Assembly: GCA_934215545.1 (NCBI GenBank)
Contig: CAKQAD010000004.1
Location: 1-64,000 of the forward strand
Reading direction: 5' to 3'
DNA length: 64,000 nucleotides
From: an uncultured Prevotella sp.
Lineage (GTDB): Bacteria > Bacteroidota > Bacteroidia > Bacteroidales > Bacteroidaceae
Made by a program: the position numbers and the translations under genes. Position 1 is the stretch's first letter, and every line of letters starts with the position of its first letter. This document shows, one piece after another, positions 1 through 64,000 of this stretch. A model generated the notes under the pieces. That model saw only the letters and a program-made list of their open reading frames with translations, ran no database searches and was not told the DNA's origin.

Positions 1-1
1 G

Positions 2-1276
2 CTTGGTGTTACACAGGCAGCAGAAGGCGAGCATGCCGACTTGTGCCTCATAAACACTTGTTCTGTGACAGAGGTGGCCGACCATAAGTGCCGACAGGCC
101 ATCAACAGATTGGTGCGCCATAACCCCGGTGCCTTTGTGGTGGTGACAGGTTGCTATGCGCAGCTCGAATCAGAGCGTGTGAGCAAGATTGAGGGCGTAG
201 ACCTGGTGCTCGGTTCTAACGAAAAGGCCGACTTGGTGCAGTTTCTTAGCGACGCATGGACCGCGAAACAATCGGCTGAAGAAGACCGACTGTCCACTGC
301 CGACGCGAATGGCGGTCATGCCATGCACAAATACTTCTCTGTAAAGACAAAGCAGATAAAGAGCTTCGCTCCATCATGCTCTCGTGGCAACCGTACCAGA
401 TATTTTCTGAAAGTGCAGGATGGATGCGACTACTACTGTACCTACTGCACCATTCCTTATGCGCGAGGCAACTCGCGCAACCCTACCATCAGTTCGCTGG
501 TGGAGCAGGCTAGACAGGCTGCGGCTGAAGGCGGCAAGGAAATAGTGATAACGGGCGTCAATATCGGCGATTTCGGCAAGACAACAGGCGAGAAATTCAT
601 CGACCTTGTGAAGGCCCTCGATGCAGTGGAGGGAATAGAGCGCTATCGCATAAGTAGCATGGAACCCGATTTGCTCACCGATGAGCTTATAGAATATTGT
701 GCACAAAGCCGAGCCTTCATGCCGCACTTTCATGTGCCGTTGCAAAGCGGTAGCGACGAGGTGCTCCGACTGATGCACCGACGCTACGACAAAGCCCTTT
801 TTGCACATAAGATAGAGCGAATAAAGCAGCTGATGCCTCATGCATTTATAGGCGTTGATGTGATGGTGGGATGCCGTGGCGAAACACCAGAATGTTTTGA
901 GGAGTGCTATGAATTTTTGAAAGGCATGGACGTTACGCAGTTGCACGTGTTCCCATACAGCGAGCGACCAGGCACGGCTGCATTGCGCATACCATATACA
1001 GTGACAGATGCCGACCGTAAGGAGAGAAGCCGCCGACTGCTTGAAATGAGCGAGCAAAAGCGACAGGACTTTTATGCACAATACATAGGTACATGCCAGG
1101 AGGTGCTTCTCGAAAAGGCTGCACGTGGCAAGGCCATGCATGGCTTTACACGCAACTATGTGCGTGTGGAGCTGTCGCCACGCGATGCCGACGAATCGCT
1201 CGACAACGCTCTTGTGAAGGTGAAGCTTGGCGGCTTCAACCACGACCGCTCAGCCTTGAAAGCAGAGCTGATATAA
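2..1276 (+). CDS. mtaB: Threonylcarbamoyladenosine tRNA methylthiotransferase MtaB (5' partial)
   Basis: This radical-SAM enzyme adds a methylthio group to t6A37 of tRNAs. The reading frame is open from base 2, so the true start lies left of the window. The TTG at 41 is internal, because in-frame coding continues upstream of it. Visible parts are the UPF0004 N-terminal domain with cluster cysteines (INTCSV, VTGCYAQ), the radical-SAM CxxxCxxC motif (GCDYYCTYC, near base 425), and a C-terminal TRAM-like tail. MtaB is preferred over MiaB because of the overall motif pattern (TCSVTEVADHKCRQ), but the two families are close. The glycosyltransferase gene follows after 60 bp, probably on the same transcript. 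Confidence 0.9.
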   Translation, partial: LGVTQAAEGEHADLCLINTCSVTEVADHKCRQAINRLVRHNPGAFVVVTGCYAQLESERVSKIEGVDLVLGSNEKADLVQFLSDAWTAKQSAEEDRLSTADANGGHAMHKYFSVKTKQIKSFAPSCSRGNRTRYFLKVQDGCDYYCTYCTIPYARGNSRNPTISSLVEQARQAAAEGGKEIVITGVNIGDFGKTTGEKFIDLVKALDAVEGIERYRISSMEPDLLTDELIEYCAQSRAFMPHFHVPLQSGSDEVLRLMHRRYDKALFAHKIERIKQLMPHAFIGVDVMVGCRGETPECFEECYEFLKGMDVTQLHVFPYSERPGTAALRIPYTVTDADRKERSRRLLEMSEQKRQDFYAQYIGTCQEVLLEKAARGKAMHGFTRNYVRVELSPRDADESLDNALVKVKLGGFNHDRSALKAELI

Positions 1277-1336
1277 TCTTTAAGCGTAATAACAACGCAC
1301 CAATAAGCACACAACGCACACACATATCATATATTT

Positions 1337-2392
1337 ATGACCCACAACAACCCAAATGCATGCAAAAGCCACCGCATAGCTGTGGTGATACTCAATTGGA
1401 ACGGAGCAAATATGATGCGCCGCTATCTGCCATCGGTATTGGCAGCAGCCGAGGGAGTGGCAGATGTGGTAGTGGCCGACAATGCCTCTACCGACGACTC
1501 CCTGCAGATGCTGAAAGTCGAATTCGGCAGCGTGCGCACCATCGTTCTCGACAAGAACTATGGGTTTGCTGAGGGTTACAACAGGGCGCTACAACAGGTG
1601 GATGCCGAATACTATGTGCTGCTTAATAGCGATGTGTTTACACCTAAAGGATGGATTGACACATTGCTGCAATTCATGGATGCACACCCCGAGGCTGCCG
1701 CTTGCCAGCCAAAACTGCTTGCCGAACACAACCATAAGCAGTTTGAGTATGCCGGAGCAAGTGGTGGCTACATCGACAGATATGGCTATCCATTCTGCCG
1801 AGGCAGATTGTTTGACACTGTGGAGCACGACAACGGACAATATGACGATGTGTGCGAAGTGGCATGGGCCACAGGAGCTTGCCTGATGATAAGAAGCACC
1901 GACTATTGGAGCATTAATGGTCTCGACCCACGCTTCTTTGCGCACAACGAAGAAATTGACTTGTGCTGGCGCCTTGGCAACCTCGGACGCAAGATTTATT
2001 GTGTGCCACAGAGCAAAGTGTATCATGTGGGCGGTGGCACACTGCCTAAGGGCAACCCAATGAAGACCTATCTTAACTTCCGCAACAATCTAACAATGCT
2101 CTATAAGAACCTGCCCGATGCCGACCTGCGCCATGTAATGCGTGTGCGATTCTGCCTCGATTGGGTGGCTGCACTAAAGGTGCTCATTGCCGACCGCAAC
2201 CCCTCTGAGTTCAAAGCCATATTAAAGGCGCGCAAGGATTTCAAGCAATGGCGCAACAACTTCGATACCGACAGACAGCAAATACAAGCTACGCGCACCA
2301 CCAATGTCAGCAAAGTGCGCACTGCCTACGCCATTCTGTGGCAGTATTATGCCAAGCATGTGCGCAGATATGCCGACCTTCCTAAAGCATAA
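1337..2392 (+). CDS. Glycosyltransferase family 2 protein
   Basis: Predicted cytoplasmic GT-A fold glycosyltransferase of 351 aa that transfers a sugar from a nucleotide-sugar donor. The N-terminal part reads AVVILNWNGANMM and then VVADNASTDDS, typical of GT2 enzymes. The metal-binding DxD-like motif is within YYVLLNSDVF, and a later acidic motif, HNEEIDLCWRL, is typical of the rhamnosyltransferase-like (WbbL/RfbF) subgroup. The last 100 residues are a helical tail. The sugar and acceptor cannot be read from the sequence, but cell-surface polysaccharide or O-antigen synthesis is likely. No promoter is visible in the 60 bp after mtaB, so co-transcription is likely. Confidence 0.88.
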   Translation: MTHNNPNACKSHRIAVVILNWNGANMMRRYLPSVLAAAEGVADVVVADNASTDDSLQMLKVEFGSVRTIVLDKNYGFAEGYNRALQQVDAEYYVLLNSDVFTPKGWIDTLLQFMDAHPEAAACQPKLLAEHNHKQFEYAGASGGYIDRYGYPFCRGRLFDTVEHDNGQYDDVCEVAWATGACLMIRSTDYWSINGLDPRFFAHNEEIDLCWRLGNLGRKIYCVPQSKVYHVGGGTLPKGNPMKTYLNFRNNLTMLYKNLPDADLRHVMRVRFCLDWVAALKVLIADRNPSEFKAILKARKDFKQWRNNFDTDRQQIQATRTTNVSKVRTAYAILWQYYAKHVRRYADLPKA

Positions 2393-2490
2393 TAATTCGT
2401 ATCGTAGCGGATTTTATTAATGTATTTTTGGGTTTTTTAAGCAAGAACCATCGACAAAGGCTTGTTGTTTTAACTTTTTTAGCTGAAAAA

Positions 2491-2521
2491 TTGTTGCTAT
2501 AATATTTTTTTAGTATTTTTG
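2491..2521 (+). promoter_or_regulatory. Bacteroidetes-type promoter of the GldB-like lipoprotein gene
   Basis: TTGTTG at 2491-2496 is followed 17-20 bp later by TATTTTTG (2514-2521), a match to the -7 consensus TAnnTTTG. The TTG at 2519 lies inside this element, which argues against using it as a start codon and supports the GTG at 2570. Confidence 0.65.
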
Positions 2522-2569
2522 CAATACGAAAACAAAAATTATATAAATCCGTATTCAGCAAAGCCTATT

Positions 2570-3364
2570 GTGAGAAAATTCTACGCCATCATATTGACTA
2601 TACTTTTATTGGCTTCAACCGCATGCGAGTTGAAGCTAAGCCAATATGGCGACGACACCAAGAGCACACTCATAGAGGTGCAGCGCTACGATCGTCTTGA
2701 GAGCCGTTACCTAACCACTGGCGACTTCTCCGCATTGCAGCAGATGAACATCGACTATGCCAAGGAGACGCGCATGCTTATAGAGAATGTGCTGCGCATA
2801 GGCGAGGTGAACGACCCAGAGATAAACTCAAAGTTTCTGAAGTTCTATCAAGACACCATACTGCAAACGATAATTGCCGATGTTGAAACACAATACGTCA
2901 ACATGGACGACATTAATCAGCAACTCAGCGATGCTTTTGCACGTTTGCAAAAGGAATTGCCCGATCTCACACTGCCCAAGGTATATGCACAGATAGGAGC
3001 GCTCGACCAAAGCATCATCATAGGCGAGAACTCAATAGGCATATCGCTCGACAAATATCTCGGTGCCGACTATCACATCTATAGCAATTATTATCCCAAA
3101 GAACAGCGGCAGATGATGAATCGTAGCGCCATTGTGCCCGATTGTCTGAGCTTCTATCTGCTAAGCTTGTATCCGTTGCAAAACTATGCCACAAGCACAC
3201 AGATGCAACGCGACAAGCACATGGGAAAGGTGATGTGGGCTGTAAATAAGCTCATGAAGCGGAAAGTGTTTAACACTCAATATACTAAGGAAGCAGAGAC
3301 GTTGGCAAAGCGCCATCCGCATCTGGCGGTGACAGATATTTTAGCATCTGACAAGATTAAATAA
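2570..3364 (+). CDS. GldB-like lipoprotein
   Basis: Predicted lipoprotein of about 264 aa. Translation most likely begins at GTG 2570, giving a basic-hydrophobic signal peptide (MRKFYAIILTILLLASTAC) ending in a lipobox-like cysteine. An upstream TTG in the same frame lies within the promoter. The central segment, PKVYAQIGALDQSIIIGE followed by SIGISLDKYLG and a YYPKEQRQMM stretch, resembles the GldB family of gliding-motility-associated lipoproteins, which also occurs in non-gliding Bacteroidales. GldB homologues have a metalloprotease-like fold, but activity is unproven. The link to GldB is from pattern recognition only. It could also be an uncharacterised lipoprotein of similar fold. A strong bidirectional terminator follows. 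Confidence 0.6.
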   Translation: MRKFYAIILTILLLASTACELKLSQYGDDTKSTLIEVQRYDRLESRYLTTGDFSALQQMNIDYAKETRMLIENVLRIGEVNDPEINSKFLKFYQDTILQTIIADVETQYVNMDDINQQLSDAFARLQKELPDLTLPKVYAQIGALDQSIIIGENSIGISLDKYLGADYHIYSNYYPKEQRQMMNRSAIVPDCLSFYLLSLYPLQNYATSTQMQRDKHMGKVMWAVNKLMKRKVFNTQYTKEAETLAKRHPHLAVTDILASDKIK

Positions 3365-3463
3365 TGCCTCCTTTGTTTGCATATATCACAATTAAATGTT
3401 AACTTTGTGATGTTATCCTGAATACAATCTTTTTACCTTAAGAAGACTAATGCCTATTGAGAT

Positions 3464-3495
3464 AAATGCCGGACTCTGAGAAGAGTCCGGCATTT
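3464..3495. terminator. Bidirectional terminator
   Basis: Perfect 13-bp inverted repeat (AAATGCCGGACTC, 3464-3476; complement 3483-3495) with a 6-nt loop, placed between convergent genes (GldB-like and mltG). Both arms end in A/T runs. Confidence 0.75.
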
Positions 3496-3531
3496 GCCAT
3501 TTATATAAGTTGCCTTTTGTTTTCGAAAATC

Positions 3532-4578
3532 TTATTTTATGCCTCTGTTGTTAAGGGCATTGCTGTAGCGTTTGGCGTTCTGCAGATGTTCATCGTAGGT
3601 GCGTGCAAAGTTGTGAGTGCCGCTGAAGTCTTCCTTGGCACACATGTAAAGATAGTCGTGATGAACAAGGTTGAGCACTGCGTCGATGCCAGCTATTGAT
3701 GCCACTCGGATTGGTCCGGGAGGCAATCCGGCGTTGCGGTAGGTATTATACGGACTCTTTATATACAATAGATTGTTGTATATACGCTTCAACTCAAAGC
3801 GTTTCCATGCGAATTTTATAGTAGGGTCGGCCTGAAGTGGCATGCCGTCAGGATATTTGGCATTGCGAAGCATAAGTCGGTTGTAGTACATTCCAGCCAC
3901 CATAGGCTTCTCGCTATTGTTGGCTGTCTCTTCATCCACAATACTGGCAAGCGTGCTCACCTCTACGGGCGACAATTTCAGTGCCTTGGCCTTGTTCAAG
4001 CGGCTTTCGTTCCAAAAACTATTGCTCTCCTTATGCATGCGGTCGAGCAGTTTCTCAACGCTTGTGTTCCAATAGATATCGTAGGTATTGGGCACAAACA
4101 TGCTCACTATCGTTGCTGTGTCGTAGCCATACTTACGGCATGTGGCTTCATCGGCAAGAGCCTTGTAGAGCTCGGTGCTGTCCATCATAAGTCGCTTTGA
4201 GAGCTCTGCTGCCAAGCGGTCGGTGGTGCGCACGGTAGGAATAACAAGGTTTACGGGCGATTGCAAGCCATTCTTCAGATGGCGGAACACCACAAGCGCA
4301 CCCTCGCCAGAGCGCACTGCATAGCGTCCGGTGCGCACATGGTCGGCATAGCTGCTGTGGCGCACAAGCATTTTGAAGCCTGTCATGGCATGGCTCGATG
4401 ATATGTCAGATAGCTTTGCAACGACAGAGTCGGCAGTGTCGTCGTTGTCAACATAGATATATTGATTTTTGCTGCCTATAAGCATGGCAGAAAAGAAATA
4501 GAAGTAGACAACGGCAAGCAAGCCTAAAAGGCATGCACCTGCCACAACGAAAATTTTCTTTTTATGGTTTTTCTTCAT
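3532..4578 (-). CDS. mltG: Endolytic murein transglycosylase MltG (YceG-like)
   Basis: Inner-membrane lytic transglycosylase that cleaves nascent glycan strands and ends peptidoglycan polymerisation. The protein has 348 aa, with a single membrane anchor at about residues 9-31 after a lysine-rich N-terminus, a LysM-like segment, and the YceG catalytic domain. The conserved catalytic region reads LASIVDEETANNSEK and includes the family's active-site glutamate. The next conserved blocks, MYYNRL and LQADPTIKFA, are intact, as is the final GLPPGPI block. Length is normal for the family. It is monocistronic and leftward, with its own promoter (4617-4647). Confidence 0.93.
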   Translation of the reverse strand: MKKNHKKKIFVVAGACLLGLLAVVYFYFFSAMLIGSKNQYIYVDNDDTADSVVAKLSDISSSHAMTGFKMLVRHSSYADHVRTGRYAVRSGEGALVVFRHLKNGLQSPVNLVIPTVRTTDRLAAELSKRLMMDSTELYKALADEATCRKYGYDTATIVSMFVPNTYDIYWNTSVEKLLDRMHKESNSFWNESRLNKAKALKLSPVEVSTLASIVDEETANNSEKPMVAGMYYNRLMLRNAKYPDGMPLQADPTIKFAWKRFELKRIYNNLLYIKSPYNTYRNAGLPPGPIRVASIAGIDAVLNLVHHDYLYMCAKEDFSGTHNFARTYDEHLQNAKRYSNALNNRGIK

Positions 4579-4616
4579 ATCGTGTGTGTAAATAAATACG
4601 TATAAAATATTTATTG

Positions 4617-4647
4617 CAAAGGTAGAGTAATTAAGATATATGGCAAA
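4617..4647 (-). promoter_or_regulatory. Promoter of mltG
   Basis: On the minus strand, TACCTTTG (4617-4624) matches TAnnTTTG. TTTG at 4644-4647 lies exactly 19 bp upstream, an almost ideal Bacteroidetes housekeeping promoter. The rightward HAD gene has only a one-mismatch -7 (TAACTTCG, 4688-4695) in the same gap. Confidence 0.75.
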
Positions 4648-4728
4648 ATAAATTTATTTTTTTTATACGTATTAGAATTAATATACGTAACTTCGCACAT
4701 CTGATTATTTACTCGTTGATATAGCGAT

Positions 4729-5367
4729 ATGTACGATACTTATATTTTCGACCTTGATGGCACCTTGCTGTCTACATTAAACGATTTGGCAGCAAGCTGC
4801 AATTATGCGTTGCGCACCAACAATATGCCCGAGCGTAGCTTGGAAGAGGTGCGTATGTTTGTGGGCAATGGCGTAAAGAAGCTCATGGAGCGTGCCATCC
4901 CTGGCGGTGAGAGCAATGCCGCTTTCGGCAAGACCTACGCCGATTTTCGCAACCATTATATGAAGCACAATCTCGACACCACACGTCCTTACGATGGAGT
5001 GATGTCTTTGCTTGAAGAGCTCAACAGCCGTGGCAAGAAGGTGGCGGTGGTGAGCAACAAGTTCTATGCCGCCACACAAGAGCTGTGCCGTCATTTCTTT
5101 GGCTCACTTGTGCATGTGGCAATAGGCGAGCGTGAGGACATTCGCAAGAAACCAGCGCCCGACACTGTGCTCGAAGCCATGCGCCAGCTGGGCGTTGATG
5201 CCGAAGGGGCAGTGTATATAGGCGATAGCGATGTGGATGTAGAGACGGCACGCAATTCGGGCATGCCTTGCATCAGTGTGCTATGGGGATTTCGCAGCCG
5301 CGAATTCCTTGTGGAGCATGGTGCCACAACATTCGTAGAGAAGCCTGCAGATATTCTTGATTGTTAG
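4729..5367 (+). CDS. gph: HAD family hydrolase, phosphoglycolate phosphatase-like
   Basis: Haloacid-dehalogenase-superfamily phosphatase of 212 aa with all four motifs: I, FDLDGTLL with the nucleophile Asp near residue 9; II, VVSNK; III, the lysine in RKKPAPD; and IV, YIGDSDVD. The cap of about 65 residues between motifs I and II is of the C1 type seen in Gph/PGP enzymes, which dephosphorylate 2-phosphoglycolate. Some relatives act on pyrophosphate or other sugar phosphates, so the substrate is inferred. It is a single gene between divergent mltG and a convergent ABC permease, ending at a long stem-loop. Confidence 0.8.
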   Translation: MYDTYIFDLDGTLLSTLNDLAASCNYALRTNNMPERSLEEVRMFVGNGVKKLMERAIPGGESNAAFGKTYADFRNHYMKHNLDTTRPYDGVMSLLEELNSRGKKVAVVSNKFYAATQELCRHFFGSLVHVAIGEREDIRKKPAPDTVLEAMRQLGVDAEGAVYIGDSDVDVETARNSGMPCISVLWGFRSREFLVEHGATTFVEKPADILDC

Positions 5368-5403
5368 AAACACAGCAAGCAACGCTTGTCGATAAGCATA
5401 AAA

Positions 5404-5466
5404 CAACGGCTACACACCATAATGTATGTCATTATGAAGACATTGCATTATGGTGTGTAGCCGTTG
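5404..5466. terminator. Long bidirectional stem-loop terminator
   Basis: Perfect 21-bp inverted repeat (arms 5404-5424 and 5446-5466) around a 21-nt loop, which itself contains ATGTC/GACAT. It sits between convergent gph and the permease gene. No clear U run follows, so termination may rest on the stem alone. Confidence 0.6.
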
Positions 5467-5501
5467 TCTGTTATGCTTAAATCCTATGCAAGGTTTGGCG
5501 A

Positions 5502-6743
5502 TTATTCATAGCGTATGGCCTCAATAGGGTCGAGCTGTGCCGCTTTTTTTGCTGGATACCAGCCGAAGAACACACCCGTTAGTGTGCACACTGCAAAGCT
5601 CATCACGATGCTCCATGGCTGAATGTAGATGGGCCAATGGGCAATGAGCTTTATAGCATACGATGCTCCGATACCCAACGCCACGCCAATGAGTCCGCCA
5701 GTGACGCTCAGCAGAATAGCCTCTATAAGGAATTGGTTGAGAATATCGATGCCGCGTGCCCCTACGCTCATGCGCAATCCGATTTCGCGTGTACGCTCTG
5801 TTACGCTTACATACATAATGTTCATTATGCCGATGCCGCCCACAATAAGCGAGATGCCAGCCACACAACCCAGCAGAATGGTCATCATGTCGGTGGTGGA
5901 GTTCATCATGCTTGCCAGCTCCTCTTGTGAACGGATGTTGAAGTCGTCCGAATCGGCATCTTGAGTGTCGGTGGCATCCTTCAACTTATGGTTGCGTCGC
6001 AGTATGGTAGTAATCTCGTCGATAGCCTTTTGTGTAAGGTCTTCGGTAATGGTAGAGCAGGTTATGCCACCAAGATACGTCTGTGCCAGGATGCGTTTCA
6101 TCACCGTGGTGTACGGTGCAAGCACCAAGTCGTCCTGGTCCATGCCCATAGAGTTGTAGCCTTTCTTCTTAAGCACGCCAATTACGCGGAAGGGAATGGA
6201 GTTGAAGCGCACCACCTTGCCCACAGGGTCGGAGCCATCCGGGAAGAGGTTGTCAACAACTGTCTGTCCGAGTATGCACACCTTTGCACTCGACTTGATG
6301 TCGGTGTCGGTGAACATCTCGCCTTCGCTAACAGACAACTGGCGTATGTCGAGATAGTCTTGATTTACTCCATAGATAGACGATGGCGTGTTGTTGTTGC
6401 CGTAAATCCACTGACCGCTGCTATTCACCGTCGGACTGATGCCTTTTATGTAGTTGCACTCGTCTTTTAACGAGCTATAGTCGGTAAGCTTCAGCGTCTC
6501 CATTGATGAGGCGTCCTGTCGCACTCCGCCAGGACCGCGGTCGGCACCTGGACTTATCATTATCATGTTTGAGCCCATCTCGGCAATGTTTGCCTGTATG
6601 CTTTTTTTCGAACCCTGTCCGATGGCGAGCATCGTTATCACCGAAGCTACGCCGATAATGATGCCCAAAGCTGTGAGAAACGAACGCAGTTTGTTGGCTG
6701 CTATTGCTCTAAGGGCTATTTTAAAAAGATTGGTGTAGTTCAT
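5502..6743 (-). CDS. ABC transporter permease, MacB/FtsX-type
   Basis: Inner-membrane permease (413 aa) of a MacAB-TolC-like export system. An N-terminal transmembrane segment (about residues 20-42, in LTALGIIIGVASVITML) is followed by a periplasmic MacB core domain of about 230 residues, then the FtsX domain with three membrane helices. The coupling region ERTREIGLRMSVGAR and the closing DPIEAIRYE are typical MacB signatures. Unlike E. coli MacB, the ATPase is a separate gene 11 bp upstream. It is the last gene of a four-gene leftward operon. Substrate is unknown; macrolides, peptides or lipoproteins are known for relatives. Confidence 0.92.
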   Translation of the reverse strand: MNYTNLFKIALRAIAANKLRSFLTALGIIIGVASVITMLAIGQGSKKSIQANIAEMGSNMIMISPGADRGPGGVRQDASSMETLKLTDYSSLKDECNYIKGISPTVNSSGQWIYGNNNTPSSIYGVNQDYLDIRQLSVSEGEMFTDTDIKSSAKVCILGQTVVDNLFPDGSDPVGKVVRFNSIPFRVIGVLKKKGYNSMGMDQDDLVLAPYTTVMKRILAQTYLGGITCSTITEDLTQKAIDEITTILRRNHKLKDATDTQDADSDDFNIRSQEELASMMNSTTDMMTILLGCVAGISLIVGGIGIMNIMYVSVTERTREIGLRMSVGARGIDILNQFLIEAILLSVTGGLIGVALGIGASYAIKLIAHWPIYIQPWSIVMSFAVCTLTGVFFGWYPAKKAAQLDPIEAIRYE

Positions 6744-6754
6744 TCCTGATGTTG

Positions 6755-7507
6755 TTAATCGTTGGTGCTTTGTGGAAGTTGCATTAATCCCTCCTCGGCA
6801 GACAAAATGTTGCTGTTGTATTCATCGCTTATCACCTGCCCATCGCGGAGCGTTATGTTACGCGAGGAATAGTTGGCAATGTCTGGATTGTGGGTAACGA
6901 AAATTATTGTTCGGCCTGCAGCATGTAGTTTTTGGAACAATACAAGAATCTCGAATGATGTGCGTGTGTCAAGATTGCCAGTGGCTTCATCTGCCAATAT
7001 CACTGCAGGATTGTTCACCAAGGCACGGGCAATGGCCACTCGCTGCATCTGTCCGCCCGACATCTGATTTGACTTATGATACAGGCGCGTTCCCAGTCCC
7101 ACTGCCTCTAATGCTTTGATGGCACGATCCTGGCGCTCCTTGGCACTTACGGCAGAGTTGTACATAAGTGGCAACTCCACGTTCTCCACACTTGTTGTCT
7201 TTGGAAGCAGGTTGTAGTTTTGGAATATAAATCCAATCTTGCGGTTGCGCAACACTGCCCGTTGTGCCTTCGACATCTTTCTCACCGACACTCCATCGAG
7301 ATAATACTCGCCGCTGCTGGGGGTGTCGAGGCATCCTAACTGGTTGAGAAGAGTAGATTTGCCAGAGCCCGATTTGCCCATTATTGTGACAAACTCGCCC
7401 TCGTATATCTTGAACGAGACACCGCGAAGTGCATGCACCACCTCGTCGCCCACAAGAAAGTTGCGCTTCACGTTGTCGAGTTCGATTACTACTTTTTTAT
7501 TTTCCAT
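6755..7507 (-). CDS. ABC transporter ATP-binding protein, MacB/LolD-type
   Basis: Cytoplasmic ATPase (250 aa) that powers the adjacent permease. Motifs in order are Walker A (MGKSGSGKSTLLNQLG), a Q-loop (FIFQNYNLL), the ABC signature MSGGQMQRVAIARAL, Walker B (VILADEATGNLD) and the switch histidine (IFVTHN). These match the LolD/MacB/SalX subgroup. Spacing to the permease is 11 bp, so co-translation is likely. A 95-bp gap separates it from the upstream MacA-like gene. Confidence 0.94.
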   Translation of the reverse strand: MENKKVVIELDNVKRNFLVGDEVVHALRGVSFKIYEGEFVTIMGKSGSGKSTLLNQLGCLDTPSSGEYYLDGVSVRKMSKAQRAVLRNRKIGFIFQNYNLLPKTTSVENVELPLMYNSAVSAKERQDRAIKALEAVGLGTRLYHKSNQMSGGQMQRVAIARALVNNPAVILADEATGNLDTRTSFEILVLFQKLHAAGRTIIFVTHNPDIANYSSRNITLRDGQVISDEYNSNILSAEEGLMQLPQSTND

Positions 7508-7602
7508 ATTATGTAATGTAACTAATGTTAGGCATGTGTGCTACATGCTATAGTAGTTAATAGGGGTGCAAGTATGCAACAAACTGTTGATTCGTTGCTT
7601 GT

Positions 7603-8790
7603 CTACTTGCCTTTTTGGTTTCTTCTTGGATGCTTGGGTGCAAACGGGCTGCTTTCAGTGCCTTCGGCATTGGCTTCAGGCATATTGTCGGTAGCAATAT
7701 TGAGTCCAGTAATCACCTTAGTGCCGCTTGCAATGCCATTGAGTATTTGCGTGTGTGTGCCATCGGTCATGCCAATATTCACTTTGTGTGCCACAATGTT
7801 GTTGCCCTCAATGGTCCACACCTTGTTCTTTGCATTGGCATCGTCGATGATTTTCATCTTTCCTACAGTTTCTTTTGTAGGCTTATATCTTAATGCCTTT
7901 GATGCAACAGCGAGCACACCCTTGCGTTCTGCTGTGTATATTGTTACGCTGGCAGTGAGTCCGGGCTTTAGTTTGAGGTCGGCATTTGGTGCAGATATCA
8001 CCACTTCGTAGGTCACCACATTGTTGGTTGTGGTGGCTTCCTGGCGCACCTGCTTCACCGTTCCTTCAAACACATCGTCTGGATAGGCATCGACAGTGAA
8101 CGACACACGCTCGCCTTCCTTCACGTCGCCTATGTCAGCCTCGTCGACATCGGCAACCACCTGCATGTTGGTAAGGTCTTGTGCTATAGTGAACAACTCT
8201 GGTGTAGAGAAGCTTGCAGCTACGGTTTGTCCCTCTTCAACAGATTTCGACAGCACCACACCATCGATAGGCGATGTGATGGTGGCATATCCAAGATTGG
8301 TTTGTGCGCGTTGCACCTCTTCCTTGGCAGAATTTACCTGCTCCTTTGCTTGCTTATACGATAGCTGTGCTGTCTCGTAGTCGTTGGCGGACACCAGCCC
8401 TTTGTCGTAGAGTGTCTTGTAGCGATTGTAGTTTGCTGTCTGATAGTTGAGCTGGCTTTGTGCTGTGGCAAGCTGTGTCTTTGCAGTGTTGAGCTGACTC
8501 ATAAGATTGGTCTTGTCGAGCTCGGCAATCACCTGCCCTTTCTTTACTGTAGAATTGTAGTCGACATACAGTTTGCTAACGATGCCGCTCACCTGAGTAC
8601 CTACCGTTACCGATGTTACAGGCTCTATTGTGCCGGTGGCGGTGATGCTGTTTTGAATATTGGCAGGTGCCACCTTTTCGGTTTCGAATGATATCTTTTC
8701 TTCTTTCTTGCCGCCCGAGGTGAGCCATGCTACGATGGCTATGATGACTATGATACCAGCCACGAGCCACAATTTGTTTAATTTCTTCAT
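7603..8790 (-). CDS. Periplasmic adaptor subunit, MacA/HlyD family
   Basis: Membrane-fusion protein (395 aa) that links the inner-membrane ABC pump to the outer-membrane channel. One N-terminal membrane segment (residues 7-25) follows a short basic stretch. A split lipoyl domain (SGIVSKLYVDYNSTVKKGQ and later SPIDGVVLSKSVEEGQTV) flanks an alpha-hairpin rich in Q, A and Y. Beta-barrel and membrane-proximal domains follow, ending in a basic PKHPRRNQKGK tail. It is the second gene of the tolC-macA-ATPase-permease operon. Confidence 0.92.
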   Translation of the reverse strand: MKKLNKLWLVAGIIVIIAIVAWLTSGGKKEEKISFETEKVAPANIQNSITATGTIEPVTSVTVGTQVSGIVSKLYVDYNSTVKKGQVIAELDKTNLMSQLNTAKTQLATAQSQLNYQTANYNRYKTLYDKGLVSANDYETAQLSYKQAKEQVNSAKEEVQRAQTNLGYATITSPIDGVVLSKSVEEGQTVAASFSTPELFTIAQDLTNMQVVADVDEADIGDVKEGERVSFTVDAYPDDVFEGTVKQVRQEATTTNNVVTYEVVISAPNADLKLKPGLTASVTIYTAERKGVLAVASKALRYKPTKETVGKMKIIDDANAKNKVWTIEGNNIVAHKVNIGMTDGTHTQILNGIASGTKVITGLNIATDNMPEANAEGTESSPFAPKHPRRNQKGK

Positions 8791-8841
8791 AGTGTATCTC
8801 TCTAATTTCTGTTTACTAATTTGTCTATCTCTCTGACTGTT

Positions 8842-10185
8842 TTATTTCAGTTCGCCGGTACGATAGAATTCCAGCATATTGATATTTAATATTGTAAGAT
8901 ACTTGCTTTGCAGTTCGTTTTGTTGTGCTTGTAGCAAGGTGTTCTTTCCGTTCATCAGTTCCACGATGTTTTTCAAGCCTTGTTTAAACTGCTCCGACAG
9001 CAGGTCGTAGCTTGCCTGTGAACTTTGTGTCGACACCTGTGCTGCCTTGAATTTGTTTTGGTTGGTAACGGCTTGCAACCAATAGTTTTCGACGGTGGAG
9101 TAGAGTGTGGTCTGCTTGTCTTGCAGGTCGAGCAGATAGCTTTGCTTTTGTATCATTGCCTTGTTCACTGCCGTCTTCGATTGCCTGTTGTCGAACAGCG
9201 GAATGCTTATGGTCAGTCCTGCTCCAATGTTGAAGTTGTTCTTCATTTGTGCTCCCCATTCCTTGTTACTCATCGACGATGTTGATGTGGTGAGTCCGGC
9301 GTTGAGGCTTACGGTTGGCAGTTTCGATGCTTTGGCTATCTTTATGCTAAGGTCGCTGCTCTCTATTCCGAGTTTTGCATTCTTTATTTCAGGTCGCTGT
9401 TCGAGCGTTGCTGCATACACTTCGTTGAGTGCCGGCACCAGTTGCAATGCCATCTCGTCGGTGGTTGATGGTATGCTTACATCGAACTCGTCGTCGTTGG
9501 CTATTTGTAGCAGCTGCTTCAGTTGTCGTTTGTAGTTGCGCAAGTTGCTCTCTGCCTCTACGATGTTATATTCGTCTTGTGCCCGTTGTGCAGTGAGCTG
9601 TGCCAAATCGGCTTTGCTTATCTTGCCAACGTTGAGCATGGTCTGTCCGCGTTGCTCGTTGACACTACTTGTTTTAAGGCTCTCGCGGCTCACATTTATA
9701 GCCTCGTTAGAATAGAGTATCTGCACATAGAGTTGTGCTATCTGTTCGAGCACGTTGTTGGCTGTTACAGCAGAGTCGAGTTTTGCCTGCTCTGCTGTCA
9801 ACTTGTTAAGTTTCACGGTGTTGCGGTTGCGGTTGCCGTTCCACACTGTCCAGTTGCCACTGACGTTGTACGAACCATTATAATAGGCTTTGTTTACATT
9901 CGATTGCACATATCCGTCGGCCACTGTAGCCCGTCCTTTCTCAGGCCAAGGGTTGTAGGTGGCATTTTGCGAAGTGCTGAAATTGAGCGATGGTAGCAAT
10001 GCTGCCTGGCTTTGCTTCACATCTTCGAGTGCAGAGCGTTCTTGCAGTTTAGCCTTTTGCAGCGTGATGTTGTTGGCAAGCGCATAGTCTATGCAGTCCT
10101 TTAACGACCATTGCCTGGCATTGCATTGTGTAGATGCAGAAAGCCACAACAAGCCGGTGAGGCATGTTAAACCAAACTTTCTCAT
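8842..10185 (-). CDS. TolC family outer membrane efflux channel
   Basis: Outer-membrane factor of 447 aa. It has a signal peptide (MRKFGLTCLTGLLWLSASTQCNA), then two OEP repeats rich in long coiled-coil helices (for example ALEDVKQSQAALLPSLN and QAQQNELQSKYLTILNINML). It forms the exit duct for the MacAB-like pump encoded immediately downstream. First gene of the operon. No match to the -7 consensus was found in the 500 bp upstream, so its control may differ from the housekeeping type. Confidence 0.92.
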   Translation of the reverse strand: MRKFGLTCLTGLLWLSASTQCNARQWSLKDCIDYALANNITLQKAKLQERSALEDVKQSQAALLPSLNFSTSQNATYNPWPEKGRATVADGYVQSNVNKAYYNGSYNVSGNWTVWNGNRNRNTVKLNKLTAEQAKLDSAVTANNVLEQIAQLYVQILYSNEAINVSRESLKTSSVNEQRGQTMLNVGKISKADLAQLTAQRAQDEYNIVEAESNLRNYKRQLKQLLQIANDDEFDVSIPSTTDEMALQLVPALNEVYAATLEQRPEIKNAKLGIESSDLSIKIAKASKLPTVSLNAGLTTSTSSMSNKEWGAQMKNNFNIGAGLTISIPLFDNRQSKTAVNKAMIQKQSYLLDLQDKQTTLYSTVENYWLQAVTNQNKFKAAQVSTQSSQASYDLLSEQFKQGLKNIVELMNGKNTLLQAQQNELQSKYLTILNINMLEFYRTGELK

Positions 10186-10697
10186 GTAAGTAATAATTTA
10201 AAATGTTTTCTTTAATTTTTTATTCTCTCTCTTTACTGTAAACTTTTTCTCTCTCTTCTATTCTCTCTTTTCTCTTTGTTCAATATTTCATCTTTGATAT
10301 TCTACTCTAAAAATATCCTTTCATTTTTCTTGCAGAATATTCTCCTCTCTCTAAGAATATCCTTTCTTAATATTAATTGAGTGCAGGCATTGCTATAGCG
10401 TTTATGCCTTTATTGTTTTAGACACTGCTTATGAGCTAAGGTTTATTGCAGTATTGTAATATTAACAAACGTTGTGAAACGTAGTGTTTCGTTTGCTTTT
10501 GTCGTGTCGCAGTGTTTTTAGCAGCAAATATCTGATTGTTGGTATGTGGTTATGCCATATACCGCTTTTGGTAGATATCATTTACGGCATCGTACAGACC
10601 ATTTGTTCTTGTTTTTATCTGTACGACACCGTAGCTGTAGTGTTGCTTGTTACCTCATGCAAGGTTTTAGCATTTTTCTTTCAGTTAATATAGTCGA
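10186..10697. other. Long intergenic region: pyrimidine-rich tract and two hairpins
   Basis: 512 bp without a credible gene. From 10209 to about 10375 the plus strand is strongly CT-rich (repeated CTCTCT and AATATCCTTTC), so a tolC transcript would have a GA-rich leader. A hairpin lies at 10466-10495 (CAAACG/CGTTTG outside, GAAAC/GTTTC inside). A second is at 10583-10633: 16-nt arms with two mismatches and a 19-nt loop. The second is 65 bp after ribE and could end or process that transcript, but no U run follows. Confidence 0.5.
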
Positions 10698-11300
10698 CTA
10701 TTTCAGTTGATTCAGTCGGGCTATGTATTTGCCCAATATGTCGAATTCGATGTTTACCACCGAGCCCACTTCAATATCGTGGAAGTTGGTGTTGTCGTGT
10801 GTGTAAGGAATTATAGCCACGGTGAATGTGTTGTCGGTAGGGTTGCACACTGTCAGTGACACACCATTGACAGTAACTGAACCTTTGTCAACTGTAAAGT
10901 AGCCGCGTTGAGCCATTTCCTTATTGAATTCGTATTGGAAGGTGTAGTAGGTAGAGCCGTCGGCATCGCGCTTGTCGGTGCATCGTGCAGTACCATCCAC
11001 ATGTCCTTGTACGATGTGTCCGTCGAGTCGTCCGTTCATTATCATTGAGCGCTCCACGTTCACTCTATCGCCAACGTTCAGCAGTCCCAGATTAGAGCGG
11101 TCGAGTGTTTCCTTCATCGCCGTCACAGTGTATTGTTTGTCTTTTATGTCTACTACGGTAAGGCACACTCCATTGTGCGACACGCTTTGGTCGATGGTTA
11201 GTTCATCGGCAAAGGAGCATGTCAAGGTGATGTCCACATTGCCTTGATCGTTTTTCAGGGCCACTACAGTAGCCATTTCTTCTACAATACCAGAAAACAT
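10698..11300 (-). CDS. ribE: Riboflavin synthase, alpha subunit
   Basis: Catalyses dismutation of two 6,7-dimethyl-8-ribityllumazine molecules to riboflavin, the last step of riboflavin synthesis. The 200-aa protein shows the two tandem lumazine-binding domains: the first starts MFSGIVEEMATVV and contains SHNGVCLTV, and the second contains GHIVQGHVDGTA and VNGVSLTV. Length is standard. The partner lumazine synthase gene (ribH) is 50 kb away in this window. The gene is preceded by a roughly 300-nt leader with its own promoter and a probable structured RNA. Confidence 0.95.
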   Translation of the reverse strand: MFSGIVEEMATVVALKNDQGNVDITLTCSFADELTIDQSVSHNGVCLTVVDIKDKQYTVTAMKETLDRSNLGLLNVGDRVNVERSMIMNGRLDGHIVQGHVDGTARCTDKRDADGSTYYTFQYEFNKEMAQRGYFTVDKGSVTVNGVSLTVCNPTDNTFTVAIIPYTHDNTNFHDIEVGSVVNIEFDILGKYIARLNQLK

Positions 11301-11334
11301 ATAGATAGTGTGTGTATGTTAGTGATGTATTAAA

Positions 11335-11535
11335 GAAGAAAGAAAGGGTGCCCAGTGATGTGATGAAACTCCGAGCTAATAAAGATTTGAGTGCCCTCCG
11401 TCTTTGTAATCCACCGGCTTTGCAGCTTAGTCCACTAATGGTTTTATATGGCCCGCCATTGACAAGAGTAGCTATCTCGGTATTGATAGTTAAATTGATG
11501 AGTATCCCGATCGAACTGGCACACCCTTATGTCTT
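11335..11535 (-). ncRNA. Probable structured RNA (6S-like or ribE leader)
   Basis: On the minus strand a closing helix pairs 11522-11528 with 11344-11350 (AAGGGTG/CACCCTT, 7 bp), continuing as 11515-11519 with 11352-11356 (5 bp). It encloses about 160 nt with smaller local pairings, such as CTATC/GATAG. The 3' side of the helix runs into a pyrimidine-rich, U-rich tail. A good promoter lies just upstream (11617-11646). A rod-like RNA of roughly 200 nt with closed ends is the general shape of 6S RNA; a cis-regulatory leader of ribE is the alternative. I do not recognise FMN-riboswitch motifs. The family assignment is open. Confidence 0.45.
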
Positions 11536-11616
11536 CTTATTTCTTAATAGCTTGTATTTGTATTCATTAAAAGCAACTCGTCAAAGCACATGTGGCTGGC
11601 TGCTTTTTGTTTGTGC

Positions 11617-11646
11617 AAAGTTAAGCATTTTGGCTCAACGTCACAA
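11617..11646 (-). promoter_or_regulatory. Promoter for the structured RNA/ribE leader
   Basis: Minus-strand TAACTTTG (11617-11624) is a perfect -7 element, and TTG at 11644-11646 lies 19 bp upstream. Transcription would begin near 11610, about 310 nt before the ribE start codon. Confidence 0.7.
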
Positions 11647-11664
11647 GTATTTTAATTGTTTTTA

Positions 11665-11686
11665 AAACCAAACTGGTTGTTGGTTT
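11665..11686 (-). terminator. Weak stem-loop after thrC
   Basis: Minus-strand AAACCA/TGGTTT hairpin (11681-11686 with 11665-11670), followed by a T/A-rich stretch just after the thrC stop. Probably the end of the threonine operon; the stem is short. Confidence 0.35.
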
Positions 11687-11695
11687 GCAATTGTG

Positions 11696-13003
11696 TTATG
11701 CCTCTTTAGCCATTAGCAGGTTCTTGAAATCTTCGAAATTGCTGCTCATTTGTATGCTTTGTTTAGTGCCTTGCATAAACTTTTGCAGTCGTTCTGGTAT
11801 TGCTACACTTGTGCCAATGGCCTCTTCAACAATGTTTTGGAATTTGGCAGGGTGAGCTGTCTCGCCAAACACACCTGTCTCACCCTCGTGTAGCATGTCC
11901 TTAAGTGCTTGGTAGCCGCATGCACCATGTGGGTCGAGTATGTAGCGATTGTTGTTGTAGCATTGCTGCATTGTGTGCTTTATCTGTGTGTCGTTATAGG
12001 TGGCGCCTGTCATTACGCTCACCAGCTTGTCGTGGTCGGCATCGAACAAGTCTTGTATGCGTGCAAAGTTGCTTGGGTCGCCCACATCCATGGCGTTGGC
12101 AATGGTGGCAATGCTTGGTTGTGGCAGGTATTTGCCAGTCTGCAGATACTTATACACAATGTCGTTGGCGTTGTTGGCGGCGATCAGTCGCTTTATGGGC
12201 AGTCCCATTTGTCGGGCAAACAGTGCTGCTGTGATATTGCCGAAGTTGCCACTTGGAACACACACCACCATCTGTTCTTCTTTTCCCATGCGTTTAAGCT
12301 GTGCGTATGCCCAGAAGTAGTAGAATGCCTGTGGTAGAAAACGCGCCACATTAATGGAATTGGCAGATGTAAGACACAAGCGTGTTGTCAGTTCGTCGTT
12401 CATAAATGCCTGTTTCACCAGTCGTTGACAGTCATCGAACACACCATCTACCTCTATAGCAGTGATATTGTTGCCCAAAGTGGTGAATTGGCTTTCTTGT
12501 ATCTTGCTTACCTTTCCTTTAGGATAGAGCACATACACATGTATGCCTGCTACGTTCAGGAAGCCATTGGCAACAGCCGAGCCCGTGTCGCCGCTTGTTG
12601 CTACGAGCACATTCACCTTTTGGCGGTGCTCCTCGCGTATGAAGTATTGCAGCATGCGTGCCATGAATCGTGCACCTACATCTTTGAATGCGAGTGTGGG
12701 GCCATGAAAGAGTTCAAGAGCGTAAATGTTTTCCTCTACTTTTGCTAGTGGGCAGTCGAATGTCAGAGTGTCGTACACTATATGTCGTAGGTCGTTGGCC
12801 TTTATGTCATCGCCGAAGAAAGCATCTGCCACAGTGTAGGCTATCTCTTGAAACGACAGTTTATCGATGTCATCAAAGAATGTCTGTGGCAGGCGTTTTA
12901 TTGTTTCGGGCATGTATAGTCCGCGGTCGGGAGCGAGTCCGCGCACCACTGCTTCGTGCAGTGATGCCAATGGTGCGTTATGATTGGTGCTATAATATTT
13001 CAT
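11696..13003 (-). CDS. thrC: Threonine synthase
   Basis: PLP-dependent enzyme converting O-phosphohomoserine to threonine, the last step of threonine synthesis. The 435-aa protein begins MKYYSTNHNAPLASLHEAV, as in class I threonine synthases. It carries the PLP-lysine motif LFHGPTLAFKDVGARFM, the phosphate-binding region VATSGDTGSAVANGF, and a CVPSGNFGNITAA block. Length is normal. It is the last gene of thrA-apgM-thrC, starting 13 bp after the apgM stop. Confidence 0.95.
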   Translation of the reverse strand: MKYYSTNHNAPLASLHEAVVRGLAPDRGLYMPETIKRLPQTFFDDIDKLSFQEIAYTVADAFFGDDIKANDLRHIVYDTLTFDCPLAKVEENIYALELFHGPTLAFKDVGARFMARMLQYFIREEHRQKVNVLVATSGDTGSAVANGFLNVAGIHVYVLYPKGKVSKIQESQFTTLGNNITAIEVDGVFDDCQRLVKQAFMNDELTTRLCLTSANSINVARFLPQAFYYFWAYAQLKRMGKEEQMVVCVPSGNFGNITAALFARQMGLPIKRLIAANNANDIVYKYLQTGKYLPQPSIATIANAMDVGDPSNFARIQDLFDADHDKLVSVMTGATYNDTQIKHTMQQCYNNNRYILDPHGACGYQALKDMLHEGETGVFGETAHPAKFQNIVEEAIGTSVAIPERLQKFMQGTKQSIQMSSNFEDFKNLLMAKEA

Positions 13004-13016
13004 TTTATTCAGTAAT

Positions 13017-14308
13017 TTATATTGCCATAAATCGGTTCATGAATTCTGTGAGGTGCAACATCCCGAAGCTTCCGTTCACGCAGCTTACCTCGCTGTAGGT
13101 TTGCACGTTGTCGGGCTTTATGCCTTTGTGCCAAATGGCGAAGGGCACAGGTTCGTTCATGTGTGTCCTCGTCTCCACGGGAGTGGGATGATCGGGCATC
13201 ACTGCCAGGCACACTGGTTCGTTCCATGTTTGCAGTTCGTTGAATATCGGCCCCACCATGCGTTGGTCGAGATTTTCTATTGTCTGCAATTTCAGATCTA
13301 AATCGCCGTCGTGTCCGGCTTCGTCGCTTGCCTCTACATGCAGAAATACAAAGTCGTCGTGTCGTAGAGCCTCAAGTGCAGCTGCCGTTTTCCCCTCGTA
13401 GTTGGTGTCGGCGAGTCCGGTAGCACCCTCTACTATAATATTGTTGAGTCCTGCATAGTGTCCGATGCCTCTAATCAGGTCTACAGCCGAAATTACATCG
13501 CCACGTCTGATCTGCTTATACATTTTGTTGAGTGGCGTCATGTTTGGTCGATATCCGCCTCCCCATGGCCAGATGCTATTTGCTTGGTCGGCATGCTGCA
13601 TCCGTCGTTGCATGTTGAGTGGTGTCTGTGCCAGAACCTCTTGCGATTGAATGATAAGGTTGTTGATTAAGTCGGCTGTCTGTTGCGGTGTGAGTCGTGA
13701 GTGGTTGTCGTTGTTTGGTATTGAAGATGTTGAAGCATTGCTGTGTGTATCGGCTTCGTAGCCTTTCTGTGGAGTCACGAGTAGGTCGCGCCACGGCTCA
13801 TTGGGGTGGTCGTGCGGTGGTGCACATTCGATATGCTTGTTGCCTCCGCTTATGATTAGCAGGTGTCTGTATTGTATGCCCTTTACAAATCTCACCCTTT
13901 CGTTGCCCAGACGTTGGTTGAGCAGTTCTATCAGTGCCTCGCTGTCGGCTGTTGTCAGGTGACCACCATGGTGGTTTTTTATCAGTCCGTTGGCCAGGCA
14001 CACTATGTTGCATCGCATTGCCAGCTCGTTGGGCTTCAGTTCGTAGCCTATCGATGCAGCCTCGAGAGGTCCGCGTCCTTCATACACCTTGTTCATATCG
14101 TAGCCTAAGATAGTGGCGTTTGCCACCTCACTGCCAGGATGAAATCCTTTAGGGATGGTGGTGAGTCGTCCGGTTTGTCCGAGTCGTGCTATGCGGTCGA
14201 GGTTGGGTGTATTGGCAAATTCGAGTGGTGTCTTGCCACCGAGCCGTGGGGGGGGCGTGCGATGGCATGGTCTGCCATGCCATCGCCCAATATAATAATG
14301 TGTTTCAT
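13017..14308 (-). pseudogene. apgM: Cofactor-independent phosphoglycerate mutase (ApgM-type), frameshifted near the start
   Basis: ApgM interconverts 2- and 3-phosphoglycerate, and in Bacteroidales it lies between thrA and thrC; some relatives may act as homoserine-phosphate kinases (ThrH-like role). The family N-terminus is present from ATG 14308 (MKHIIILGDGMADHAIAR), including the metal-binding GDGMAD. A run of eight G (minus-strand C8, 14248-14255) then breaks the frame; nine or six would restore it. Downstream, the second frame continues LGGKTPLEFANTPNLDRIA and GFHPGSEVANATILGYD without further defects to 13017. An ATG at 14126 would give only a truncated protein lacking the first metal ligands. 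All other motifs (GDGDLDLK, MPDHPTP) are intact. Sequencing error, slippage or phase variation are all possible. Confidence 0.8.
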
Positions 14309-14322
14309 AGGCTCTTGATTAT

Positions 14323-16758
14323 TTATATGTTGGCTATCGACATGATGTTGGCAAACACGCCAGCAGCCGTCACTGATGCTCCTGCTCCATAACCCTGTAT
14401 AAGCATGGGGTATTCTCGATAGCGTTCAGTGGTTAGCGCCACAATGTTGTTGCTTCCTGCCAAATTATAGAATGGATGGTTGTGGTCAACCTCGCGCAGT
14501 GCAACAGTGGTCTTCCCATGGTCGAGTGTAGCCACAAATCGCCAGCGTTTACCCTCTGCTTCCAATTGTTGGCGTCTTCGTTCAAAATCGTTATCAACTT
14601 CTGGCAGGCGCTGCCAGAACTCATCGAGTGATCCTTCAAATAGTTCTTTTGGTATGAACAGGTGCTTCTCTACATCGGCTTTCTCCACACTATATCCTGC
14701 CTCTCGTGCCAGGATTACAAGTTTTCGCACCACATCGGTGCCGCTAAGGTCTATGCGTGGGTCGGGTTCAGAATATCCCATATCCTTTGCACGTCGCACT
14801 GTTTCCGACAGTGGCACATCGGCAGCAATCTCATTGAATATAAAGTTGAGCGTTCCGCTGAGCACAGCTTCAATTTTCAAAATGTTGTCGCCAGAGTTTC
14901 TTAGGTCGTTGATGGTGCCAATGATAGGCAGTCCGGCTCCCACGTTGGTTTCGTATCTGAACTTTACGCCTCGTGTGAGTGCGGTTCTTTTCAGCTTCTT
15001 GTAGTTGTCGTAGTCCGACGAAGCAGCAATCTTATTTGCTGCCACCACTGAGATGTTGTGTTCGAGTAGCGATTGGTAGAGGTTTGCCACGTCCTTGCTT
15101 GCTGTGCAGTCTACAAAAACACTGTTGAATATGTTCATGCCAATCACCTCTCGGCATAGCGACTCGTTGTTGCTTGCAGGAGCCTCGTCGAGCAGTTGTC
15201 GGTAGTTGTTAAGGTCTATACCTTCGCGGCAGAACAACGCTTTCTTCGACGATGCTATTCCCACTACATTCAGTTTCAGTCGTTTCGATTCCTTTAGTTC
15301 TTCGTATTGGTTTCGTATCTGCTCTATAAGCTGTCCGCCCACGGTTCCTACACCACACACAAAGAGGTTGAGCACCTTATATTCCGACAGGAAGAACGAG
15401 TCGTGTAGCACGTTGAGTGCCTTCTTTAGGTATAGTGCATCGATAACGAAAGAAATATTGGTTTCCGATGCACCTTGTGCGCATGCTATCACGCTGATAC
15501 CGCTTCGTCCGAGCGTGCCGAATAGTTTTCCGGCAATGCCAGGTGTGTGTTTCATGTTTTCGCCTACAATGGCAATGGTGGCGAGTCCGCTTTCGGCGTG
15601 CATTGGGAACATTGCTCCCGTTTCTATCTCCTTTGCAAACTCGTTGTTGAGCACTTCGATGGCAGCCTTTGCATCTTGATCGCGCACACCGATGGATGTA
15701 GAATTCTCCGATGATGCCTGCGACACCATAAACACACTGATGCCGTTGTTTGCCAATGCTGTGAATATGCGCCTGTTGACACCAATTACGCCTACCATCG
15801 ACAGACCTGTCACGGTGATTAGTGTGGTACCATTGATCGACGATATGCCTTTGATAGGTTTGGAGTCGTTGACGATTTTGTCTTTAATTATTGTACCTTC
15901 GCCATCTGGGTTGAAAGTGTTTTTTACGCGTATGGGTATGTTCTTCACGCATACGGGGTAGATGGTTGGCGGGTATATCACCTTGGCACCGAAGTTGCAC
16001 AGCTCCATTGCCTCTATGTAGCTTAGGCTGCCAATGGTGTAGGCATTGTGTATGGCTCGAGGGTCGGCAGTCATAAATCCGTCCACATCGGTCCATATCT
16101 CAAGAATTTCTGCATCGAGTGCTGCAGCAATAAGTGCTGCCGTATAGTCGCTGCCACCGCGTCCGAGGTTGGTTATCTCGCCGCTATCACGGTCTTGACT
16201 TATAAATCCTGGAACGAGTGATATGCGTGGCAGGTCGCTGAAAGTGCGGCGCACCAATTGGTTGGTGAGTTCAGAGTCGGGAGTTGTCTTTCCGCCCTTA
16301 GTGGTGGTCTTAATGAAATTGCGTGCATCGAACCATCGTGCTCCATGCACAAGTGTAGCAACGATGTTAGAGCTTAGGCGCTCGCCGTAGCTCACAATGG
16401 CATCTTGTGTCTTCTTGCTTAGGTCGTGTATCAGGTACACTCCGAAGTATATGGAGCGTAGCTGCTCAAACAGCGAGTCAACCTTTATAAATAGTTCTTC
16501 GCGTTTGCGCATGTCGGTGATGATGGTATCTATCATCTTGTGGTGTCGATCTACCATGGCAAGAAAATCATCTTTCCATCGTTCATCGCCCTTCAGTGCA
16601 AGTTGCGCTGTCGACAGCAGTTTGTCGGTGATGCCCCCCAATGCGCTCACAACAACAATTATGGGTTGTGTCTGTGCCTGTTTCTCTACAATAGCCTTTA
16701 GGCTTAGAATACTCTCTACGGTTCCCACAGAGGTACCGCCAAATTTCATTACTTTCAT
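14323..16758 (-). CDS. thrA: Bifunctional aspartate kinase / homoserine dehydrogenase I
   Basis: Fused enzyme of 811 aa that catalyses the first and third steps of the aspartate pathway to threonine. The N-terminal kinase domain starts MKVMKFGGTSVGT and has FGAKVIYPPTI and the GRGGSDYTA catalytic/ATP region. Two ACT regulatory segments follow at about residues 315-460 (ITVTGLSMVGV and IAIVGENM). The homoserine dehydrogenase half begins at LFVCGVGTVGGQL (Rossmann motif) and includes NVGAGLPII and SGTLNFIFNEI. Threonine feedback inhibition is expected from the ACT repeats. First gene of the threonine operon; apgM starts 14 bp after its stop. Confidence 0.96.
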   Translation of the reverse strand: MKVMKFGGTSVGTVESILSLKAIVEKQAQTQPIIVVVSALGGITDKLLSTAQLALKGDERWKDDFLAMVDRHHKMIDTIITDMRKREELFIKVDSLFEQLRSIYFGVYLIHDLSKKTQDAIVSYGERLSSNIVATLVHGARWFDARNFIKTTTKGGKTTPDSELTNQLVRRTFSDLPRISLVPGFISQDRDSGEITNLGRGGSDYTAALIAAALDAEILEIWTDVDGFMTADPRAIHNAYTIGSLSYIEAMELCNFGAKVIYPPTIYPVCVKNIPIRVKNTFNPDGEGTIIKDKIVNDSKPIKGISSINGTTLITVTGLSMVGVIGVNRRIFTALANNGISVFMVSQASSENSTSIGVRDQDAKAAIEVLNNEFAKEIETGAMFPMHAESGLATIAIVGENMKHTPGIAGKLFGTLGRSGISVIACAQGASETNISFVIDALYLKKALNVLHDSFFLSEYKVLNLFVCGVGTVGGQLIEQIRNQYEELKESKRLKLNVVGIASSKKALFCREGIDLNNYRQLLDEAPASNNESLCREVIGMNIFNSVFVDCTASKDVANLYQSLLEHNISVVAANKIAASSDYDNYKKLKRTALTRGVKFRYETNVGAGLPIIGTINDLRNSGDNILKIEAVLSGTLNFIFNEIAADVPLSETVRRAKDMGYSEPDPRIDLSGTDVVRKLVILAREAGYSVEKADVEKHLFIPKELFEGSLDEFWQRLPEVDNDFERRRQQLEAEGKRWRFVATLDHGKTTVALREVDHNHPFYNLAGSNNIVALTTERYREYPMLIQGYGAGASVTAAGVFANIMSIANI

Positions 16759-16784
16759 TTACTTTTGTTTTTAACTTTCTGCCA

Positions 16785-16853
16785 CTATACAAAGGTGGCG
16801 GTTGTGCTTAGGCTGGCTCTTGCTGTGCTTGCTGCATAAGGCGGTGCGCCCAT
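16785..16853 (-). CDS. Possible 22-codon leader peptide upstream of thrA
   Basis: A minus-strand mini-ORF starts at ATG 16853, preceded by AAAGAGG, and ends at TAG 16787-16785, 26 nt before thrA. It would encode MGAPPYAASTARASLSTTAT plus FV, with four threonines, two of them adjacent. The thr operon of E. coli is controlled by a Thr/Ile-rich leader peptide. The GC-rich leader contains local hairpins (GGCAAG/CTTGCC, CCACT/AGTGG), but I could not draw a convincing terminator/antiterminator pair. Treat as speculative. Confidence 0.2.
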   Translation of the reverse strand: MGAPPYAASTARASLSTTATFV

Positions 16854-16963
16854 CCTCTTTACGTGGGAGGCAAGGGCTTGCCACTCTGTGCTGCAGTGGG
16901 CATGAGCAGTGTGTCAGCTGTCTGCTTAAAATGAACTAATGGGGCGTTTTGGTGTTTTGCTGA

Positions 16964-16971
16964 CAAATTTA
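16964..16971 (-). promoter_or_regulatory. Promoter (-7 element) of the threonine operon
   Basis: Minus-strand TAAATTTG matches TAnnTTTG. The -33 position, 19 bp further up, is not a good match. It predicts a leader of about 200 nt before thrA. Confidence 0.5.
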
Positions 16972-17263
16972 AGAAAAAATACTGTTAAGTGAATAAAAAA
17001 ACATAAAAAACATTCATCTGTTATTTTGAGCTATAGTGTAGCAAGGAGCATTGGCATAGTGCAGCCCTAAATTAATAATGCTCTTTTCATAATGTTGGTA
17101 AATCATACTTATATATAGATTTTATTAAATACTTACTTATATATAGATTTCATTAAATACAAAGCAAGTGTTTTGAAAAAAAACTAAAAGATATAATAAT
17201 GTTGTTAGTTTGATTATGAAGGCATGTTTATAAAGAAGAAATTCAAAATAGCCCTGGGCATAC
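16972..17263. other. AT-rich intergenic region with a 27-bp tandem duplication
   Basis: Between the divergent thrA and FAD-oxidoreductase promoters. Two copies of a 27-nt AT-rich sequence (17106-17132 and 17134-17160) differ at one base. No gene or RNA recognised. Confidence 0.6.
17106..17160. repeat. Tandem duplication, 2 x 27 bp
   Basis: TACTTATATATAGATTT is repeated with a 28-bp period, each copy ending ATTAAATAC, with a single mismatch between copies. Looks like a recent local duplication. Confidence 0.8.
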
Positions 17264-17294
17264 TTGCGAAACTTCAATAAAATACTTAATTTTG
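17264..17294 (+). promoter_or_regulatory. Promoter of the FAD-oxidoreductase operon
   Basis: TTG at 17264-17266, then a 20-bp spacer, then TAATTTTG (17287-17294). The predicted start near 17301 leaves a 20-nt leader. Confidence 0.65.
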
Positions 17295-17320
17295 TCGTTT
17301 GAAAAACCAACAATCGCAAA

Positions 17321-18895
17321 ATGATTAAAGAACTTCAGATAAGAGTGTTGCCGCAAGTGGCGGCAAGCGAGCAAGCCATAATGCAGTATGTGGCACGCGA
17401 GGAAGGTGTAGATGCCCGCACCATTAATGCCGTGCGAGTGTTGAAGCGAAGCATTGACGCCCGTCAGCGCACTATCTTCGTTAACCTTACTGTGCGCCTT
17501 TACATCAACGAGGTGCCCACCGACGATGCCTATAAGCATACGGAATATGGCGATGTGAGTTCAAAGCCTGCTGTAGTGGTGGTGGGCGAGGGGCCTGGCG
17601 GGCTCTTTGCATCGCTTCGACTCATAGAGCTCGGTTTGCGTCCTATTGTGTTGGAGCGTGGCAAGGATGTGCGCCAACGCAAGGTCGATTTGGCTGCTAT
17701 AAAGCGCACGCAGTGTGTCGACACCGAAAGCAACTATTGCTTTGGCGAGGGAGGCGCAGGTGCTTACTCTGATGGAAAACTCTACACACGCTCTAAGAAG
17801 CGTGGCAACACCGAGAAGATACTCAACGTGTTTTGCCAGCATGGTGCATCGACGTCTATTCTTGCCGATGCCCATCCACACATAGGTACCGACAAATTGC
17901 CTGGTGTGATAGAGGCAATGCGCAACACTATATTAAAATGTGGTGGCGAGGTGCACTTCCAAACCAAGATGACACGGCTGCAGCTGCATGGCGACACCGT
18001 GACGGGAGTAGAAGCCATCGATCTTGTAGATGGCAGAGAGCTAACTTTTAAGGGTCCTGTAATTCTTGCCACAGGACACTCTGCACGCGATGTCTACCGC
18101 TATCTTGCCGAAGCCAACGTCGAGATAGAAGCAAAGGGCATTGCTGTTGGCGTGCGTTTGGAACACCCCTCGAAACTTATCGACCAGATACAATATCATA
18201 ATCCAGCAGGCAGAGGCAAGTATCTGCCTGCAGCAGAATATAGCTTTGTTACACAGGTTGCCGATCGTGGCGTATATTCTTTCTGCATGTGTCCTGGCGG
18301 TTTCGTAATTCCTGCTGCCACTGGTCCTGAGCAGCTCGTAGTGAACGGCATGAGTCCCAGCAATCGTGGCACAGAATGGTCGAACTCCGGCATGGTGGTA
18401 GAGACACGTCCCGAGGATGTGGCAGCCGACACTGCCGACCCTTTGTGTGTGATGCGCTTCCAAGAAGAGTTGGAGCGTTCATGCTGGCAGCAAGGCAATA
18501 TGAAGCAGACGGCACCGGCACAGCGCATGGCTGATTTTGTGAACAACCGCCTGTCGTTTGACCTGCCACGCAGCAGTTATGCACCGGGTTTGATATCATC
18601 GCCCTTGCACTTCTGGCTGCCACAGCACATACGCACCCGATTGCAAGAAGGATTTAAGAAGTTTGGCCGCATGAGTCATGGTTTCCTCACCAACGATGCA
18701 GTGCTCATAGCCACCGAGACACGAACATCGGCACCAGTGCGCATTGTGCGCCAGCCTGACACGCTGCAGCATGTGCGCATACGGGGGCTCTTTCCATGTG
18801 GCGAGGGTGCAGGATATGCAGGTGGCATAGTGTCGGCAGGTGTCGATGGCGAGCGTTGTGCCGAAATGTGTGCCGAGTATATGGCTGCCTTGTAA
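17321..18895 (+). CDS. FAD-dependent dehydrogenase (COG2509-type)
   Basis: Predicted cytoplasmic flavoprotein of 524 aa. The first 80 residues form the small N-terminal domain typical of this group. The FAD-binding Rossmann motif follows at about residues 86-110 (VVVVGEGPGGLFASL), then the ERGKDVRQR strand end and a Gly-rich FGEGGAGAYSDGKL segment. A second nucleotide-site element, VILATGHSARD, lies mid-protein, and the C-terminal GLFPCGEGAGYAGGI closes the FAD site. The family is widespread in Bacteroidetes and Firmicutes but its substrate is not established. The next two genes follow within 36 bp and by overlap, suggesting one transcript. Confidence 0.85.
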   Translation: MIKELQIRVLPQVAASEQAIMQYVAREEGVDARTINAVRVLKRSIDARQRTIFVNLTVRLYINEVPTDDAYKHTEYGDVSSKPAVVVVGEGPGGLFASLRLIELGLRPIVLERGKDVRQRKVDLAAIKRTQCVDTESNYCFGEGGAGAYSDGKLYTRSKKRGNTEKILNVFCQHGASTSILADAHPHIGTDKLPGVIEAMRNTILKCGGEVHFQTKMTRLQLHGDTVTGVEAIDLVDGRELTFKGPVILATGHSARDVYRYLAEANVEIEAKGIAVGVRLEHPSKLIDQIQYHNPAGRGKYLPAAEYSFVTQVADRGVYSFCMCPGGFVIPAATGPEQLVVNGMSPSNRGTEWSNSGMVVETRPEDVAADTADPLCVMRFQEELERSCWQQGNMKQTAPAQRMADFVNNRLSFDLPRSSYAPGLISSPLHFWLPQHIRTRLQEGFKKFGRMSHGFLTNDAVLIATETRTSAPVRIVRQPDTLQHVRIRGLFPCGEGAGYAGGIVSAGVDGERCAEMCAEYMAAL

Positions 18896-18931
18896 ATATC
18901 CGGGAAATCAATAAAAACTATCTGTAGATCA

Positions 18932-19132
18932 ATGAAACGATTCTTTTCAATAAAAATAATTGTGTTGCTTATTATAATATGTGGTGGCACTTATCTGCTC
19001 ACACGCTCGCTGTGCATTGCAGCAGGCGTAGGCATACTGATGTATGTGCTCGATAGTATTGTGGGAGCATGGGCAGACCACATGGACGACAAATATTTCT
19101 ACAATAAAGATAAGAATGGAGAAACTCATTAA
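18932..19132 (+). CDS. Small two-helix membrane protein
   Basis: 66-aa hypothetical protein: a basic start (MKRFFSIK), two predicted membrane helices (about residues 8-24 and 28-48), and a charged cytoplasmic tail (HMDDKYFYNKDKNGETH). Its last 17 nt overlap the start of the kinase-RapZ gene, which suggests translational coupling. No known family is recognised. It may anchor or regulate the downstream enzyme, but this is inference from position alone. Confidence 0.6.
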   Translation: MKRFFSIKIIVLLIIICGGTYLLTRSLCIAAGVGILMYVLDSIVGAWADHMDDKYFYNKDKNGETH

Positions 19133-20660
19133 GTTATATGAACAGTGGAGTGGTGTGACACCTGTCAGCACCGAGCGCATAGCGGAAGCAGGGAGCAACC
19201 GCGAATATTATCGTATGAACGCTGCCGACGGTACATCGGTGGTGGGTGTGGTAGGCACCAGCCGCGACGAGAACCATGCCTTCATATACCTGTCGAAACA
19301 TTTTGAGCAGCGTCAGCTGCCAGTGCCACAGATACTCGCCACCAGCGACGACGGGCTGCGCTATCTGCAAACCGACCTTGGCCAGACCTCGCTCTTCGAT
19401 GCCATACGTGGCGGACGTGAGGCGGGCGGACGCTACAACCAACAGGAGAAAGCTCTGCTTAAGGCCACCATACAACAGTTGCCCAACATTCAGATTCGCG
19501 GTGCACGTGGCTTGGAGTGGGAAAACTGCTATCCGCAACCAGAGTTCAATGAGGATAGCGTGCTGTTCGATCTCAACTACTTCAAGTATTGCTTCTTGAA
19601 GCCATCGGGGCTCGACTTCCATGAACTGAAGCTCGAGGCCAACTTCCGCCTGTTTGCCAAAGACCTCACATCCGAGAAAACCGACTCCTTCCTGTATCGC
19701 GACTTCCAGGCACGCAACGTGATGCTCGATGCCAATGGCTCGCCCTACTTTATCGACTATCAAGGCGGACGAAAGGGTCCATACTACTACGACCTCGCCT
19801 CGTTCTTGTGGCAGGCATCAGCACGCTATCCCAACAAGCTCCGTCGCGAGCTCGTGATGGACTATTACAATGCTTTGAGCCAATACACCGAGGTGCCTTC
19901 CGAGCGCCACTTCGTCGACCGCTTGAGCCTGTTTGTGCTCTTCCGTACCCTGCAGGTGCTCGGCGCCTATGGTTTCCGCGGATATTTTGAGCGCAAACGT
20001 CACTTTATTGATTCCATACCGCCAGCCATCGATAATCTGCGCGAGCTGTTGAAGCTTGGCGAGAGCGTCTTCCCCTATCCATACATGATGGATATGCTGC
20101 GCCGACTCACCGAGATGCCACGCTATGCACACATCGAAGAGCCGGCACTCACACGTGCCGATGGCTATCGCACCACCGACCGCAACGTTTACGAAGCACA
20201 TCCACAAGATGGTCCTGCTACCTTCTCTAAATACGATGGCAAGGGTCCGCTCGTGGTGCGCGTGTTCAGTTTCTCGTTCCGCAAAGGCATTCCTGCCGAC
20301 GACTCTGGCAATGGTGGCGGCTATGTGTTCGACTGTCGTTCCACCCACAACCCCGGACGCTACGAGCCATACAAGAAACTCACCGGACTTGACGAGCCCG
20401 TTATCCGATTTCTTGAAGACGATGGCGAGATACTCACCTTCCTCGACTCCGTTTACAAGCTTGCCGATGCACATGTGCAGCGCTACATCGACCGCGGATT
20501 TACCAATCTGATGTTCTGCTTTGGCTGCACCGGCGGACAGCATCGCAGCGTCTACTCGGCACAGCACCTTGCCGAGCACATACACCAGAAGTTTGGCATC
20601 GAAGTGCGTGTGTGCCATCGTGAGCAAGGCATCAGCCAAGTGCTCGAAGCGCGCCAATAG
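19116..20660 (+). CDS. Sugar kinase-like (APH/AmgK-type) protein fused to a RapZ C-terminal domain
   Basis: 514-aa two-domain protein starting at ATG 19116, in the tail of the preceding gene. Residues 1-320 resemble aminoglycoside-phosphotransferase/AmgK kinases: an ATP-loop-like GSNREYY segment near residue 27, the catalytic YRDFQARN at 194-201, and the metal-binding IDYQGG at 213-218. Residues 379-505 match the C-terminal domain of RapZ (FSFSFRKGIP, FDCRSTHNP, MTGLD-like KLTGLDEP, and GCTGGQHRSVY at 470-480). In E. coli, RapZ's C-terminal domain binds glucosamine-6-phosphate and RNA; AmgK phosphorylates MurNAc/GlcNAc. The RapZ Walker-type N-terminal domain is absent. A MurU-like gene lies 5.7 kb downstream. 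Substrate and signal are inferred. Confidence 0.85.
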   Translation: MEKLIKLYEQWSGVTPVSTERIAEAGSNREYYRMNAADGTSVVGVVGTSRDENHAFIYLSKHFEQRQLPVPQILATSDDGLRYLQTDLGQTSLFDAIRGGREAGGRYNQQEKALLKATIQQLPNIQIRGARGLEWENCYPQPEFNEDSVLFDLNYFKYCFLKPSGLDFHELKLEANFRLFAKDLTSEKTDSFLYRDFQARNVMLDANGSPYFIDYQGGRKGPYYYDLASFLWQASARYPNKLRRELVMDYYNALSQYTEVPSERHFVDRLSLFVLFRTLQVLGAYGFRGYFERKRHFIDSIPPAIDNLRELLKLGESVFPYPYMMDMLRRLTEMPRYAHIEEPALTRADGYRTTDRNVYEAHPQDGPATFSKYDGKGPLVVRVFSFSFRKGIPADDSGNGGGYVFDCRSTHNPGRYEPYKKLTGLDEPVIRFLEDDGEILTFLDSVYKLADAHVQRYIDRGFTNLMFCFGCTGGQHRSVYSAQHLAEHIHQKFGIEVRVCHREQGISQVLEARQ

Positions 20661-20710
20661 CCACGAAATTCAATATCATTGACGCTATTTTTCATTTTTA
20701 GAATTATCGA

Positions 20711-20825
20711 ACACCCCGTTGGCAAAATTAAGAGATTAAAACATTTTATTGTATATGTTTTTAACATTTACTTGGTATCTATAGCTCATTTGGTGTTATT
20801 TAATACCATTTTGCCAACGGGGTGT
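20711..20825. repeat. 18-bp perfect inverted repeat flanking a 79-bp AT-rich segment (candidate invertible switch)
   Basis: Arms ACACCCCGTTGGCAAAAT (20711-20728) and its exact complement (20808-20825) surround an AT-rich 79-bp core. A consensus -7 element, TAATTTTG, spans the left junction and now points left (20723-20730). After inversion the same element would sit at the right junction and point at susC. At present the right junction reads TACCATTTTG, with the wrong spacing. No recombinase gene is in the window and no target duplication is clear. Confidence 0.55.
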
Positions 20826-20891
20826 ATTGATATTTTTACTCAATTAACCTAAATTAACTAAAATATTATTATCCACTCCATCAAAAAGCAA

Positions 20892-20899
20892 TATCTTTG
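20892..20899 (+). promoter_or_regulatory. Candidate -7 element of susC
   Basis: TATCTTTG matches TAnnTTTG; there is no TTG/TTTG at the expected upstream distance, as would fit an activator-dependent promoter. The leader would be about 215 nt. Confidence 0.45.
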
Positions 20900-21122
20900 C
20901 CACCCGTAAGGCACAAAAAGTTGCCAAGATATTGTTAGATATTATTACTATTGAAATCTATTTTACATATACACATCTTTTAAATCAACAGATTGATGTA
21001 TTGTAGCCGTGTGTTTTTCGCTGCTAATAAAGATGAATGACGCAGAAGAATGATTAGCGGAAAGCATACGATATATTGACGAAGAAGTGATTTATCAATT
21101 TACCTAATTAAAACCAAAATCT

Positions 21123-24100
21123 ATGGAAAATCAAAGAAGACCATTGTTTCCGATTTTGACGAAACGATTGGTGATGCCATTTGCTGTTGGTATGTTGTTG
21201 TGTTCAACAAACATGTCAGCTGCCGATGTGTTGGCTAACAGTGTGAGCACCGTAGCTCAGAATCCACAAAAGAGCCAGGTTTCAGGACGCGTTGTCGACG
21301 CCACAGGCGAGGTTCTTATCGGTGTAAACATCGTTGAGAAAGGCAACAAGACCAATGGAACAGTTACCGACGGACAGGGACGCTTCGTTCTTAACGTTGC
21401 TCCAAATGCCCAGCTCGTAGTTTCTTATGTAGGCTACAAGCAGAAGGAAGTGTCAGTGGCTGGCAAGACAGCCCTCGATGTTACTCTTCAGGAAGATGCA
21501 GAGTTGCTCAACGACGTTGTAGTAATCGGTTACGGTACAGTTAAGAAGGCCGACTTGGCAGGTTCTGTTGCCGTGATGGATAACAAGTCGTTCAAGGATC
21601 AGCCTGTAGCACGTGTTGAAGACGCCCTTAACGGACGTATGTCTGGTGTGTCTGTGATATCATCAGGAGTTCCTGGTGCTTCATTGAAAGTTCGTGTTCG
21701 TGGTACAAGCTCTGTAAACAAGAGCAACGACCCATTGTATGTAGTAGATGGTATTGTTCGCCAGACAGGTCTTGAGGGTATCAACCCTGAAGATATTGAG
21801 AGCATCCAGGTGCTCAAGGACGCTTCGTCTACCGCTATTTATGGTTCTCGTGGTGCCAATGGTGTTGTAATGGTTCAGACCAAGACCGGTAAGGCAGGTG
21901 CTCTCCAGGTGACATTCGATGCCAACGTAGGTATTTCTAATGCTTACTCAATGCCAGAAGTAATGAGCACATCAGAGTATGCAAGCGCCCTTGTACAGTA
22001 TAAGGGTGCCGATCGCGACAAGCTTGCTAAGTATATCGACGGTACAAATCCTGGTATCGACTGGATGGATCAGTTGCTCCACACCGGTGTTACACAGAAC
22101 TATAAGGTTGCCCTCTCTAAGGGTAACGAAACCACACAGACATATTTCTCTGCCAACTACATGGATCAGACCGGTGTTATCCGCGACACTGAGTCAAAGC
22201 GCTACGCCGTTAAGTTGAACATCCACAACAAGCTCTACAAGTGGCTTGAGCTTACTGCCGATGCTAACCTCGCTCGCACAGAGACCAATGGTTCAGCAGG
22301 CTTCGGTCAGCATCAGTCTAACCCAATTTGGGTAGGTCTCAACTTTTCGCCATGTATGGATATGTATACAGCATCAGGCAACTATGCTAAAGACGAATAC
22401 AACAACATTCAAGCCAACCCTTATGGCCTTATTCACGACAGCCAGAACGACCGCATTCGCACAATGGTAACAGGTCGTGTTGACTTGAAGTTCAATATTC
22501 TTCCAGGTCTTACATTCACCACAACCAATGGTGTCGACTTCAACGACTATAAGTCTTACACATTCTCAAGTGCTAAGCTCTTTAGCTCGAATGATATGAC
22601 CAACAGCACTTCTCAGGTGCTTGCTCTCCAGACCACCAACAACCTTACTTATGCTCACACTTGGGGCGACCACAACCTTACCGCTACTGGTGTATGGGAG
22701 GCCACAAGCAACGAGACACGCAATCTCGGCATCACAGGTTCTAATATTGCACACCCAATCCTTGGCTACTGGAATGTAAAGGATGCTGCATCTCGCGATG
22801 CAAGCAACGGCTATAGCAAGTGGTCAATGCTTTCTGGTGTGGCTCGTGTAATGTATAACTATGCCGACCGCTACATGCTCACTGGTACATTCCGTGCCGA
22901 TGGTTCAAGCCGCTTCACCAACAAGAAGTGGGGCTACTTCCCATCAGTGGCTGCAGCATGGACCGTTTCTAACGAAAAGTTCTGGGAGCCAGTACGCAAC
23001 GTTGTTGACTACTTCAAGATTCGCGCAAGCTTCGGTTTGATTGGTAATCAGGAAATCACTCCTTACTCTACACTTGGCGCCCTCGGCACCGTATCGTTCA
23101 ACTATGGTATGAACGGCAGCACAACAGGCTATTGGGTTGACAAGCTTGCTACACCAGACCTTACATGGGAGAAGGTTAAGCAGTTCGACCTCGGTTTCGA
23201 CTTCGGATTCCTCAACAACCGCTTGAACCTTGGTGTTGACTTCTTCTGGAAGAAGACCACAGACGCTCTGCTTCAGCAGAAGACAAACGATTTCGCTGGT
23301 AGCGCATCATATTGGACCAATGCCGGTGAGGTTAGCAACAAGGGTGTTGACGTGGCTCTTACTGCACAGATTCTTCAGACAAAGGATTTGCAGTGGACCT
23401 CTACTCTCAACCTCAGCTACCTGAAGAACGAGGTTACTAAGCTTACAGCTCAGAGCCCACGTCTCTATGGTAAGACACCAGCCCCTGGTTCAATAGCTCA
23501 GCCATGTACCATCATCACCGAGGGTGAGGCTATCGGTACATTCTACGGCTTCAAGTGGGCAGGACTTGCTCAGGATGCAGAAGGCAAGTGGATCGATACA
23601 TACTATAAGGCCGACGGCTCAGTAACAGCTAACCCTGATGATTCAACAGACCGTTTCGTTCTTGGACATGCTAATCCTAACGTTACCTTCGGATGGAACA
23701 ACACCATAACATTCAAGAACTGGGAGTTCAATGCATTCTTCAATGCTGCCTTTGGTGCTAAGCGTCTCAACGTAGTACGCTACACTATGAACAGCTGCCC
23801 AGGTGCTTCAATGTTCGTAACAGATAAGGACTACTTCTCAGAGGTAGGTGTCACAATGCCATCATTAGATGCAAAGAGCAACAATGCCTATGGCAACTCA
23901 GACAAGTGGCTCGAGAATGCAAACTACTTCCGTTGCGAGAACATCAGCGTAGCCTACACATTGCCACGCTCTCTCACAAAGTTTGCTGATGTGCGCCTGT
24001 CAGTATCTGCACAGAACCTCTTCACCATTACAAAGTACAAGGGAATTGACCCTGCTGGCGTTCCATTCTCAGAAGAGAATGTCGACAACAACAATGGTCT

Positions 24101-24161
24101 CGACATGGGTGCTTACCCAACACCACGTACTTTCACATTCGGTGTACGTCTGAACTTCTAA
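21123..24161 (+). CDS. SusC-like TonB-dependent outer membrane transporter
   Basis: Outer-membrane importer of 1012 aa. An N-terminal signal region (to about residue 33) is followed by a carboxypeptidase-like regulatory domain (QVSGRVVDATGEVLIGVN, about 52-135). Next come the SusC signature VVVIGYGTVKKADLAGSV and the TonB plug (DALNGRMSGVSV, VRGTSSVNKSNDPLYVVDG, STAIYGSRGANGVV). A large beta-barrel ends in the aromatic C-terminal TFTFGVRLNF. It forms a lidded pair with the SusD-like lipoprotein encoded 36 bp downstream. Codon use is visibly biased toward GGT, CGT, AAG and GTT compared with neighbours, suggesting high expression. No glycoside hydrolase lies nearby, so the ligand is unknown. 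Confidence 0.95.
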   Translation: MENQRRPLFPILTKRLVMPFAVGMLLCSTNMSAADVLANSVSTVAQNPQKSQVSGRVVDATGEVLIGVNIVEKGNKTNGTVTDGQGRFVLNVAPNAQLVVSYVGYKQKEVSVAGKTALDVTLQEDAELLNDVVVIGYGTVKKADLAGSVAVMDNKSFKDQPVARVEDALNGRMSGVSVISSGVPGASLKVRVRGTSSVNKSNDPLYVVDGIVRQTGLEGINPEDIESIQVLKDASSTAIYGSRGANGVVMVQTKTGKAGALQVTFDANVGISNAYSMPEVMSTSEYASALVQYKGADRDKLAKYIDGTNPGIDWMDQLLHTGVTQNYKVALSKGNETTQTYFSANYMDQTGVIRDTESKRYAVKLNIHNKLYKWLELTADANLARTETNGSAGFGQHQSNPIWVGLNFSPCMDMYTASGNYAKDEYNNIQANPYGLIHDSQNDRIRTMVTGRVDLKFNILPGLTFTTTNGVDFNDYKSYTFSSAKLFSSNDMTNSTSQVLALQTTNNLTYAHTWGDHNLTATGVWEATSNETRNLGITGSNIAHPILGYWNVKDAASRDASNGYSKWSMLSGVARVMYNYADRYMLTGTFRADGSSRFTNKKWGYFPSVAAAWTVSNEKFWEPVRNVVDYFKIRASFGLIGNQEITPYSTLGALGTVSFNYGMNGSTTGYWVDKLATPDLTWEKVKQFDLGFDFGFLNNRLNLGVDFFWKKTTDALLQQKTNDFAGSASYWTNAGEVSNKGVDVALTAQILQTKDLQWTSTLNLSYLKNEVTKLTAQSPRLYGKTPAPGSIAQPCTIITEGEAIGTFYGFKWAGLAQDAEGKWIDTYYKADGSVTANPDDSTDRFVLGHANPNVTFGWNNTITFKNWEFNAFFNAAFGAKRLNVVRYTMNSCPGASMFVTDKDYFSEVGVTMPSLDAKSNNAYGNSDKWLENANYFRCENISVAYTLPRSLTKFADVRLSVSAQNLFTITKYKGIDPAGVPFSEENVDNNNGLDMGAYPTPRTFTFGVRLNF

Positions 24162-24197
24162 TCTATCCTAAATTAACTATCTAAACAACGAAACAAT

Positions 24198-25946
24198 ATG
24201 AATGCAAAAATATTATTTGGTTGCCTCTTAGCTGCATCGACACTTACGATGACAACATCTTGCAGCGACTTCCTCGACGAAGATCCTAAGGGATTGTTGT
24301 TCGGAGACAACTACTATTCGACTCCAGAGGATGTCAATATGGCACTCAACACTCTCTATGAGAAGGTGAACCAGACCCAGTCGTGGACCAACCCTATGTA
24401 TCCACAGTGGCAGGGCGACGATATCACCACCAACCCTGGTTCTAACAAGCAGGCAGCTGCAGCTCTCGACTGCTTCAGCTCTGAAAGCTCCAACAAGGGT
24501 ATTATCGATGCTTGGAATCTGCATTACAACGTAATCAAGGCTGCCAACAACATCATTGATGGTGTTAGCAATTCACCAACATCGCAGTCAGAGATTAATA
24601 TTGCCCTTGGCAATGCCTACTACTGGCGTGCTTATGCCTACTTCTACCTTGTTCGTGTGTTCGGTCCAGTGCCACTCCTTACACAGGCAATTACCAGCAC
24701 TGAGCTTTTGGAGAAGTACGAAAAGATGAGTCCTTCAAAGGAGGCTGCTGTCTACAATCAGATTGTTAGCGACCTGAAACTTGCCGAGAGCCTGCTCCCA
24801 ACAAGCTATCAGGATGCTCCACGCAACCACGATGGCATCGACGCTTGGGTAACAAAGCAAGCTACACAGGCCACACTCTCTGCAGTGTATATGGCTATGG
24901 CAGGCTATCCACTCAACAAGGGCGCCGAATACTATGCACTTGCAGCTGCCAAGGCTAAGGAAGTGATCGACAATAACAGCACCTACGGTTTCTATCTCGA
25001 CGACGAGTGGAGCCACGTTTATTCTATCGCTCACAACTACAACAAGGAAACCCTTATCGGTATCGATAACAACTGGCAGAACGGTTCATGGGATCATGAC
25101 TCAGAGCTCACATCTTGCTGCCGTTTCGAGGGTCTCGGCGATGGTGGCTGGGGCGATGCATGGGGCGAAATAGCATTCTGGAAGCGCTATCCAGAAGGAA
25201 AGCGTAAGGATGCCATCTATGCTCCTAAGGTAACATTCCAGGACAACAAGACCGTTACCATCACTAAGTCAGTGAACTGGTGGGATCTTCAGCGCGATGA
25301 GAATGGTCAATTCAAGAAGAATGCTGATGGTGAATACGTACCAGTGGTTGATGCTTATCACCCAATGTTCTCTGTCTACACTACCAACTGTGCTCCAGAC
25401 AACTCTAACGTTGAGCTTTCACAGCCTTACGACTACACCAAGCCAAACTACACCAACATGACCAATGGTCGTCGTCATCGTCTGATCCGCTACTCTGAGG
25501 TGCTTCTTTGGTATGCTGAGAGTGCAGCTCGTAGTGGTGTTGCCGACCTCACAGAGGCCAAGAACTTCTTGAAGCAGGTTCGTAAGCGTGCCGTTAACGA
25601 TTGGGCTAACGTAACCCTCTCTGATGGCACAACAGTAGCTATCGACAACATGACTCCAGCGCAGCTTGCTGAGGCTTGCTACATCGAGCATGGTTGGGAG
25701 GTTGCAGGTCAGTGGACACAGATGGTGACACGCCGTGCCGACGAGCTCCGTATGAACGAGCTTAAGAAGAACTTCGACTATCGCGTTGCCAACCCAACTA
25801 TCGTAGTTGCTAAGGATGCCAACGGCTTCGAGTACAAAGCTAAGGAAAGCGTGCCTGTAGTTAAGTCTACATGGCAGGGCGACTACTCTATCTACTGTCC
25901 TTATCCAACCACTGAGGTAGAGAAGAACCCGAACCTTGTGAAGTAA
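24198..25946 (+). CDS. SusD-like/RagB outer membrane nutrient-binding lipoprotein
   Basis: Surface lipoprotein of 582 aa that caps the SusC-like channel and binds its ligand. The signal peptide ends at a lipobox-like cysteine (TMTTSCSDFLDEDPKG). The N-terminal SusD-like region contains NALNTLYEKV-type helices and ALGNAYYWRAYAYFYLVRVFG, a hallmark TPR-containing segment. The RagB/SusD C-terminal domain includes HRLIRYSEVLLWYAESAAR and AEACYIEHGWEVAGQW. Shares the strong codon bias of susC and ends at a rho-independent terminator. The ligand cannot be read from the sequence. Confidence 0.94.
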   Translation: MNAKILFGCLLAASTLTMTTSCSDFLDEDPKGLLFGDNYYSTPEDVNMALNTLYEKVNQTQSWTNPMYPQWQGDDITTNPGSNKQAAAALDCFSSESSNKGIIDAWNLHYNVIKAANNIIDGVSNSPTSQSEINIALGNAYYWRAYAYFYLVRVFGPVPLLTQAITSTELLEKYEKMSPSKEAAVYNQIVSDLKLAESLLPTSYQDAPRNHDGIDAWVTKQATQATLSAVYMAMAGYPLNKGAEYYALAAAKAKEVIDNNSTYGFYLDDEWSHVYSIAHNYNKETLIGIDNNWQNGSWDHDSELTSCCRFEGLGDGGWGDAWGEIAFWKRYPEGKRKDAIYAPKVTFQDNKTVTITKSVNWWDLQRDENGQFKKNADGEYVPVVDAYHPMFSVYTTNCAPDNSNVELSQPYDYTKPNYTNMTNGRRHRLIRYSEVLLWYAESAARSGVADLTEAKNFLKQVRKRAVNDWANVTLSDGTTVAIDNMTPAQLAEACYIEHGWEVAGQWTQMVTRRADELRMNELKKNFDYRVANPTIVVAKDANGFEYKAKESVPVVKSTWQGDYSIYCPYPTTEVEKNPNLVK

Positions 25947-25979
25947 ACATGATGTCGAAAACATCATAAACAATAATTG

Positions 25980-26018
25980 AAAATCCCCTGCAGGCAGATT
26001 TGCTTGCAGGGGATTTTT
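25980..26018 (+). terminator. Rho-independent terminator of susCD
   Basis: 13-bp perfect stem (AAAATCCCCTGCA, 25980-25992; complement 26005-26017) with a 12-nt loop and a T run at the 3' end. Confidence 0.85.
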
Positions 26019-26250
26019 GAGTTTTGAATTTTGAGTTTTGATTTTTGAGTTTTGAATTTTGAGTTTTGAATTATTCTCGGCTTCGCCTGCGATTGTGAGT
26101 TATTCAATTTTGAATTCGCAGTTCAAAAACGCCAACAGCGATAATTCAAAAATGAATAATTCAAAATCGGCGTAGCCGACAACTCAAAACTCAAAATTCA
26201 AAACTCAAAATTGCGCCTACGGCGCACAATTCAAAACTCAAAATTCAAAA
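26019..26250. repeat. Mosaic repeat array A (TTTTGAR heptamers plus palindromic modules)
   Basis: Left half of TTTTGAR heptamers, right half of the complement (YTCAAAA), with embedded modules: TTCTCGGCTTCGCCTGCGA (about 26074), a GAATTCGCAG...CGCCAACAGCGA core (26113-26141), CGGCGTAGCCG and GCGCCTACGGCGC. The whole can fold into one long hairpin. Same family as the arrays at 35960, 37099, 38742, 40056 and 60989. Confidence 0.85.
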
Positions 26251-26288
26251 AAGTCGGGGCAATAATGCTTTATTAAGTGGATTTTGCG

Positions 26289-26296
26289 TAACTTTG
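26289..26296 (+). promoter_or_regulatory. Promoter (-7) of the MurU-like gene
   Basis: TAACTTTG, a perfect -7 element directly after repeat array A. The -33 position is weak. The leader would be about 25 nt. Confidence 0.55.
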
Positions 26297-26328
26297 CACA
26301 TATAACGTTATATCATCAATTCACTTTT

Positions 26329-27102
26329 ATGATGCAAGCAATGATTTTCGCGGCAGGACTTGGCACACGCCTAAAACCGCTCACCAACACCATGCCAAAG
26401 GCGTTGGTAAGGGTAGGTGGTGAGCCGCTTTTAAAGCGCGTAATCAGCAATCTTGCCACAGCCGGCGTTGATCGCATTGTTATCAACGTGCACCACTTTG
26501 CCCAGCAAATCATAGACTATATAGCCCAGAACAACAGTTTTGGGCTCGACATTCGTATCTCTGACGAAACCGAGGCTTTGCTCGAGACGGGTGGAGGCAT
26601 AAAGAAGGCCGCTCCGCTTTTCAGCAGCGATGCCCCAATCCTGATACACAATGTCGACATACTGAGCAATGTCGACCTGCGCGAGTTCTACAATGCTGCG
26701 CTTAGCCCCAAGGGCGCGGCTCTTCCCGATGCTGTGCTGCTTGTGAGCCATCGCACCACCAAGCGCTATCTGCTCTTCGACGACAACATGCGGCTGGTAG
26801 GGTGGACCAACATCGAAACGGGCGAGGTGAAGAGTCCGTATCCAGGCATCAATCCCCACGACTATAATATGTATGCCTTTGCTGGCATTCATGTGTTGTC
26901 GCCCCGACTGGTTGCCGCAATGAGCGACATGCCCGATAGGTTTGGCATTATCGACTTCTATCTGCAGAAGTGTGCCACACATCATATTATGGGTTATGCC
27001 AAATCCGATTTGAAGCTCATGGACATAGGCAAGGCCGACACCCTGGCACATGCTGAAGAGTTTCTGCAACACTTGCAGTGTGAAGCGCCAGCAACACGTT
27101 AA
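26329..27102 (+). CDS. Nucleotidyltransferase, MurU-like (sugar-1-phosphate uridylyltransferase)
   Basis: 257-aa enzyme of the NTP-transferase family. The N-terminal signature AMIFAAGLGTRLKPLTNTMPKA is split here as GLGTRLKPLT (nucleotide binding) and MPKAL. A later IHNVDILSN holds the metal-binding Asp, and ETGGGIKKAAPLF is characteristic of MurU and of mannose-1-phosphate guanylyltransferase-like proteins. MurU makes UDP-MurNAc from MurNAc-1-P in the AmgK-MurU recycling route. The start is one of two adjacent ATGs (26329 or 26332); upstream in-frame codons lie in the promoter. Pairing with the kinase-RapZ gene upstream supports a salvage role but the substrate is inferred. Confidence 0.8.
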   Translation: MMQAMIFAAGLGTRLKPLTNTMPKALVRVGGEPLLKRVISNLATAGVDRIVINVHHFAQQIIDYIAQNNSFGLDIRISDETEALLETGGGIKKAAPLFSSDAPILIHNVDILSNVDLREFYNAALSPKGAALPDAVLLVSHRTTKRYLLFDDNMRLVGWTNIETGEVKSPYPGINPHDYNMYAFAGIHVLSPRLVAAMSDMPDRFGIIDFYLQKCATHHIMGYAKSDLKLMDIGKADTLAHAEEFLQHLQCEAPATR

Positions 27103-27218
27103 TAAAGTAACAGATAAGGCAGGCTACGAAGCAGATAAGTCTGACCGTAGAAACAAATAAGGCAGGCTAAAGCAAACAACAAAACAACAAAACAACAAAC
27201 ATACAAAATATTCAAGTA

Positions 27219-28829
27219 ATGCAACAGAAGATTATAATTCTTGATTTCGGTTCGCAGACCACACAGCTCATCGGACGTCGTGTGCGCGAGCTCGACACCT
27301 TCTGCGAGATTATGCCCTACAACAAGTTCCCTAAGGACGACCCATCTGTTATTGGTGTCATTCTGAGCGGAAGCCCCTATTCGGTTCACGACAAGGAGGC
27401 TTTCAAGGTGGATTTGAGTCAGTTTGTAGGTCGCATCCCAGTGCTTGGCATCTGCTATGGTGCACAGTTTATAAGCTATGCCGGTGGTGGCAAGGTAGAG
27501 GCAGCCGACTCTCGTGAGTATGGACGTGCCAACCTGGAGCATTTCGATGCCGAGAATCCATTGTTCAAGGGATTTACCGACCACTCGCAGGTGTGGATGA
27601 GCCATGGCGACACCATCACTGCCATCCCCGAGGGATATGAGTGCATAGCATCTACTGCCAATGTGAAGTATGCTGCCTATGCATCAACCACACAGCCTGT
27701 ATGGGCGGTGCAGTTCCATCCAGAGGTGTTCCACTCATTGCAGGGCACACAGCTGTTGAAGAACTTTGTGGTAGACATCTGTGGAAGCCGTCAGGACTGG
27801 AGTGCTGACTCTTTTGTTGAAACCACAGTGGCAGAACTTAAGGCACAGCTGGGCGACGACCGTGTAATCCTCGGTTTGTCGGGAGGTGTTGACTCAAGTG
27901 TGGCTGCGGTGTTGCTCAACAAAGCCATTGGCAGCAACCTCACATGTATCTTCGTTGACCATGGCATGCTGCGTAAGAACGAGTTTCACGATGTGATGGA
28001 AGACTACAAGTGTCTTGGCCTTAACGTGATTGGTGTTGATGCCAGCGCTAAGTTCTTCGCTGACTTGGCAGGAGTTACCGACCCTGAGCAGAAGCGTAAG
28101 ATTATCGGTCGCGACTTTGTTGAGGTGTTCAATGCCGAGGCAAAGAAGCAGACTGGTGCCAAGTGGCTTGCACAAGGCACCATCTATCCCGACCGTATTG
28201 AGTCGCTCAACATAACCGGAAAGGTGATAAAGAGCCACCACAATGTGGGTGGTCTGCCTAAGGAGATGAACCTTAAGCTTTGCGAGCCCTTGAAGTGGCT
28301 CTTCAAAGACGAGGTGCGCCGTGTGGGTCGCTCTATGGGTATGCCAGAGCATCTCATCACCCGTCATCCGTTCCCTGGTCCAGGACTTGCAGTGCGCATT
28401 CTTGGCGACATTACCCCTGAGAAGGTGCGCATTCTTCAGGATGCCGACGACATCTTCATCCGTGGTCTCCGCAGCTACAAGACACGTCTCTCTGGCGAGG
28501 ATGCACGCCGTGTGCTCGCTGCCGGTGTTCCTGCCGACATGCAGAATGGCGAGATAGAAGTGTCGCTCTACGACCAGATATGGCAAGCCGGAACAGTGCT
28601 GCTCTCTACCGTGCGTTCAGTGGGCGTTATGGGCGATGAGCGCACCTACGAGCATCCGGTGGCTCTGCGTGCAGTAACATCAACCGATGCCATGACTGCC
28701 GACTGGGCACATCTGCCTTACGACTTCATGGCAAAAGTGTCTAACGAGATTATTAATAAGGTGCGTGGTGTTAACCGCGTATGCTACGACATTTCGTCAA
28801 AGCCACCTTCGACAATTGAGTGGGAGTAG
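27219..28829 (+). CDS. guaA: GMP synthase (glutamine-hydrolysing)
   Basis: Amidates XMP to GMP with ATP and glutamine in purine synthesis. The N-terminal class I glutamine amidotransferase domain has the nucleophile in LGICYGAQ (near residue 83) and the His/Glu pair in QFHPEV. The ATP-pyrophosphatase domain has the P-loop [16 protein letters not shown], then [12 protein letters not shown]. The dimerisation domain ends in [15 protein letters not shown]. At 536 aa it is slightly longer than the E. coli enzyme. The preceding 116 bp hold two copies of ATAAGGCAGGCTA and no clear promoter, so read-through from the MurU-like gene is possible. Confidence 0.97.
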
Positions 28830-28870
28830 CAGAAGTTGCCATTGGCAATTTCTTGATGATATAAAATAAA

Positions 28871-28931
28871 GGCAGTCCCTCAGCAAACGCTTAATCATGG
28901 CGTTTTGTTGAGGGACTGTCTTTTTTTTTAT
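28871..28931. terminator. Strong bidirectional terminator
   Basis: A stem of about 18 bp with one small defect (CAGTCCCTCA...GCAAACGC paired with GCGTTTTGTTGAGGGACTG), followed by a run of about ten T on the plus strand and preceded by an A-rich stretch. It lies between convergent guaA and the response-regulator gene. Confidence 0.9.
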
Positions 28932-29038
28932 TGTTTATAAAGTTATTGTTTTATCCAAAATCGGTCATTAGATTTCAATTCTTGTTAGTGTTTGTTTCGA
29001 GCATTTGGGTTTATCAGTGGTTATCATCGCTCCAATCA

Positions 29039-30358
29039 CTATATTCCCAATTTCTCTATTTTATTATATATAGTTTTTCGGTCTATGCCCAGCAGTCGTG
29101 CAGCCTTGGCTTTGTTGCCATTGGTCTGTTGCAGTGCGGCAATTATGCGCGAGCGCTCGCTGTCGTCGTCGTGGAGTGGGGCTATTGTATCGGTGCGTAT
29201 CTGCCCCATGGCTTGCGACAGTTCGGCAGTGGTGATTTGCTTGCCACGTGTTAGCAGCACGGCACGCTTCACCACATTGTTCAGTTCGCGCAGGTTGCCA
29301 GGCCACGAGTGTGCTGCCAGCATCTCGGCGGCGCCGGAGTTGAATCCCTCCACAGAGCGTCCGAGTTCTTCGTTGGCATGCTTCACAAATAGGTCGGCAA
29401 ACAGGAACAGGTCGCTGCCACGCTCTTGCAGCTTAGGCATGTAAATGGTAAATTCGTTGATGCGGTGATACAGGTCTTCTCTAAACCGTCCTTCGCTCAC
29501 CGCCTCGCTAAGGTTTTCGTTGGTGGCACACACCAGGCGTATGTCGATAGATATTTCCTCGGCACCCCCCACAGGGCGTATGCGTCGTTCCTGCAAGGCA
29601 CGCAGCAGTTGCACCTGCACATCATAGCTCAGGTTGCCCACCTCGTCGAGAAACAGTGTGCCACCATTTGCAATCTCGAAAGCCCCTTGCTTGTCGGTGT
29701 CGGCGCCGGTGAACGCCCCCTTCTTATGTCCGAAGAACTCCGATGCCGCTACATCGCGTGGTATGGCACCGCAGTCGAGAGCAAAGAAAGGTCGGTCGTG
29801 TCGCGGGCTAAGGTCGTGTATGCGTCGAGCCACATACTCCTTGCCAGTGCCCGAAGCACCCAGTATGAGCACCGACATTGGCGTTGGCGCCACCAGTTCC
29901 ACATAGCTATAAAGCTGTTTTGAAGCCTCGCTCTTGCCCTCGATATGGCGTGGTGTGGTTTGTGTGTCGGTATGCACCTCGGCAGCCAGCTGTGTCCCCT
30001 GCTCTATGGCATCTTTTATCTTCTGTAGCAGAATGTCGGGTTGCACCGGTTTGGCTATATAGTCGGCAGCCCCCGACTTCATGGCAAGCACCGCATTCTG
30101 CACTTCGGCATAGTTGGTCATTACGATGAAGGGCACGTTCATGTGGTGTTCGTGCATCCATGCCAGCAGTCGCAAGCCATCGTGGTCGGGCAGTCGCAAG
30201 TCCGACAGCACCAGGCAGATGTCTTTGCTGTCGATAAGCACCTTCACTGCGGCGCCCACCGATGAAGCCTTGTCTACCTCAAACCCCTTTCTTCGCAACC
30301 ATGTCTGTAGCATGGTAGAGAAAGCAATGTCGTCTTCTACAATCAGTATGTGTTGCAT
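29039..30358 (-). CDS. Sigma-54-dependent response regulator, NtrC family
   Basis: Transcription activator of 439 aa. A receiver domain (residues 1-120) has acidic VEDD and the phospho-acceptor Asp53 in VLSDLRLPD. The AAA+ domain has Walker A GASGTGKE (167-174) and the sigma-54-contacting loop GAFTGA (214-219), followed by GGTLFLDEVGNL (Walker B). A Fis-type helix-turn-helix ends the protein (NGNKAKAARLLGIDRKTIYN). All parts needed for sigma-54 activation are intact. It starts 17 bp after the hybrid kinase, its likely partner. Sigma-54-like promoter sequences lie upstream of the operon and of the neighbouring small secreted protein, which are the natural candidate targets. Confidence 0.95.
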   Translation of the reverse strand: MQHILIVEDDIAFSTMLQTWLRRKGFEVDKASSVGAAVKVLIDSKDICLVLSDLRLPDHDGLRLLAWMHEHHMNVPFIVMTNYAEVQNAVLAMKSGAADYIAKPVQPDILLQKIKDAIEQGTQLAAEVHTDTQTTPRHIEGKSEASKQLYSYVELVAPTPMSVLILGASGTGKEYVARRIHDLSPRHDRPFFALDCGAIPRDVAASEFFGHKKGAFTGADTDKQGAFEIANGGTLFLDEVGNLSYDVQVQLLRALQERRIRPVGGAEEISIDIRLVCATNENLSEAVSEGRFREDLYHRINEFTIYMPKLQERGSDLFLFADLFVKHANEELGRSVEGFNSGAAEMLAAHSWPGNLRELNNVVKRAVLLTRGKQITTAELSQAMGQIRTDTIAPLHDDDSERSRIIAALQQTNGNKAKAARLLGIDRKTIYNKIEKLGI

Positions 30359-30375
30359 GTTGTGATGATGATATT

Positions 30376-32835
30376 CTAAAGCGTCGATAATCTTATCTGT
30401 TTCAGTTGTTCTGTTAATCTCTCTGTGAGCACCGCCCGTTGTTGTGGAGCAGTGTTGTCGATATGCTCTGGCGTAAGTGGTTTAAGCCATTCGTTGCCAC
30501 CCGGCCTGAGCATCTCGAGCAGCGGCATAGCCTTATGCGCTGCTTTGGCAATGCTCTGTGCATCGGTAGCATCGCCGAGCAGACAGAGATATTCGTCAAT
30601 CGACTTGCGGATGTCGTCGACGATCTGCTGCTCAGCCTCGGGGCATCCATCGGTGAATGGTAGCAATGCCGAGCGCAGGTTGCAGGCTGCCTCGGAATGT
30701 GAGCTATTATTGCTCTTCACCCTCACCATCACCCCCGTAAGTTGGCAAATGGTGGCAGCCAGCGTTTGCACGTTGAAAGGCTTAAACAGGCAAGCGTCGA
30801 ACCCACTGCTGCGCAGCTGTGGCATTATGCTCTGCTCATGGGCAGTCATTGCCACGAATTTTGTGCTTTGTGGCATGCCTTGTGGATTGCTGCGTATGCG
30901 CTTCATTATCTCGGTGCCGTTCATCTCGGGCATTTCGATGTCGGTGAAGACAATATTCGGTGTCTTGCTGATGGCAATGCTTATAGCCTCGTTGGCATGC
31001 GCCAGGGTGCAAATGTTGAAGTTGGCACCCTCAATGTGTCCCAGCATCTCTGTAAGCAACTGCTGTTGCAGATGGTCGTCGTCGACGATGAGCACAGCCA
31101 GCGATTGTGGTGCCTCCGTGCTTTGTGCTGTTGCCCCCTTGTCAGCTTGTTTTGTGCAAGCGTCGCCAGCAGCCACCCTCACCGGTATGCTCACGTTGAA
31201 GGTTGTGCCATGCTGTTTTTGCGATGTGGCGCTGATTGTTCCGCCGAGCAGCGTTGTTATCTCGCGTGTTATGGTGAGTCCGAGCCCCACGCCCTCCCTG
31301 CCTTGCGCTCCAGGCAATCGTGTGAAAGCATTGAACACCCGTTGCAGTTCGTCGGCAGTCATTCCGCATCCCGTATCAGCCACGCTGATGCAGATATTGC
31401 CTTTGCTTATTCCAATGGCAAGCCTCACCTCGCCCTTGTCGGTATATTTTATGGCGTTGCTCAGCAAGTTGTTCACTATCTGCTTTATTCGGAAGGCATC
31501 CGAGCGGCATATAGTATGCTCTGCCACCCTGATGTCGGCTGTCAGTTTCAGCTGCTTTGCCATGGCAAGCGGTAGCATCTGTTCCACACACTCCCTTGCC
31601 AGCGTAGCTGGTGCGAAGCTCACCTCATGACATTCGGCTTTGCCACTTTCCAACTGATGATAGTCGAGCAGTGCCGACACAAGTTGTAGCAGATGCTTTG
31701 CCGAGCCTCCGATGCTCTGCAGATAGCCCTTGCCTTTAGGGCTGTCAACATAATCGTCGAGCAGGTCGATAAATCCGGCTATCGATGCTGCCGGTGCTTT
31801 AATGTCGTGTGTTATTGTGAGCAACAATCTTTCGCGTTGCTCCATGATACGTTCTGTCTCGGCCTTCGCCTCTATGATGCGTTGGCGATCGCGTCGCTCG
31901 CGTCGTATGTCGCGCAATATGTAAGCCACCAGAATTGCCGCCGATAGTATGGCGAGCAGTCCGAGCACACCAATTCTCACTATCATGTCCCATCGTGAGC
32001 TGATGGCTGTGCCTATGGCATTCTGCAGTGCCGTATGCTCGTCGGCTTGAATGTCTTCGAGCAGTTGCCATGCCTGCCTTGTTAGCTGCAGGCTCACCAT
32101 CTGCAGTTGGTTGTTGCGGCTGTTGATTATGCTTTGCTGCCGGTTGCTTGCCTTCCGTTGCTCCTGATGGATTTCGGTGAGTGCATTAGCCACCGAGTCG
32201 GCAATATTCAGCCTATGGTTGATGGTGTCGGTCGAAGGCAGCTGTGTGATGCGAGTGGTGCTCAGCGTGTCAGTGTACTGTCGTCGGAAGGCGTCGCCCA
32301 ATCGTCGGAAGAATCCCCGTCGGCTCTTCACCACCTCATACACCGTTTCGTGCTGTTCGTGCATCTCTTTAGTTTGCGGATGAATCACTATCGAGTCGCG
32401 TCCGCTGTGCAGAGCCTTCACCTTATTATTATAGTATATGTCGTGACTATCCTTGTCGAGTTCGCGCATCACGAGCAGCGTGTTTGTGCGTTTTGCTTCC
32501 AGCAGCACCACGAGCGAGTCGAGTCGTTGCTGCTTGCTGCTGTCGGCAATCATTGGGCGTAGCTGCATTGCGCAGGTTGCCGAGTTTTTCAGGGAATGTT
32601 CGAAATGCCCCCATTCGTCGATGTCGCCCAATAGCACGGCGCGCTCGGCATTGGCAGTCTCAAGCATGGAATACATCAGCGAGTCGACAATGTTGCGGCG
32701 TTGCAACAGCCTCTCCGATGCGTGGTTGACGGCAATCAAGGAGCGTGTGTTGTCGTAGACCATCCATGTGGTCGACAGCAGCACGATGGCAAGAAGAGCG
32801 TAGCCTACAAGTATTTTTATTCTGGTGTTGAACAT
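30376..32835 (-). CDS. Hybrid sensor histidine kinase with receiver and Hpt-like domain
   Basis: 819-aa membrane sensor. Membrane helix 1 is at about residues 8-26 and helix 2 at about 286-306, enclosing a 260-residue helical extracytoplasmic sensor region. The HisKA H-box is THDIKAP with His343. HATPase motifs are NNLLSNAIKY (N-box), ADTGCGM and GLGLTI. A receiver domain (about 583-700) has IVDDD, FTDIEMPEMNG and a KPF lysine. The C-terminal 110 residues look like an Hpt module (AAHKAMPLLEML). So a His-Asp-His relay to the NtrC-type regulator downstream is likely. The input signal is not recognisable. Confidence 0.93.
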   Translation of the reverse strand: MFNTRIKILVGYALLAIVLLSTTWMVYDNTRSLIAVNHASERLLQRRNIVDSLMYSMLETANAERAVLLGDIDEWGHFEHSLKNSATCAMQLRPMIADSSKQQRLDSLVVLLEAKRTNTLLVMRELDKDSHDIYYNNKVKALHSGRDSIVIHPQTKEMHEQHETVYEVVKSRRGFFRRLGDAFRRQYTDTLSTTRITQLPSTDTINHRLNIADSVANALTEIHQEQRKASNRQQSIINSRNNQLQMVSLQLTRQAWQLLEDIQADEHTALQNAIGTAISSRWDMIVRIGVLGLLAILSAAILVAYILRDIRRERRDRQRIIEAKAETERIMEQRERLLLTITHDIKAPAASIAGFIDLLDDYVDSPKGKGYLQSIGGSAKHLLQLVSALLDYHQLESGKAECHEVSFAPATLARECVEQMLPLAMAKQLKLTADIRVAEHTICRSDAFRIKQIVNNLLSNAIKYTDKGEVRLAIGISKGNICISVADTGCGMTADELQRVFNAFTRLPGAQGREGVGLGLTITREITTLLGGTISATSQKQHGTTFNVSIPVRVAAGDACTKQADKGATAQSTEAPQSLAVLIVDDDHLQQQLLTEMLGHIEGANFNICTLAHANEAISIAISKTPNIVFTDIEMPEMNGTEIMKRIRSNPQGMPQSTKFVAMTAHEQSIMPQLRSSGFDACLFKPFNVQTLAATICQLTGVMVRVKSNNSSHSEAACNLRSALLPFTDGCPEAEQQIVDDIRKSIDEYLCLLGDATDAQSIAKAAHKAMPLLEMLRPGGNEWLKPLTPEHIDNTAPQQRAVLTERLTEQLKQIRLSTL

Positions 32836-33083
32836 GTTGTCGGATTGGCTTATTTACTAATACAATAACGCAGATTATGCCTTTTTATTTTAATCTTTTG
32901 CTTATGCAATGCCATCAGAAGCCATTTAATGATTTGTTTTCGGTCTGTGTAGCCCAGTTTTTCGTGCCATGTAATCTGGTTTTTCGGGCTTTGTAATAGC
33001 GTTATTCGTGCCATGTAATGTAGGGTAGGGAAGTGCTTTGGCTTTTTAGGAGGCATAAGTATGCAGGCATGTGAAACCATATA
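32836..33083. other. Intergenic region upstream of the kinase operon
   Basis: No gene seen. It contains two direct copies of TTCGTGCCATGTAAT (32961-32975 and 33005-33019, reading ATTACATGGCACGAA on the minus strand), one of which forms a sigma-54-type promoter. Confidence 0.6.
32999..33013 (-). promoter_or_regulatory. Sigma-54-type promoter of the hybrid kinase/NtrC operon
   Basis: Minus strand TGGCACGAATAACGC: a perfect -24 half (TGGCACG), N4, then a -12 half keeping the invariant GC but with AC for TT. GG and GC are 10 nt apart, as sigma-54 requires. A second TGGCACG copy at 32957-32971 lacks the GC. Leader would be about 150 nt. Confidence 0.55.
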
Positions 33084-33126
33084 AAAACAGCCTGCACCCT
33101 CTTGCTCTCGCAAGACGATGCAGGCC
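33084..33126 (-). terminator. Terminator of the small secreted protein gene
   Basis: Minus-strand two-part stem: GCCTGCA/TGCAGGC outside and TCTTGC/GCAAGA inside with a 4-nt loop, followed by a T5 run. It separates the small gene from the kinase operon. Confidence 0.8.
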
Positions 33127-33233
33127 ACAGTGCTTATAGATATTAGCAATTATGTTTGAAAATCTTATCTTTTTTAATCGATTAGTCAGTTAGGCAATTG
33201 ATGTTCATTGAGTCGTTCTGACACAGTTTACCG

Positions 33234-33581
33234 TTATGCTACGTTTGGGGCGGCAGTAGCAGTAGTGTCGGTGTCGGTAGAGTCGTTGCCGAGAGCGCAG
33301 TTGAACATCATTGCAGTGTCGTTGTTGTCGGTAGAGTCGTTGCCAAGTGCGCAGTTGAACATCATTGCTGTTTCGTTGGCATCGGTAGAGTCGCTGAGAG
33401 TAGTGTCTACCGGTGTTTCGATGAGAGCCTCTGCCAGTTCGCCTGCCTGAACGGCTGTGTCTACTGTTGTGGTGTCGTCGGCGCCAGCAAATCCTACTGC
33501 TGTCTGGTTGCCGTTAGCGAATACATTACCCATTGATACCATTACGAAAGCTGCGAAAGCTGCAAAAAATAACTTTTTCAT
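33234..33581 (-). CDS. Small acidic secreted protein with Cys-containing repeats
   Basis: 115-aa protein with a clear signal peptide (MKKLFFAAFAAFVMVSMGNVFA). The mature part is very rich in Asp, Thr and Ser. Two near-identical 18-aa repeats (each with TAMMFNCALGNDSTD) carry one cysteine each and are encoded by two 54-bp DNA repeats (33273-33326 and 33327-33380); a third degenerate unit ends the protein. No family recognised. It is preceded by a strong sigma-54-type promoter and followed by a terminator, next to a sigma-54 activator and its kinase, so it is probably their target. Its role is unknown: surface or periplasmic effector, metal binder or signal are all possible. Confidence 0.7.
   Translation of the reverse strand: MKKLFFAAFAAFVMVSMGNVFANGNQTAVGFAGADDTTTVDTAVQAGELAEALIETPVDTTLSDSTDANETAMMFNCALGNDSTDNNDTAMMFNCALGNDSTDTDTTATAAPNVA
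33273..33380. repeat. 2 x 54-bp in-frame direct repeat
   Basis: Both copies begin GTCGGTAGAGTCGTTGCC or close variants, period 54 bp, in frame within the small secreted protein gene. Confidence 0.85.
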
Positions 33582-33679
33582 ATGCTTTAAATTTTTTAGT
33601 TGTTAATATATTTTTTTCTTACTTGCTTGTTGAGCGGTGTAGGCTGATGTTTCTGTGCTTGTGCCGCTCGACTATTAAA

Positions 33680-33698
33680 ATGCAATGCCCATGCCAAA
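33680..33698 (-). promoter_or_regulatory. Sigma-54-type promoter of the small secreted protein gene
   Basis: Minus strand TTGGCATGGGCATTGCA: -24 TTGGCATG (one change from TGGCACG), N4, -12 TTGCA; GG-N10-GC spacing exact. It lies about 100 bp upstream of the ATG. No TAnnTTTG element is present between it and the gene. A damaged copy of the -24 region (TTTGGCATGGGCATAC) lies 65 bp upstream. Confidence 0.7.
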
Positions 33699-33775
33699 AA
33701 CTTCGTCTCTAAGTGTAAGTAATTGATAGTCAGAGTGTATGCCCATGCCAAAGGCAAATGGTGCCAAACTCCAAA

Positions 33776-33815
33776 GTGTGGAAAAGTGTGGAGAAGGTGT
33801 AGAAATTTTCCACAC
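33776..33815. promoter_or_regulatory. Inverted repeat, possible activator site
   Basis: GTGTGGAAAA (33776-33785) and its complement TTTTCCACAC (33806-33815), 20 nt apart, about 90-130 bp upstream of the sigma-54 promoter. The position suits an enhancer for an NtrC-type protein. Each arm also resembles a DnaA box (TTTTCCACA). Confidence 0.4.
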
Positions 33816-33861
33816 ATAGCATCCACACATAGCATCCACACATAGCATCTGCACATAGCGT
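33810..33861. repeat. 4 x 13-bp tandem repeat
   Basis: CCACACATAGCAT three times exactly, then CTGCACATAGCGT, and a partial fifth unit. It lies 115-180 bp upstream of the sigma-54 promoter of the small secreted gene, partly overlapping the inverted repeat. Confidence 0.85.
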
Positions 33862-33944
33862 CTGCACCCCCCACCAGTGTAGCCATGCAAAATGTGTAGA
33901 TGAGGATTTTCTTCATAAAAACGCTGTATGTCGGTCAATTTCGT

Positions 33945-33952
33945 TAACTTTG
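33945..33952 (+). promoter_or_regulatory. Promoter (-7) of dnaG
   Basis: TAACTTTG, perfect -7 match, 18 bp before the dnaG start codon; the -33 site is weak. The leader would be about 12 nt. Confidence 0.55.
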
Positions 33953-33970
33953 TAGTTATAATATATAAAT

Positions 33971-35959
33971 ATGATAGATCACGCAACAGTAGAAAGGATA
34001 AAGGATGCCGCCAACATTGTAGAGGTGGTGTCCGAATTTGTCACACTGCGCCGTAGCGGAGCCAACTATAAAGGTTTGTGTCCGTTTCACGACGAGAAGA
34101 CCCCTTCGTTCTATGTGTCGCCATCGCGCGGCTCTTGCCATTGCTTCGGATGCGGCAAGGGCGGCACCCCCGTGGGCTTCATCATGGAGCACGAGCAGAT
34201 GACCTATCCCGAAGCATTGCGTTGGCTTGCCAAGAAATATAATATAGAGATACAGGAGCGTGAGCTCACCGACGATGAGAAGCGCGAGCAGAGCGAGCGT
34301 GAGAGCATGTTCATTGTCAACGAATGGGCACTGAACTACTTTCAGAACATAATGCGCAACACCCCCGATGGTGTGGCGATAGGCATGGAATACTTCCGTA
34401 GCCGTGGCTTCCGCGACGACATAATACACAAATTCCAGTTAGGATTCGACCCCACCGACCGCCATGCCCTTGCCGCCGAGGCACGTCGCAAAGGCTATAA
34501 GGAAGAGTTCTTGCTGAAGACCGGCATCTGCTATCGCAACGACCGTGGCGAACTGATCGACCGTTATGCCGGGCGTGTGATGTTTCCGTGGATAGGCATC
34601 AGCGGAAAAGTGGTGGGATTTGGAGGCCGTCTGCTCGATGCACGCACCAAGGGCGTAAACCAGAAGTATGTTAACTCGCCCGACTCCGACATATATCATA
34701 AAGACCGCGAGCTATATGGCATATACCAAGCCAAAAAAGCCATCGCCAAAGACGACCGCGTGTATATGGTCGAGGGCTACACCGATGTGATATCAATGCA
34801 CCAATGCGGCATAGAGAATGTGGTTGCCAACTCCGGCACCGCACTGTCGGTGCATCAGATCCACATGCTGCACCGATTCACATCCAACATCACGCTGCTC
34901 TACGATGGCGATGCGGCAGGCATACATGCAGCCCTCCGAGGCACCGACATGTTGCTGGCAGAAGGCATGAACCTTAAAGTGTTGCTGCTGCCCGACGGCG
35001 ACGACCCCGACTCATTTGCAAGAAAGCACACCGCAGCCGACTTCAGAAAATATATCGAAGAACATCAGACCGACTTCATACAGTTCAAGACCGACCTGTT
35101 GCTGAAAAACGAGCGCGACCCGCTGAAACGCTCAGAAGCCATCAACTCCATAATCCAAAGCATATCGTTTGTGGTCAACCCCATACTCCGCGACACCTAC
35201 ATACACGACTGCTCCGTGCGAATGGGCATTAATGAGGCAACACTCATAAACACCCTCAACTCCTTCATTCGCAACAATCGAGAGCAGACAGCCCCTGGCG
35301 AGCGTCAGGCAGCACCGCAGCAGCGCCAGCAATCCAGCAATGCCATGGCTGGGCAGCAACCAACGCCACAGGCGCAGGCATCGAAGGTGGAGCGCATGCT
35401 TGCCGAGCTGATAATAAGGCATGGCGGCACCATCATCTACGACAATGTGCAAGCCGACGATGGCACAACGATAAGTCTTAATGTGGCGCAATATGTCGAC
35501 TATAATCTTGGTGTCGACGGGCTGCATTTTGCCAACCCCCTATATGCCAAGATACTCCAGGAGGCTGCGGCACACAGCAACGATGCCGGCTTCAACTCCG
35601 AGCAGTTCTTCACCCACCACGAAGACATGGACATATCGAAGGTGGCAACAGAGGTGTGCTTCGACAAGATGCGCATCATCAACGAGCAGAAAGCCCACGA
35701 CAAGAACGAGCAGAAGAACGCCGACGAACTGAAGATAGAACGAGAGAACGAAACAGAGGCAATACGCCAGCAGACCGAACACCTGCTCAACGACTTCCGA
35801 ATGGACTATCTTGAGCAGCGACTCAAAGAGGTGCAGCGCCAGATAGCCGCTGCCACCAACGACGCCCAGCAGCTGTCGGCACTAATGGCAGAATATCAGA
35901 AACTGCACGGCTTGCGTTCAAAGCTTGCCCGATTGCTTGGCAATAATATTATTGTTTAA
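33971..35959 (+). CDS. dnaG: DNA primase
   Basis: Synthesises RNA primers at the replication fork. The 662-aa protein has the N-terminal zinc-binding domain (CPFHDEKTPSF, then CHCFGCGKGG), the RNA-polymerase core (GRVMFPWIGISGKVVGFGGR), and the Toprim catalytic domain (VEGYTDVISMHQ and LLYDGDAAG). The C-terminal helicase-interaction region is Gln-rich (residues about 435-475), followed by a helical bundle. Intact and of normal length. It stands alone, not in the rpsU-dnaG-rpoD order of Proteobacteria. Confidence 0.97.
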   Translation: MIDHATVERIKDAANIVEVVSEFVTLRRSGANYKGLCPFHDEKTPSFYVSPSRGSCHCFGCGKGGTPVGFIMEHEQMTYPEALRWLAKKYNIEIQERELTDDEKREQSERESMFIVNEWALNYFQNIMRNTPDGVAIGMEYFRSRGFRDDIIHKFQLGFDPTDRHALAAEARRKGYKEEFLLKTGICYRNDRGELIDRYAGRVMFPWIGISGKVVGFGGRLLDARTKGVNQKYVNSPDSDIYHKDRELYGIYQAKKAIAKDDRVYMVEGYTDVISMHQCGIENVVANSGTALSVHQIHMLHRFTSNITLLYDGDAAGIHAALRGTDMLLAEGMNLKVLLLPDGDDPDSFARKHTAADFRKYIEEHQTDFIQFKTDLLLKNERDPLKRSEAINSIIQSISFVVNPILRDTYIHDCSVRMGINEATLINTLNSFIRNNREQTAPGERQAAPQQRQQSSNAMAGQQPTPQAQASKVERMLAELIIRHGGTIIYDNVQADDGTTISLNVAQYVDYNLGVDGLHFANPLYAKILQEAAAHSNDAGFNSEQFFTHHEDMDISKVATEVCFDKMRIINEQKAHDKNEQKNADELKIERENETEAIRQQTEHLLNDFRMDYLEQRLKEVQRQIAAATNDAQQLSALMAEYQKLHGLRSKLARLLGNNIIV

Positions 35960-36188
35960 CACATTTTGATTTTTGATTTTTGAATTTTGAGTTGTGCGCT
36001 GCGCGCATTGTGAGTTTGTAATTTTTGAGTTATGAATTCGCAGCCTAAAACCGCCAACAGCGAAAAATCAAAAATCAATAACTCAAAATCGCAGGCGAAG
36101 CCGAGAATAACTCAAAACTCAAAACTCAAAACTCAAAATTGCAGCTCTGCTGCATCTCAAAATTCAAAACTCAAAATTCAAAACTCTA
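35960..36188. repeat. Mosaic repeat array B
   Basis: Starts within a few bases of the dnaG stop. TTTTGA heptamers, GTGCGCTGCGCGCA, the GAATTCGCAGCCTAAAACC core (36031-36065), TCGCAGGCGAAGCCGA, YTCAAAA heptamers and GCAGCTCTGCTGC. Relative to array C the cores are inverted. Confidence 0.85.
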
Positions 36189-36191
36189 AAT

Positions 36192-36521
36192 ATGTATTAC
36201 ATTGAAAAGACATTAGAAATATCAGCCTGCCACAGCCTGCACCTCTCTTACGAGAGCAAGTGTCAGAACCTGCATGGCCACAACTGGATAATCACCGTCT
36301 ACTGCAAGGCAGAAGAACTCAATGCCGATGGCATGGTGATAGACTTCACACACATCAAGCAACTCATTCTTGGGCGTCTCGACCACGCCAACCTCAATGA
36401 GGTGCTGCCCTTCAATCCCACCGCCGAGAACATAGCACGTTGGGTGACGGAGCAGATACCACAGTGCTATCGCTGCATGGTGCAAGAGAGTGAGGGCAAT
36501 AAAGCAATCTACGAATTATGA
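36192..36521 (+). CDS. queD: 6-carboxytetrahydropterin synthase
   Basis: Second enzyme of queuosine/7-deazaguanine synthesis, converting dihydroneopterin triphosphate to 6-carboxytetrahydropterin. The 109-aa protein shows the zinc-binding histidines (ACHSLHLSYESKCQNLHGHN) and the catalytic Cys in SKCQNL. The later blocks VIDFTHIK, LDHANLNEV and TAENIARW are typical of QueD. It begins directly after repeat array B and is followed 13 bp later by queE, so the two form an operon. queC is not in the window. Confidence 0.94.
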   Translation: MYYIEKTLEISACHSLHLSYESKCQNLHGHNWIITVYCKAEELNADGMVIDFTHIKQLILGRLDHANLNEVLPFNPTAENIARWVTEQIPQCYRCMVQESEGNKAIYEL

Positions 36522-36534
36522 AACACCGAGATAA

Positions 36535-37098
36535 ATGAAACGAGTAAACGACATATTCTATTCGCTTCAGGGCGAAGGACGCAACATGGGGCGTGCCGCA
36601 GTGTTTGTGCGCTTTGCCGGATGCAATCTTAAATGTTCGTTTTGCGACACCGACTTCGATAGCTACGAGGAGCTCACCGATGCCGACATACTGCAGCGCA
36701 TAAGCCAGTGGCCCACACGTTTTGTGGTGCTCACCGGTGGCGAGCCATCGCTGCAGGTAGACAAGCCATTGGTTGATTTGCTCCATGCCCACGGCTACGA
36801 GATAGCCATGGAAACCAACGGCACCCACCCGATAGTCGATGGCATCGACTGGATAACGTGCTCGCCTAAGGGCAACCCCATCATCAGTCGCTGCAACGAA
36901 CTGAAGTGCATATTCACCGAAGCCACCACACATCCCGACACCCACGGCATCAGTGCCGACTATCTGTATCTGCAACCCTGCGATGTGCAGGACGCCAGCC
37001 GCAACGCAGCAATCATAAAGCGCTGCTTCGACTACATCCTTGCACATCCAGAATGGCGACTATCGCTGCAGACACACAAACTCGTAGGGTTTAAATGA
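36535..37098 (+). CDS. queE: 7-carboxy-7-deazaguanine synthase
   Basis: Radical-SAM enzyme that rearranges 6-carboxytetrahydropterin to 7-carboxy-7-deazaguanine. The 187-aa protein starts VNDIFYSLQGEGRNMGRAAV and has the cluster motif CNLKCSFCDTDF (CxxxCxxC). TGGEPSLQ (SAM-binding GGE) and METNGTHP follow, and the protein ends with QTHKLVGF, which is diagnostic of QueE. Short form of the family, complete. Second gene of the queDE operon. Confidence 0.95.
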   Translation: MKRVNDIFYSLQGEGRNMGRAAVFVRFAGCNLKCSFCDTDFDSYEELTDADILQRISQWPTRFVVLTGGEPSLQVDKPLVDLLHAHGYEIAMETNGTHPIVDGIDWITCSPKGNPIISRCNELKCIFTEATTHPDTHGISADYLYLQPCDVQDASRNAAIIKRCFDYILAHPEWRLSLQTHKLVGFK

Positions 37099-37312
37099 AT
37101 TTTGAGTTTTGAATTTTGAATTTTGAATTATTCTCGGCTTCGCCTGCGATTGTGAGTTATACAATTTTGATTTTTCGCTGTTGGCGGTTTTAGGCTGCGA
37201 ATTCATAACTCAAAACTCACAATGCGCCCACGGCGCACAACTCAAAATTCAAAATTCAAAATTCAAAACTGCAGCTCCGCTGCAACTCAAAACTCAAAAT
37301 TCAAAACTCAAA
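37099..37312. repeat. Mosaic repeat array C
   Basis: TTTTGAR heptamers, CTCGGCTTCGCCTGCGA, the inverted core TTTTTCGCTGTTGGCGG...GGCTGCGAATTC (37171-37203), GCGCCCACGGCGC, YTCAAAA heptamers and GCAGCTCCGCTGC. It runs up to the cls start codon. Confidence 0.85.
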
Positions 37313-37313
37313 A

Positions 37314-38741
37314 ATGATATACATACACTGGATATTCTTTCTGCTTTATGCCATATTGGTTGTGAGCATCATGCTCACCGTACTTATGGACTACCGTCAG
37401 CCAGCAAAGACCATAGCCTGGGTGATGGTGCTGCTCTTTGTGCCAGTGTTTGGAGTGGTGCTCTACATATTCTTTGGTCAGAACATGCGCAAGATGCGCT
37501 TCATCTCGCAACGCTCCTTTCGGCAACTCACCAAGCGCTCGATGCTCGAATTTGCCGAACAGAAGAATCTGCATCTGCCCGAAGCACATCGCACGCTCAT
37601 ACAGCTCTTTGCCAATCAAAACCATTCCATGCCTTATAAAGACAACGAGGTGGAGATCTACACCGATGGCTATGCCTTCTTCACAGCTCTGCTCCACGCC
37701 ATTGCCAAGGCAAAGCATCACATACACCTCGACGTCTACATCTTTGCCGACGACGCCTTGGGACGCCTTGTTAGCGATGCCCTTATCAACAAGTCGCGCC
37801 AGGGTGTAGAGGTGCGTGTCATCTACGACGATGTGGGCTGTTGGCGTGTGCCCCGCCGATTTTTTGAGCGCATGCGTAGGGCTGGCATCGACGTATGCTC
37901 GTTCATGCCCGTTAAGTTTCCAGCCTTCACCAGCAAGGTGAACTATCGCAACCACCGCAAGCTGTGTGTTGTCGATGGTGTGGAAGGCTTTATCGGTGGC
38001 ATGAACATAGCCCTGCGCTACATCAAAGGCACTAAGAGCGGCATGGCATGGCGCGACACCCATGTGAGGCTTCGTGGCGCTGCCGTGTATGGCTTGCAGA
38101 ACGCTTTTCTCACCGATTGGTATTTTGTGGATCGCACATTAGTGACCAACCGCCGCTACTATCCACCCATGCCATGGCACATTAGCAATAACTGCCTGGC
38201 GCAGATAGTCACAAGCGGCCCTATAGCCCCTTGGCCCGACATAATGCAAGGCTATGTGCGGCTGCTGCTCGAAGCAAAGCAATATGTATACATTCAGACA
38301 CCTTACTTCCTGCCCACCGAGCAGGTGTTCTTTGCCATGCGCACCGCAGCCCAGTCGGGAGTCGACGTCCGGCTGATGATTCCACGCCACACCGACTCGC
38401 ACATCATCGAATGGTCGTCGGTGGCATATGTGGTGCAAGCCGCCAGCGCCGGTGTGAAAGTGAAGATGTACGACGGAGGCTTCAACCATAGCAAGCTGCT
38501 TGTCAGCGACGATTCGCTATGCTCATGCGGCTCCACCAACATCGACTTCCGCAGCTTCGAGAACAATTTCGAGGCCAACGTGTTCTTCTACGACAGAGCC
38601 ATGGCATTGCGCCTGAAGCAAGTGTTTCTCAACGACGAGACACTCTGCACCGACCTTACAGATGTGAAAGAACTGCAATATCGCCCATTCATCCAGCGCC
38701 TGATAGCATCGCTTGTGCGCCTGCTGTCGCCGCTGCTATAG
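37314..38741 (+). CDS. cls: Cardiolipin synthase (phospholipase D family)
   Basis: Joins phosphatidylglycerol units to make cardiolipin at the inner membrane. The 475-aa protein has two N-terminal membrane helices (about residues 3-25 and 34-54) and two HKD catalytic motifs: NHRKLCVVDG with IGGMN, and HSKLLVSDD with GSTNIDFRSF. This is the layout of the ClsA/YwnE class. Its start codon directly follows repeat array C. No promoter is visible, so it may be expressed from upstream or from within the array. Confidence 0.93.
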   Translation: MIYIHWIFFLLYAILVVSIMLTVLMDYRQPAKTIAWVMVLLFVPVFGVVLYIFFGQNMRKMRFISQRSFRQLTKRSMLEFAEQKNLHLPEAHRTLIQLFANQNHSMPYKDNEVEIYTDGYAFFTALLHAIAKAKHHIHLDVYIFADDALGRLVSDALINKSRQGVEVRVIYDDVGCWRVPRRFFERMRRAGIDVCSFMPVKFPAFTSKVNYRNHRKLCVVDGVEGFIGGMNIALRYIKGTKSGMAWRDTHVRLRGAAVYGLQNAFLTDWYFVDRTLVTNRRYYPPMPWHISNNCLAQIVTSGPIAPWPDIMQGYVRLLLEAKQYVYIQTPYFLPTEQVFFAMRTAAQSGVDVRLMIPRHTDSHIIEWSSVAYVVQAASAGVKVKMYDGGFNHSKLLVSDDSLCSCGSTNIDFRSFENNFEANVFFYDRAMALRLKQVFLNDETLCTDLTDVKELQYRPFIQRLIASLVRLLSPLL

Positions 38742-38850
38742 AATTTTGAGATGCAGCAGAGCTGCAATTTTGAGTTTTGAATTTTGAGTTTTCGCTGTTT
38801 GCGGTTTTAGGCTGCGAATTCAGAATTCAAAATTGCGCAAAGCGCACAAT
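38742..38850. repeat. Mosaic repeat array D (short)
   Basis: Contains GCAGCAGAGCTGC, TTTTGAR heptamers, the inverted core TTTTCGCTGTTTGCGG...GGCTGCGAATTC (38791-38821) and GCGCAAAGCGC. Shortest copy in the window. Confidence 0.8.
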
Positions 38851-38876
38851 ATTATCAGGATAACCAATAAATATTT

Positions 38877-40055
38877 ATGCAAACATTACATTTAGATAGA
38901 TTAAAGCGTTGGCTGCCCTTGCTGGGCGTCACATTTGCTGTTTTCGTGTTCAACACCTCAGAGTTCATGCCCATCGGTCTGCTGTCCGATATAGCCCTCG
39001 ACCTGCATGTCAGTGCCCCCCGTGCCGGCATGCTCATTTCCGTTTATGCCTGGGTGGTGGCAATAATGTCGTTGCCCCTAATGCTCATGGTGTCGAAATA
39101 CAATTTGCGTGGTGTACTGCTTGCCATTGTTGGACTCTTTGTGTTGAGCCATGTGGCATCGGCAGTTGCTACTGGCTACTACACTCTGATGCTTTCGCGC
39201 ATAGGTGTGGCATGTGCCCACGCTATATTCTGGTCGATAGCACCGCCACTTGCCGTACGCACTGTGCCCGATGGAAAGCGTGCGCTTGCCCTGAGCATGG
39301 TGGCAGGCGGCTCGTCGGTGGCAATGGTGGTGGGTTTGCCATTAGGTCGTGTCATAGGCCTGTATGTGGGTTGGCGCATGGCATTCTTCTTCATAGCCGT
39401 GGTGTCTGCACTCATCTTTATTTATCTGTGCCTGGTGTTTCCACGCATGGAGAGTCGTGGCGGATTTTCTGTGCGCAAGATGCCAGCTCTGCTACGCAAT
39501 CGCACACTGCTTGGCATCTTCGTAATGTCGTTGCTTTTTGCCACTGCCCACTACACCTGCTATAGCTATATAGAGCCCTTCCTTGGCAATGTGGCAGGCA
39601 TGTCGGCTGGTGTGGTCACCGCCACACTCATAGCATTTGGTGCATCGGGCATGCTTGGCAGCATAGCCTTCGGCAAGTGGTACATGAACCATCGCTACAC
39701 CTTTGTGTTTGTTGTCACCATTGGTCCGGCAATAGCCATGCTGCTAATGCAGGCGGCAGCCCTGTGGATGGCAGCCATAGTAGCAGTGTGTGTGGTGTGG
39801 GGCGCCATGGCAACCGCCTTCAACATCGCCTTTCAAGACAACACCATACGCTACGCCCCATCTGAGGCAACATCAATAGCCATGTCGATATTCTCTGGTA
39901 TATTCAATTTGGGCATTGGCAGTGGTGCATATATCGGCGGACTGGTAGTGACACATGCCTCGTTGGCGTATGTGGGCTATGCAGGCGGATTGATAGGCTT
40001 GCTGGCAGCTGCCTATTGTGCCTTGCGACTATTTCCTAATATGAAGCGATTATGA
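38877..40055 (+). CDS. MFS transporter, SotB/AraJ-like efflux family
   Basis: Inner-membrane major-facilitator exporter of 392 aa with about 12 predicted helices. The N-terminal FVFNTSEFMPIGLLSDIA and GMLISVYAWVVAIMSLP match the SotB/AraJ (DHA1, sugar or drug efflux) group. A loop motif, VPDGKRALALSMV, and PLGRVIGLYVGWR follow between helices 4 and 5. The exact substrate (sugars, arabinose derivatives or drugs) is unknown. It lies between repeat arrays D and E on the same strand as cls. Confidence 0.88.
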   Translation: MQTLHLDRLKRWLPLLGVTFAVFVFNTSEFMPIGLLSDIALDLHVSAPRAGMLISVYAWVVAIMSLPLMLMVSKYNLRGVLLAIVGLFVLSHVASAVATGYYTLMLSRIGVACAHAIFWSIAPPLAVRTVPDGKRALALSMVAGGSSVAMVVGLPLGRVIGLYVGWRMAFFFIAVVSALIFIYLCLVFPRMESRGGFSVRKMPALLRNRTLLGIFVMSLLFATAHYTCYSYIEPFLGNVAGMSAGVVTATLIAFGASGMLGSIAFGKWYMNHRYTFVFVVTIGPAIAMLLMQAAALWMAAIVAVCVVWGAMATAFNIAFQDNTIRYAPSEATSIAMSIFSGIFNLGIGSGAYIGGLVVTHASLAYVGYAGGLIGLLAAAYCALRLFPNMKRL

Positions 40056-40236
40056 ATTTTGAATTTTGAGTTATGAGTTTTGAGTTGTGCGCTGCGCGCA
40101 TTGTGAGTTTATAATTTTTGAGTTATGAATTCGCAGCCTAAAAACGCCAATAGAGATAATTCAAAACTGATAATTCAAAATCGCAGGCGCAGCCGAGAAT
40201 AATTCAAAACTCAAAATTCAAAATTCAAAACTCAAT
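40056..40236. repeat. Mosaic repeat array E
   Basis: Same order as array B: heptamers, GTGCGCTGCGCGCA, the GAATTCGCAGCCTAAAAACG core (40128-40158, slightly diverged), TCGCAGGCGCAGCCGA and heptamers. It ends at the promoter of the next gene. Confidence 0.85.
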
Positions 40237-40268
40237 TTAGGTAGTTAAATAATTTTTAGCTAAATTTG
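40237..40268 (+). promoter_or_regulatory. Promoter of the YitT family gene
   Basis: TAAATTTG (40261-40268) with a TTAG (one off TTTG) about 20 bp upstream. The leader would be about 110 nt. Confidence 0.55.
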
Positions 40269-40387
40269 CAAATTGTTATGTAGCATCTCATGTTTCACAT
40301 ATACTATATGTAGTGAGAGAGTCATACATCTCATCGACAAAGCAACCTGAAAATATATAAACTAACAACAATAAAACAATCATTTTT

Positions 40388-41278
40388 ATGGGAGAGTCAA
40401 AAACAACGGCGCTTCGTCAGGGCTTCAAGAATAGCTACAAAGACCTGACATTCATCACCATTGGCATATTCATGTATGCCGTAGGCTATTGTGCATTCAT
40501 ATTGCCCGAAACGGTAGTTATGGGAGGAGTGTCGGGTATATCGGCACTTTTGTTTTATGCTTTCAAAATTCCTGCAGGCACATCGATACTTGTGCTCAAC
40601 GCCACCATGCTTATCATTGCCATGCGAGCACTCACGCGTCAGTTTGTGGTTCGCACCGTGATAGGCGTGGGCATTATCTCCGTATTGGTGAGCATATTGC
40701 AGCCATTCTTCGAGCACTATCCGCTAATCACGGCAGGCGAAGACAAGTTTATGCATGTGCTCATTGGCGGTATGCTTAGCGGTGCCGGTCTTGGACTGGT
40801 GTTCTCGCACAATGGTTCCACTGGTGGCACCGACATAATCACCATGCTGCTGAACAAATACTTCAGAGTGAGCTTTGGTCGTGCCATTCAGTTTGTCGAC
40901 TGCACCATCATCTCATCGTCCTACTTTCTTTTTCACAGCACCGAAACCATAGTATATGGTGTGGTGTTCACACTTGTGGCAAGCTATGTGTGCGACTATG
41001 TGGTCAACGGCACCCGTCAGACAGTGCAGTTCCTTATTGTGTCGAAGAAGTATGCCGAGATAGCCGATGTCATCAACACCCAAGTGAAGCGAGGCGTTAC
41101 GCTTGTGGAGGGCAAGGGCTGGTATAGCAAGCAACAGGTAGACATGCTCATTGTGCTCACTCGTCGCTACGAGTCGCAAGATGTGTTCAACCTAATCAAT
41201 CAGATCGACCCCAATGCCCTCGTGTCGCAAACCGTGTGTCATGGCGTGTTTGGCGAGGGCTTCGATAAGATACAATAG
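40388..41278 (+). CDS. YitT family membrane protein with DUF2179 domain
   Basis: 296-aa membrane protein with about five helices: GYCAFILPETVVMGGVSG, then SGAGLGLVFSHNGSTGGTD, a conserved YitT signature. A cytoplasmic DUF2179 domain forms the C-terminus (about residues 215-292, with VTLVEGKGWYSKQQVDML and a final GVFGEGFD). The family is widespread and its function is not established; some members are suggested to be transporters. It is complete, has its own promoter, and ends before a strong terminator. Confidence 0.9.
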   Translation: MGESKTTALRQGFKNSYKDLTFITIGIFMYAVGYCAFILPETVVMGGVSGISALLFYAFKIPAGTSILVLNATMLIIAMRALTRQFVVRTVIGVGIISVLVSILQPFFEHYPLITAGEDKFMHVLIGGMLSGAGLGLVFSHNGSTGGTDIITMLLNKYFRVSFGRAIQFVDCTIISSSYFLFHSTETIVYGVVFTLVASYVCDYVVNGTRQTVQFLIVSKKYAEIADVINTQVKRGVTLVEGKGWYSKQQVDMLIVLTRRYESQDVFNLINQIDPNALVSQTVCHGVFGEGFDKIQ

Positions 41279-41356
41279 CTTGTAAAGAACTATCGGGATT
41301 TTTTCAGTCCCGTGACATAATAATCGGGATGTTATTGCTTCAATTACCCGATGAAC

Positions 41357-41407
41357 AAAAAAACACAAGTAGATGGATGATGTAATCCATTCTACTTGTG
41401 TTTTTTT
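41357..41407. terminator. Bidirectional rho-independent terminator
   Basis: ACACAAGTAGA-TGGAT pairs with ATCCA-TCTACTTGTGT around a 6-nt loop; T run on the right, A run on the left. It serves the YitT gene and the convergent protease operon. A small extra hairpin CGGGA/TCCCG is at 41294-41312. Confidence 0.9.
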
Positions 41408-41452
41408 ATGCCAATAAATTTTGGCTTCGCTGATTTGAGTTTCTACGAAACC

Positions 41453-44272
41453 CTATTCCACTATCACCTTATAAGTAGTATGTGCAGAAGCTGTCAGAGG
41501 TGTGACAAGATAAAAGCCTGGAGCTGCATTTATAGATGTGCCTTCAGCATGCACTTTTGCTATGTGTGAGCATCCGCTTGCATCGCTGATGCTCACATTG
41601 CCCTCGAAGCCTTGCACTCTGATGGAGTGGTGCGCCCCGCTGACGCTCACATTGCAAGCCTTGGTAGCCCCATTGATGCCGGCAGGCAGCACTTCGATGC
41701 TTTTTGTTAGTGGTGCGCTCTCGTTGCCGCCACGATAGTAGCTGGCAATGCCAATGTTATGGTTGCCTGCAGGCAGATCGGTTATGAAGCACTCCCTTGC
41801 TGTGGTGCGGCACATCAGTTTGCTGTCCACATACACCGAGTAAGCAAGTGGAAAGCAAAGGTCCTTATCGGCATCGTAGTAGTTGTTGTCGCCATCTTCG
41901 TAATCTTCGCCCTTTGTTGTCGGCACCACGGTGGCAGCCACATAGAAGTTGCCATTGGCAGGAGTATATGGTTCGAACTTGCCATTGTTAAGCAAGCAGT
42001 TGCCTCTGCCGTCAGTGAGCAAATCTTGCTGCATTGCCACGCTCACAGCTCCACTTTTGCTTGTACAGTTCACCGCCAGCCAATACGTTTTGTCTTTCTT
42101 TATTTCTACGGGCTGTGTCAGTTTCAGTTCGCGGCGTTGTCCGCTGGCAAACTCCTTTGCGCTGCGTTCCGACACCAGCTTCATGTCGGTGCCATCGGCA
42201 TTGCCTTCCCACACATGCAGCTTCACCGTCATGTCCGATGGACCTTGTGCTGGCAGAAAAGCCATCTTTGTTATTGTTCCGCCCACAAAAGTGCGGAGGT
42301 CGTCGGGAGTGTACATATTGGCATATTCCACTTTGCTCTGTGCCACCTCTGTAGTTGCCATGTTGCCTCCGAAGATGTCGGCACGTGTCAGGCTATTGTT
42401 GGTGGTCCATGCCAGTTGGGTGCCATTGGCGTCGTTGTCGCCCACTGTTATGTCGTTAACGAAGTTGGCAGGCACCATAGTTCGTGTAGCCACTGTGTGC
42501 GATAGCAGTCCGTCGGCATAAGCCACATCCACCTTATACACCAGTTTTACGCCCCCCGTAGGCTCATCGTCGGTATATGTAGTAGTTGTAGAACTACCAA
42601 TTTTCGTGTCGTTGCGATAAATGTTGTAGTGGTCGATGCTGTTGCCTTCAGGCTTGTTCCATGTCAGCGTTATATTTCCGTTTTTTGCCACCGCCTTCAG
42701 CTCACTTGGCTTTGCCGGCTCATCGAGTTGTTTAAAGTCGAAGCCGATGCAGCCATTGCTCTCGCTGATATTTGTCAGAGCCCGATAGGCATATCGTCCG
42801 TCGGTAGAGTGTGTCGACGGATACGTCTTGTCGCTCAGCTCCGTGTGACCATATTCGCCAGGGAATGGTGCGGCGCCACTATTCACGCTGCCATACGACG
42901 CTGTAGAGTTGTCGGGGTCGGCGCCAGCGTCGGCACACACCGTGTATATGCCCTGTGGATGAGTGGCGTTGATATTATTGGATTTCAGTTTGCTGCCAAT
43001 AATATTCTCGTTGACATGATACACCACCAGTCCGTGTCCTGGCAGTGATGCATCGAAGGTGCCCGTGTTCTGTCGGTTTTCCATTATGAAGTATTCGCCC
43101 GGTGTACCCGTTTCCATGCGGTAGCACGTCGGGCTTTTGTCGGCTGCGGGCATATTGCTCACCGTTTGGCTTTTGTCGAGCACTGCAGGCGACATCCATC
43201 CCCACACACACTTCTGCCAGGCATTGATGCCAGTGGGGCGGTTGCCATACGATCCCGACCATGCTCCGCTTCCGAGCAAGTCCCACACGCCAGTGCCACA
43301 ATATTCTCCTCCCGACTGCGAGTAGTCGGTGTCGTAGAAGTCGGGTGCCCCAAGTGCATGTCCGAACTCATGGCATATCACTCCAATGTTTGTTATCTGT
43401 CCGCCACTTGTAAGCACTTCGGGCTCTATGGTGTATCGTCGCAGCTCCACACCTCCAAACTTCTGTCCGTATATGATGTCGCTGTGCGACCATATATCCG
43501 CAGCATTGCCCGACACCTCTTGTCCGGCACCCTGGTGCACCACGCACAATCCATCGATTATGCCATCGCCATCGTTGTCGAACTGCTTCATGTCGAGCGT
43601 CTGGCTTGCTATTGTCAGCGCATCGAATATAATCTGCTTGGCCCCTTCGGCGCCGTATGCCGCCTTTGTTTTAGGCAGCGTTATCCAATCGGTCACGCTC
43701 ACATCGATGTCGAGCAGTCCATACGACTGTTCGAGATAATAGTCGCGAAACGACCCAATGCCTCCGTAGCCCTTTTGGTTCATCATGTTGTGAAAATCCT
43801 GCTGTGTGTACTTGGTCTTAGTGTCGCTAAAGTTCACCAGCAGCATCAGCAGTTTGTGTTTGCCTTTGGCAGGGAATGTGCCATCGATCAGAAACTCCTG
43901 CTCGGCGTTGGCAGCCGCCTTAGCCCTCTGCATCTGTTTCTCCGAGAAGCGCAGCCGAGGCTTCAGCCCTATGGCTTTAGCCTCTGTCGTCGACCCGTTG
44001 AAGCGCATGTTGGAGCAAGCGATGTTGCCCTTGCCATCGGCCTTTGCGAATGTCCAATACCCCTCATTGTCGTGCAGCAAGGTGTAGCCATCGGTAGTTT
44101 CAGCCCAATGCATGCGCTCGTCGCCTTTCAGGCATATCGTTATGCGCGTGCCATCGGGCTGTGTCAGAGCTATAGGCTTCGGATAAGCCGGCATGCCATT
44201 GGCCCCCGCTGTGCTGCCAGCGAGAGCCGCTGCCACCAGCCAAGCCCTTGATTTAATATAGTTTGCTATCAT
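41453..44272 (-). CDS. Secreted M6 family (immune inhibitor A-like) metalloprotease with T9SS-like tail
   Basis: Predicted exported zinc protease of 939 aa. A signal peptide (AWLVAAALAGSTAGANG) is followed by a propeptide, then the catalytic domain with the zinc motif HEFGHALGAPDFYD and the downstream GTGVWDLLGSGAWSG, as in M6 peptidases. A fibronectin type III-like domain (ELKAVAKNGNITLTWNKPEG) and a second beta-sandwich (VTKLHVWEG-like region) follow. The last 80 residues resemble a type A T9SS sorting domain (PGFYLVT, ending YKVIVE). Overlap spacing of 2 bp with the upstream PKD protein gene indicates one operon. Likely acts on host or dietary proteins outside the cell. Confidence 0.9.
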   Translation of the reverse strand: MIANYIKSRAWLVAAALAGSTAGANGMPAYPKPIALTQPDGTRITICLKGDERMHWAETTDGYTLLHDNEGYWTFAKADGKGNIACSNMRFNGSTTEAKAIGLKPRLRFSEKQMQRAKAAANAEQEFLIDGTFPAKGKHKLLMLLVNFSDTKTKYTQQDFHNMMNQKGYGGIGSFRDYYLEQSYGLLDIDVSVTDWITLPKTKAAYGAEGAKQIIFDALTIASQTLDMKQFDNDGDGIIDGLCVVHQGAGQEVSGNAADIWSHSDIIYGQKFGGVELRRYTIEPEVLTSGGQITNIGVICHEFGHALGAPDFYDTDYSQSGGEYCGTGVWDLLGSGAWSGSYGNRPTGINAWQKCVWGWMSPAVLDKSQTVSNMPAADKSPTCYRMETGTPGEYFIMENRQNTGTFDASLPGHGLVVYHVNENIIGSKLKSNNINATHPQGIYTVCADAGADPDNSTASYGSVNSGAAPFPGEYGHTELSDKTYPSTHSTDGRYAYRALTNISESNGCIGFDFKQLDEPAKPSELKAVAKNGNITLTWNKPEGNSIDHYNIYRNDTKIGSSTTTTYTDDEPTGGVKLVYKVDVAYADGLLSHTVATRTMVPANFVNDITVGDNDANGTQLAWTTNNSLTRADIFGGNMATTEVAQSKVEYANMYTPDDLRTFVGGTITKMAFLPAQGPSDMTVKLHVWEGNADGTDMKLVSERSAKEFASGQRRELKLTQPVEIKKDKTYWLAVNCTSKSGAVSVAMQQDLLTDGRGNCLLNNGKFEPYTPANGNFYVAATVVPTTKGEDYEDGDNNYYDADKDLCFPLAYSVYVDSKLMCRTTARECFITDLPAGNHNIGIASYYRGGNESAPLTKSIEVLPAGINGATKACNVSVSGAHHSIRVQGFEGNVSISDASGCSHIAKVHAEGTSINAAPGFYLVTPLTASAHTTYKVIVE

Positions 44273-44274
44273 TC

Positions 44275-46113
44275 CTATCTCTTTAATATTTTCTGTGTTC
44301 CGGCAGCCGTCTTTACGATATACACCCCAGCAGGCAGAGACTCCACATTAAAGCTTGTGCTCTGTGCTGCAGCCTTTGTCGTAGCAACGACAGCCCCTGA
44401 AAGGTTGTATAGTGTCACGTTTTCGCCCTGTGTGGTGCCGCTCACCCACAGAGTACCATCAACGATGCGTGTGGCAAACGCCACTTTGCCATCGCTGGTG
44501 AGCGCTATGGCGCTCTCGCCATTGTTCTTTACATTCATCCACACCACCAGGTTCAGTCCGGTGCCAGCTAATGATGCGTCGAGGTTGTCGACGGGATAGT
44601 ATCCACCATCAGGAGTCAGCGTGCACTCTTCGGGCACGGCGGTAGGTTGCACATAAAGCGTTGTCTGGTTAGAGCGGTGGTTGATGCCACCGAATCCCAC
44701 ACATGTGCGCGACAGGTTTGCATCGTTCTCTGTTATCCACAAATCCTCAGGAAACTCGAAAGCCAAATAGAATGTGCCATGCGCAGTGATAGGCTTGGCA
44801 AATTTTATCATTCTCATTTCTGCTATGCCCAGTCCTGTTGTTCCGAAAGCCCCCATCATAGTGGTTTGATACGAACCATACACATTGTCGAGGTCGGGGC
44901 GTCCGTTTTTGTCGCCATACACCACCACCTTGAATGGCTTTGTTATTTCGGTGTTGTAGCACCTGCTGCTGATGTTGTAGTAGCACAGATAGAAATTAGC
45001 CGATGTTATGGTATAGTCGAAATCGTCGGGCAGATCGAATTTCTGTGCAAAGTGCGTATAGTAGTGGTTGACGCCCGTCACCCAGTCGGCGCCCGTATCG
45101 GTGCTGAACGCCTTCATGTCGCTTCGCGAAGTCAGTGCATCCTGCTTCGGGTTAGCTGTAGATATCGGCATCTGTGTAGCATCGTCGACGGCGTCAACGC
45201 TCACCGTCTCGGTGTAAGTGCTCGTACCCTTGTCGCTGGTAGCGGTGAGCTGAATTGTGTAGTCGCCATTTTTATTGAATTTGAATTTAGGGTTAGCTTC
45301 AGTAGATGTTATATCCATTGGCCCGCCTACCTTCCACAGGAAGTTGTCGGCATCGGTCGACTGATTGACCATCTGCACCTCAGCTCTTGAGAAATACACC
45401 ATGTGGCTATTCATAAGATTGAAGTGTCCGCCGAAAGAGAATGCTGCCCTTGGTCGGTTTTTCAATCCCTCGGCAGTGATGTTAAACAAGTCGATAGCCA
45501 CCTCGCCGGCAATGGCATCGTTGCCGCTAAGTGCAAACGAGAAGCAGTAGTAGCCAGTGCTCTCCGGGCTATACTTAACCGTCTTCAGCTCCCATCCACT
45601 ATTGTGATAGCCTTCAAGAGCGAGCAGCGACGAGTGTAGCTCGGCATCCTGCTCCGTGCCCACAGTAAAGTCGAAGTTGCTCACCCTTCCGTAGGTGGTG
45701 TTACCCGGCATATACAGATAAAATGAGATGCTATATTCCATGCCCTTCTCCAAGTGGAAGAACGGTGTGTACAGTCGGTCGTCGCGACTCACGGAGCTCT
45801 CAGGCGCTATGACATACCATTTGCCATCTTTGGCAGTGAGCCCATCCATGTTGCTTGTAACGAAAGGCGCACTACCCGTGGCAAGCCATCCGTTTGGCAC
45901 AAATGTAGTACCATCGTAGTCGTTGTTTTCGTTGTCGAACGATTGTGAGTAAGGCAAGTCGCACACCACGCCATCGGGCAGTTCTTCGTTAGTCTCATCG
46001 CCATCAGTTGTAGCCAGACGATTTGTTTGCAGCCAACTGTTGGCACTAGCACTTGTTGCCGACACTGCCATGGCAAGCGCCAGCGACACAAATAAAGATG
46101 TAGATATTCGCAT
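44275..46113 (-). CDS. Secreted PKD-domain protein with T9SS type A sorting tail
   Basis: Exported protein of 612 aa from ATG 46113 (the in-frame TTG six bases earlier is unlikely). The signal peptide is ISTSLFVSLALAMAVSATSA. Residues about 50-220 resemble a choice-of-anchor J/MAM-like jelly roll (LPYSQSFD, GWLATGSAPF). A PKD domain follows (NPKFKFNKNGDYTIQLTATS), then a middle beta domain. The C-terminus (VTLYNLSGAVVATT, LPAGVYIVKTAAG, QKILKR) is a classic T9SS type A signal. No catalytic motif. It is first in the operon with the M6 protease and probably binds a surface or glycan. Confidence 0.8.
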   Translation of the reverse strand: MRISTSLFVSLALAMAVSATSASANSWLQTNRLATTDGDETNEELPDGVVCDLPYSQSFDNENNDYDGTTFVPNGWLATGSAPFVTSNMDGLTAKDGKWYVIAPESSVSRDDRLYTPFFHLEKGMEYSISFYLYMPGNTTYGRVSNFDFTVGTEQDAELHSSLLALEGYHNSGWELKTVKYSPESTGYYCFSFALSGNDAIAGEVAIDLFNITAEGLKNRPRAAFSFGGHFNLMNSHMVYFSRAEVQMVNQSTDADNFLWKVGGPMDITSTEANPKFKFNKNGDYTIQLTATSDKGTSTYTETVSVDAVDDATQMPISTANPKQDALTSRSDMKAFSTDTGADWVTGVNHYYTHFAQKFDLPDDFDYTITSANFYLCYYNISSRCYNTEITKPFKVVVYGDKNGRPDLDNVYGSYQTTMMGAFGTTGLGIAEMRMIKFAKPITAHGTFYLAFEFPEDLWITENDANLSRTCVGFGGINHRSNQTTLYVQPTAVPEECTLTPDGGYYPVDNLDASLAGTGLNLVVWMNVKNNGESAIALTSDGKVAFATRIVDGTLWVSGTTQGENVTLYNLSGAVVATTKAAAQSTSFNVESLPAGVYIVKTAAGTQKILKR

Positions 46114-46611
46114 AAGCAATAAATGTTGTGTAATAACAGAGTTTATTATTGATTTTTTATAATTGTCTTTATGTAATAATTATAAAATGTTTATGGTGCA
46201 TTGGGGTGGGTGAGGGGTTGGAAAAGCACCACAATGTAAGGCAGTGAGGTTTGTAGGTGTTAAAATGCCATGCAGTGCTCATGTGTTGCAAATGTATTAA
46301 TAAAATGCAACACCTAACGATGTGTAATGTTAATATTAATTAATTAAAGGCATTTTTTTGATTTGTGCTATGGCTTAATTGTCGTGTAGGTTTCAAATAT
46401 TTGCAAAAACACCCATAAAACTAACTAAATGAAAAAATATTATTTAAAAAGTTGTCATTTTAAAACTATTATTTTTACCTTTGCTGCTGGTTATTGAGCA
46501 ACATTGGTCTGCTTTGTGCCATTTTGGCGAAGCTTGAGGCGAAATTTTGTAAAGTTTCAACCAAAATACGACATACATTATTAAAAGAATATTAATATAA
46601 AATTAAGTAAT
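46114..46611. other. Divergent intergenic region between secreted-protein operons
   Basis: 498 bp, AT-rich, no gene. Leftward -7 element TACATTTG on the minus strand (46289-46296) for the PKD/protease operon; rightward promoter at 46452-46483. A T-rich leader follows. Confidence 0.55.
46452..46483 (+). promoter_or_regulatory. Promoter of the choice-of-anchor J protein gene
   Basis: TTG at 46452-46454 and TACCTTTG at 46476-46483, spacer 21 bp. The leader would be about 120 nt. Confidence 0.55.
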
Positions 46612-48156
46612 ATGAACAAATTTTTACTTCCATCGCTTTTTTTAGCATTGTCGGGTGCCATTGCCACCGGCGACTACAGTGCGGCTGCTGCCGCAACACC
46701 CCTCTACAACACATATAATAATGCGAAAGCTTTTGCTCCCACCGCCACAATTTTCAGTGCTGATTTGAGCGAAGCCACAGCAATGGGTGAGTGGACAGCC
46801 CTCGACGCCAATGCCGATGCCAGCACCTTTGGCATTGTAGAAGGCGTGGCAGGCATCACCTACGATAGCGACAAAGCCACTGCCAACACCGACGACTGGC
46901 TCTTCAGTCCAGCTATAACCCTCACCGCTGGTCAAGACTACATTGTGAGCTACACCGTGCGCCGTCAGGGAGCCTTCGATCCCGACGACCTTGAGTTGTG
47001 GGCTGGCACTGCTGCCACCGCCGAAGGTATGACATTAAAGTTGGGCGCCTTGCAGGTGAGCGTCAATGCCGAGAGCGTTGAGGGCACCATACGTCTGCAC
47101 TGCACCGAGAGCGGCACTTGGCATGTAGGCTTCCACCTAAACACCCCAGGCACCGAAAACGGCCAATTCTCTATATTGTCGATGAAGCTCGACGCCACCG
47201 AAGCCTGCGTGCCATCAGCACCCACCAACTTCAAGGCACAGTCGTCGTTTGCCGACAAAACCCTCACCCTTACATGGCTTAACCCAACTACCGATGCCGA
47301 TGGCGTGGCGCTCAACACCAGTCTCAGCATAAAGCTCTACGAAGGCGCCACCCTGCTCACCACTCTCAACGATCAGCAGCCAGGCGAGGCAGGCAGCTAC
47401 ACCTACAGTCCGGCAGAGTTTTACGGCAAGCGCACCTACAGCGCAGTGGCAGAAATAGGCGGCATGGCATCGCCTACCGTTGTCTGCACCGCTGACCTTG
47501 GCGATGTGCAGGGAAAGCAAACCCTTGTAAAGGCATTTGAGGTGAACTCCAAAACTAAGGCCGACTGGGTGATTGAAGGCAGCGGCAAGGCATGGGCGCA
47601 CGACTATGCCAACGTGTTCATCTATAAGTTCCGTCAAGGCAATGGCGACAATTCTAACGAGTGGCTCATCTCGCCAGCCGTATCGCTCGATGCCGGCAAG
47701 CGCTATGTTATGACCTACGACCTGAAGACCAGCCGCGACTATGGCAACAACCTCAATGTGTGCATTGGCGAGCAGCAGACAGCCGATGGCATGAAGGTGG
47801 TGCAGGCCTACTACGGCCTCTGCCAGAACGGCTTCGAAACCTACACCACACCTCAGTTCTTTGTGGAGAATTCGGGCAATCACTATGTAGGCTTCCAGTG
47901 CACCAATGCCAATTACTTTGTGTCGATGCGCAACCTCTGTGTGTATTACGTAGAAGGTAGCGAGAATGCAATCACAATGCAGATGGTAGCCAGCGAGGTG
48001 GCACAGGTGGCTATCTACAGCACCGACGGCAAACTGCTAAGCACTACCGCCACATCTACAGTGGCAGGAGCCATGCGTGCCATGCCAAAGGGCACCTATG
48101 TGGTGCGCACCACCACTGCCAGCGGCGCCACACATACCATTAAAGTGATGAAGTAG
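46612..48156 (+). CDS. Secreted choice-of-anchor J-like protein with T9SS tail
   Basis: 514-aa exported protein: signal peptide (LLPSLFLALSGAIATGDYSA), then two similar jelly-roll units. Each has a DDWLFSPAITLTAGQDY-like or EWLISPAVSLDAGKRY motif, typical of cleaved-adhesin/choice-of-anchor J domains. A fibronectin-like segment lies between them (APTNFKAQSSFADKTLTLTW). The C-terminal QVAIYSTDGKLL, PKGTYVVRTTT and HTIKVMK form a T9SS type A sorting domain. No catalytic residues evident; likely an adhesin or binding protein. The following gene starts 24 bp later. Confidence 0.8.
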   Translation: MNKFLLPSLFLALSGAIATGDYSAAAAATPLYNTYNNAKAFAPTATIFSADLSEATAMGEWTALDANADASTFGIVEGVAGITYDSDKATANTDDWLFSPAITLTAGQDYIVSYTVRRQGAFDPDDLELWAGTAATAEGMTLKLGALQVSVNAESVEGTIRLHCTESGTWHVGFHLNTPGTENGQFSILSMKLDATEACVPSAPTNFKAQSSFADKTLTLTWLNPTTDADGVALNTSLSIKLYEGATLLTTLNDQQPGEAGSYTYSPAEFYGKRTYSAVAEIGGMASPTVVCTADLGDVQGKQTLVKAFEVNSKTKADWVIEGSGKAWAHDYANVFIYKFRQGNGDNSNEWLISPAVSLDAGKRYVMTYDLKTSRDYGNNLNVCIGEQQTADGMKVVQAYYGLCQNGFETYTTPQFFVENSGNHYVGFQCTNANYFVSMRNLCVYYVEGSENAITMQMVASEVAQVAIYSTDGKLLSTTATSTVAGAMRAMPKGTYVVRTTTASGATHTIKVMK

Positions 48157-48180
48157 AATCCAGTTCAAAAAAATAATAGA

Positions 48181-50391
48181 ATGAATAACTCACAATCGCA
48201 GGCGAAGCCGAGAACAATAAAAAACTCACTACGCACCCTACTATTTGCAGTGCTTCTCATCGCATCACAGGCGGTGAGCGCTGCCGAAGCACTCTTTGAG
48301 CGCATCAGTATGGAAGGCGTGGAACTTGTAGGCGGTGTGACATGGGGCATGGTCGACAAGTTCACCAACATGCAGACCGGCTTCTACACCTTCAGCTACG
48401 ACAATCGCTTCGATCCCGACCGCACACATCCCATTATAGCCAATAAGGCACTTGGAGGCTGTTGCTATTACGATGGCAAGATATATTCCAATGAGTTCAA
48501 CATGCACCAGCAAGACCTCAAGCCCATGTGGCGCATCTACGATGCCAGCACTTTTGCCCTCTTGTCGGAGCACGAACTGCCCAGTAACTGTCAGAGCACC
48601 ACTACCGCCATATCCTACGACCGCACCACAGGTTTTATCTATGGATTGAACAAAACCTACACCGAGTCGTATCTAGTGAAAGTCAATCCCGCAACGGGCG
48701 AGATGACACGCATAGGCACATACCTCGACCGCGGCAACACCTATTTAGGCATGGCAGTGAGCCCAAAAGGCGAGATATTCTGCACCTACCTCGACCGCAC
48801 CACAGATGCTATATACCTTGGCAAGATACGCAAAACCGATGGCAGGCTGGCAAAGATAGGCACCGTGATAGCCAAGAACCTGCTCGATGGCGACAACTTC
48901 GTCAACTCATCATTCGACCAGGCCATGTTCTACAACTACGCCACGGGCCGTCTCTACTGGATGTTTCAATGCCCCAGCAACGCCCTCGACCGTAGTATCA
49001 CCGCCATATACGAGCTCAACACTTCCACTCGCGAAGCCACGCTCAAGGCATGGATGCCATACGGGCTCGATGCTCCCGGCGCCTTCTTTGTAGAGCCCCA
49101 CGAGGAAGCACCAGCCATAATCGAGAATTTTGAGTGGACGCCCGATGCCGAAGGCAGCCAGTCGGGAACCATATCACTCACCATGCCAGCCACCACCTAT
49201 GCTGGAGCCCCACTCACAGGAACACTGCGCCTATTGGTTAAGGAAGGCACCACCACCATCGTCGACACGCAGGTGGCAGTAGGCACACGTTTCGAAGAGC
49301 ACCTTGCCAACCTAACAAATGAGTGGCACGAGCTGCACATCACCGTAGCAGGTAGCCACGGTGATGGTCCCACCGTAGAGCGCCGCTTCTTTGCCGGCTA
49401 TGACACCCCTACAGTCCCCACCAACATCCGTCTCACTGCCGATGGGTTGCGCACCACACTCACATGGCAGGCACCAACCACGGGCGTTGGCGGCAACCCC
49501 ATTAATAGTAGCGACCTTACCTACCGCATTACACGCTATCCTGGCGAGATAACCGTGGCAGAAGCATGTCGTGACCTGGAGTTTCAGGAAGACCATCCCG
49601 CCGACATGACACGCTATGTATACACTGTGGCGGCAATCGCTGGCGGCCACGAGGGGCGTGGAGCATTCTCTAATAACCTCATTGTAGGCACACCACTCAA
49701 CGTGCCCTATGGAGGCTCTTTCGACACAGCCTACGACTTCTACAACTACTACACCATTATTGATGCCAACGCCGACAACAGCACCTGGGCCTACGACCAA
49801 GGTTCCTGCAAGGGCCTCTACGAATTTAATGTCAATAATGCCGCCGACGACTGGCTCATATCGCCACCAATCAACTACCAGGCAGGCAAAACCTATCAGC
49901 TGCGCTTCTCTGCCTACTCGTCGATGCCCGATTATAAGGAAGATATGGATGTGACGCTGGGCGATGCCCGCACCCCAGAGGCGCAACAGCACACATTGCT
50001 GCAGCTACGCTCCATGCCTACTGAGAACGAGAGCGATGCCCCCGACTTCTACTATGCCGACTTTAGCGTGCCAACCGACGGTGTCTACTACTACGGCTTC
50101 CATGCAGTGTCGCCTAAGTTCCACTATCGGCTGTGGCTCAGCGACATCAGTGTATATGAGAAATCGCCCGACGCCATACACTCCATTGGCAGCAACAACG
50201 TGCAGCCCACAATAACCACCCAACACCGCCTGCTGCAAGTGGCATGCACTGAAGCCTGCCACATTGTTGTGACCGACACCCTCGGCAACGTGGTGGCACA
50301 CACCTATGGCAACACACTACACACACATCTGACGCCAGGAATATATGTGGTGAAAGCAGGAACGCACACGAAAAAAGTTGCGGTGGAGTGA
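48181..50391 (+). CDS. Secreted T9SS cargo protein, tandem paralogue 1
   Basis: 736 aa. The first 12 codons are a copy of the mosaic repeat module (MNNSQSQAKPRT), placed ahead of a normal signal peptide (LLFAVLLIASQAVSAAE). The mature protein starts ERISMEGVELVGGVTWG and contains a beta-propeller-like region (YDGKIYSNEF, YLVKVNPATGEMTRIG). A fibronectin domain (PTNIRLTADGLRTTLTWQAP) and a jelly-roll with ADDWLISPPINYQAGKTY follow. The tail (IVVTDTLGNVVAHT, TPGIYVVKAG) matches T9SS type A. The next gene encodes a close paralogue. Function unknown; there is no enzyme motif. Confidence 0.8.
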   Translation: MNNSQSQAKPRTIKNSLRTLLFAVLLIASQAVSAAEALFERISMEGVELVGGVTWGMVDKFTNMQTGFYTFSYDNRFDPDRTHPIIANKALGGCCYYDGKIYSNEFNMHQQDLKPMWRIYDASTFALLSEHELPSNCQSTTTAISYDRTTGFIYGLNKTYTESYLVKVNPATGEMTRIGTYLDRGNTYLGMAVSPKGEIFCTYLDRTTDAIYLGKIRKTDGRLAKIGTVIAKNLLDGDNFVNSSFDQAMFYNYATGRLYWMFQCPSNALDRSITAIYELNTSTREATLKAWMPYGLDAPGAFFVEPHEEAPAIIENFEWTPDAEGSQSGTISLTMPATTYAGAPLTGTLRLLVKEGTTTIVDTQVAVGTRFEEHLANLTNEWHELHITVAGSHGDGPTVERRFFAGYDTPTVPTNIRLTADGLRTTLTWQAPTTGVGGNPINSSDLTYRITRYPGEITVAEACRDLEFQEDHPADMTRYVYTVAAIAGGHEGRGAFSNNLIVGTPLNVPYGGSFDTAYDFYNYYTIIDANADNSTWAYDQGSCKGLYEFNVNNAADDWLISPPINYQAGKTYQLRFSAYSSMPDYKEDMDVTLGDARTPEAQQHTLLQLRSMPTENESDAPDFYYADFSVPTDGVYYYGFHAVSPKFHYRLWLSDISVYEKSPDAIHSIGSNNVQPTITTQHRLLQVACTEACHIVVTDTLGNVVAHTYGNTLHTHLTPGIYVVKAGTHTKKVAVE

Positions 50392-50618
50392 GGTTAAAAA
50401 AATCCGCAAAGATACAATTATGCGCAAGTAGTGTCAAGAGTTTCGGGTAGAAATGACTGTCGCATATAGCCAGAAATCACCATTTTTGCATAGTGGCGGG
50501 TGGTGGCTGACACTTGCTGACACTTGCTTGTAGCATTGTTCGGGCCATGTGTAAGCCATTACTTGCTGGCAATCAATGCATAAGGTCATGGCTGACACTT
50601 TTGGTATTTTTGTTAATC

Positions 50619-50749
50619 AAACACTCTATATAGAACAAGAAAAATATCAATGCCAGAAATGCTTGCCAGCGAGCAATAAGACAGAACTTTAAAAAGAAAA
50701 AATAACGATTATGCAGTTAATGTCTCGGGGAAATCCCCGAGACATTTTT
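50619..50749 (+). ncRNA. Possible small RNA
   Basis: Bounded by a consensus -7 element (50605-50612) and a perfect terminator hairpin, 230 nt after the previous gene. Only boundary signals support it; the -33 site is missing. Confidence 0.25.
50719..50749 (+). terminator. Rho-independent terminator
   Basis: AATGTCTCGGGGA (50719-50731) and its exact complement (50734-50746) with a minimal loop, then a T run. Confidence 0.85.
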
Positions 50750-50928
50750 GTTATTGAGATATGTATTTTCTTACCACAAGACACATGCATTTACATAAAC
50801 ACCTTCTCTTTTTAATAAAAAGTAAGTAAGAAGCTCTTATTTGCATTCATTGTGTTGTGTATTTACATTAAAACGTAGCATAAAGATAAAAATATCTGTA
50901 TTTCTTTCTTGTTTTTGTTGTTTTTTTG

Positions 50929-51127
50929 TAATTTTGGAAGTGTAAAACCCTGGCAGGGTATGCCGCCGTAGGCAAGAGCCACTATCGAAGAGGGTTGTAA
51001 AAGCAGCCAATGCATTATGAGAAGTGTCCACCGCCAGGCATCTGTCGTCTGCGAAGTGCAGGCAGCGCCAGCAAATGGCGTGGCAGTTTTTGGGAAACTA
51101 ACAAAACACATAAAGGAGGAAATTGTA
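50929..51127 (+). promoter_or_regulatory. Promoter and structured GC-rich leader of paralogue 2, with canonical ribosome binding site
   Basis: -7 TAATTTTG (50929-50936), then about 185 nt with several local hairpins (CCCTGGCAGGG, TGCC/GGCA, CGCCA/TGGCG, AGTTT/AAACT), ending in AAAGGAGG 7-8 nt before ATG 51128. Such a strong Shine-Dalgarno is unusual in this phylum and fixes the start. An in-frame ATG at 51017 lies inside the structure and is not the start. No riboswitch family recognised. Confidence 0.55.
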
Positions 51128-53314
51128 ATGAACAGATTCTACATTCTAAGGCGGCAGCTCGCCATCGTCATCATGCTGATAGCGGCCCAGTGGGCAAATG
51201 CATCCGCCAACTTGTTCAGGCGAATAAGCATGGAGGGAGTGGAACTGGTGAGCGGCATCAGTTGGGGGCAGATAGACTCTTACACCGAAATGGACAAAGG
51301 TTTCTATCTGTTGAGCTACGACAATAAATACCAGCCCGACACCAGCAACCCCCTATTTACTGCCAATCCATTGGGAGGGTGCGCCTATCACGATGGAAAA
51401 ATATATAGCAACGAGTTCGAAACCCGCAACAGCAATGAACATCCTATGTGGCGCATCTATGATGCCACTACACACAAGCTGCTGTCAGAACACAAGCTTA
51501 GCGACAACTGCAGCAGTACCACATCGGGCATCACCTACGATGCCACCACCAACGTGTTGTGGGGATTTAACGAGACGTATATGGAGTATTATCTGGTGAA
51601 GATTGATCCCAACACCGGAGAGATGACACGCATCGGCATGCCACACGACCGAACATACAAATATCTTGGTATAGCATGCAGCCCCACAGGCATGCTCTAT
51701 TGCACATATCTCGACAAGGAGACGGAGACGCTCTATCTGGGAAAGGTGCGTAAAACCGATGGACGCATAACGCCCGTCGGAACGGTGACGGCTACAAACA
51801 TGCTCGATGGCGACACATTCATAAACTATGGCTACGACCAATCGATTTTCTTCAACTACGGCACCGGAAAGCTGTATTGGCTCACACGAACATCGAGCAG
51901 TAACCTTGGAAAGGAGATTACGGCTCTGTTTCAGCTCAACACAGCAACATGCCAGGCGGAGTTCGTGGCTTACATACCGAAACTTATACATGCTCCTGGG
52001 TGCTTCTTTATGGAGCCAGATGGCAAGGTGCCTGCCATAATTGAGACTTTCGGATGGAAACCCGATGCCGAGGGAGCAGTGGGAGGAACCATGATGATGG
52101 ACATTCCAGCAAAGACATACGACGGACAACAACTCTCCACGCCACTGACATTGCATGTGGTGAACGACGATGGTACTGAGTTGCTGAGCGAGCAGGTGCA
52201 GCCAAGTAGTAGTTTTGTGCGACATTTCGACGCTCTTGCAGCGGGCATGCACAGCGTGAGCATATACGTGAGCAATGCCACGGGAAGCAGTCCGAAGGTG
52301 AACAGAACCTTCCTTGTAGGCTACGACAAGCCTGCTGCGCCAACCAATATAAGGCTCGTGGCTGATGGGCTGCACACAAAGCTGACATGGGAGCCGCCAA
52401 CAACGGGAGCGCACGGACAGCCCATCGATGCCAAAAATTTGAAATATAAAGTGGTGCGTTATCCCTACGAGGTGGTGGTGGCAGAGGCACAGACAGAGCT
52501 TAGCTTCGAAGAAGATCATCCTGCCGACATGACAAGATATGTGTATGCAGTGTGTGCCATTGATGGCACACAGCAGGGCGAGAGCGCATTCTCCAACAAC
52601 CTAATTGTGGGCACGCCACTTGATGTGCCATACGATGGCGGTGGATTTGCCACGCCATTCGACGTGTTCAACTATTACACTGTGCTCGATGCCAATGCCG
52701 ACAAACGCACATGGAGCTATGACAAAGGCTCGTGCCGCGCATATTATATGTTCAACCCGCTTCAGCCTGCCGACGACTGGTTCATCTCGCCGCCTATCAA
52801 CTATAAAAAGGGCAAAACATATAGGCTTACGTTCTCTGCCTATTCGTCGAAAGACGACTATAGGGAGGATATGGATGTGACCTTCGGCGATGGCCGCACT
52901 CCAGAACTGCAGTCGCAGATGCTGATGCAGCTCAGAGATATTCCAACAGAGACAAGCGACGATGCACAAGACTACTATCATGTCGACTTCACCGTGCCAG
53001 AAGATGGTGTCTACTATTATGGCTTCCACGCCGTATCGCCCGCCTATCATGAGATATTATGGCTGGGCGAGGTGCAGGTGGCAGAGGCGCAAGAAACAGC
53101 AATTAGCACCATGCAGACTGCCGCACAGGCAGAGGTAAACGTAGACAGAGGAGTGCTCGAAGTGAAGTGCCACAAGCCATGCCACATAGACATCTACAAT
53201 GCCGAAGGCGTGGTGGTGGCAAAAACCACAGCCGCCAATCTTCGACTGACGCTGAAAAGCGGACTGTATGTAGTGCGGGTGGCTGGTAAAACATTCAAGG
53301 CTATAGTAAAATAA
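51128..53314 (+). CDS. Secreted T9SS cargo protein, tandem paralogue 2
   Basis: 728 aa from ATG 51128, which follows a strong ribosome binding site. Signal peptide YILRRQLAIVIMLIAAQWANAS, then FRRISMEGVELVSGISWG, closely matching the upstream paralogue along its whole length: YHDGKIYSNEF, YLVKIDPNTGEMTRIG, PTNIRLVADGLHTKLTWEPP, ADDWFISPPINYKKGKTY. The tail (HIDIYNAEGVVVAKT, KSGLYVVRVAGK) is a T9SS type A sorting signal. The pair arose by tandem duplication. Unlike its neighbour it has no repeat-derived N-terminal extension. Function unknown. Confidence 0.82.
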   Translation: MNRFYILRRQLAIVIMLIAAQWANASANLFRRISMEGVELVSGISWGQIDSYTEMDKGFYLLSYDNKYQPDTSNPLFTANPLGGCAYHDGKIYSNEFETRNSNEHPMWRIYDATTHKLLSEHKLSDNCSSTTSGITYDATTNVLWGFNETYMEYYLVKIDPNTGEMTRIGMPHDRTYKYLGIACSPTGMLYCTYLDKETETLYLGKVRKTDGRITPVGTVTATNMLDGDTFINYGYDQSIFFNYGTGKLYWLTRTSSSNLGKEITALFQLNTATCQAEFVAYIPKLIHAPGCFFMEPDGKVPAIIETFGWKPDAEGAVGGTMMMDIPAKTYDGQQLSTPLTLHVVNDDGTELLSEQVQPSSSFVRHFDALAAGMHSVSIYVSNATGSSPKVNRTFLVGYDKPAAPTNIRLVADGLHTKLTWEPPTTGAHGQPIDAKNLKYKVVRYPYEVVVAEAQTELSFEEDHPADMTRYVYAVCAIDGTQQGESAFSNNLIVGTPLDVPYDGGGFATPFDVFNYYTVLDANADKRTWSYDKGSCRAYYMFNPLQPADDWFISPPINYKKGKTYRLTFSAYSSKDDYREDMDVTFGDGRTPELQSQMLMQLRDIPTETSDDAQDYYHVDFTVPEDGVYYYGFHAVSPAYHEILWLGEVQVAEAQETAISTMQTAAQAEVNVDRGVLEVKCHKPCHIDIYNAEGVVVAKTTAANLRLTLKSGLYVVRVAGKTFKAIVK

Positions 53315-53367
53315 TTTCTACATAAATTCAACCAAACGGCATGGTGATGCCGCATAAAGAATAGCAG

Positions 53368-53400
53368 TGGCGTGGCTCCGTGATGGAGCCACGCCATTTT
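53368..53400 (+). terminator. Rho-independent terminator
   Basis: 12-bp perfect stem (TGGCGTGGCTCC, 53368-53379; complement 53385-53396), 5-nt loop, T4. Confidence 0.8.
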
Positions 53401-53448
53401 GCGCTTAAATAATCATACAATAATCGAAGATGATTGCCTTTTTTTTCT

Positions 53449-53456
53449 TATTTTTG
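53449..53456 (+). promoter_or_regulatory. Promoter (-7) of the macroglobulin-like gene
   Basis: TATTTTTG, perfect -7 element, 60 bp before the start; no good -33. Confidence 0.5.
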
Positions 53457-53516
53457 TAGTCTAAAAACCATATTCGCCACATTATTAGTAAAAACTATAA
53501 AAAAAAGACACTGGAT

Positions 53517-56500
53517 ATGAAAAAGCTATTCGCCATATTGCTGCTCTCACTAATGCTCATGCCATTAGGGGCAGCCGCCGACTCATATACATCGTTGTGG
53601 AAACAATTTGCCGCTGCGCAGAAGAAAGACCATCCGCTTTCGCAGCTTAAGGTGCTCGGCAAGATAGCTGGCAAAGCACAAAAGGAAAAAGCCTACGGAC
53701 ATTTGATAAAAGCACAGATGTGCAGACTCACCACAATTGCAACCCTATCGCCCGACTCGCTAAACTCGGAAGTGGCAGAGTTGCAGCACTTTGAACAGTG
53801 TGCAGTGGCTGTTGGCGACAATGTGCTCGCAGCCATATATCAGACGGCATTGGGGCAGATATATGCCCATAATCCGGCTCGATTTGATGGAGCCAAGGCA
53901 TTAGCAAAGAGCTATTTTGCCAAGGCAATGAGCCATCCGCACGACTTGGCACAGGCTTTTGCTACTGGCTATAAGCCATATGTGGAGGGCGGAATCGACT
54001 CCAAATGCTTCTACGACGACATGCTGCACATCGTTGGTATGGCAGCAGACGACTATGAGGGCATGCATGCCTACTACGATGCCCATGGCAAGCGCGAGGC
54101 GGCATGCCTCACTGCGCTACATATTGTAAAGGCGAAGCGCCGTGCCAACGATGCCGGAAGGGTGAAGAAATCGAAATATGTGCAGCAACTCGACTCGCTG
54201 ACACAACATTATGCCGACCTCGATGTGGCAGGCGAGATAGCAATAGAACGCTATGCCTACATGGAGGGTGCCGACGATGTTACTGCCGATGACAAGATGA
54301 ACTTCATAAACTATGCTCTTGTGAAGTGGGGCGCATGGCAACGCATGAATATTCTGCGCAACGCACAGCGAAAGCTCACACTGCCATCGCTCCATGCCTC
54401 GTTGGGATCGCAGATAGTTGTGGCTGGAGAACCACGGCAGGTGGTGCTGATGGCTGTCAACAACATTGGTGAGGTGCGACTTAGTGTGAGGCGTCTGAAC
54501 ATCGATGCCACGTCGCCATTAGTGGCGACGGACAATATCGACTACGACCGACTGAGCAAGATGGTTGCTGGCTCGGCGCCTGACGCCACCGACATACGCC
54601 GATATGTGGGAGTGCCTGCCTATCGCACCTTGCGCGACACCATGCAGATAGCTGCTTTGCCAGCGGGAATGTATCTGGTGGAGGTGGCTGCCGATAATGC
54701 CACTGTGCCAGTGGAGCGCTCACTGCTTAGAGTGAGCAATCTATATCCCGTACAAGAGGCGCTGCCTGGAGGGCGCATCAGAATGGCAGTGCTCACAGCA
54801 AGCGACGGACTGCCCGTGCCGGGCGCAAAAGTAGACATCGTAACTTATGGCAAGGACTCCGAAAAGCCTGCTATAACCACATATACATGCGACGAAAATG
54901 GAGAGTGTTATATAAGCAGAACCCAGGGTAAAGACCCCGATGCATATAGGGTGCATACTGCCACCGATAATGCTCTGCCAACAATGAGGCTGGGCTCACG
55001 CTTCTACTACTACGCAACCAAAGCCACAATAAAGCAGGCACGCATTTATACCGACCGAAGCATTTATCGCCCAGGGCAAACGGTGCATGTGGCGCTGGTG
55101 GCATATAGCTACGACAACACACTCTTTAAGGGCGCTGCAGTGGCGGGTCAGAACATAACGCTCACCATGCGCGATGCCAACCGCAAGGAAGTGGCGTCGA
55201 AGACAGTCGTAAGCGACGACTATGGCATGGCTACAGCCGACTTCGTTTTGCCGCAGGGTGCCCTTAATGGCATATACACTGTGCGTAGCGACTATGGACA
55301 GACGGCGTATGCCAACTTCTCGGTAGAGGAATATAAACGCCCAACATTCAGAGTGGAGATGGGCAAACCCGAAGGCAAATATGCTGCTGGCGACAAGGCT
55401 ACTGTAAGGGGCAAGGCTGTGAGCTTTGCCGGTGTGCCAGTGCAGGGCGCCAGCGTGGCAGTGAGTGCAGTGCGTCGTCCGGCATTCTTCTGGCGCGGAT
55501 ATGCTGCTGGCGATGAGCCAGTGGAGCAGGTGCTGACAGATACAGTGCGCACCGATGCTGAGGGATGCTTCAGCATAAAAGTGCCCATAAAAGTGCCCGA
55601 CAGCTACGAAGACCATCCACACCGCTACTACGATTTCGTGGTACAGGCGCTTGCCACCGATATTGCTGGCGAAACACAGATGGGCGAGATAAACTTGCCA
55701 TGGAGCGACCATCCCACAATGCTTACATGCGATGTGCCTGGAAGAGTGCTTCGCGACAGCCTGCACACCATCAGTTTTGCCTATATAAACAATGCCGGAC
55801 AACCGATAGATGCCGACATTACATTCTATATCGATGGTACCAAGCACACGTGCAAGGCAAACCATCCTGCTCGTATAGATGCCTCTAAGTGGACATCGGC
55901 AAAGCATCATCTGGTGGCTTATTGCCAAGGCGACACGCTAACTACATCGTTCATCACCTTCTGCTACGACGACCGCAAGGTAGCAGTGCCCACACACGAC
56001 TGGTTCTATCAGTCGGCAGAGCGTTTCCCTGTAGATGGCAGCCCGGTGTACATACAGATAGGATCAAGCGACTCCATACAGCATGTGGTATATACCATGG
56101 TGGCTGGAGCTACAATAATCGAGGATGGTAGAGCGCAACTCTATAGGGAGGTGCGCACACGAGCCATTAGCTACAAGCCAGAGTGGGGCGACGGCATAAC
56201 GCTGTCGATGTGCTGGGTGAAGGATGGCAAGGCTTATCAGCACACGGCACGAATAGAACGGCCACTGCCCGATGCACGACTCAACATCAAGTGGACTACC
56301 TTCCGCGACCATCTCACACCAGGACATAAGCAAACGTGGACATTGAACATAACACACCCCGATGGAACACCGGCAAAGGCACAGCTGCTTGCTACACTCT
56401 ACGACAAAGCACTCGACCAGCTTCGACCACACTCCACCAGCTTTGAACTGCCCGTATATACAAATGTGCCGTGGATGGGATGGAATGGATGTACCGACAA

Positions 56501-59030
56501 CAACGTATATATATATAGCGAGATGCCAATGAAATTTCTCGATGAACGGGCACTCGACTTCAGCCATTTCGCTTCGTGCGGATGGCAATACGGCTGTCGC
56601 TTGCTGTATAAAGAGTGTGCCATCAGCACAGACGCCATCAATGCAAGCGCCACACGCCAGCCGTCCACCGACCGCAAACTGCTGATGGCGAAAGCAGGCG
56701 GTGCTGCTGATGGCGTTGTAGAGCCAGCTGTAGTGATGAAGAGTGCCACTGACACTGCCAACACACCGATGAGAGCCAACCTTGCCGAGACTGCATTCTT
56801 CTATCCAGGGCTTGTAACCGACAATAAGGGTAATGTGAACATCAGCTTCACGCTGCCAGAAAGCCTTACCACATGGCAACTCTATGCTATGGCACACGAC
56901 AAGGATTTGAACTATGGACAGATAGCAGCCGTAGCAGTGGCAAAAAAGATGCTGATGATACAGCCTAATATGCCACGATTTGTGCGTCGGGCAGATTGCG
57001 GCACCATATCGGCACGAATCTATAACCTCTCGAACAAGAGTGTGAGGGGAGTGGCAAAAATGCAGTTCATCAACCCCGATAATAATAAGGTGGTGTATCG
57101 TAAGGAGTGTAGATATAATGCTAAGGCTGGCGAGCAATTGAGCGTCGACTTCGATTTTGACATGAGAAGCATTTCTGCCGATGGATTGCTCATCTGCCGA
57201 ATAAGCACCGAAGCTGGCGCATGGAGCGATGGCGAGCAACATTATCTGGCGGTGGTGCCACAGAAGGAGATGCTGACAAATACCAAAGCATTCACACTGG
57301 GCGAGAACGACAAACTCTGTATCGACCTGAAGCAGATGTTTGGTTCTGCCGATGGCAATGTGCTCACTGTGGAGACAACCGACAATCCTGCATGGATGAT
57401 GATTCAGGCATTGCCTGCACTCGCCGATGCCGATGCCGACAATGCTATATCGCTGGCATCGGCTTATTATGCCAATGCCATCAGCCGGAATATATTGCAC
57501 TCGGTGCCTGAAATAAAACAGACACTGACGGCGTGGCAGAAGCAGACTGCCACCATTGGTGGTGGGGCAATGCAGAGTAGGTTGCAGGCAAATGCTGAAC
57601 TGAAGCAACTGTTGCTCGACGAAACGCCATGGGTGCTTGAGGCACAGCGAGAGGGTGAACAGCAGCAGATGCTTTTGAACTATTTTGACGAGTCGCTAAC
57701 CAATTATCGCATTGTAAACAACATAGCAAAGCTCTCGTTGCTGCAAAACGAAGATGGATCGTTTGCGTGGTGGAAGGGCATGACGGGTAGCACACCACTC
57801 ACTGGCAGGGTGCTGCAGATGCTGGTGCGACTCAACACCATGATTGGCAACCAAAGCGAAACGGCAGGCATCGTAGCCGCTGCATTCAAATTCATGGACA
57901 AGCAGATGGCACACGAGGTGCAGAGTATGCAACAGCAGCAGGCTAAGGGCTTAGGAATGCCCGTGCCAAGCGAGCAGGCTATAGGTTATCTCTATGCAAG
58001 CACGCTCGCCAAGCGCAACATGAAAGGCGCAACGCTGGCAAACTATAAATATCTGCTTGATTTGATTGCGACCGCAAACCCACAGCTCGACATTTGTCAG
58101 AAGGCTATGGCAGCGGTGGTGCTCGCAGACAATGGCTACAGAAAGCAGGCTGCCGACATGCTCGAAAGCATAAAACAATATATGGTGATGAGCAACGATA
58201 TGGGCCGCTATTTCGACACACCAAAGGCTCGCTATTCGTGGTGCGACTATCGCATACCAACACAGGTGGCTGCCATAGAAGCGTTACAAATGCTTACCCC
58301 CGACGACAAGAGCACCATCGACGATATGAAGCGATGGCTGCTGCAGTCGAAACGTACACAGGCATGGACCACACCTATCAATACGGCAGATGCGGTGTAT
58401 GCTTTCCTCAATGGCAATGTGGCAGCACTTAAAGCAGAAGAGGCTGGTAGCGTAGAGCTGACACTCAACGGAAAGAAATGGACTGCACCAAAGGCGCAGG
58501 CAATGGTAGGATATGCAAAGATGGTGAAAAGCGGAACAGAAATGAACAACCTTATCATCAGCAAGGCATCGGGCAAGATGGCGTGGGGAGCGGTGTATGC
58601 ACAGTCAATGCAGAGTGCTGACTCTATTGCCGCTACTGCCACAGGCATGAAGGTGAAGCGAGAGATAGTGAAGAACGGCGTGGCTTGCACAGAAGACAAA
58701 GTGAAGCTATGTATAGGCGATAGAATAGTGGTGAGAATAATTGTGGATGCCGACCGTGACTACGACTTCGTGATGATTGCCGACAAGAGGGCTGCATGCC
58801 TCGAACCTACAGCGCAGCTTAGTGGATATCGTGATGGCTGCTATTGCTCAACAAAGGATAATGCAACCTACTTCTTCTTCGACACCTTTGCCAAAGGACA
58901 ACATGTGGTGGAACAGGAATATTATGTCGACCGTAAAGGCACATATCACACAGGCACATGCACAGTGCAGTGTGCTTATAGTCCGGAGTTCGGAGCACGA
59001 ACAAAGGCGGCAAAACTGGTGGTAGAATAA
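53517..59030 (+). CDS. Alpha-2-macroglobulin family protein
   Basis: Very large exported protein (1837 aa) with signal peptide MKKLFAILLLSLMLMPLGAAA. After an N-terminal helical region of about 300 residues comes the MG1/MG2 region (YTDRSIYRPGQTVHVALVAY), further macroglobulin beta-domains, and the A2M domain (TAFFYPG-like, then FTLPESLTTWQLYAMAHD). A helical alpha/alpha toroid carries NEDGSFAWWKGM, and a terminal receptor-like domain closes the protein. The thioester motif CxEQ of the trapping class is not present. Bacterial relatives guard the envelope against proteases or take part in surface assembly. It is followed 22 bp later by a DUF1573 gene. Confidence 0.92.
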   Translation: MKKLFAILLLSLMLMPLGAAADSYTSLWKQFAAAQKKDHPLSQLKVLGKIAGKAQKEKAYGHLIKAQMCRLTTIATLSPDSLNSEVAELQHFEQCAVAVGDNVLAAIYQTALGQIYAHNPARFDGAKALAKSYFAKAMSHPHDLAQAFATGYKPYVEGGIDSKCFYDDMLHIVGMAADDYEGMHAYYDAHGKREAACLTALHIVKAKRRANDAGRVKKSKYVQQLDSLTQHYADLDVAGEIAIERYAYMEGADDVTADDKMNFINYALVKWGAWQRMNILRNAQRKLTLPSLHASLGSQIVVAGEPRQVVLMAVNNIGEVRLSVRRLNIDATSPLVATDNIDYDRLSKMVAGSAPDATDIRRYVGVPAYRTLRDTMQIAALPAGMYLVEVAADNATVPVERSLLRVSNLYPVQEALPGGRIRMAVLTASDGLPVPGAKVDIVTYGKDSEKPAITTYTCDENGECYISRTQGKDPDAYRVHTATDNALPTMRLGSRFYYYATKATIKQARIYTDRSIYRPGQTVHVALVAYSYDNTLFKGAAVAGQNITLTMRDANRKEVASKTVVSDDYGMATADFVLPQGALNGIYTVRSDYGQTAYANFSVEEYKRPTFRVEMGKPEGKYAAGDKATVRGKAVSFAGVPVQGASVAVSAVRRPAFFWRGYAAGDEPVEQVLTDTVRTDAEGCFSIKVPIKVPDSYEDHPHRYYDFVVQALATDIAGETQMGEINLPWSDHPTMLTCDVPGRVLRDSLHTISFAYINNAGQPIDADITFYIDGTKHTCKANHPARIDASKWTSAKHHLVAYCQGDTLTTSFITFCYDDRKVAVPTHDWFYQSAERFPVDGSPVYIQIGSSDSIQHVVYTMVAGATIIEDGRAQLYREVRTRAISYKPEWGDGITLSMCWVKDGKAYQHTARIERPLPDARLNIKWTTFRDHLTPGHKQTWTLNITHPDGTPAKAQLLATLYDKALDQLRPHSTSFELPVYTNVPWMGWNGCTDNNVYIYSEMPMKFLDERALDFSHFASCGWQYGCRLLYKECAISTDAINASATRQPSTDRKLLMAKAGGAADGVVEPAVVMKSATDTANTPMRANLAETAFFYPGLVTDNKGNVNISFTLPESLTTWQLYAMAHDKDLNYGQIAAVAVAKKMLMIQPNMPRFVRRADCGTISARIYNLSNKSVRGVAKMQFINPDNNKVVYRKECRYNAKAGEQLSVDFDFDMRSISADGLLICRISTEAGAWSDGEQHYLAVVPQKEMLTNTKAFTLGENDKLCIDLKQMFGSADGNVLTVETTDNPAWMMIQALPALADADADNAISLASAYYANAISRNILHSVPEIKQTLTAWQKQTATIGGGAMQSRLQANAELKQLLLDETPWVLEAQREGEQQQMLLNYFDESLTNYRIVNNIAKLSLLQNEDGSFAWWKGMTGSTPLTGRVLQMLVRLNTMIGNQSETAGIVAAAFKFMDKQMAHEVQSMQQQQAKGLGMPVPSEQAIGYLYASTLAKRNMKGATLANYKYLLDLIATANPQLDICQKAMAAVVLADNGYRKQAADMLESIKQYMVMSNDMGRYFDTPKARYSWCDYRIPTQVAAIEALQMLTPDDKSTIDDMKRWLLQSKRTQAWTTPINTADAVYAFLNGNVAALKAEEAGSVELTLNGKKWTAPKAQAMVGYAKMVKSGTEMNNLIISKASGKMAWGAVYAQSMQSADSIAATATGMKVKREIVKNGVACTEDKVKLCIGDRIVVRIIVDADRDYDFVMIADKRAACLEPTAQLSGYRDGCYCSTKDNATYFFFDTFAKGQHVVEQEYYVDRKGTYHTGTCTVQCAYSPEFGARTKAAKLVVE

Positions 59031-59052
59031 ATCTATAAATACGATCAAGACA

Positions 59053-60129
59053 ATGAACAAATTATTTATATCAGCCATACTTCTTTCAATGGCTACCAAC
59101 ATGGCGTGGGCACAGAGACTCACTGCTGTAAATAAGGTGGTGGACTGCGGACAGATTGCTTATCAGACGCCAACAACTGCCGAGTTTGTGATAAAGAACA
59201 AAGGCAATGCACCAATACGCATTGTGGATGTGCGAACAAGTTGCGGATGCACAGCGGTTGACTATCCAAAAGGTGATATCGCTGCAGGAAGCAAGTTTAC
59301 AGTGCGAGTGACATACGATGCACAGACAATGGGACACTTCGACAAATTTGTCGATGTGTATGCCGATGCAAAAAACAAACCGCTCGTACTTAGAGTGAGA
59401 GGCAACGTTGTGAGAGAGGTGGTGGACTTCGGAGGACAATACGACTTCATGCTCGGAAACATCAGTGCCGACTGCAACGATGTGGAGTTCGACGACGTGA
59501 ATCGTGGAGAGCGACCACAGAAGAAAATACATATACGCAACACCACAAGTCAGACCATAGAGCCTGTGGTGATGCACCTGCCACAATATCTCATTGCTGA
59601 TGTGTCGCCATCGAAAATATTGCCTGGACGAAGTGGCATCGTAACCATGACACTCGACTCACGACACCTAAAGGATATGGGACTGACACAGACATCGGTA
59701 TATCTTGGAGAATTCCCTGGCGACCGTGTAAGCCACGATAAGGAGATTGGAGTCTCGGCAGTATTACTGCCTAAATTCGACAATCTCACATCAAAGCAAC
59801 TGGCTAAGGCGCCAAGATTGTATATCTCGACAAAGGAATTGAACCTCGGTGCTTTCAATGGAAAGAAGAAACTGAAGGGAGAAATAATTATACGCAACGA
59901 TGGCAAGACAACACTCAACATCCGCTCACTGCAGATGTTTACTGTGGGATTGCAGGTGTCGCTGCAAAAGCAAAATCTTGAACCCGGAGAAACAGCAAAA
60001 ATAAAGGTTACGGCAGAACGACGACTGATAAAAACTGCACGATCTGCACCACGAATTCTGATGATTACCAACGACCCGAAACAACCAAAGGTGACGATAA
60101 AGATAAAGACAGACGATGGCAACAAATGA
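59053..60129 (+). CDS. DUF1573 domain-containing exported protein
   Basis: 358 aa with a signal peptide (FISAILLSMATNMAWAQ). The DUF1573 domain starts VVDCGQIAYQTPTTAEFVIKN, with NAPIRIVDVRTSCGCTAVDY, whose CGC pair is a hallmark of the family. A second similar ASH-like beta-domain covers about residues 190-350. Function unknown; these proteins are abundant in Bacteroidetes envelopes. It lies between the macroglobulin gene (22 bp) and ispH, whose start overlaps its last 14 bases. Confidence 0.85.
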   Translation: MNKLFISAILLSMATNMAWAQRLTAVNKVVDCGQIAYQTPTTAEFVIKNKGNAPIRIVDVRTSCGCTAVDYPKGDIAAGSKFTVRVTYDAQTMGHFDKFVDVYADAKNKPLVLRVRGNVVREVVDFGGQYDFMLGNISADCNDVEFDDVNRGERPQKKIHIRNTTSQTIEPVVMHLPQYLIADVSPSKILPGRSGIVTMTLDSRHLKDMGLTQTSVYLGEFPGDRVSHDKEIGVSAVLLPKFDNLTSKQLAKAPRLYISTKELNLGAFNGKKKLKGEIIIRNDGKTTLNIRSLQMFTVGLQVSLQKQNLEPGETAKIKVTAERRLIKTARSAPRILMITNDPKQPKVTIKIKTDDGNK

Positions 60130-60988
60130 TAATCTGATTATAGAAATCGATAAGGAAAGCGGATTTTGCTTCGGAGTGACAACGGCAATAAAAAAAGCAG
60201 AAGAGGAACTTGCCAAGGGTAACACTCTATATTGCTTGGGGGATATTGTGCATAATGGTATGGAGGTGAAGAGACTGCATGAACAGGGGCTCATCACCAT
60301 CAACCACGAAGAGATGCGCTCGCTGCATAAGGCAAAAGTGCTGCTCAGAGCTCATGGTGAACCGCCCGAAACCTATACGCTTGCTCATGGCAACAATATA
60401 GACATTATAGATGCAACATGTCCTGTGGTGCTGGCACTGCAGCGACGCATAAAACTACAGTACGACACCAATCCCAATGCACAGATAGTGATATTCGGAA
60501 AGAGAGGACATGCTGAAGTGCTTGGACTTGTGGGGCAGACCAATGGCATGGCAATGGTGGTGGAGAACGTTGATGATGCAGCACGACTCGACTTTACACG
60601 CGACATTTATCTATATTCGCAAACGACCAAATCGCTACAAGGCTTTCATAACATCATCGATTATATTCAGCAGCATATGAGCGATGGCGCCACATTCAAA
60701 AGCTTCGACACTATATGCCGACAGGTGGCAAACAGAATGCCCAATATCGCTGCTTTTGCAGCACGACATGACGTGATAATATTTGTGTCGGGAAGAAAAA
60801 GCAGCAATGGAAAAGTGCTCTTCAATGAGTGTTGCAGCGTGAACGAAAACAGTCATCAGATAGAAAGTCCAGAAGAAATTGATATGGAGTGGTTCAGCGG
60901 AGCACAAACAGTGGGAATATGTGGAGCTACAAGCACACCAAAATGGCTCATGGAGCAATGTAGAGAGAAGATAATGGGGAGTTTTTGA
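60116..60988 (+). CDS. ispH: 4-hydroxy-3-methylbut-2-enyl diphosphate reductase
   Basis: Final enzyme of the MEP isoprenoid pathway; an iron-sulphur protein making IPP and DMAPP. The 290-aa sequence has the three cluster cysteines in ESGFCFGV (near residue 18), IDATCPVV (near 102) and DTICRQVANR. HG motifs in RAHGEPP and KRGHAEVLG and the C-terminal GICGATSTPKWL complete the active site. The start overlaps the DUF1573 gene by 14 bases in another frame, so they are probably coupled, though their functions are unrelated. Confidence 0.96.
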   Translation: MATNDNLIIEIDKESGFCFGVTTAIKKAEEELAKGNTLYCLGDIVHNGMEVKRLHEQGLITINHEEMRSLHKAKVLLRAHGEPPETYTLAHGNNIDIIDATCPVVLALQRRIKLQYDTNPNAQIVIFGKRGHAEVLGLVGQTNGMAMVVENVDDAARLDFTRDIYLYSQTTKSLQGFHNIIDYIQQHMSDGATFKSFDTICRQVANRMPNIAAFAARHDVIIFVSGRKSSNGKVLFNECCSVNENSHQIESPEEIDMEWFSGAQTVGICGATSTPKWLMEQCREKIMGSF

Positions 60989-61255
60989 GTTTTGAATTGT
61001 CGGCTACGCCGATTTTGAATTGTTCAATTTTGAATTTTAAATTTTGAGTTGTTGCCTTCGGCAATTTTGAATTATTCATTTTGATTTTTCGCTGTTGGCG
61101 GTTTTAGGCTGCGAATTCAGAATTCAAAATTCTTTAATTCAAAATGCGCGCAGTGCACAACTCAAAATTCAAAACTCAAAATGCGCAAAGCGCACAACTC
61201 AAAACTCAAAACTCACAACTCAAAATTGTAGCTCTGCTGCATCTCAAAACTCAAA
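60989..61255. repeat. Mosaic repeat array F
   Basis: TTTTGAR heptamers with modules TCGGCTACGCCGA, TTGCCTTCGGCAA, the inverted core TTTTTCGCTGTTGGCGG...GGCTGCGAATTC (61084-61116), GCGCGCAGTGCGC-like, GCGCAAAGCGC, then YTCAAAA heptamers and GCTCTGCTGC. Longest copy in the window. Confidence 0.85.
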
Positions 61256-61263
61256 TATTGGAA

Positions 61264-61307
61264 AAGCAAAAATCGCTTAGGTTTTTCTTCCTAAGCGATT
61301 TTTGCTT
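61264..61307. terminator. Bidirectional terminator
   Basis: Perfect 18-bp inverted repeat (61264-61281 and 61290-61307; AAGCAAAAATCGCTTAGG) with an 8-nt loop, between convergent ispH and ribH. Confidence 0.9.
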
Positions 61308-61329
61308 AACTCTGATATCTGTTTGGCGA

Positions 61330-61806
61330 TTAGAATTTAGCCATTTTTATGGCATCGATGGCACACTCGTCGCCCTTGTTGCCATATTTGCCACCACAGC
61401 GGTCGAGAGCTTGCTGCTTGTCGTTGGTAGTGAGCAGACCATATATAATAGGTGTCTCGCTGGTGGTGTTGAGGCGGGCTATGCCGTAGGTGACGCCCTG
61501 GCAGATATAGTCGAAGTGTGGAGTCTCGCCGCGTATCACGCTGCCAAGGATTATCACAGCGTCGTAGTCGCCATGAAGCACCATCTGATGAGCACCATAC
61601 ACGAGTTCGAAACTACCAGGAACGGTTTTTACATGTATGTTTTCGGGCAGAGCACCATGCTTTTCAAGAGTCTTCACACAGCCGTCGAGAAGCGCACCGG
61701 TGATGTCTTCGTTCCACTCTGCCACAACGATGCCAAAGCACATGTTGCTTGCATCGGGGATTGATGAGAATTCGTATTCTGAAAGATTATGCTGAGAAGT
61801 AGCCAT
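61330..61806 (-). CDS. ribH: 6,7-dimethyl-8-ribityllumazine synthase
   Basis: Makes the lumazine substrate of riboflavin synthase. The start at ATG 61806 ([15 protein letters not shown]) fits family length (158 aa) better than the in-frame ATG 17 codons upstream. Motifs: [13 protein letters not shown] (ribityl binding), [14 protein letters not shown], and [14 protein letters not shown] with the catalytic His, then YGLLTTND and [12 protein letters not shown] near the end. It lies downstream of the TPR gene but a terminator separates them. Confidence 0.95.
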
Positions 61807-61860
61807 GGGTTTTATTGTTTTAAGATGTTTTGTTATTCTATGAATGTGTGGCGACAACTG

Positions 61861-61895
61861 AAAAACGCGCTCCCGAACATCATCAGGAACGCGTC
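61861..61895 (-). terminator. Terminator after the TPR gene
   Basis: Minus-strand ACGCGTTCC pairs with GGGAGCGCGT (one bulge) across an 11-nt loop, followed by T5. Confidence 0.6.
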
Positions 61896-61937
61896 TTTCG
61901 GTTGTGTGTATGTCACATGTTTATTGTCTGTCGAGAT

Positions 61938-62642
61938 TTATTTCTGCTCAAGGCGTTCAATGTATTTGTCGATTTCAGAGCTCTGAACAATGGCAGCATT
62001 GAGATACTTCTTCTTGATGTCTTTGTAGATTTTCAGAGCCTCATCGTTTTTACCCTGCTTTTCGAGCAATACGGCAGCCTTAACGAGGAATGTTGGAGAC
62101 AGGCTGGTGTTGGTGTCGTCAGCAGCCTTACTGTCTGCCATGTCGGCAGCCTTCTTAAAGCAGTCGATAGCCTTATCGAGGTTGTCGGTGTTGGCATAAG
62201 CATCGCCAAGAGCTGCCTTCGCTGTTGGGCTTATCATTGCATCATCCTTTGTTGAGAACTTCTCAAGATAGGTCACTGCCTCAGCCCACTTGTTGAGGTT
62301 GGCGTAGCACAAACCAGCATAAAGGTTAGCAAGGTTGGCTGCATCGGTGTGGCTGTAGTCGCTTGCTATCTTCACGAATCCTGCATAGCCAGCACCATCG
62401 CCGTTGAGAGCCTTGTCGAACTGCTCATTGTTGAAATACTGCTGACCCTTTGCCAAAGCAGTGCTTGCCTTGTCGGCGAGCGGACCAGAATAGTAGGTTG
62501 TGTAGAGCAACAAGCCTGCAATTACAACTACAATAGCAACTAATGCTATGATGATTTGTTTCTTGAATTTAATTAATAATGCTTCTGAGTTGTTGTGGCT
62601 CTCCTTGTTAGTAGATGCCCCAAAATCAATTTTGTTTGCCAT
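61938..62642 (-). CDS. Membrane-anchored tetratricopeptide repeat protein
   Basis: 234 aa. A polar N-terminus is followed by one membrane helix (residues about 29-50, IIIALVAIVVVIAGLLLYTTYY). About four TPR units follow, outside the membrane (ALAKGQQYFNNEQFDKAL, NLYAGLCYANLNKWAEAVTYLEKF, AALGDAYANTDNLDKAIDCFKKAA, AAVLLEKQGKNDEALKIYKDI). This gene and ribH are a common pair beside recF in Bacteroidales, as far as I recall. It is likely a protein-interaction scaffold. Its promoter lies about 290 bp upstream, giving a long repeat-containing leader. Confidence 0.85.
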   Translation of the reverse strand: MANKIDFGASTNKESHNNSEALLIKFKKQIIIALVAIVVVIAGLLLYTTYYSGPLADKASTALAKGQQYFNNEQFDKALNGDGAGYAGFVKIASDYSHTDAANLANLYAGLCYANLNKWAEAVTYLEKFSTKDDAMISPTAKAALGDAYANTDNLDKAIDCFKKAADMADSKAADDTNTSLSPTFLVKAAVLLEKQGKNDEALKIYKDIKKKYLNAAIVQSSEIDKYIERLEQK

Positions 62643-62933
62643 TTATCTTTTGTTTTTTTATTTCTTCTATAATTCCTTTTCTTATTACCATTCTGCTGTT
62701 GCCACTTTAGGGGCTCACCTCACCGATGTTTATTCTTGCTCATCGGTTCAGTCTGTTCCATTGATGGTTCGGTTTCCTCATCGGTTCAACCCATTGATGG
62801 TTCGGTTTCCTCATCGGTTTAACCCATTGATGGTTTAGTTTCCCTCATCAATTTGCCTCTCCTGTTGGTGGCTGCCTGTTACTATCTGTCTGTCTGCGAC
62901 AAAGCACAGAAACGGCATGGCATAAATGTTTCG
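62643..62933. other. Long leader of the TPR gene with tandem repeats
   Basis: Between the TPR gene and its minus-strand promoter. It contains the 33-bp tandem repeats at 62740-62845. No gene is credible. Confidence 0.5.
62740..62845. repeat. About 3 x 33-bp tandem repeat
   Basis: Unit CATCGGTTCAACCCATTGAT...CGGTTTCCT: one diverged copy from 62740, exact copies from about 62779 and 62812, and a partial fourth. It lies in the leader of the TPR gene (minus strand). It has no spacers, so it is not CRISPR. Confidence 0.8.
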
Positions 62934-62965
62934 CAAAATTAAGCAATTTATCTCATATAGTGAAA
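62934..62965 (-). promoter_or_regulatory. Promoter of the TPR gene
   Basis: Minus-strand TAATTTTG (62934-62941) with TTTC (one off TTTG) 20 bp upstream. Back-to-back with the recF promoter. Confidence 0.55.
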
Positions 62966-62980
62966 TTTATTCTATCTTTT

Positions 62981-63012
62981 TTTCTTTTTTCACTGATAAA
63001 GGGGTAACTTTG
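62981..63012 (+). promoter_or_regulatory. Promoter of recF
   Basis: TTTC (62981-62984) and TAACTTTG (63005-63012), spacer 20 bp. The leader would be about 41 nt. Confidence 0.65.
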
Positions 63013-63059
63013 CAAGAACTAACAACCTGCCAAAAAGTCAGGATAAATTATATGTTTGA

Positions 63060-64000
63060 ATGATATTAAAGAGTATTTCCATTATAAATTTCAAAAATCT
63101 GCGTGAGGTGTCGCTCAATTTATCGCCCAAGATGAATTGCTTTTTGGGTTGTAATGGCGAGGGTAAGACAAATTTTCTTGATGCACTCTACTACCTCTCG
63201 TTTTGTAGAAGCGCATTCAATCCCATCGACTCACAGGTGATAATGCACGACCAAGATTTTTTCGTTATTGATGGAATATACCAAAATGAGCAAGGCGACG
63301 ACATCTCGGTGTATTGCGGAATGAAGCGTGGCACCAAGAAGCATTTCAAACGCGACAAGAAAGAGTATAAACGCCTGTCGCAGCACATTGGGTTGATACC
63401 TCTCGTTTTTGTGTCGCCTGCCGACAACACGCTCATTGTGGGCGGCAGCGAAGAACGCCGCCGCCTCATGGATATTGTCATTTCGCAATACGACAATACA
63501 TACATAGAGCGGCTAAATAGTTACAATAAAGCACTCACACAGCGCAATGCCTTGCTAAAAATGGAGACAGAGCCCGATGCCGCACTCCTAGATATTTGGG
63601 AGGACGAGATGGCACGACATGGCGAAGCAATATTTCATGCAAGGCATGATTTTATAGAGCGCTTGGTGCCAGTGTTTCAAGATATCTACAACCATGTGTC
63701 GGATGGTCATGAAGAGGTGTCGCTGAGATATGTGTCGCATGCCCAGCGCGGTCCGCTGCTCGATGTCATCCGGCGCGACCGTTTTAAAGATCGTGCTGTT
63801 GGCTATTCGCTGCATGGCATTCATCGCGACGATTTGGAGATGACGCTCGGTGGATATCAGATAAAGCGCGAAGGGTCGCAAGGCCAACACAAGACATTTG
63901 TGCTGGCGCTGAAGTTGGCACAGTTCAATTTCTTACGGCGCACAGCATCTGCTACAACACCATTGCTATTGCTCGATGATATATTCGACAAACTCGATGC
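63060..64000 (+). CDS. recF: DNA replication/repair protein RecF (3' partial)
   Basis: SMC-like ATPase that helps load RecA at single-strand gaps. From ATG 63060 the protein reads MILKSISIINFKNLREVSL, then Walker A (GCNGEGKTNFLDALYYLS), a conserved FVSPADNTLIVGG region and RRRLMDIVISQYD. Later come the ABC-type signature REGSQGQHKTFVLALKLA and the Walker B start LLLLDDIFDKLD, where the window ends. 313 codons are present; the usual length is about 365-370, so roughly 50 are missing. Note C in place of the usual alanine in the P-loop (GxNGxGKT is still intact). Confidence 0.95.
   Translation, partial: MILKSISIINFKNLREVSLNLSPKMNCFLGCNGEGKTNFLDALYYLSFCRSAFNPIDSQVIMHDQDFFVIDGIYQNEQGDDISVYCGMKRGTKKHFKRDKKEYKRLSQHIGLIPLVFVSPADNTLIVGGSEERRRLMDIVISQYDNTYIERLNSYNKALTQRNALLKMETEPDAALLDIWEDEMARHGEAIFHARHDFIERLVPVFQDIYNHVSDGHEEVSLRYVSHAQRGPLLDVIRRDRFKDRAVGYSLHGIHRDDLEMTLGGYQIKREGSQGQHKTFVLALKLAQFNFLRRTASATTPLLLLDDIFDKLD

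Follow-up and report, generated by a model that had tools for sequence, protein, structure and literature searches.

Do the membrane kinase, the NtrC-type activator and the small secreted protein encoded side by side at this locus form a self-contained circuit, with each gene read from its own sigma-54 promoter? This was the claim of a sequence-only reading of the window, the whole 64-kb stretch of Prevotella-like DNA that was analysed; the nearest named homologues of its kinase belong to Leyella stercorea. To our knowledge, few sigma-54 activator-target pairs are known in Bacteroidales, and none comparable was found in this order among the literature matches listed. Our results show that the sigma-54 circuit of the small gene is real and that the claim of three sigma-54 promoters, one per gene, is wrong. 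Taken as a whole, the locus is probably (at a probability of about 0.7) a Bacteroidales envelope-type phosphorelay with a sigma-54 promoter and a linked small exported output, with no indication that the kinase and regulator genes are themselves sigma-54-controlled. Its features are as follows.

29039..30358, minus strand: NtrC-type response regulator, 439 aa, with receiver, sigma-54 AAA+ and Fis HTH domains (Pfam PF00072, PF00158, PF25601, PF02954)
30376..32835, minus strand: membrane hybrid histidine kinase, 819 aa, with helical sensor, HisKA, HATPase, receiver and C-terminal HPt-like domain (Pfam; tail model)
32957..33019, minus strand: 22-bp tandem repeat holding the claimed kinase -24/-12 element, judged to be no promoter (repeat structure, shuffles, relatives)
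33083..33126, minus strand: hairpin resembling a terminator, in the gap separating the small gene from the kinase (by eye; a similar one in the relative L001)
33234..33581, minus strand: small secreted protein, 115 aa, with a signal-peptide-like start (ORF)
33681..33697, minus strand: sigma-54 promoter TTGGCATGGGCATTGCA, 0 mismatches to YTGGCAYGNNNNTTGCW, kept in relatives
33716..33728, minus strand: IHF-like site TATCAATTACTTA, downstream of the enhancer and upstream of the promoter, exact WATCAANNNNTTR at offset -31
33776..33792, minus strand: two enhancer half-sites, TTCCACAC and TCCACAC (sequence)
33797..33815, minus strand: enhancer palindrome (inverted repeat) GTGTGGAAAATTTCTACAC, 1 mismatch to GTGTGGAANNNTTCCACAC, matched by 0 of 1000 shuffles
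33809..33859, minus strand: 13-bp tandem array of 3.9 copies with extra GTGTGGA half-sites (tandem repeat finder)

The small-gene promoter and its conservation

The near-perfect sigma-54 promoter proposed for the small gene was confirmed, with -24 GG and -12 GC at N10 spacing, and no mismatches; when the 389-nt gap was shuffled by dinucleotides 1000 times, the element was equalled 0 times. Exact matches to TTGGCAYGNNNNTTGCW in the 64-kb window are confined to this promoter, and allowing one mismatch gives three matches against 0.93 expected. The accompanying claim was that a housekeeping promoter is lacking here. The Bacteroidota -7 motif is TAnnTTTG, and none was found ahead of the small gene on its own strand, the sole one in the gap facing dnaG; but a weak sigma-70-like site lies just ahead of the gene (33633-33605, minus strand) when the consensus used is that of E. 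coli, which gives 4 sites against 2.6 expected over positions 32800-34000. An ORF at 33596-33916 (106 aa) was taken as spurious, since it overlaps the enhancer, the IHF-like site and the promoter and has no Pfam match.

Upstream, the inverted repeat and the 13-mer array do lie at enhancer distance, about 100-162 bp from the promoter. The palindrome recurs as an identical 19-mer in L001, and the half-sites of the array follow a 13-bp spacing that is out of helical phase with the other half-sites; across relatives, half-sites peak near -73, -83, -93 and -104. The site TATCAATTACTTA matches WATCAANNNNTTR, which we take to be the IHF consensus. Taken singly, it is equalled in 37 of 1000 shuffles; over 30 promoters, a site at -32 to -28 is exact in 11 and within one mismatch in 19, and 1000 spacer shuffles gave means of 0.01 and 0.20 and maxima of 1 and 3, respectively. 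Relatives share a locked module, in which phased TTCCACA half-sites come first, then an IHF-like site whose offset is constant and finally the -24/-12 element.

Among family genomes, 43 carry the kinase, with G013 and G150 (catalytic half only) and the second matches of five genomes left out. A regulator orthologue was found in 38 of the 45 kinase loci, window counted, and a -24/-12 element with at most 2 mismatches together with two or more half-sites within 150 nt in 29 of them and not in the other 16, counts to be read as coming from relatives that are not independent samples. When extended pieces are left aside, the same combination is present in 24 of the 44 relatives, compared with a mean of 0.65 and a maximum of 2 over 20 triplet-block shuffles. 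Thirty control loci from a PF00158 search gave three matches, two of which (L090, L093) are this regulator's own loci in S. copri and the third (L109) the promoter of a paralogue. All 44 genomes of the relatives encode rpoN. Loss of the small-gene -24/-12 element from genomes that keep the gene order had been named beforehand as grounds for giving the circuit up, and the element was found to be conserved in many relatives. At the order level, the sensor profile was found in 45 of 247 genomes; among the 20 of these that were inspected, 16 have a regulator orthologue, five combine the site pattern with a small secreted ORF (L259, L261, L262, L263, L265), four more show the pattern without such an ORF, and exact promoters occur only in L261 and L262.

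The small secreted output and unlinked genes with the same pattern

That the linked output is a small secreted protein of no known family was borne out, and linkage, enhancer and -24/-12 element are kept in many relatives. The protein is rich in Asp, Thr and Ser, with two Cys and no His; its signal peptide was judged by eye, and its gene contains a 54-bp repeat. No match was found in Pfam or NCBIfam, PEP-CTERM included, and 75 homologues were collected. A terminator scan of the region called none, the hairpin at 33083..33126 included.

The Bacteroidota O-glycosylation motif D(S/T)(A/I/L/V/M/T), as described in the available text of PMC12871550, occurs 8 times in 92 residues of the small protein, against a shuffle mean of 1.41, and 0 of 2000 shuffles reach 8; over the 75 close homologues, the motif occurs 442 times and its reverse twice. 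The composition and these counts suggest that the small protein of the Prevotella-like lineage is probably disordered and likely carries several Bacteroidota O-glycans. Such packing of O-glycosylation motifs was absent from the sequence-only reading. Among the sequons of 18 proteins DT exceeds DS (70 versus 52), which runs counter to the slight serine preference given in the same text (PMC12871550).

The output protein differs between loci and the control region stays. Five of the 29 loci with promoter and half-sites lack any plausible ORF (L156, L166, L167, L172, L218); in L186 (piece L221) there is what appears to be a frameshifted relic. One folded output class is weakly PepSY-like, with PF11396 in 3 of 9 proteins, all below cut-off, and the PepSY assignment was dropped. 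Calling the circuit self-contained proved too narrow, as relatives carry the same enhancer and promoter ahead of unlinked genes. Searching the genomes for a half-site combined with the promoter yielded 29 matches, spread over 20 of 44 genomes (against 3 with the pattern reversed); of the 29, 18 lie ahead of small secreted proteins, 2 ahead of membrane-fusion efflux genes and 6 look like chance. Unlinked extra copies number three in G002 and one each in G001 and G003.

Kinase, regulator and the reach of sigma-54 control

The regulator is as had been described, with GAFTGA (residue 214), the Walker A motif GASGTGKE (residue 167) and, by Pfam, a receiver, a sigma-54 AAA+ and a Fis-type HTH domain. 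In the kinase, H343, D632 and H767 are invariant in all 37 aligned rows, as are F175, R178 and F183 of the sensor (alignment of 37 of the 45 loci, with L179 and L181-L187 left out). PF01627 (HPt) weakly matches 6 of 8 kinase tails, the window's own tail having no Pfam match, and the best 8 VIA rows for the tail model comprise 7 HPt proteins and one protein with no descriptive title. Foldseek with the tail model gave a best E of 1.4, which is not significant, and the tail matched only designed proteins among PDB sequences (E 0.04-0.4). The kinase probably ends in an HPt-like domain whose His is invariant, a feature that the sequence-only reading did not contain. The sensor domain had 0 matches among PDB sequences. 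The full-length kinase model has a mean pLDDT of 68.9 and a pTM of 0.32, and its VIA list was taken up by kinase cores and receivers; because the model is poor at residues 127-219 (below 50), the sensor is described only as mostly helical.

The site TGGCACG-N4-ACGC, proposed as the kinase promoter, has 3 mismatches, is equalled or bettered in 254 of 1000 shuffles and sits inside the 22-bp repeat. In the 12 of 44 relatives checked upstream of the kinase, a -24/-12 element is absent, the best having at least 4 mismatches or there being none (L153 and L154 offer 28 nt only), and no enhancer half-site was found ahead of the kinase in 13 sequences. The vegetative-type TAnnTTTG precedes the kinase in 7 of the 12 relatives, and occurs neither in the window nor in L001. 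The regulator starts 17 nt beyond the end of the kinase gene and, because of this short distance, has no promoter of its own in view. Nothing in the sequence comparison points to the kinase and regulator genes being under sigma-54 control. The circuit as originally proposed stands for regulator, kinase, small secreted gene and small-gene promoter; the kinase promoter was rejected on the shuffles and its absence in relatives, and autoregulation went with it, unsupported by half-sites and facing a vegetative motif in those 7 of the 12 relatives.

Proposed mechanism, alternatives and known systems

Taking these results together, a signal would reach the hybrid kinase through its helical periplasmic sensor, and phosphate would be relayed from His343 via Asp632 and the HPt-like His767 to the regulator receiver, along domains and invariant residues that are present. 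The phosphorylated regulator would bind the palindrome and the phased TTCCACA half-sites, which begin some 70 and reach some 145 bp ahead of the promoter element; the spacer may be bent at the fixed site by IHF or HU, and sigma-54 polymerase would be opened at the exact -24/-12 element, so that the small exported protein is made. In the Prevotella-like lineage this protein, Asp-Ser/Thr-rich and motif-laden, would carry several O-glycans; by analogy with ZraP and DbfQ, it could buffer or report the state of the envelope, perhaps with feedback on the kinase.

How far the small protein is itself the point of the system is where alternatives arise. In a ZraPSR-like envelope-stress system it could mainly bind the kinase sensor directly and so exert negative feedback; its tail sequence would then matter little, and lineages could therefore swap it. 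Variable outputs under a kept control region and the invariant F175, R178 and F183 fit this, as do two precedents in the available text of the sources, ZraP being cited as periplasmic chaperone and repressor of ZraSR (PMC7657598) and DbfQ, a small PepSY protein, binding the DbfS sensor (PMC12714742). However, the unlinked copies and the sequon enrichment suggest a bulk role, and we regard the ligand function as a sizeable minority prospect. It is unlikely that the system serves mainly efflux and envelope export with the small proteins as accessories: two genomes do have the pattern ahead of membrane-fusion genes that resemble each other (L198, by eye; L201, HlyD_D23), and in L168 the kinase lies downstream of cyclophilin, M16 peptidase and MATE genes, but these are only 2 of 29 matches with few half-sites, and nothing of the kind is found in the window.

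A little more doubtful still is that in some genomes the product of the module is a short non-coding RNA, on the model of QseF (GlrR) and GlmY in E. coli (precedent in the available text of PMC6075780). The five ORF-less loci have a promoter and a terminator-like end, and L166 and L172 have a conserved 3' block in common. However, the 3' block found in L156 and L167 is similar to the small-gene 3' UTR of L168 and L169, so these two are read as ORF loss, and Rfam searches of six loci (L218 left out) gave nothing but tRNAs above cut-off; with E up to 1, the output was six tRNAs plus two rows of one miRNA family below threshold. ORF loss thus explains the ORF-less loci better. Very improbable is that promoter and enhancer are chance or fossil elements, with a vegetative promoter serving the small gene: a partial copy in the promoter region, TTTGGCATGGGCAT, at 33739-33752 and the weak sigma-70-like site would fit, but spacing and sequence are conserved over 30 promoters and TAnnTTTG is lacking ahead of the small gene.

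A bolder reading, less likely than not, is that Bacteroidales dedicate this sigma-54 phosphorelay to making bursts of a miniature mucin, a disordered exported protein of very small size, hardly more than a signal peptide with a string of O-sites, that acts through its glycans. If so, these glycans could be a shield of envelope or surface, or a readout by which the kinase senses glycosylation capacity, and lineages would have replaced the coding part by that of a folded small protein, or dropped it altogether, keeping the enhancer-IHF-promoter cassette. The function of Bacteroidota O-glycans is still unsettled according to the available text of PMC12871550, and the locus points to an inducible protein built largely from O-glycosylation motifs. 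It also supplies a regulator, a predicted binding-site model and a target list, which can be tested in genetically tractable strains.

The best reading is that the locus would work like ZraPSR or PrsK/PrsR, with an output that is secreted, disordered and probably multi-O-glycosylated. As far as the available text of each source goes, ZraPSR, the sigma-54 envelope-stress system of E. coli (PMC7657598), shares a kinase, an NtrC-type regulator and an adjoining sigma-54-expressed small exported protein. In contrast, the kinase here is a hybrid with receiver and HPt-like domains, its operon has no sigma-54 control that could be found, the small protein has neither His nor a known family and is thus not a ZraP-family metal-binding chaperone, and the regulator, whose best NCBIfam match is the ZraR model, scores 374.4 bits against an equivalog cut-off of 760. 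The PrsK/PrsR PEP-CTERM regulon (PMC1569441) likewise pairs one kinase with one regulator and has a common activator site with a -24/-12 element before many secreted-protein genes, but was described in Proteobacteria; the regulator reaches 368.5 bits against a TIGR02915 cut-off of 502.6, and the small protein matches no family, PEP-CTERM included. In QseEF (GlrKR)-GlmY of E. coli (PMC6075780), a sigma-54 response regulator, upstream activating sequences and an envelope role are shared, whereas the outputs are an sRNA and rpoE, and the regulator scores 342 against 763 for the GlrR model. DbfQRS of Vibrio cholerae (PMC12714742) also has a small exported protein gene adjoining a two-component system, and the weakly PepSY-like output class, its PF11396 matches all sub-threshold, recalls it; the available text mentions no sigma-54 arrangement for DbfQRS, and the Asp-Ser/Thr-rich class of the window differs in having no PepSY match.

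The control region of the small gene

ORF calls in the window placed all three genes of the circuit where the sequence-only reading had put them, and domain matches together with motifs confirmed a complete NtrC-type architecture for the regulator. The kinase, a hybrid, carries HisKA, HATPase and REC domains (Pfam); its nearest named homologues are from Leyella stercorea (~75% over the sensor), and that of Prevotella sp. 885 shows 69%. The small ORF, with a start that resembles a signal peptide, had no match in Pfam or NCBIfam, and a search found 75 homologues of its product, one of them recorded as uncultured Prevotella. The genes and elements are:

29039-30358, minus strand: NtrC-type regulator
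30376-32835, minus strand: hybrid kinase
32957-33019: 22-bp tandem repeat before the kinase, with three ATTACATGGCACGAAAAACC-like units
33234-33581, minus strand: small secreted-protein gene
33681-33697: sigma-54 promoter TTGGCATGGGCATTGCA, exact fit to the consensus
Between this promoter and the palindrome and half-sites: IHF-type site TATCAATTACTTA, a sequence match
33739-33752: second copy, TTTGGCATGGGCAT, lacking the -12 element and located 54 bp before the real promoter
33797-33815: palindrome GTGTGGAAAATTTCTACAC, reached by 0 of 1000 shuffles
33971: dnaG, divergent to the small gene

The near-perfect -24/-12 element reported before the small gene was upheld, as its fit to the consensus is exact and none of 1000 shuffled versions of the 389-nt gap equalled it. 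Seven half-sites (TTCCACA-type repeats of the putative enhancer) were counted in the gap upstream of the gene, a number reached by 0 of 1000 shuffles. Taken alone, TATCAATTACTTA was equalled in 37 of 1000 shuffles, and the weight of the IHF-type site therefore rests on its conservation.

Conservation and outputs in relatives

The proposed linkage of small gene, kinase and regulator was searched for in relatives. With a threshold of E up to 1e-60, the kinase was found in 43 of 151 family genomes; the 45 loci compared were 40 from these 43 genomes, L001 (from one of the 43), L002-L004 and the window, and six of the fetched loci were extended downstream. A regulator orthologue was present in 38 of the 45 loci, and 29 carried a rule site, defined as a -24/-12 element with up to 2 mismatches and at least 2 half-sites in the preceding 150 nt. 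With extensions left out, 24 of the 44 relatives had such a site, versus 0.65 on average and at most 2 in 20 shuffles. The commonest gene order is kinase, regulator, small gene; the order is regulator, small gene, kinase in Segatella copri and small gene, kinase, regulator in the window and L001. The rule site of L174 lies a few kb from the kinase, on a fetched piece without the regulator.

In 30 promoters (the 29 rule loci and L168, which narrowly fails the rule), an IHF-like site is found at about -29 to -31 from the promoter element, exact in 11 and with at most one mismatch in 19 (spacer shuffles, 0.01 and 0.20). The half-sites are spaced 10-11 bp apart (near -73, -83, -93 and -104) and therefore lie on one helix face; the window's 13-bp array contributes further half-sites outside this phase. 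We consider it very likely (probability about 0.9) that regulator, enhancer, IHF-like site, sigma-54 and small gene act together as the core of the system.

Products after the 29 rule promoters were classed by eye. Nineteen promoters precede an Asp-Ser/Thr-rich small secreted protein, the class of the window, and three a ~300-aa protein with a lipoprotein-like start (L165, L177, L180), of which that of L165 matched coiled-coil families weakly and nothing else. A small secreted protein weakly similar to PF11396 follows two promoters (L169 and L174, the latter protein scanned under piece L208), and the output of L168 belongs to the same class. A plausible ORF is absent, as judged by eye, after five (L166, L167, L172, L182, L186). 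The conserved tail in L156 and L167 resembles the small gene's 3' UTR in L168 and L169, a likeness suggesting that the former two have lost the ORF. In L166, L167, L172, L156 and L218 the promoter is retained with a terminator-like end and a plausible ORF is missing; these promoters may drive short transcripts or be relics.

A scan of the 44 kinase-bearing genomes, all 44 of which carry rpoN, with the pattern CCACAC-N48-78-TGGCAYG-N4-TTGY gave 29 matches in 20 genomes (3 with the reversed pattern). Of these, 18 lie before small secreted proteins, including unlinked S. copri paralogues (three in genome G002, one in G003), 3 are linked promoters without an ORF, 2 precede mutually similar membrane-fusion genes (L198, L201; HlyD_D23 domain in the L201 protein) and 6 look like chance. 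Genome G001 holds one more unlinked copy of the small secreted gene. Genes that by eye resemble hsp20 and htpG (L081, L084, L087, L082) also had exact -24/-12 elements; since these come without this enhancer, a protein-stress set may be under a second sigma-54 activator. PMC12316311 reports sigma-54 sites of chaperones and transporters in Bacteroidia, and its main text mentions neither PepSY nor Prevotella.

The kinase: promoter and sensor

The sigma-54 promoter that the sequence-only reading assigned to the kinase was not borne out. The site, ATGGCACGAATAACGCT, has 3 mismatches, a level reached in 254 of 1000 shuffles, no half-sites were found near it, and it is one unit of the 22-bp tandem repeat (3 ATTACATGGCACGAAAAACC-like matches with up to 3 mismatches, versus 0.06 expected). 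In 12 of the 44 relatives, picked where the kinase does not follow a MATE gene, the best -24/-12 upstream of the kinase had 4 mismatches or worse (two offered only 28 nt), and 7 of the 12 carried TAnnTTTG, the Bacteroidota vegetative -7 motif. A terminator-like hairpin, identified by eye, lies between the small gene and the kinase; a terminator scan of this interval called none. The suggested autoregulation is thus without support.

In L168 (1499-7490), cyclophilin, M16 peptidase and MATE genes and then the kinase run in one direction, and many other loci have similarly sized ORFs upstream of the kinase. Residues 173-183 of the window's kinase (alignment A2) form a conserved RRGFFRRLGDAF-like motif within the sensor's periplasmic part, in a stretch that the predicted structure fails to place. 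Six close homologues of the kinase (P0077, P0091, P0093, P0107, P0158, P0187), of which several carry the name Leyella stercorea, range from 615 to 1058 aa, some records being maybe partial, and their interdomain linkers hold the low-complexity repeats VHQQSK, NSKLKTQN and GGALVSSAPTKQQ; KTQNSKLKTQN is also present in the regulator linker of L001.

The small protein and known systems

According to PMC12871550, the O-glycosylation motif of exported Bacteroidota proteins is Asp, Ser/Thr and then mostly L/I/V/T/A/S, with common forms generally near-fully occupied and Ser slightly preferred. Counted as D(S/T)(A/I/L/V/M/T), this sequon occurs 8 times in the 92 residues of the window's mature small protein (5 DT, 3 DS), versus 1.41 by composition shuffle (0 of 2000 as many) and 1 reading backwards. 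All 18 Asp-rich proteins tested gave P of 0.009 or less, values that overstate significance because homologues and internal repeats lack independence, and together held 122 sequons forward versus 26 reversed. Three proteins of the folded class (L168, L169, L173) had 0, 1 and 2 sequons (P at least 0.05). Across the 75 homologues, 442 sequons were counted forward (7.8 per 100 residues) and 2 in reversed sequence; the comparison density was 0.25 per 100 in 12 signal-like window ORFs chosen by a crude filter. These counts lean towards multiple O-glycosylation of the small protein.

A phosphorelay from kinase to regulator is probable, and feedback of the small protein on the kinase is a tentative proposal. 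The input would be envelope stress, by analogy with ZraPSR (PMC7657598), DbfQRS (PMC12714742) and the efflux and folding genes found in relatives. No open-access literature on this system was among the matches listed. Scores place the window system outside ZraPSR and outside PrsK/PrsR (as described in PMC1569441), yet it works like both.
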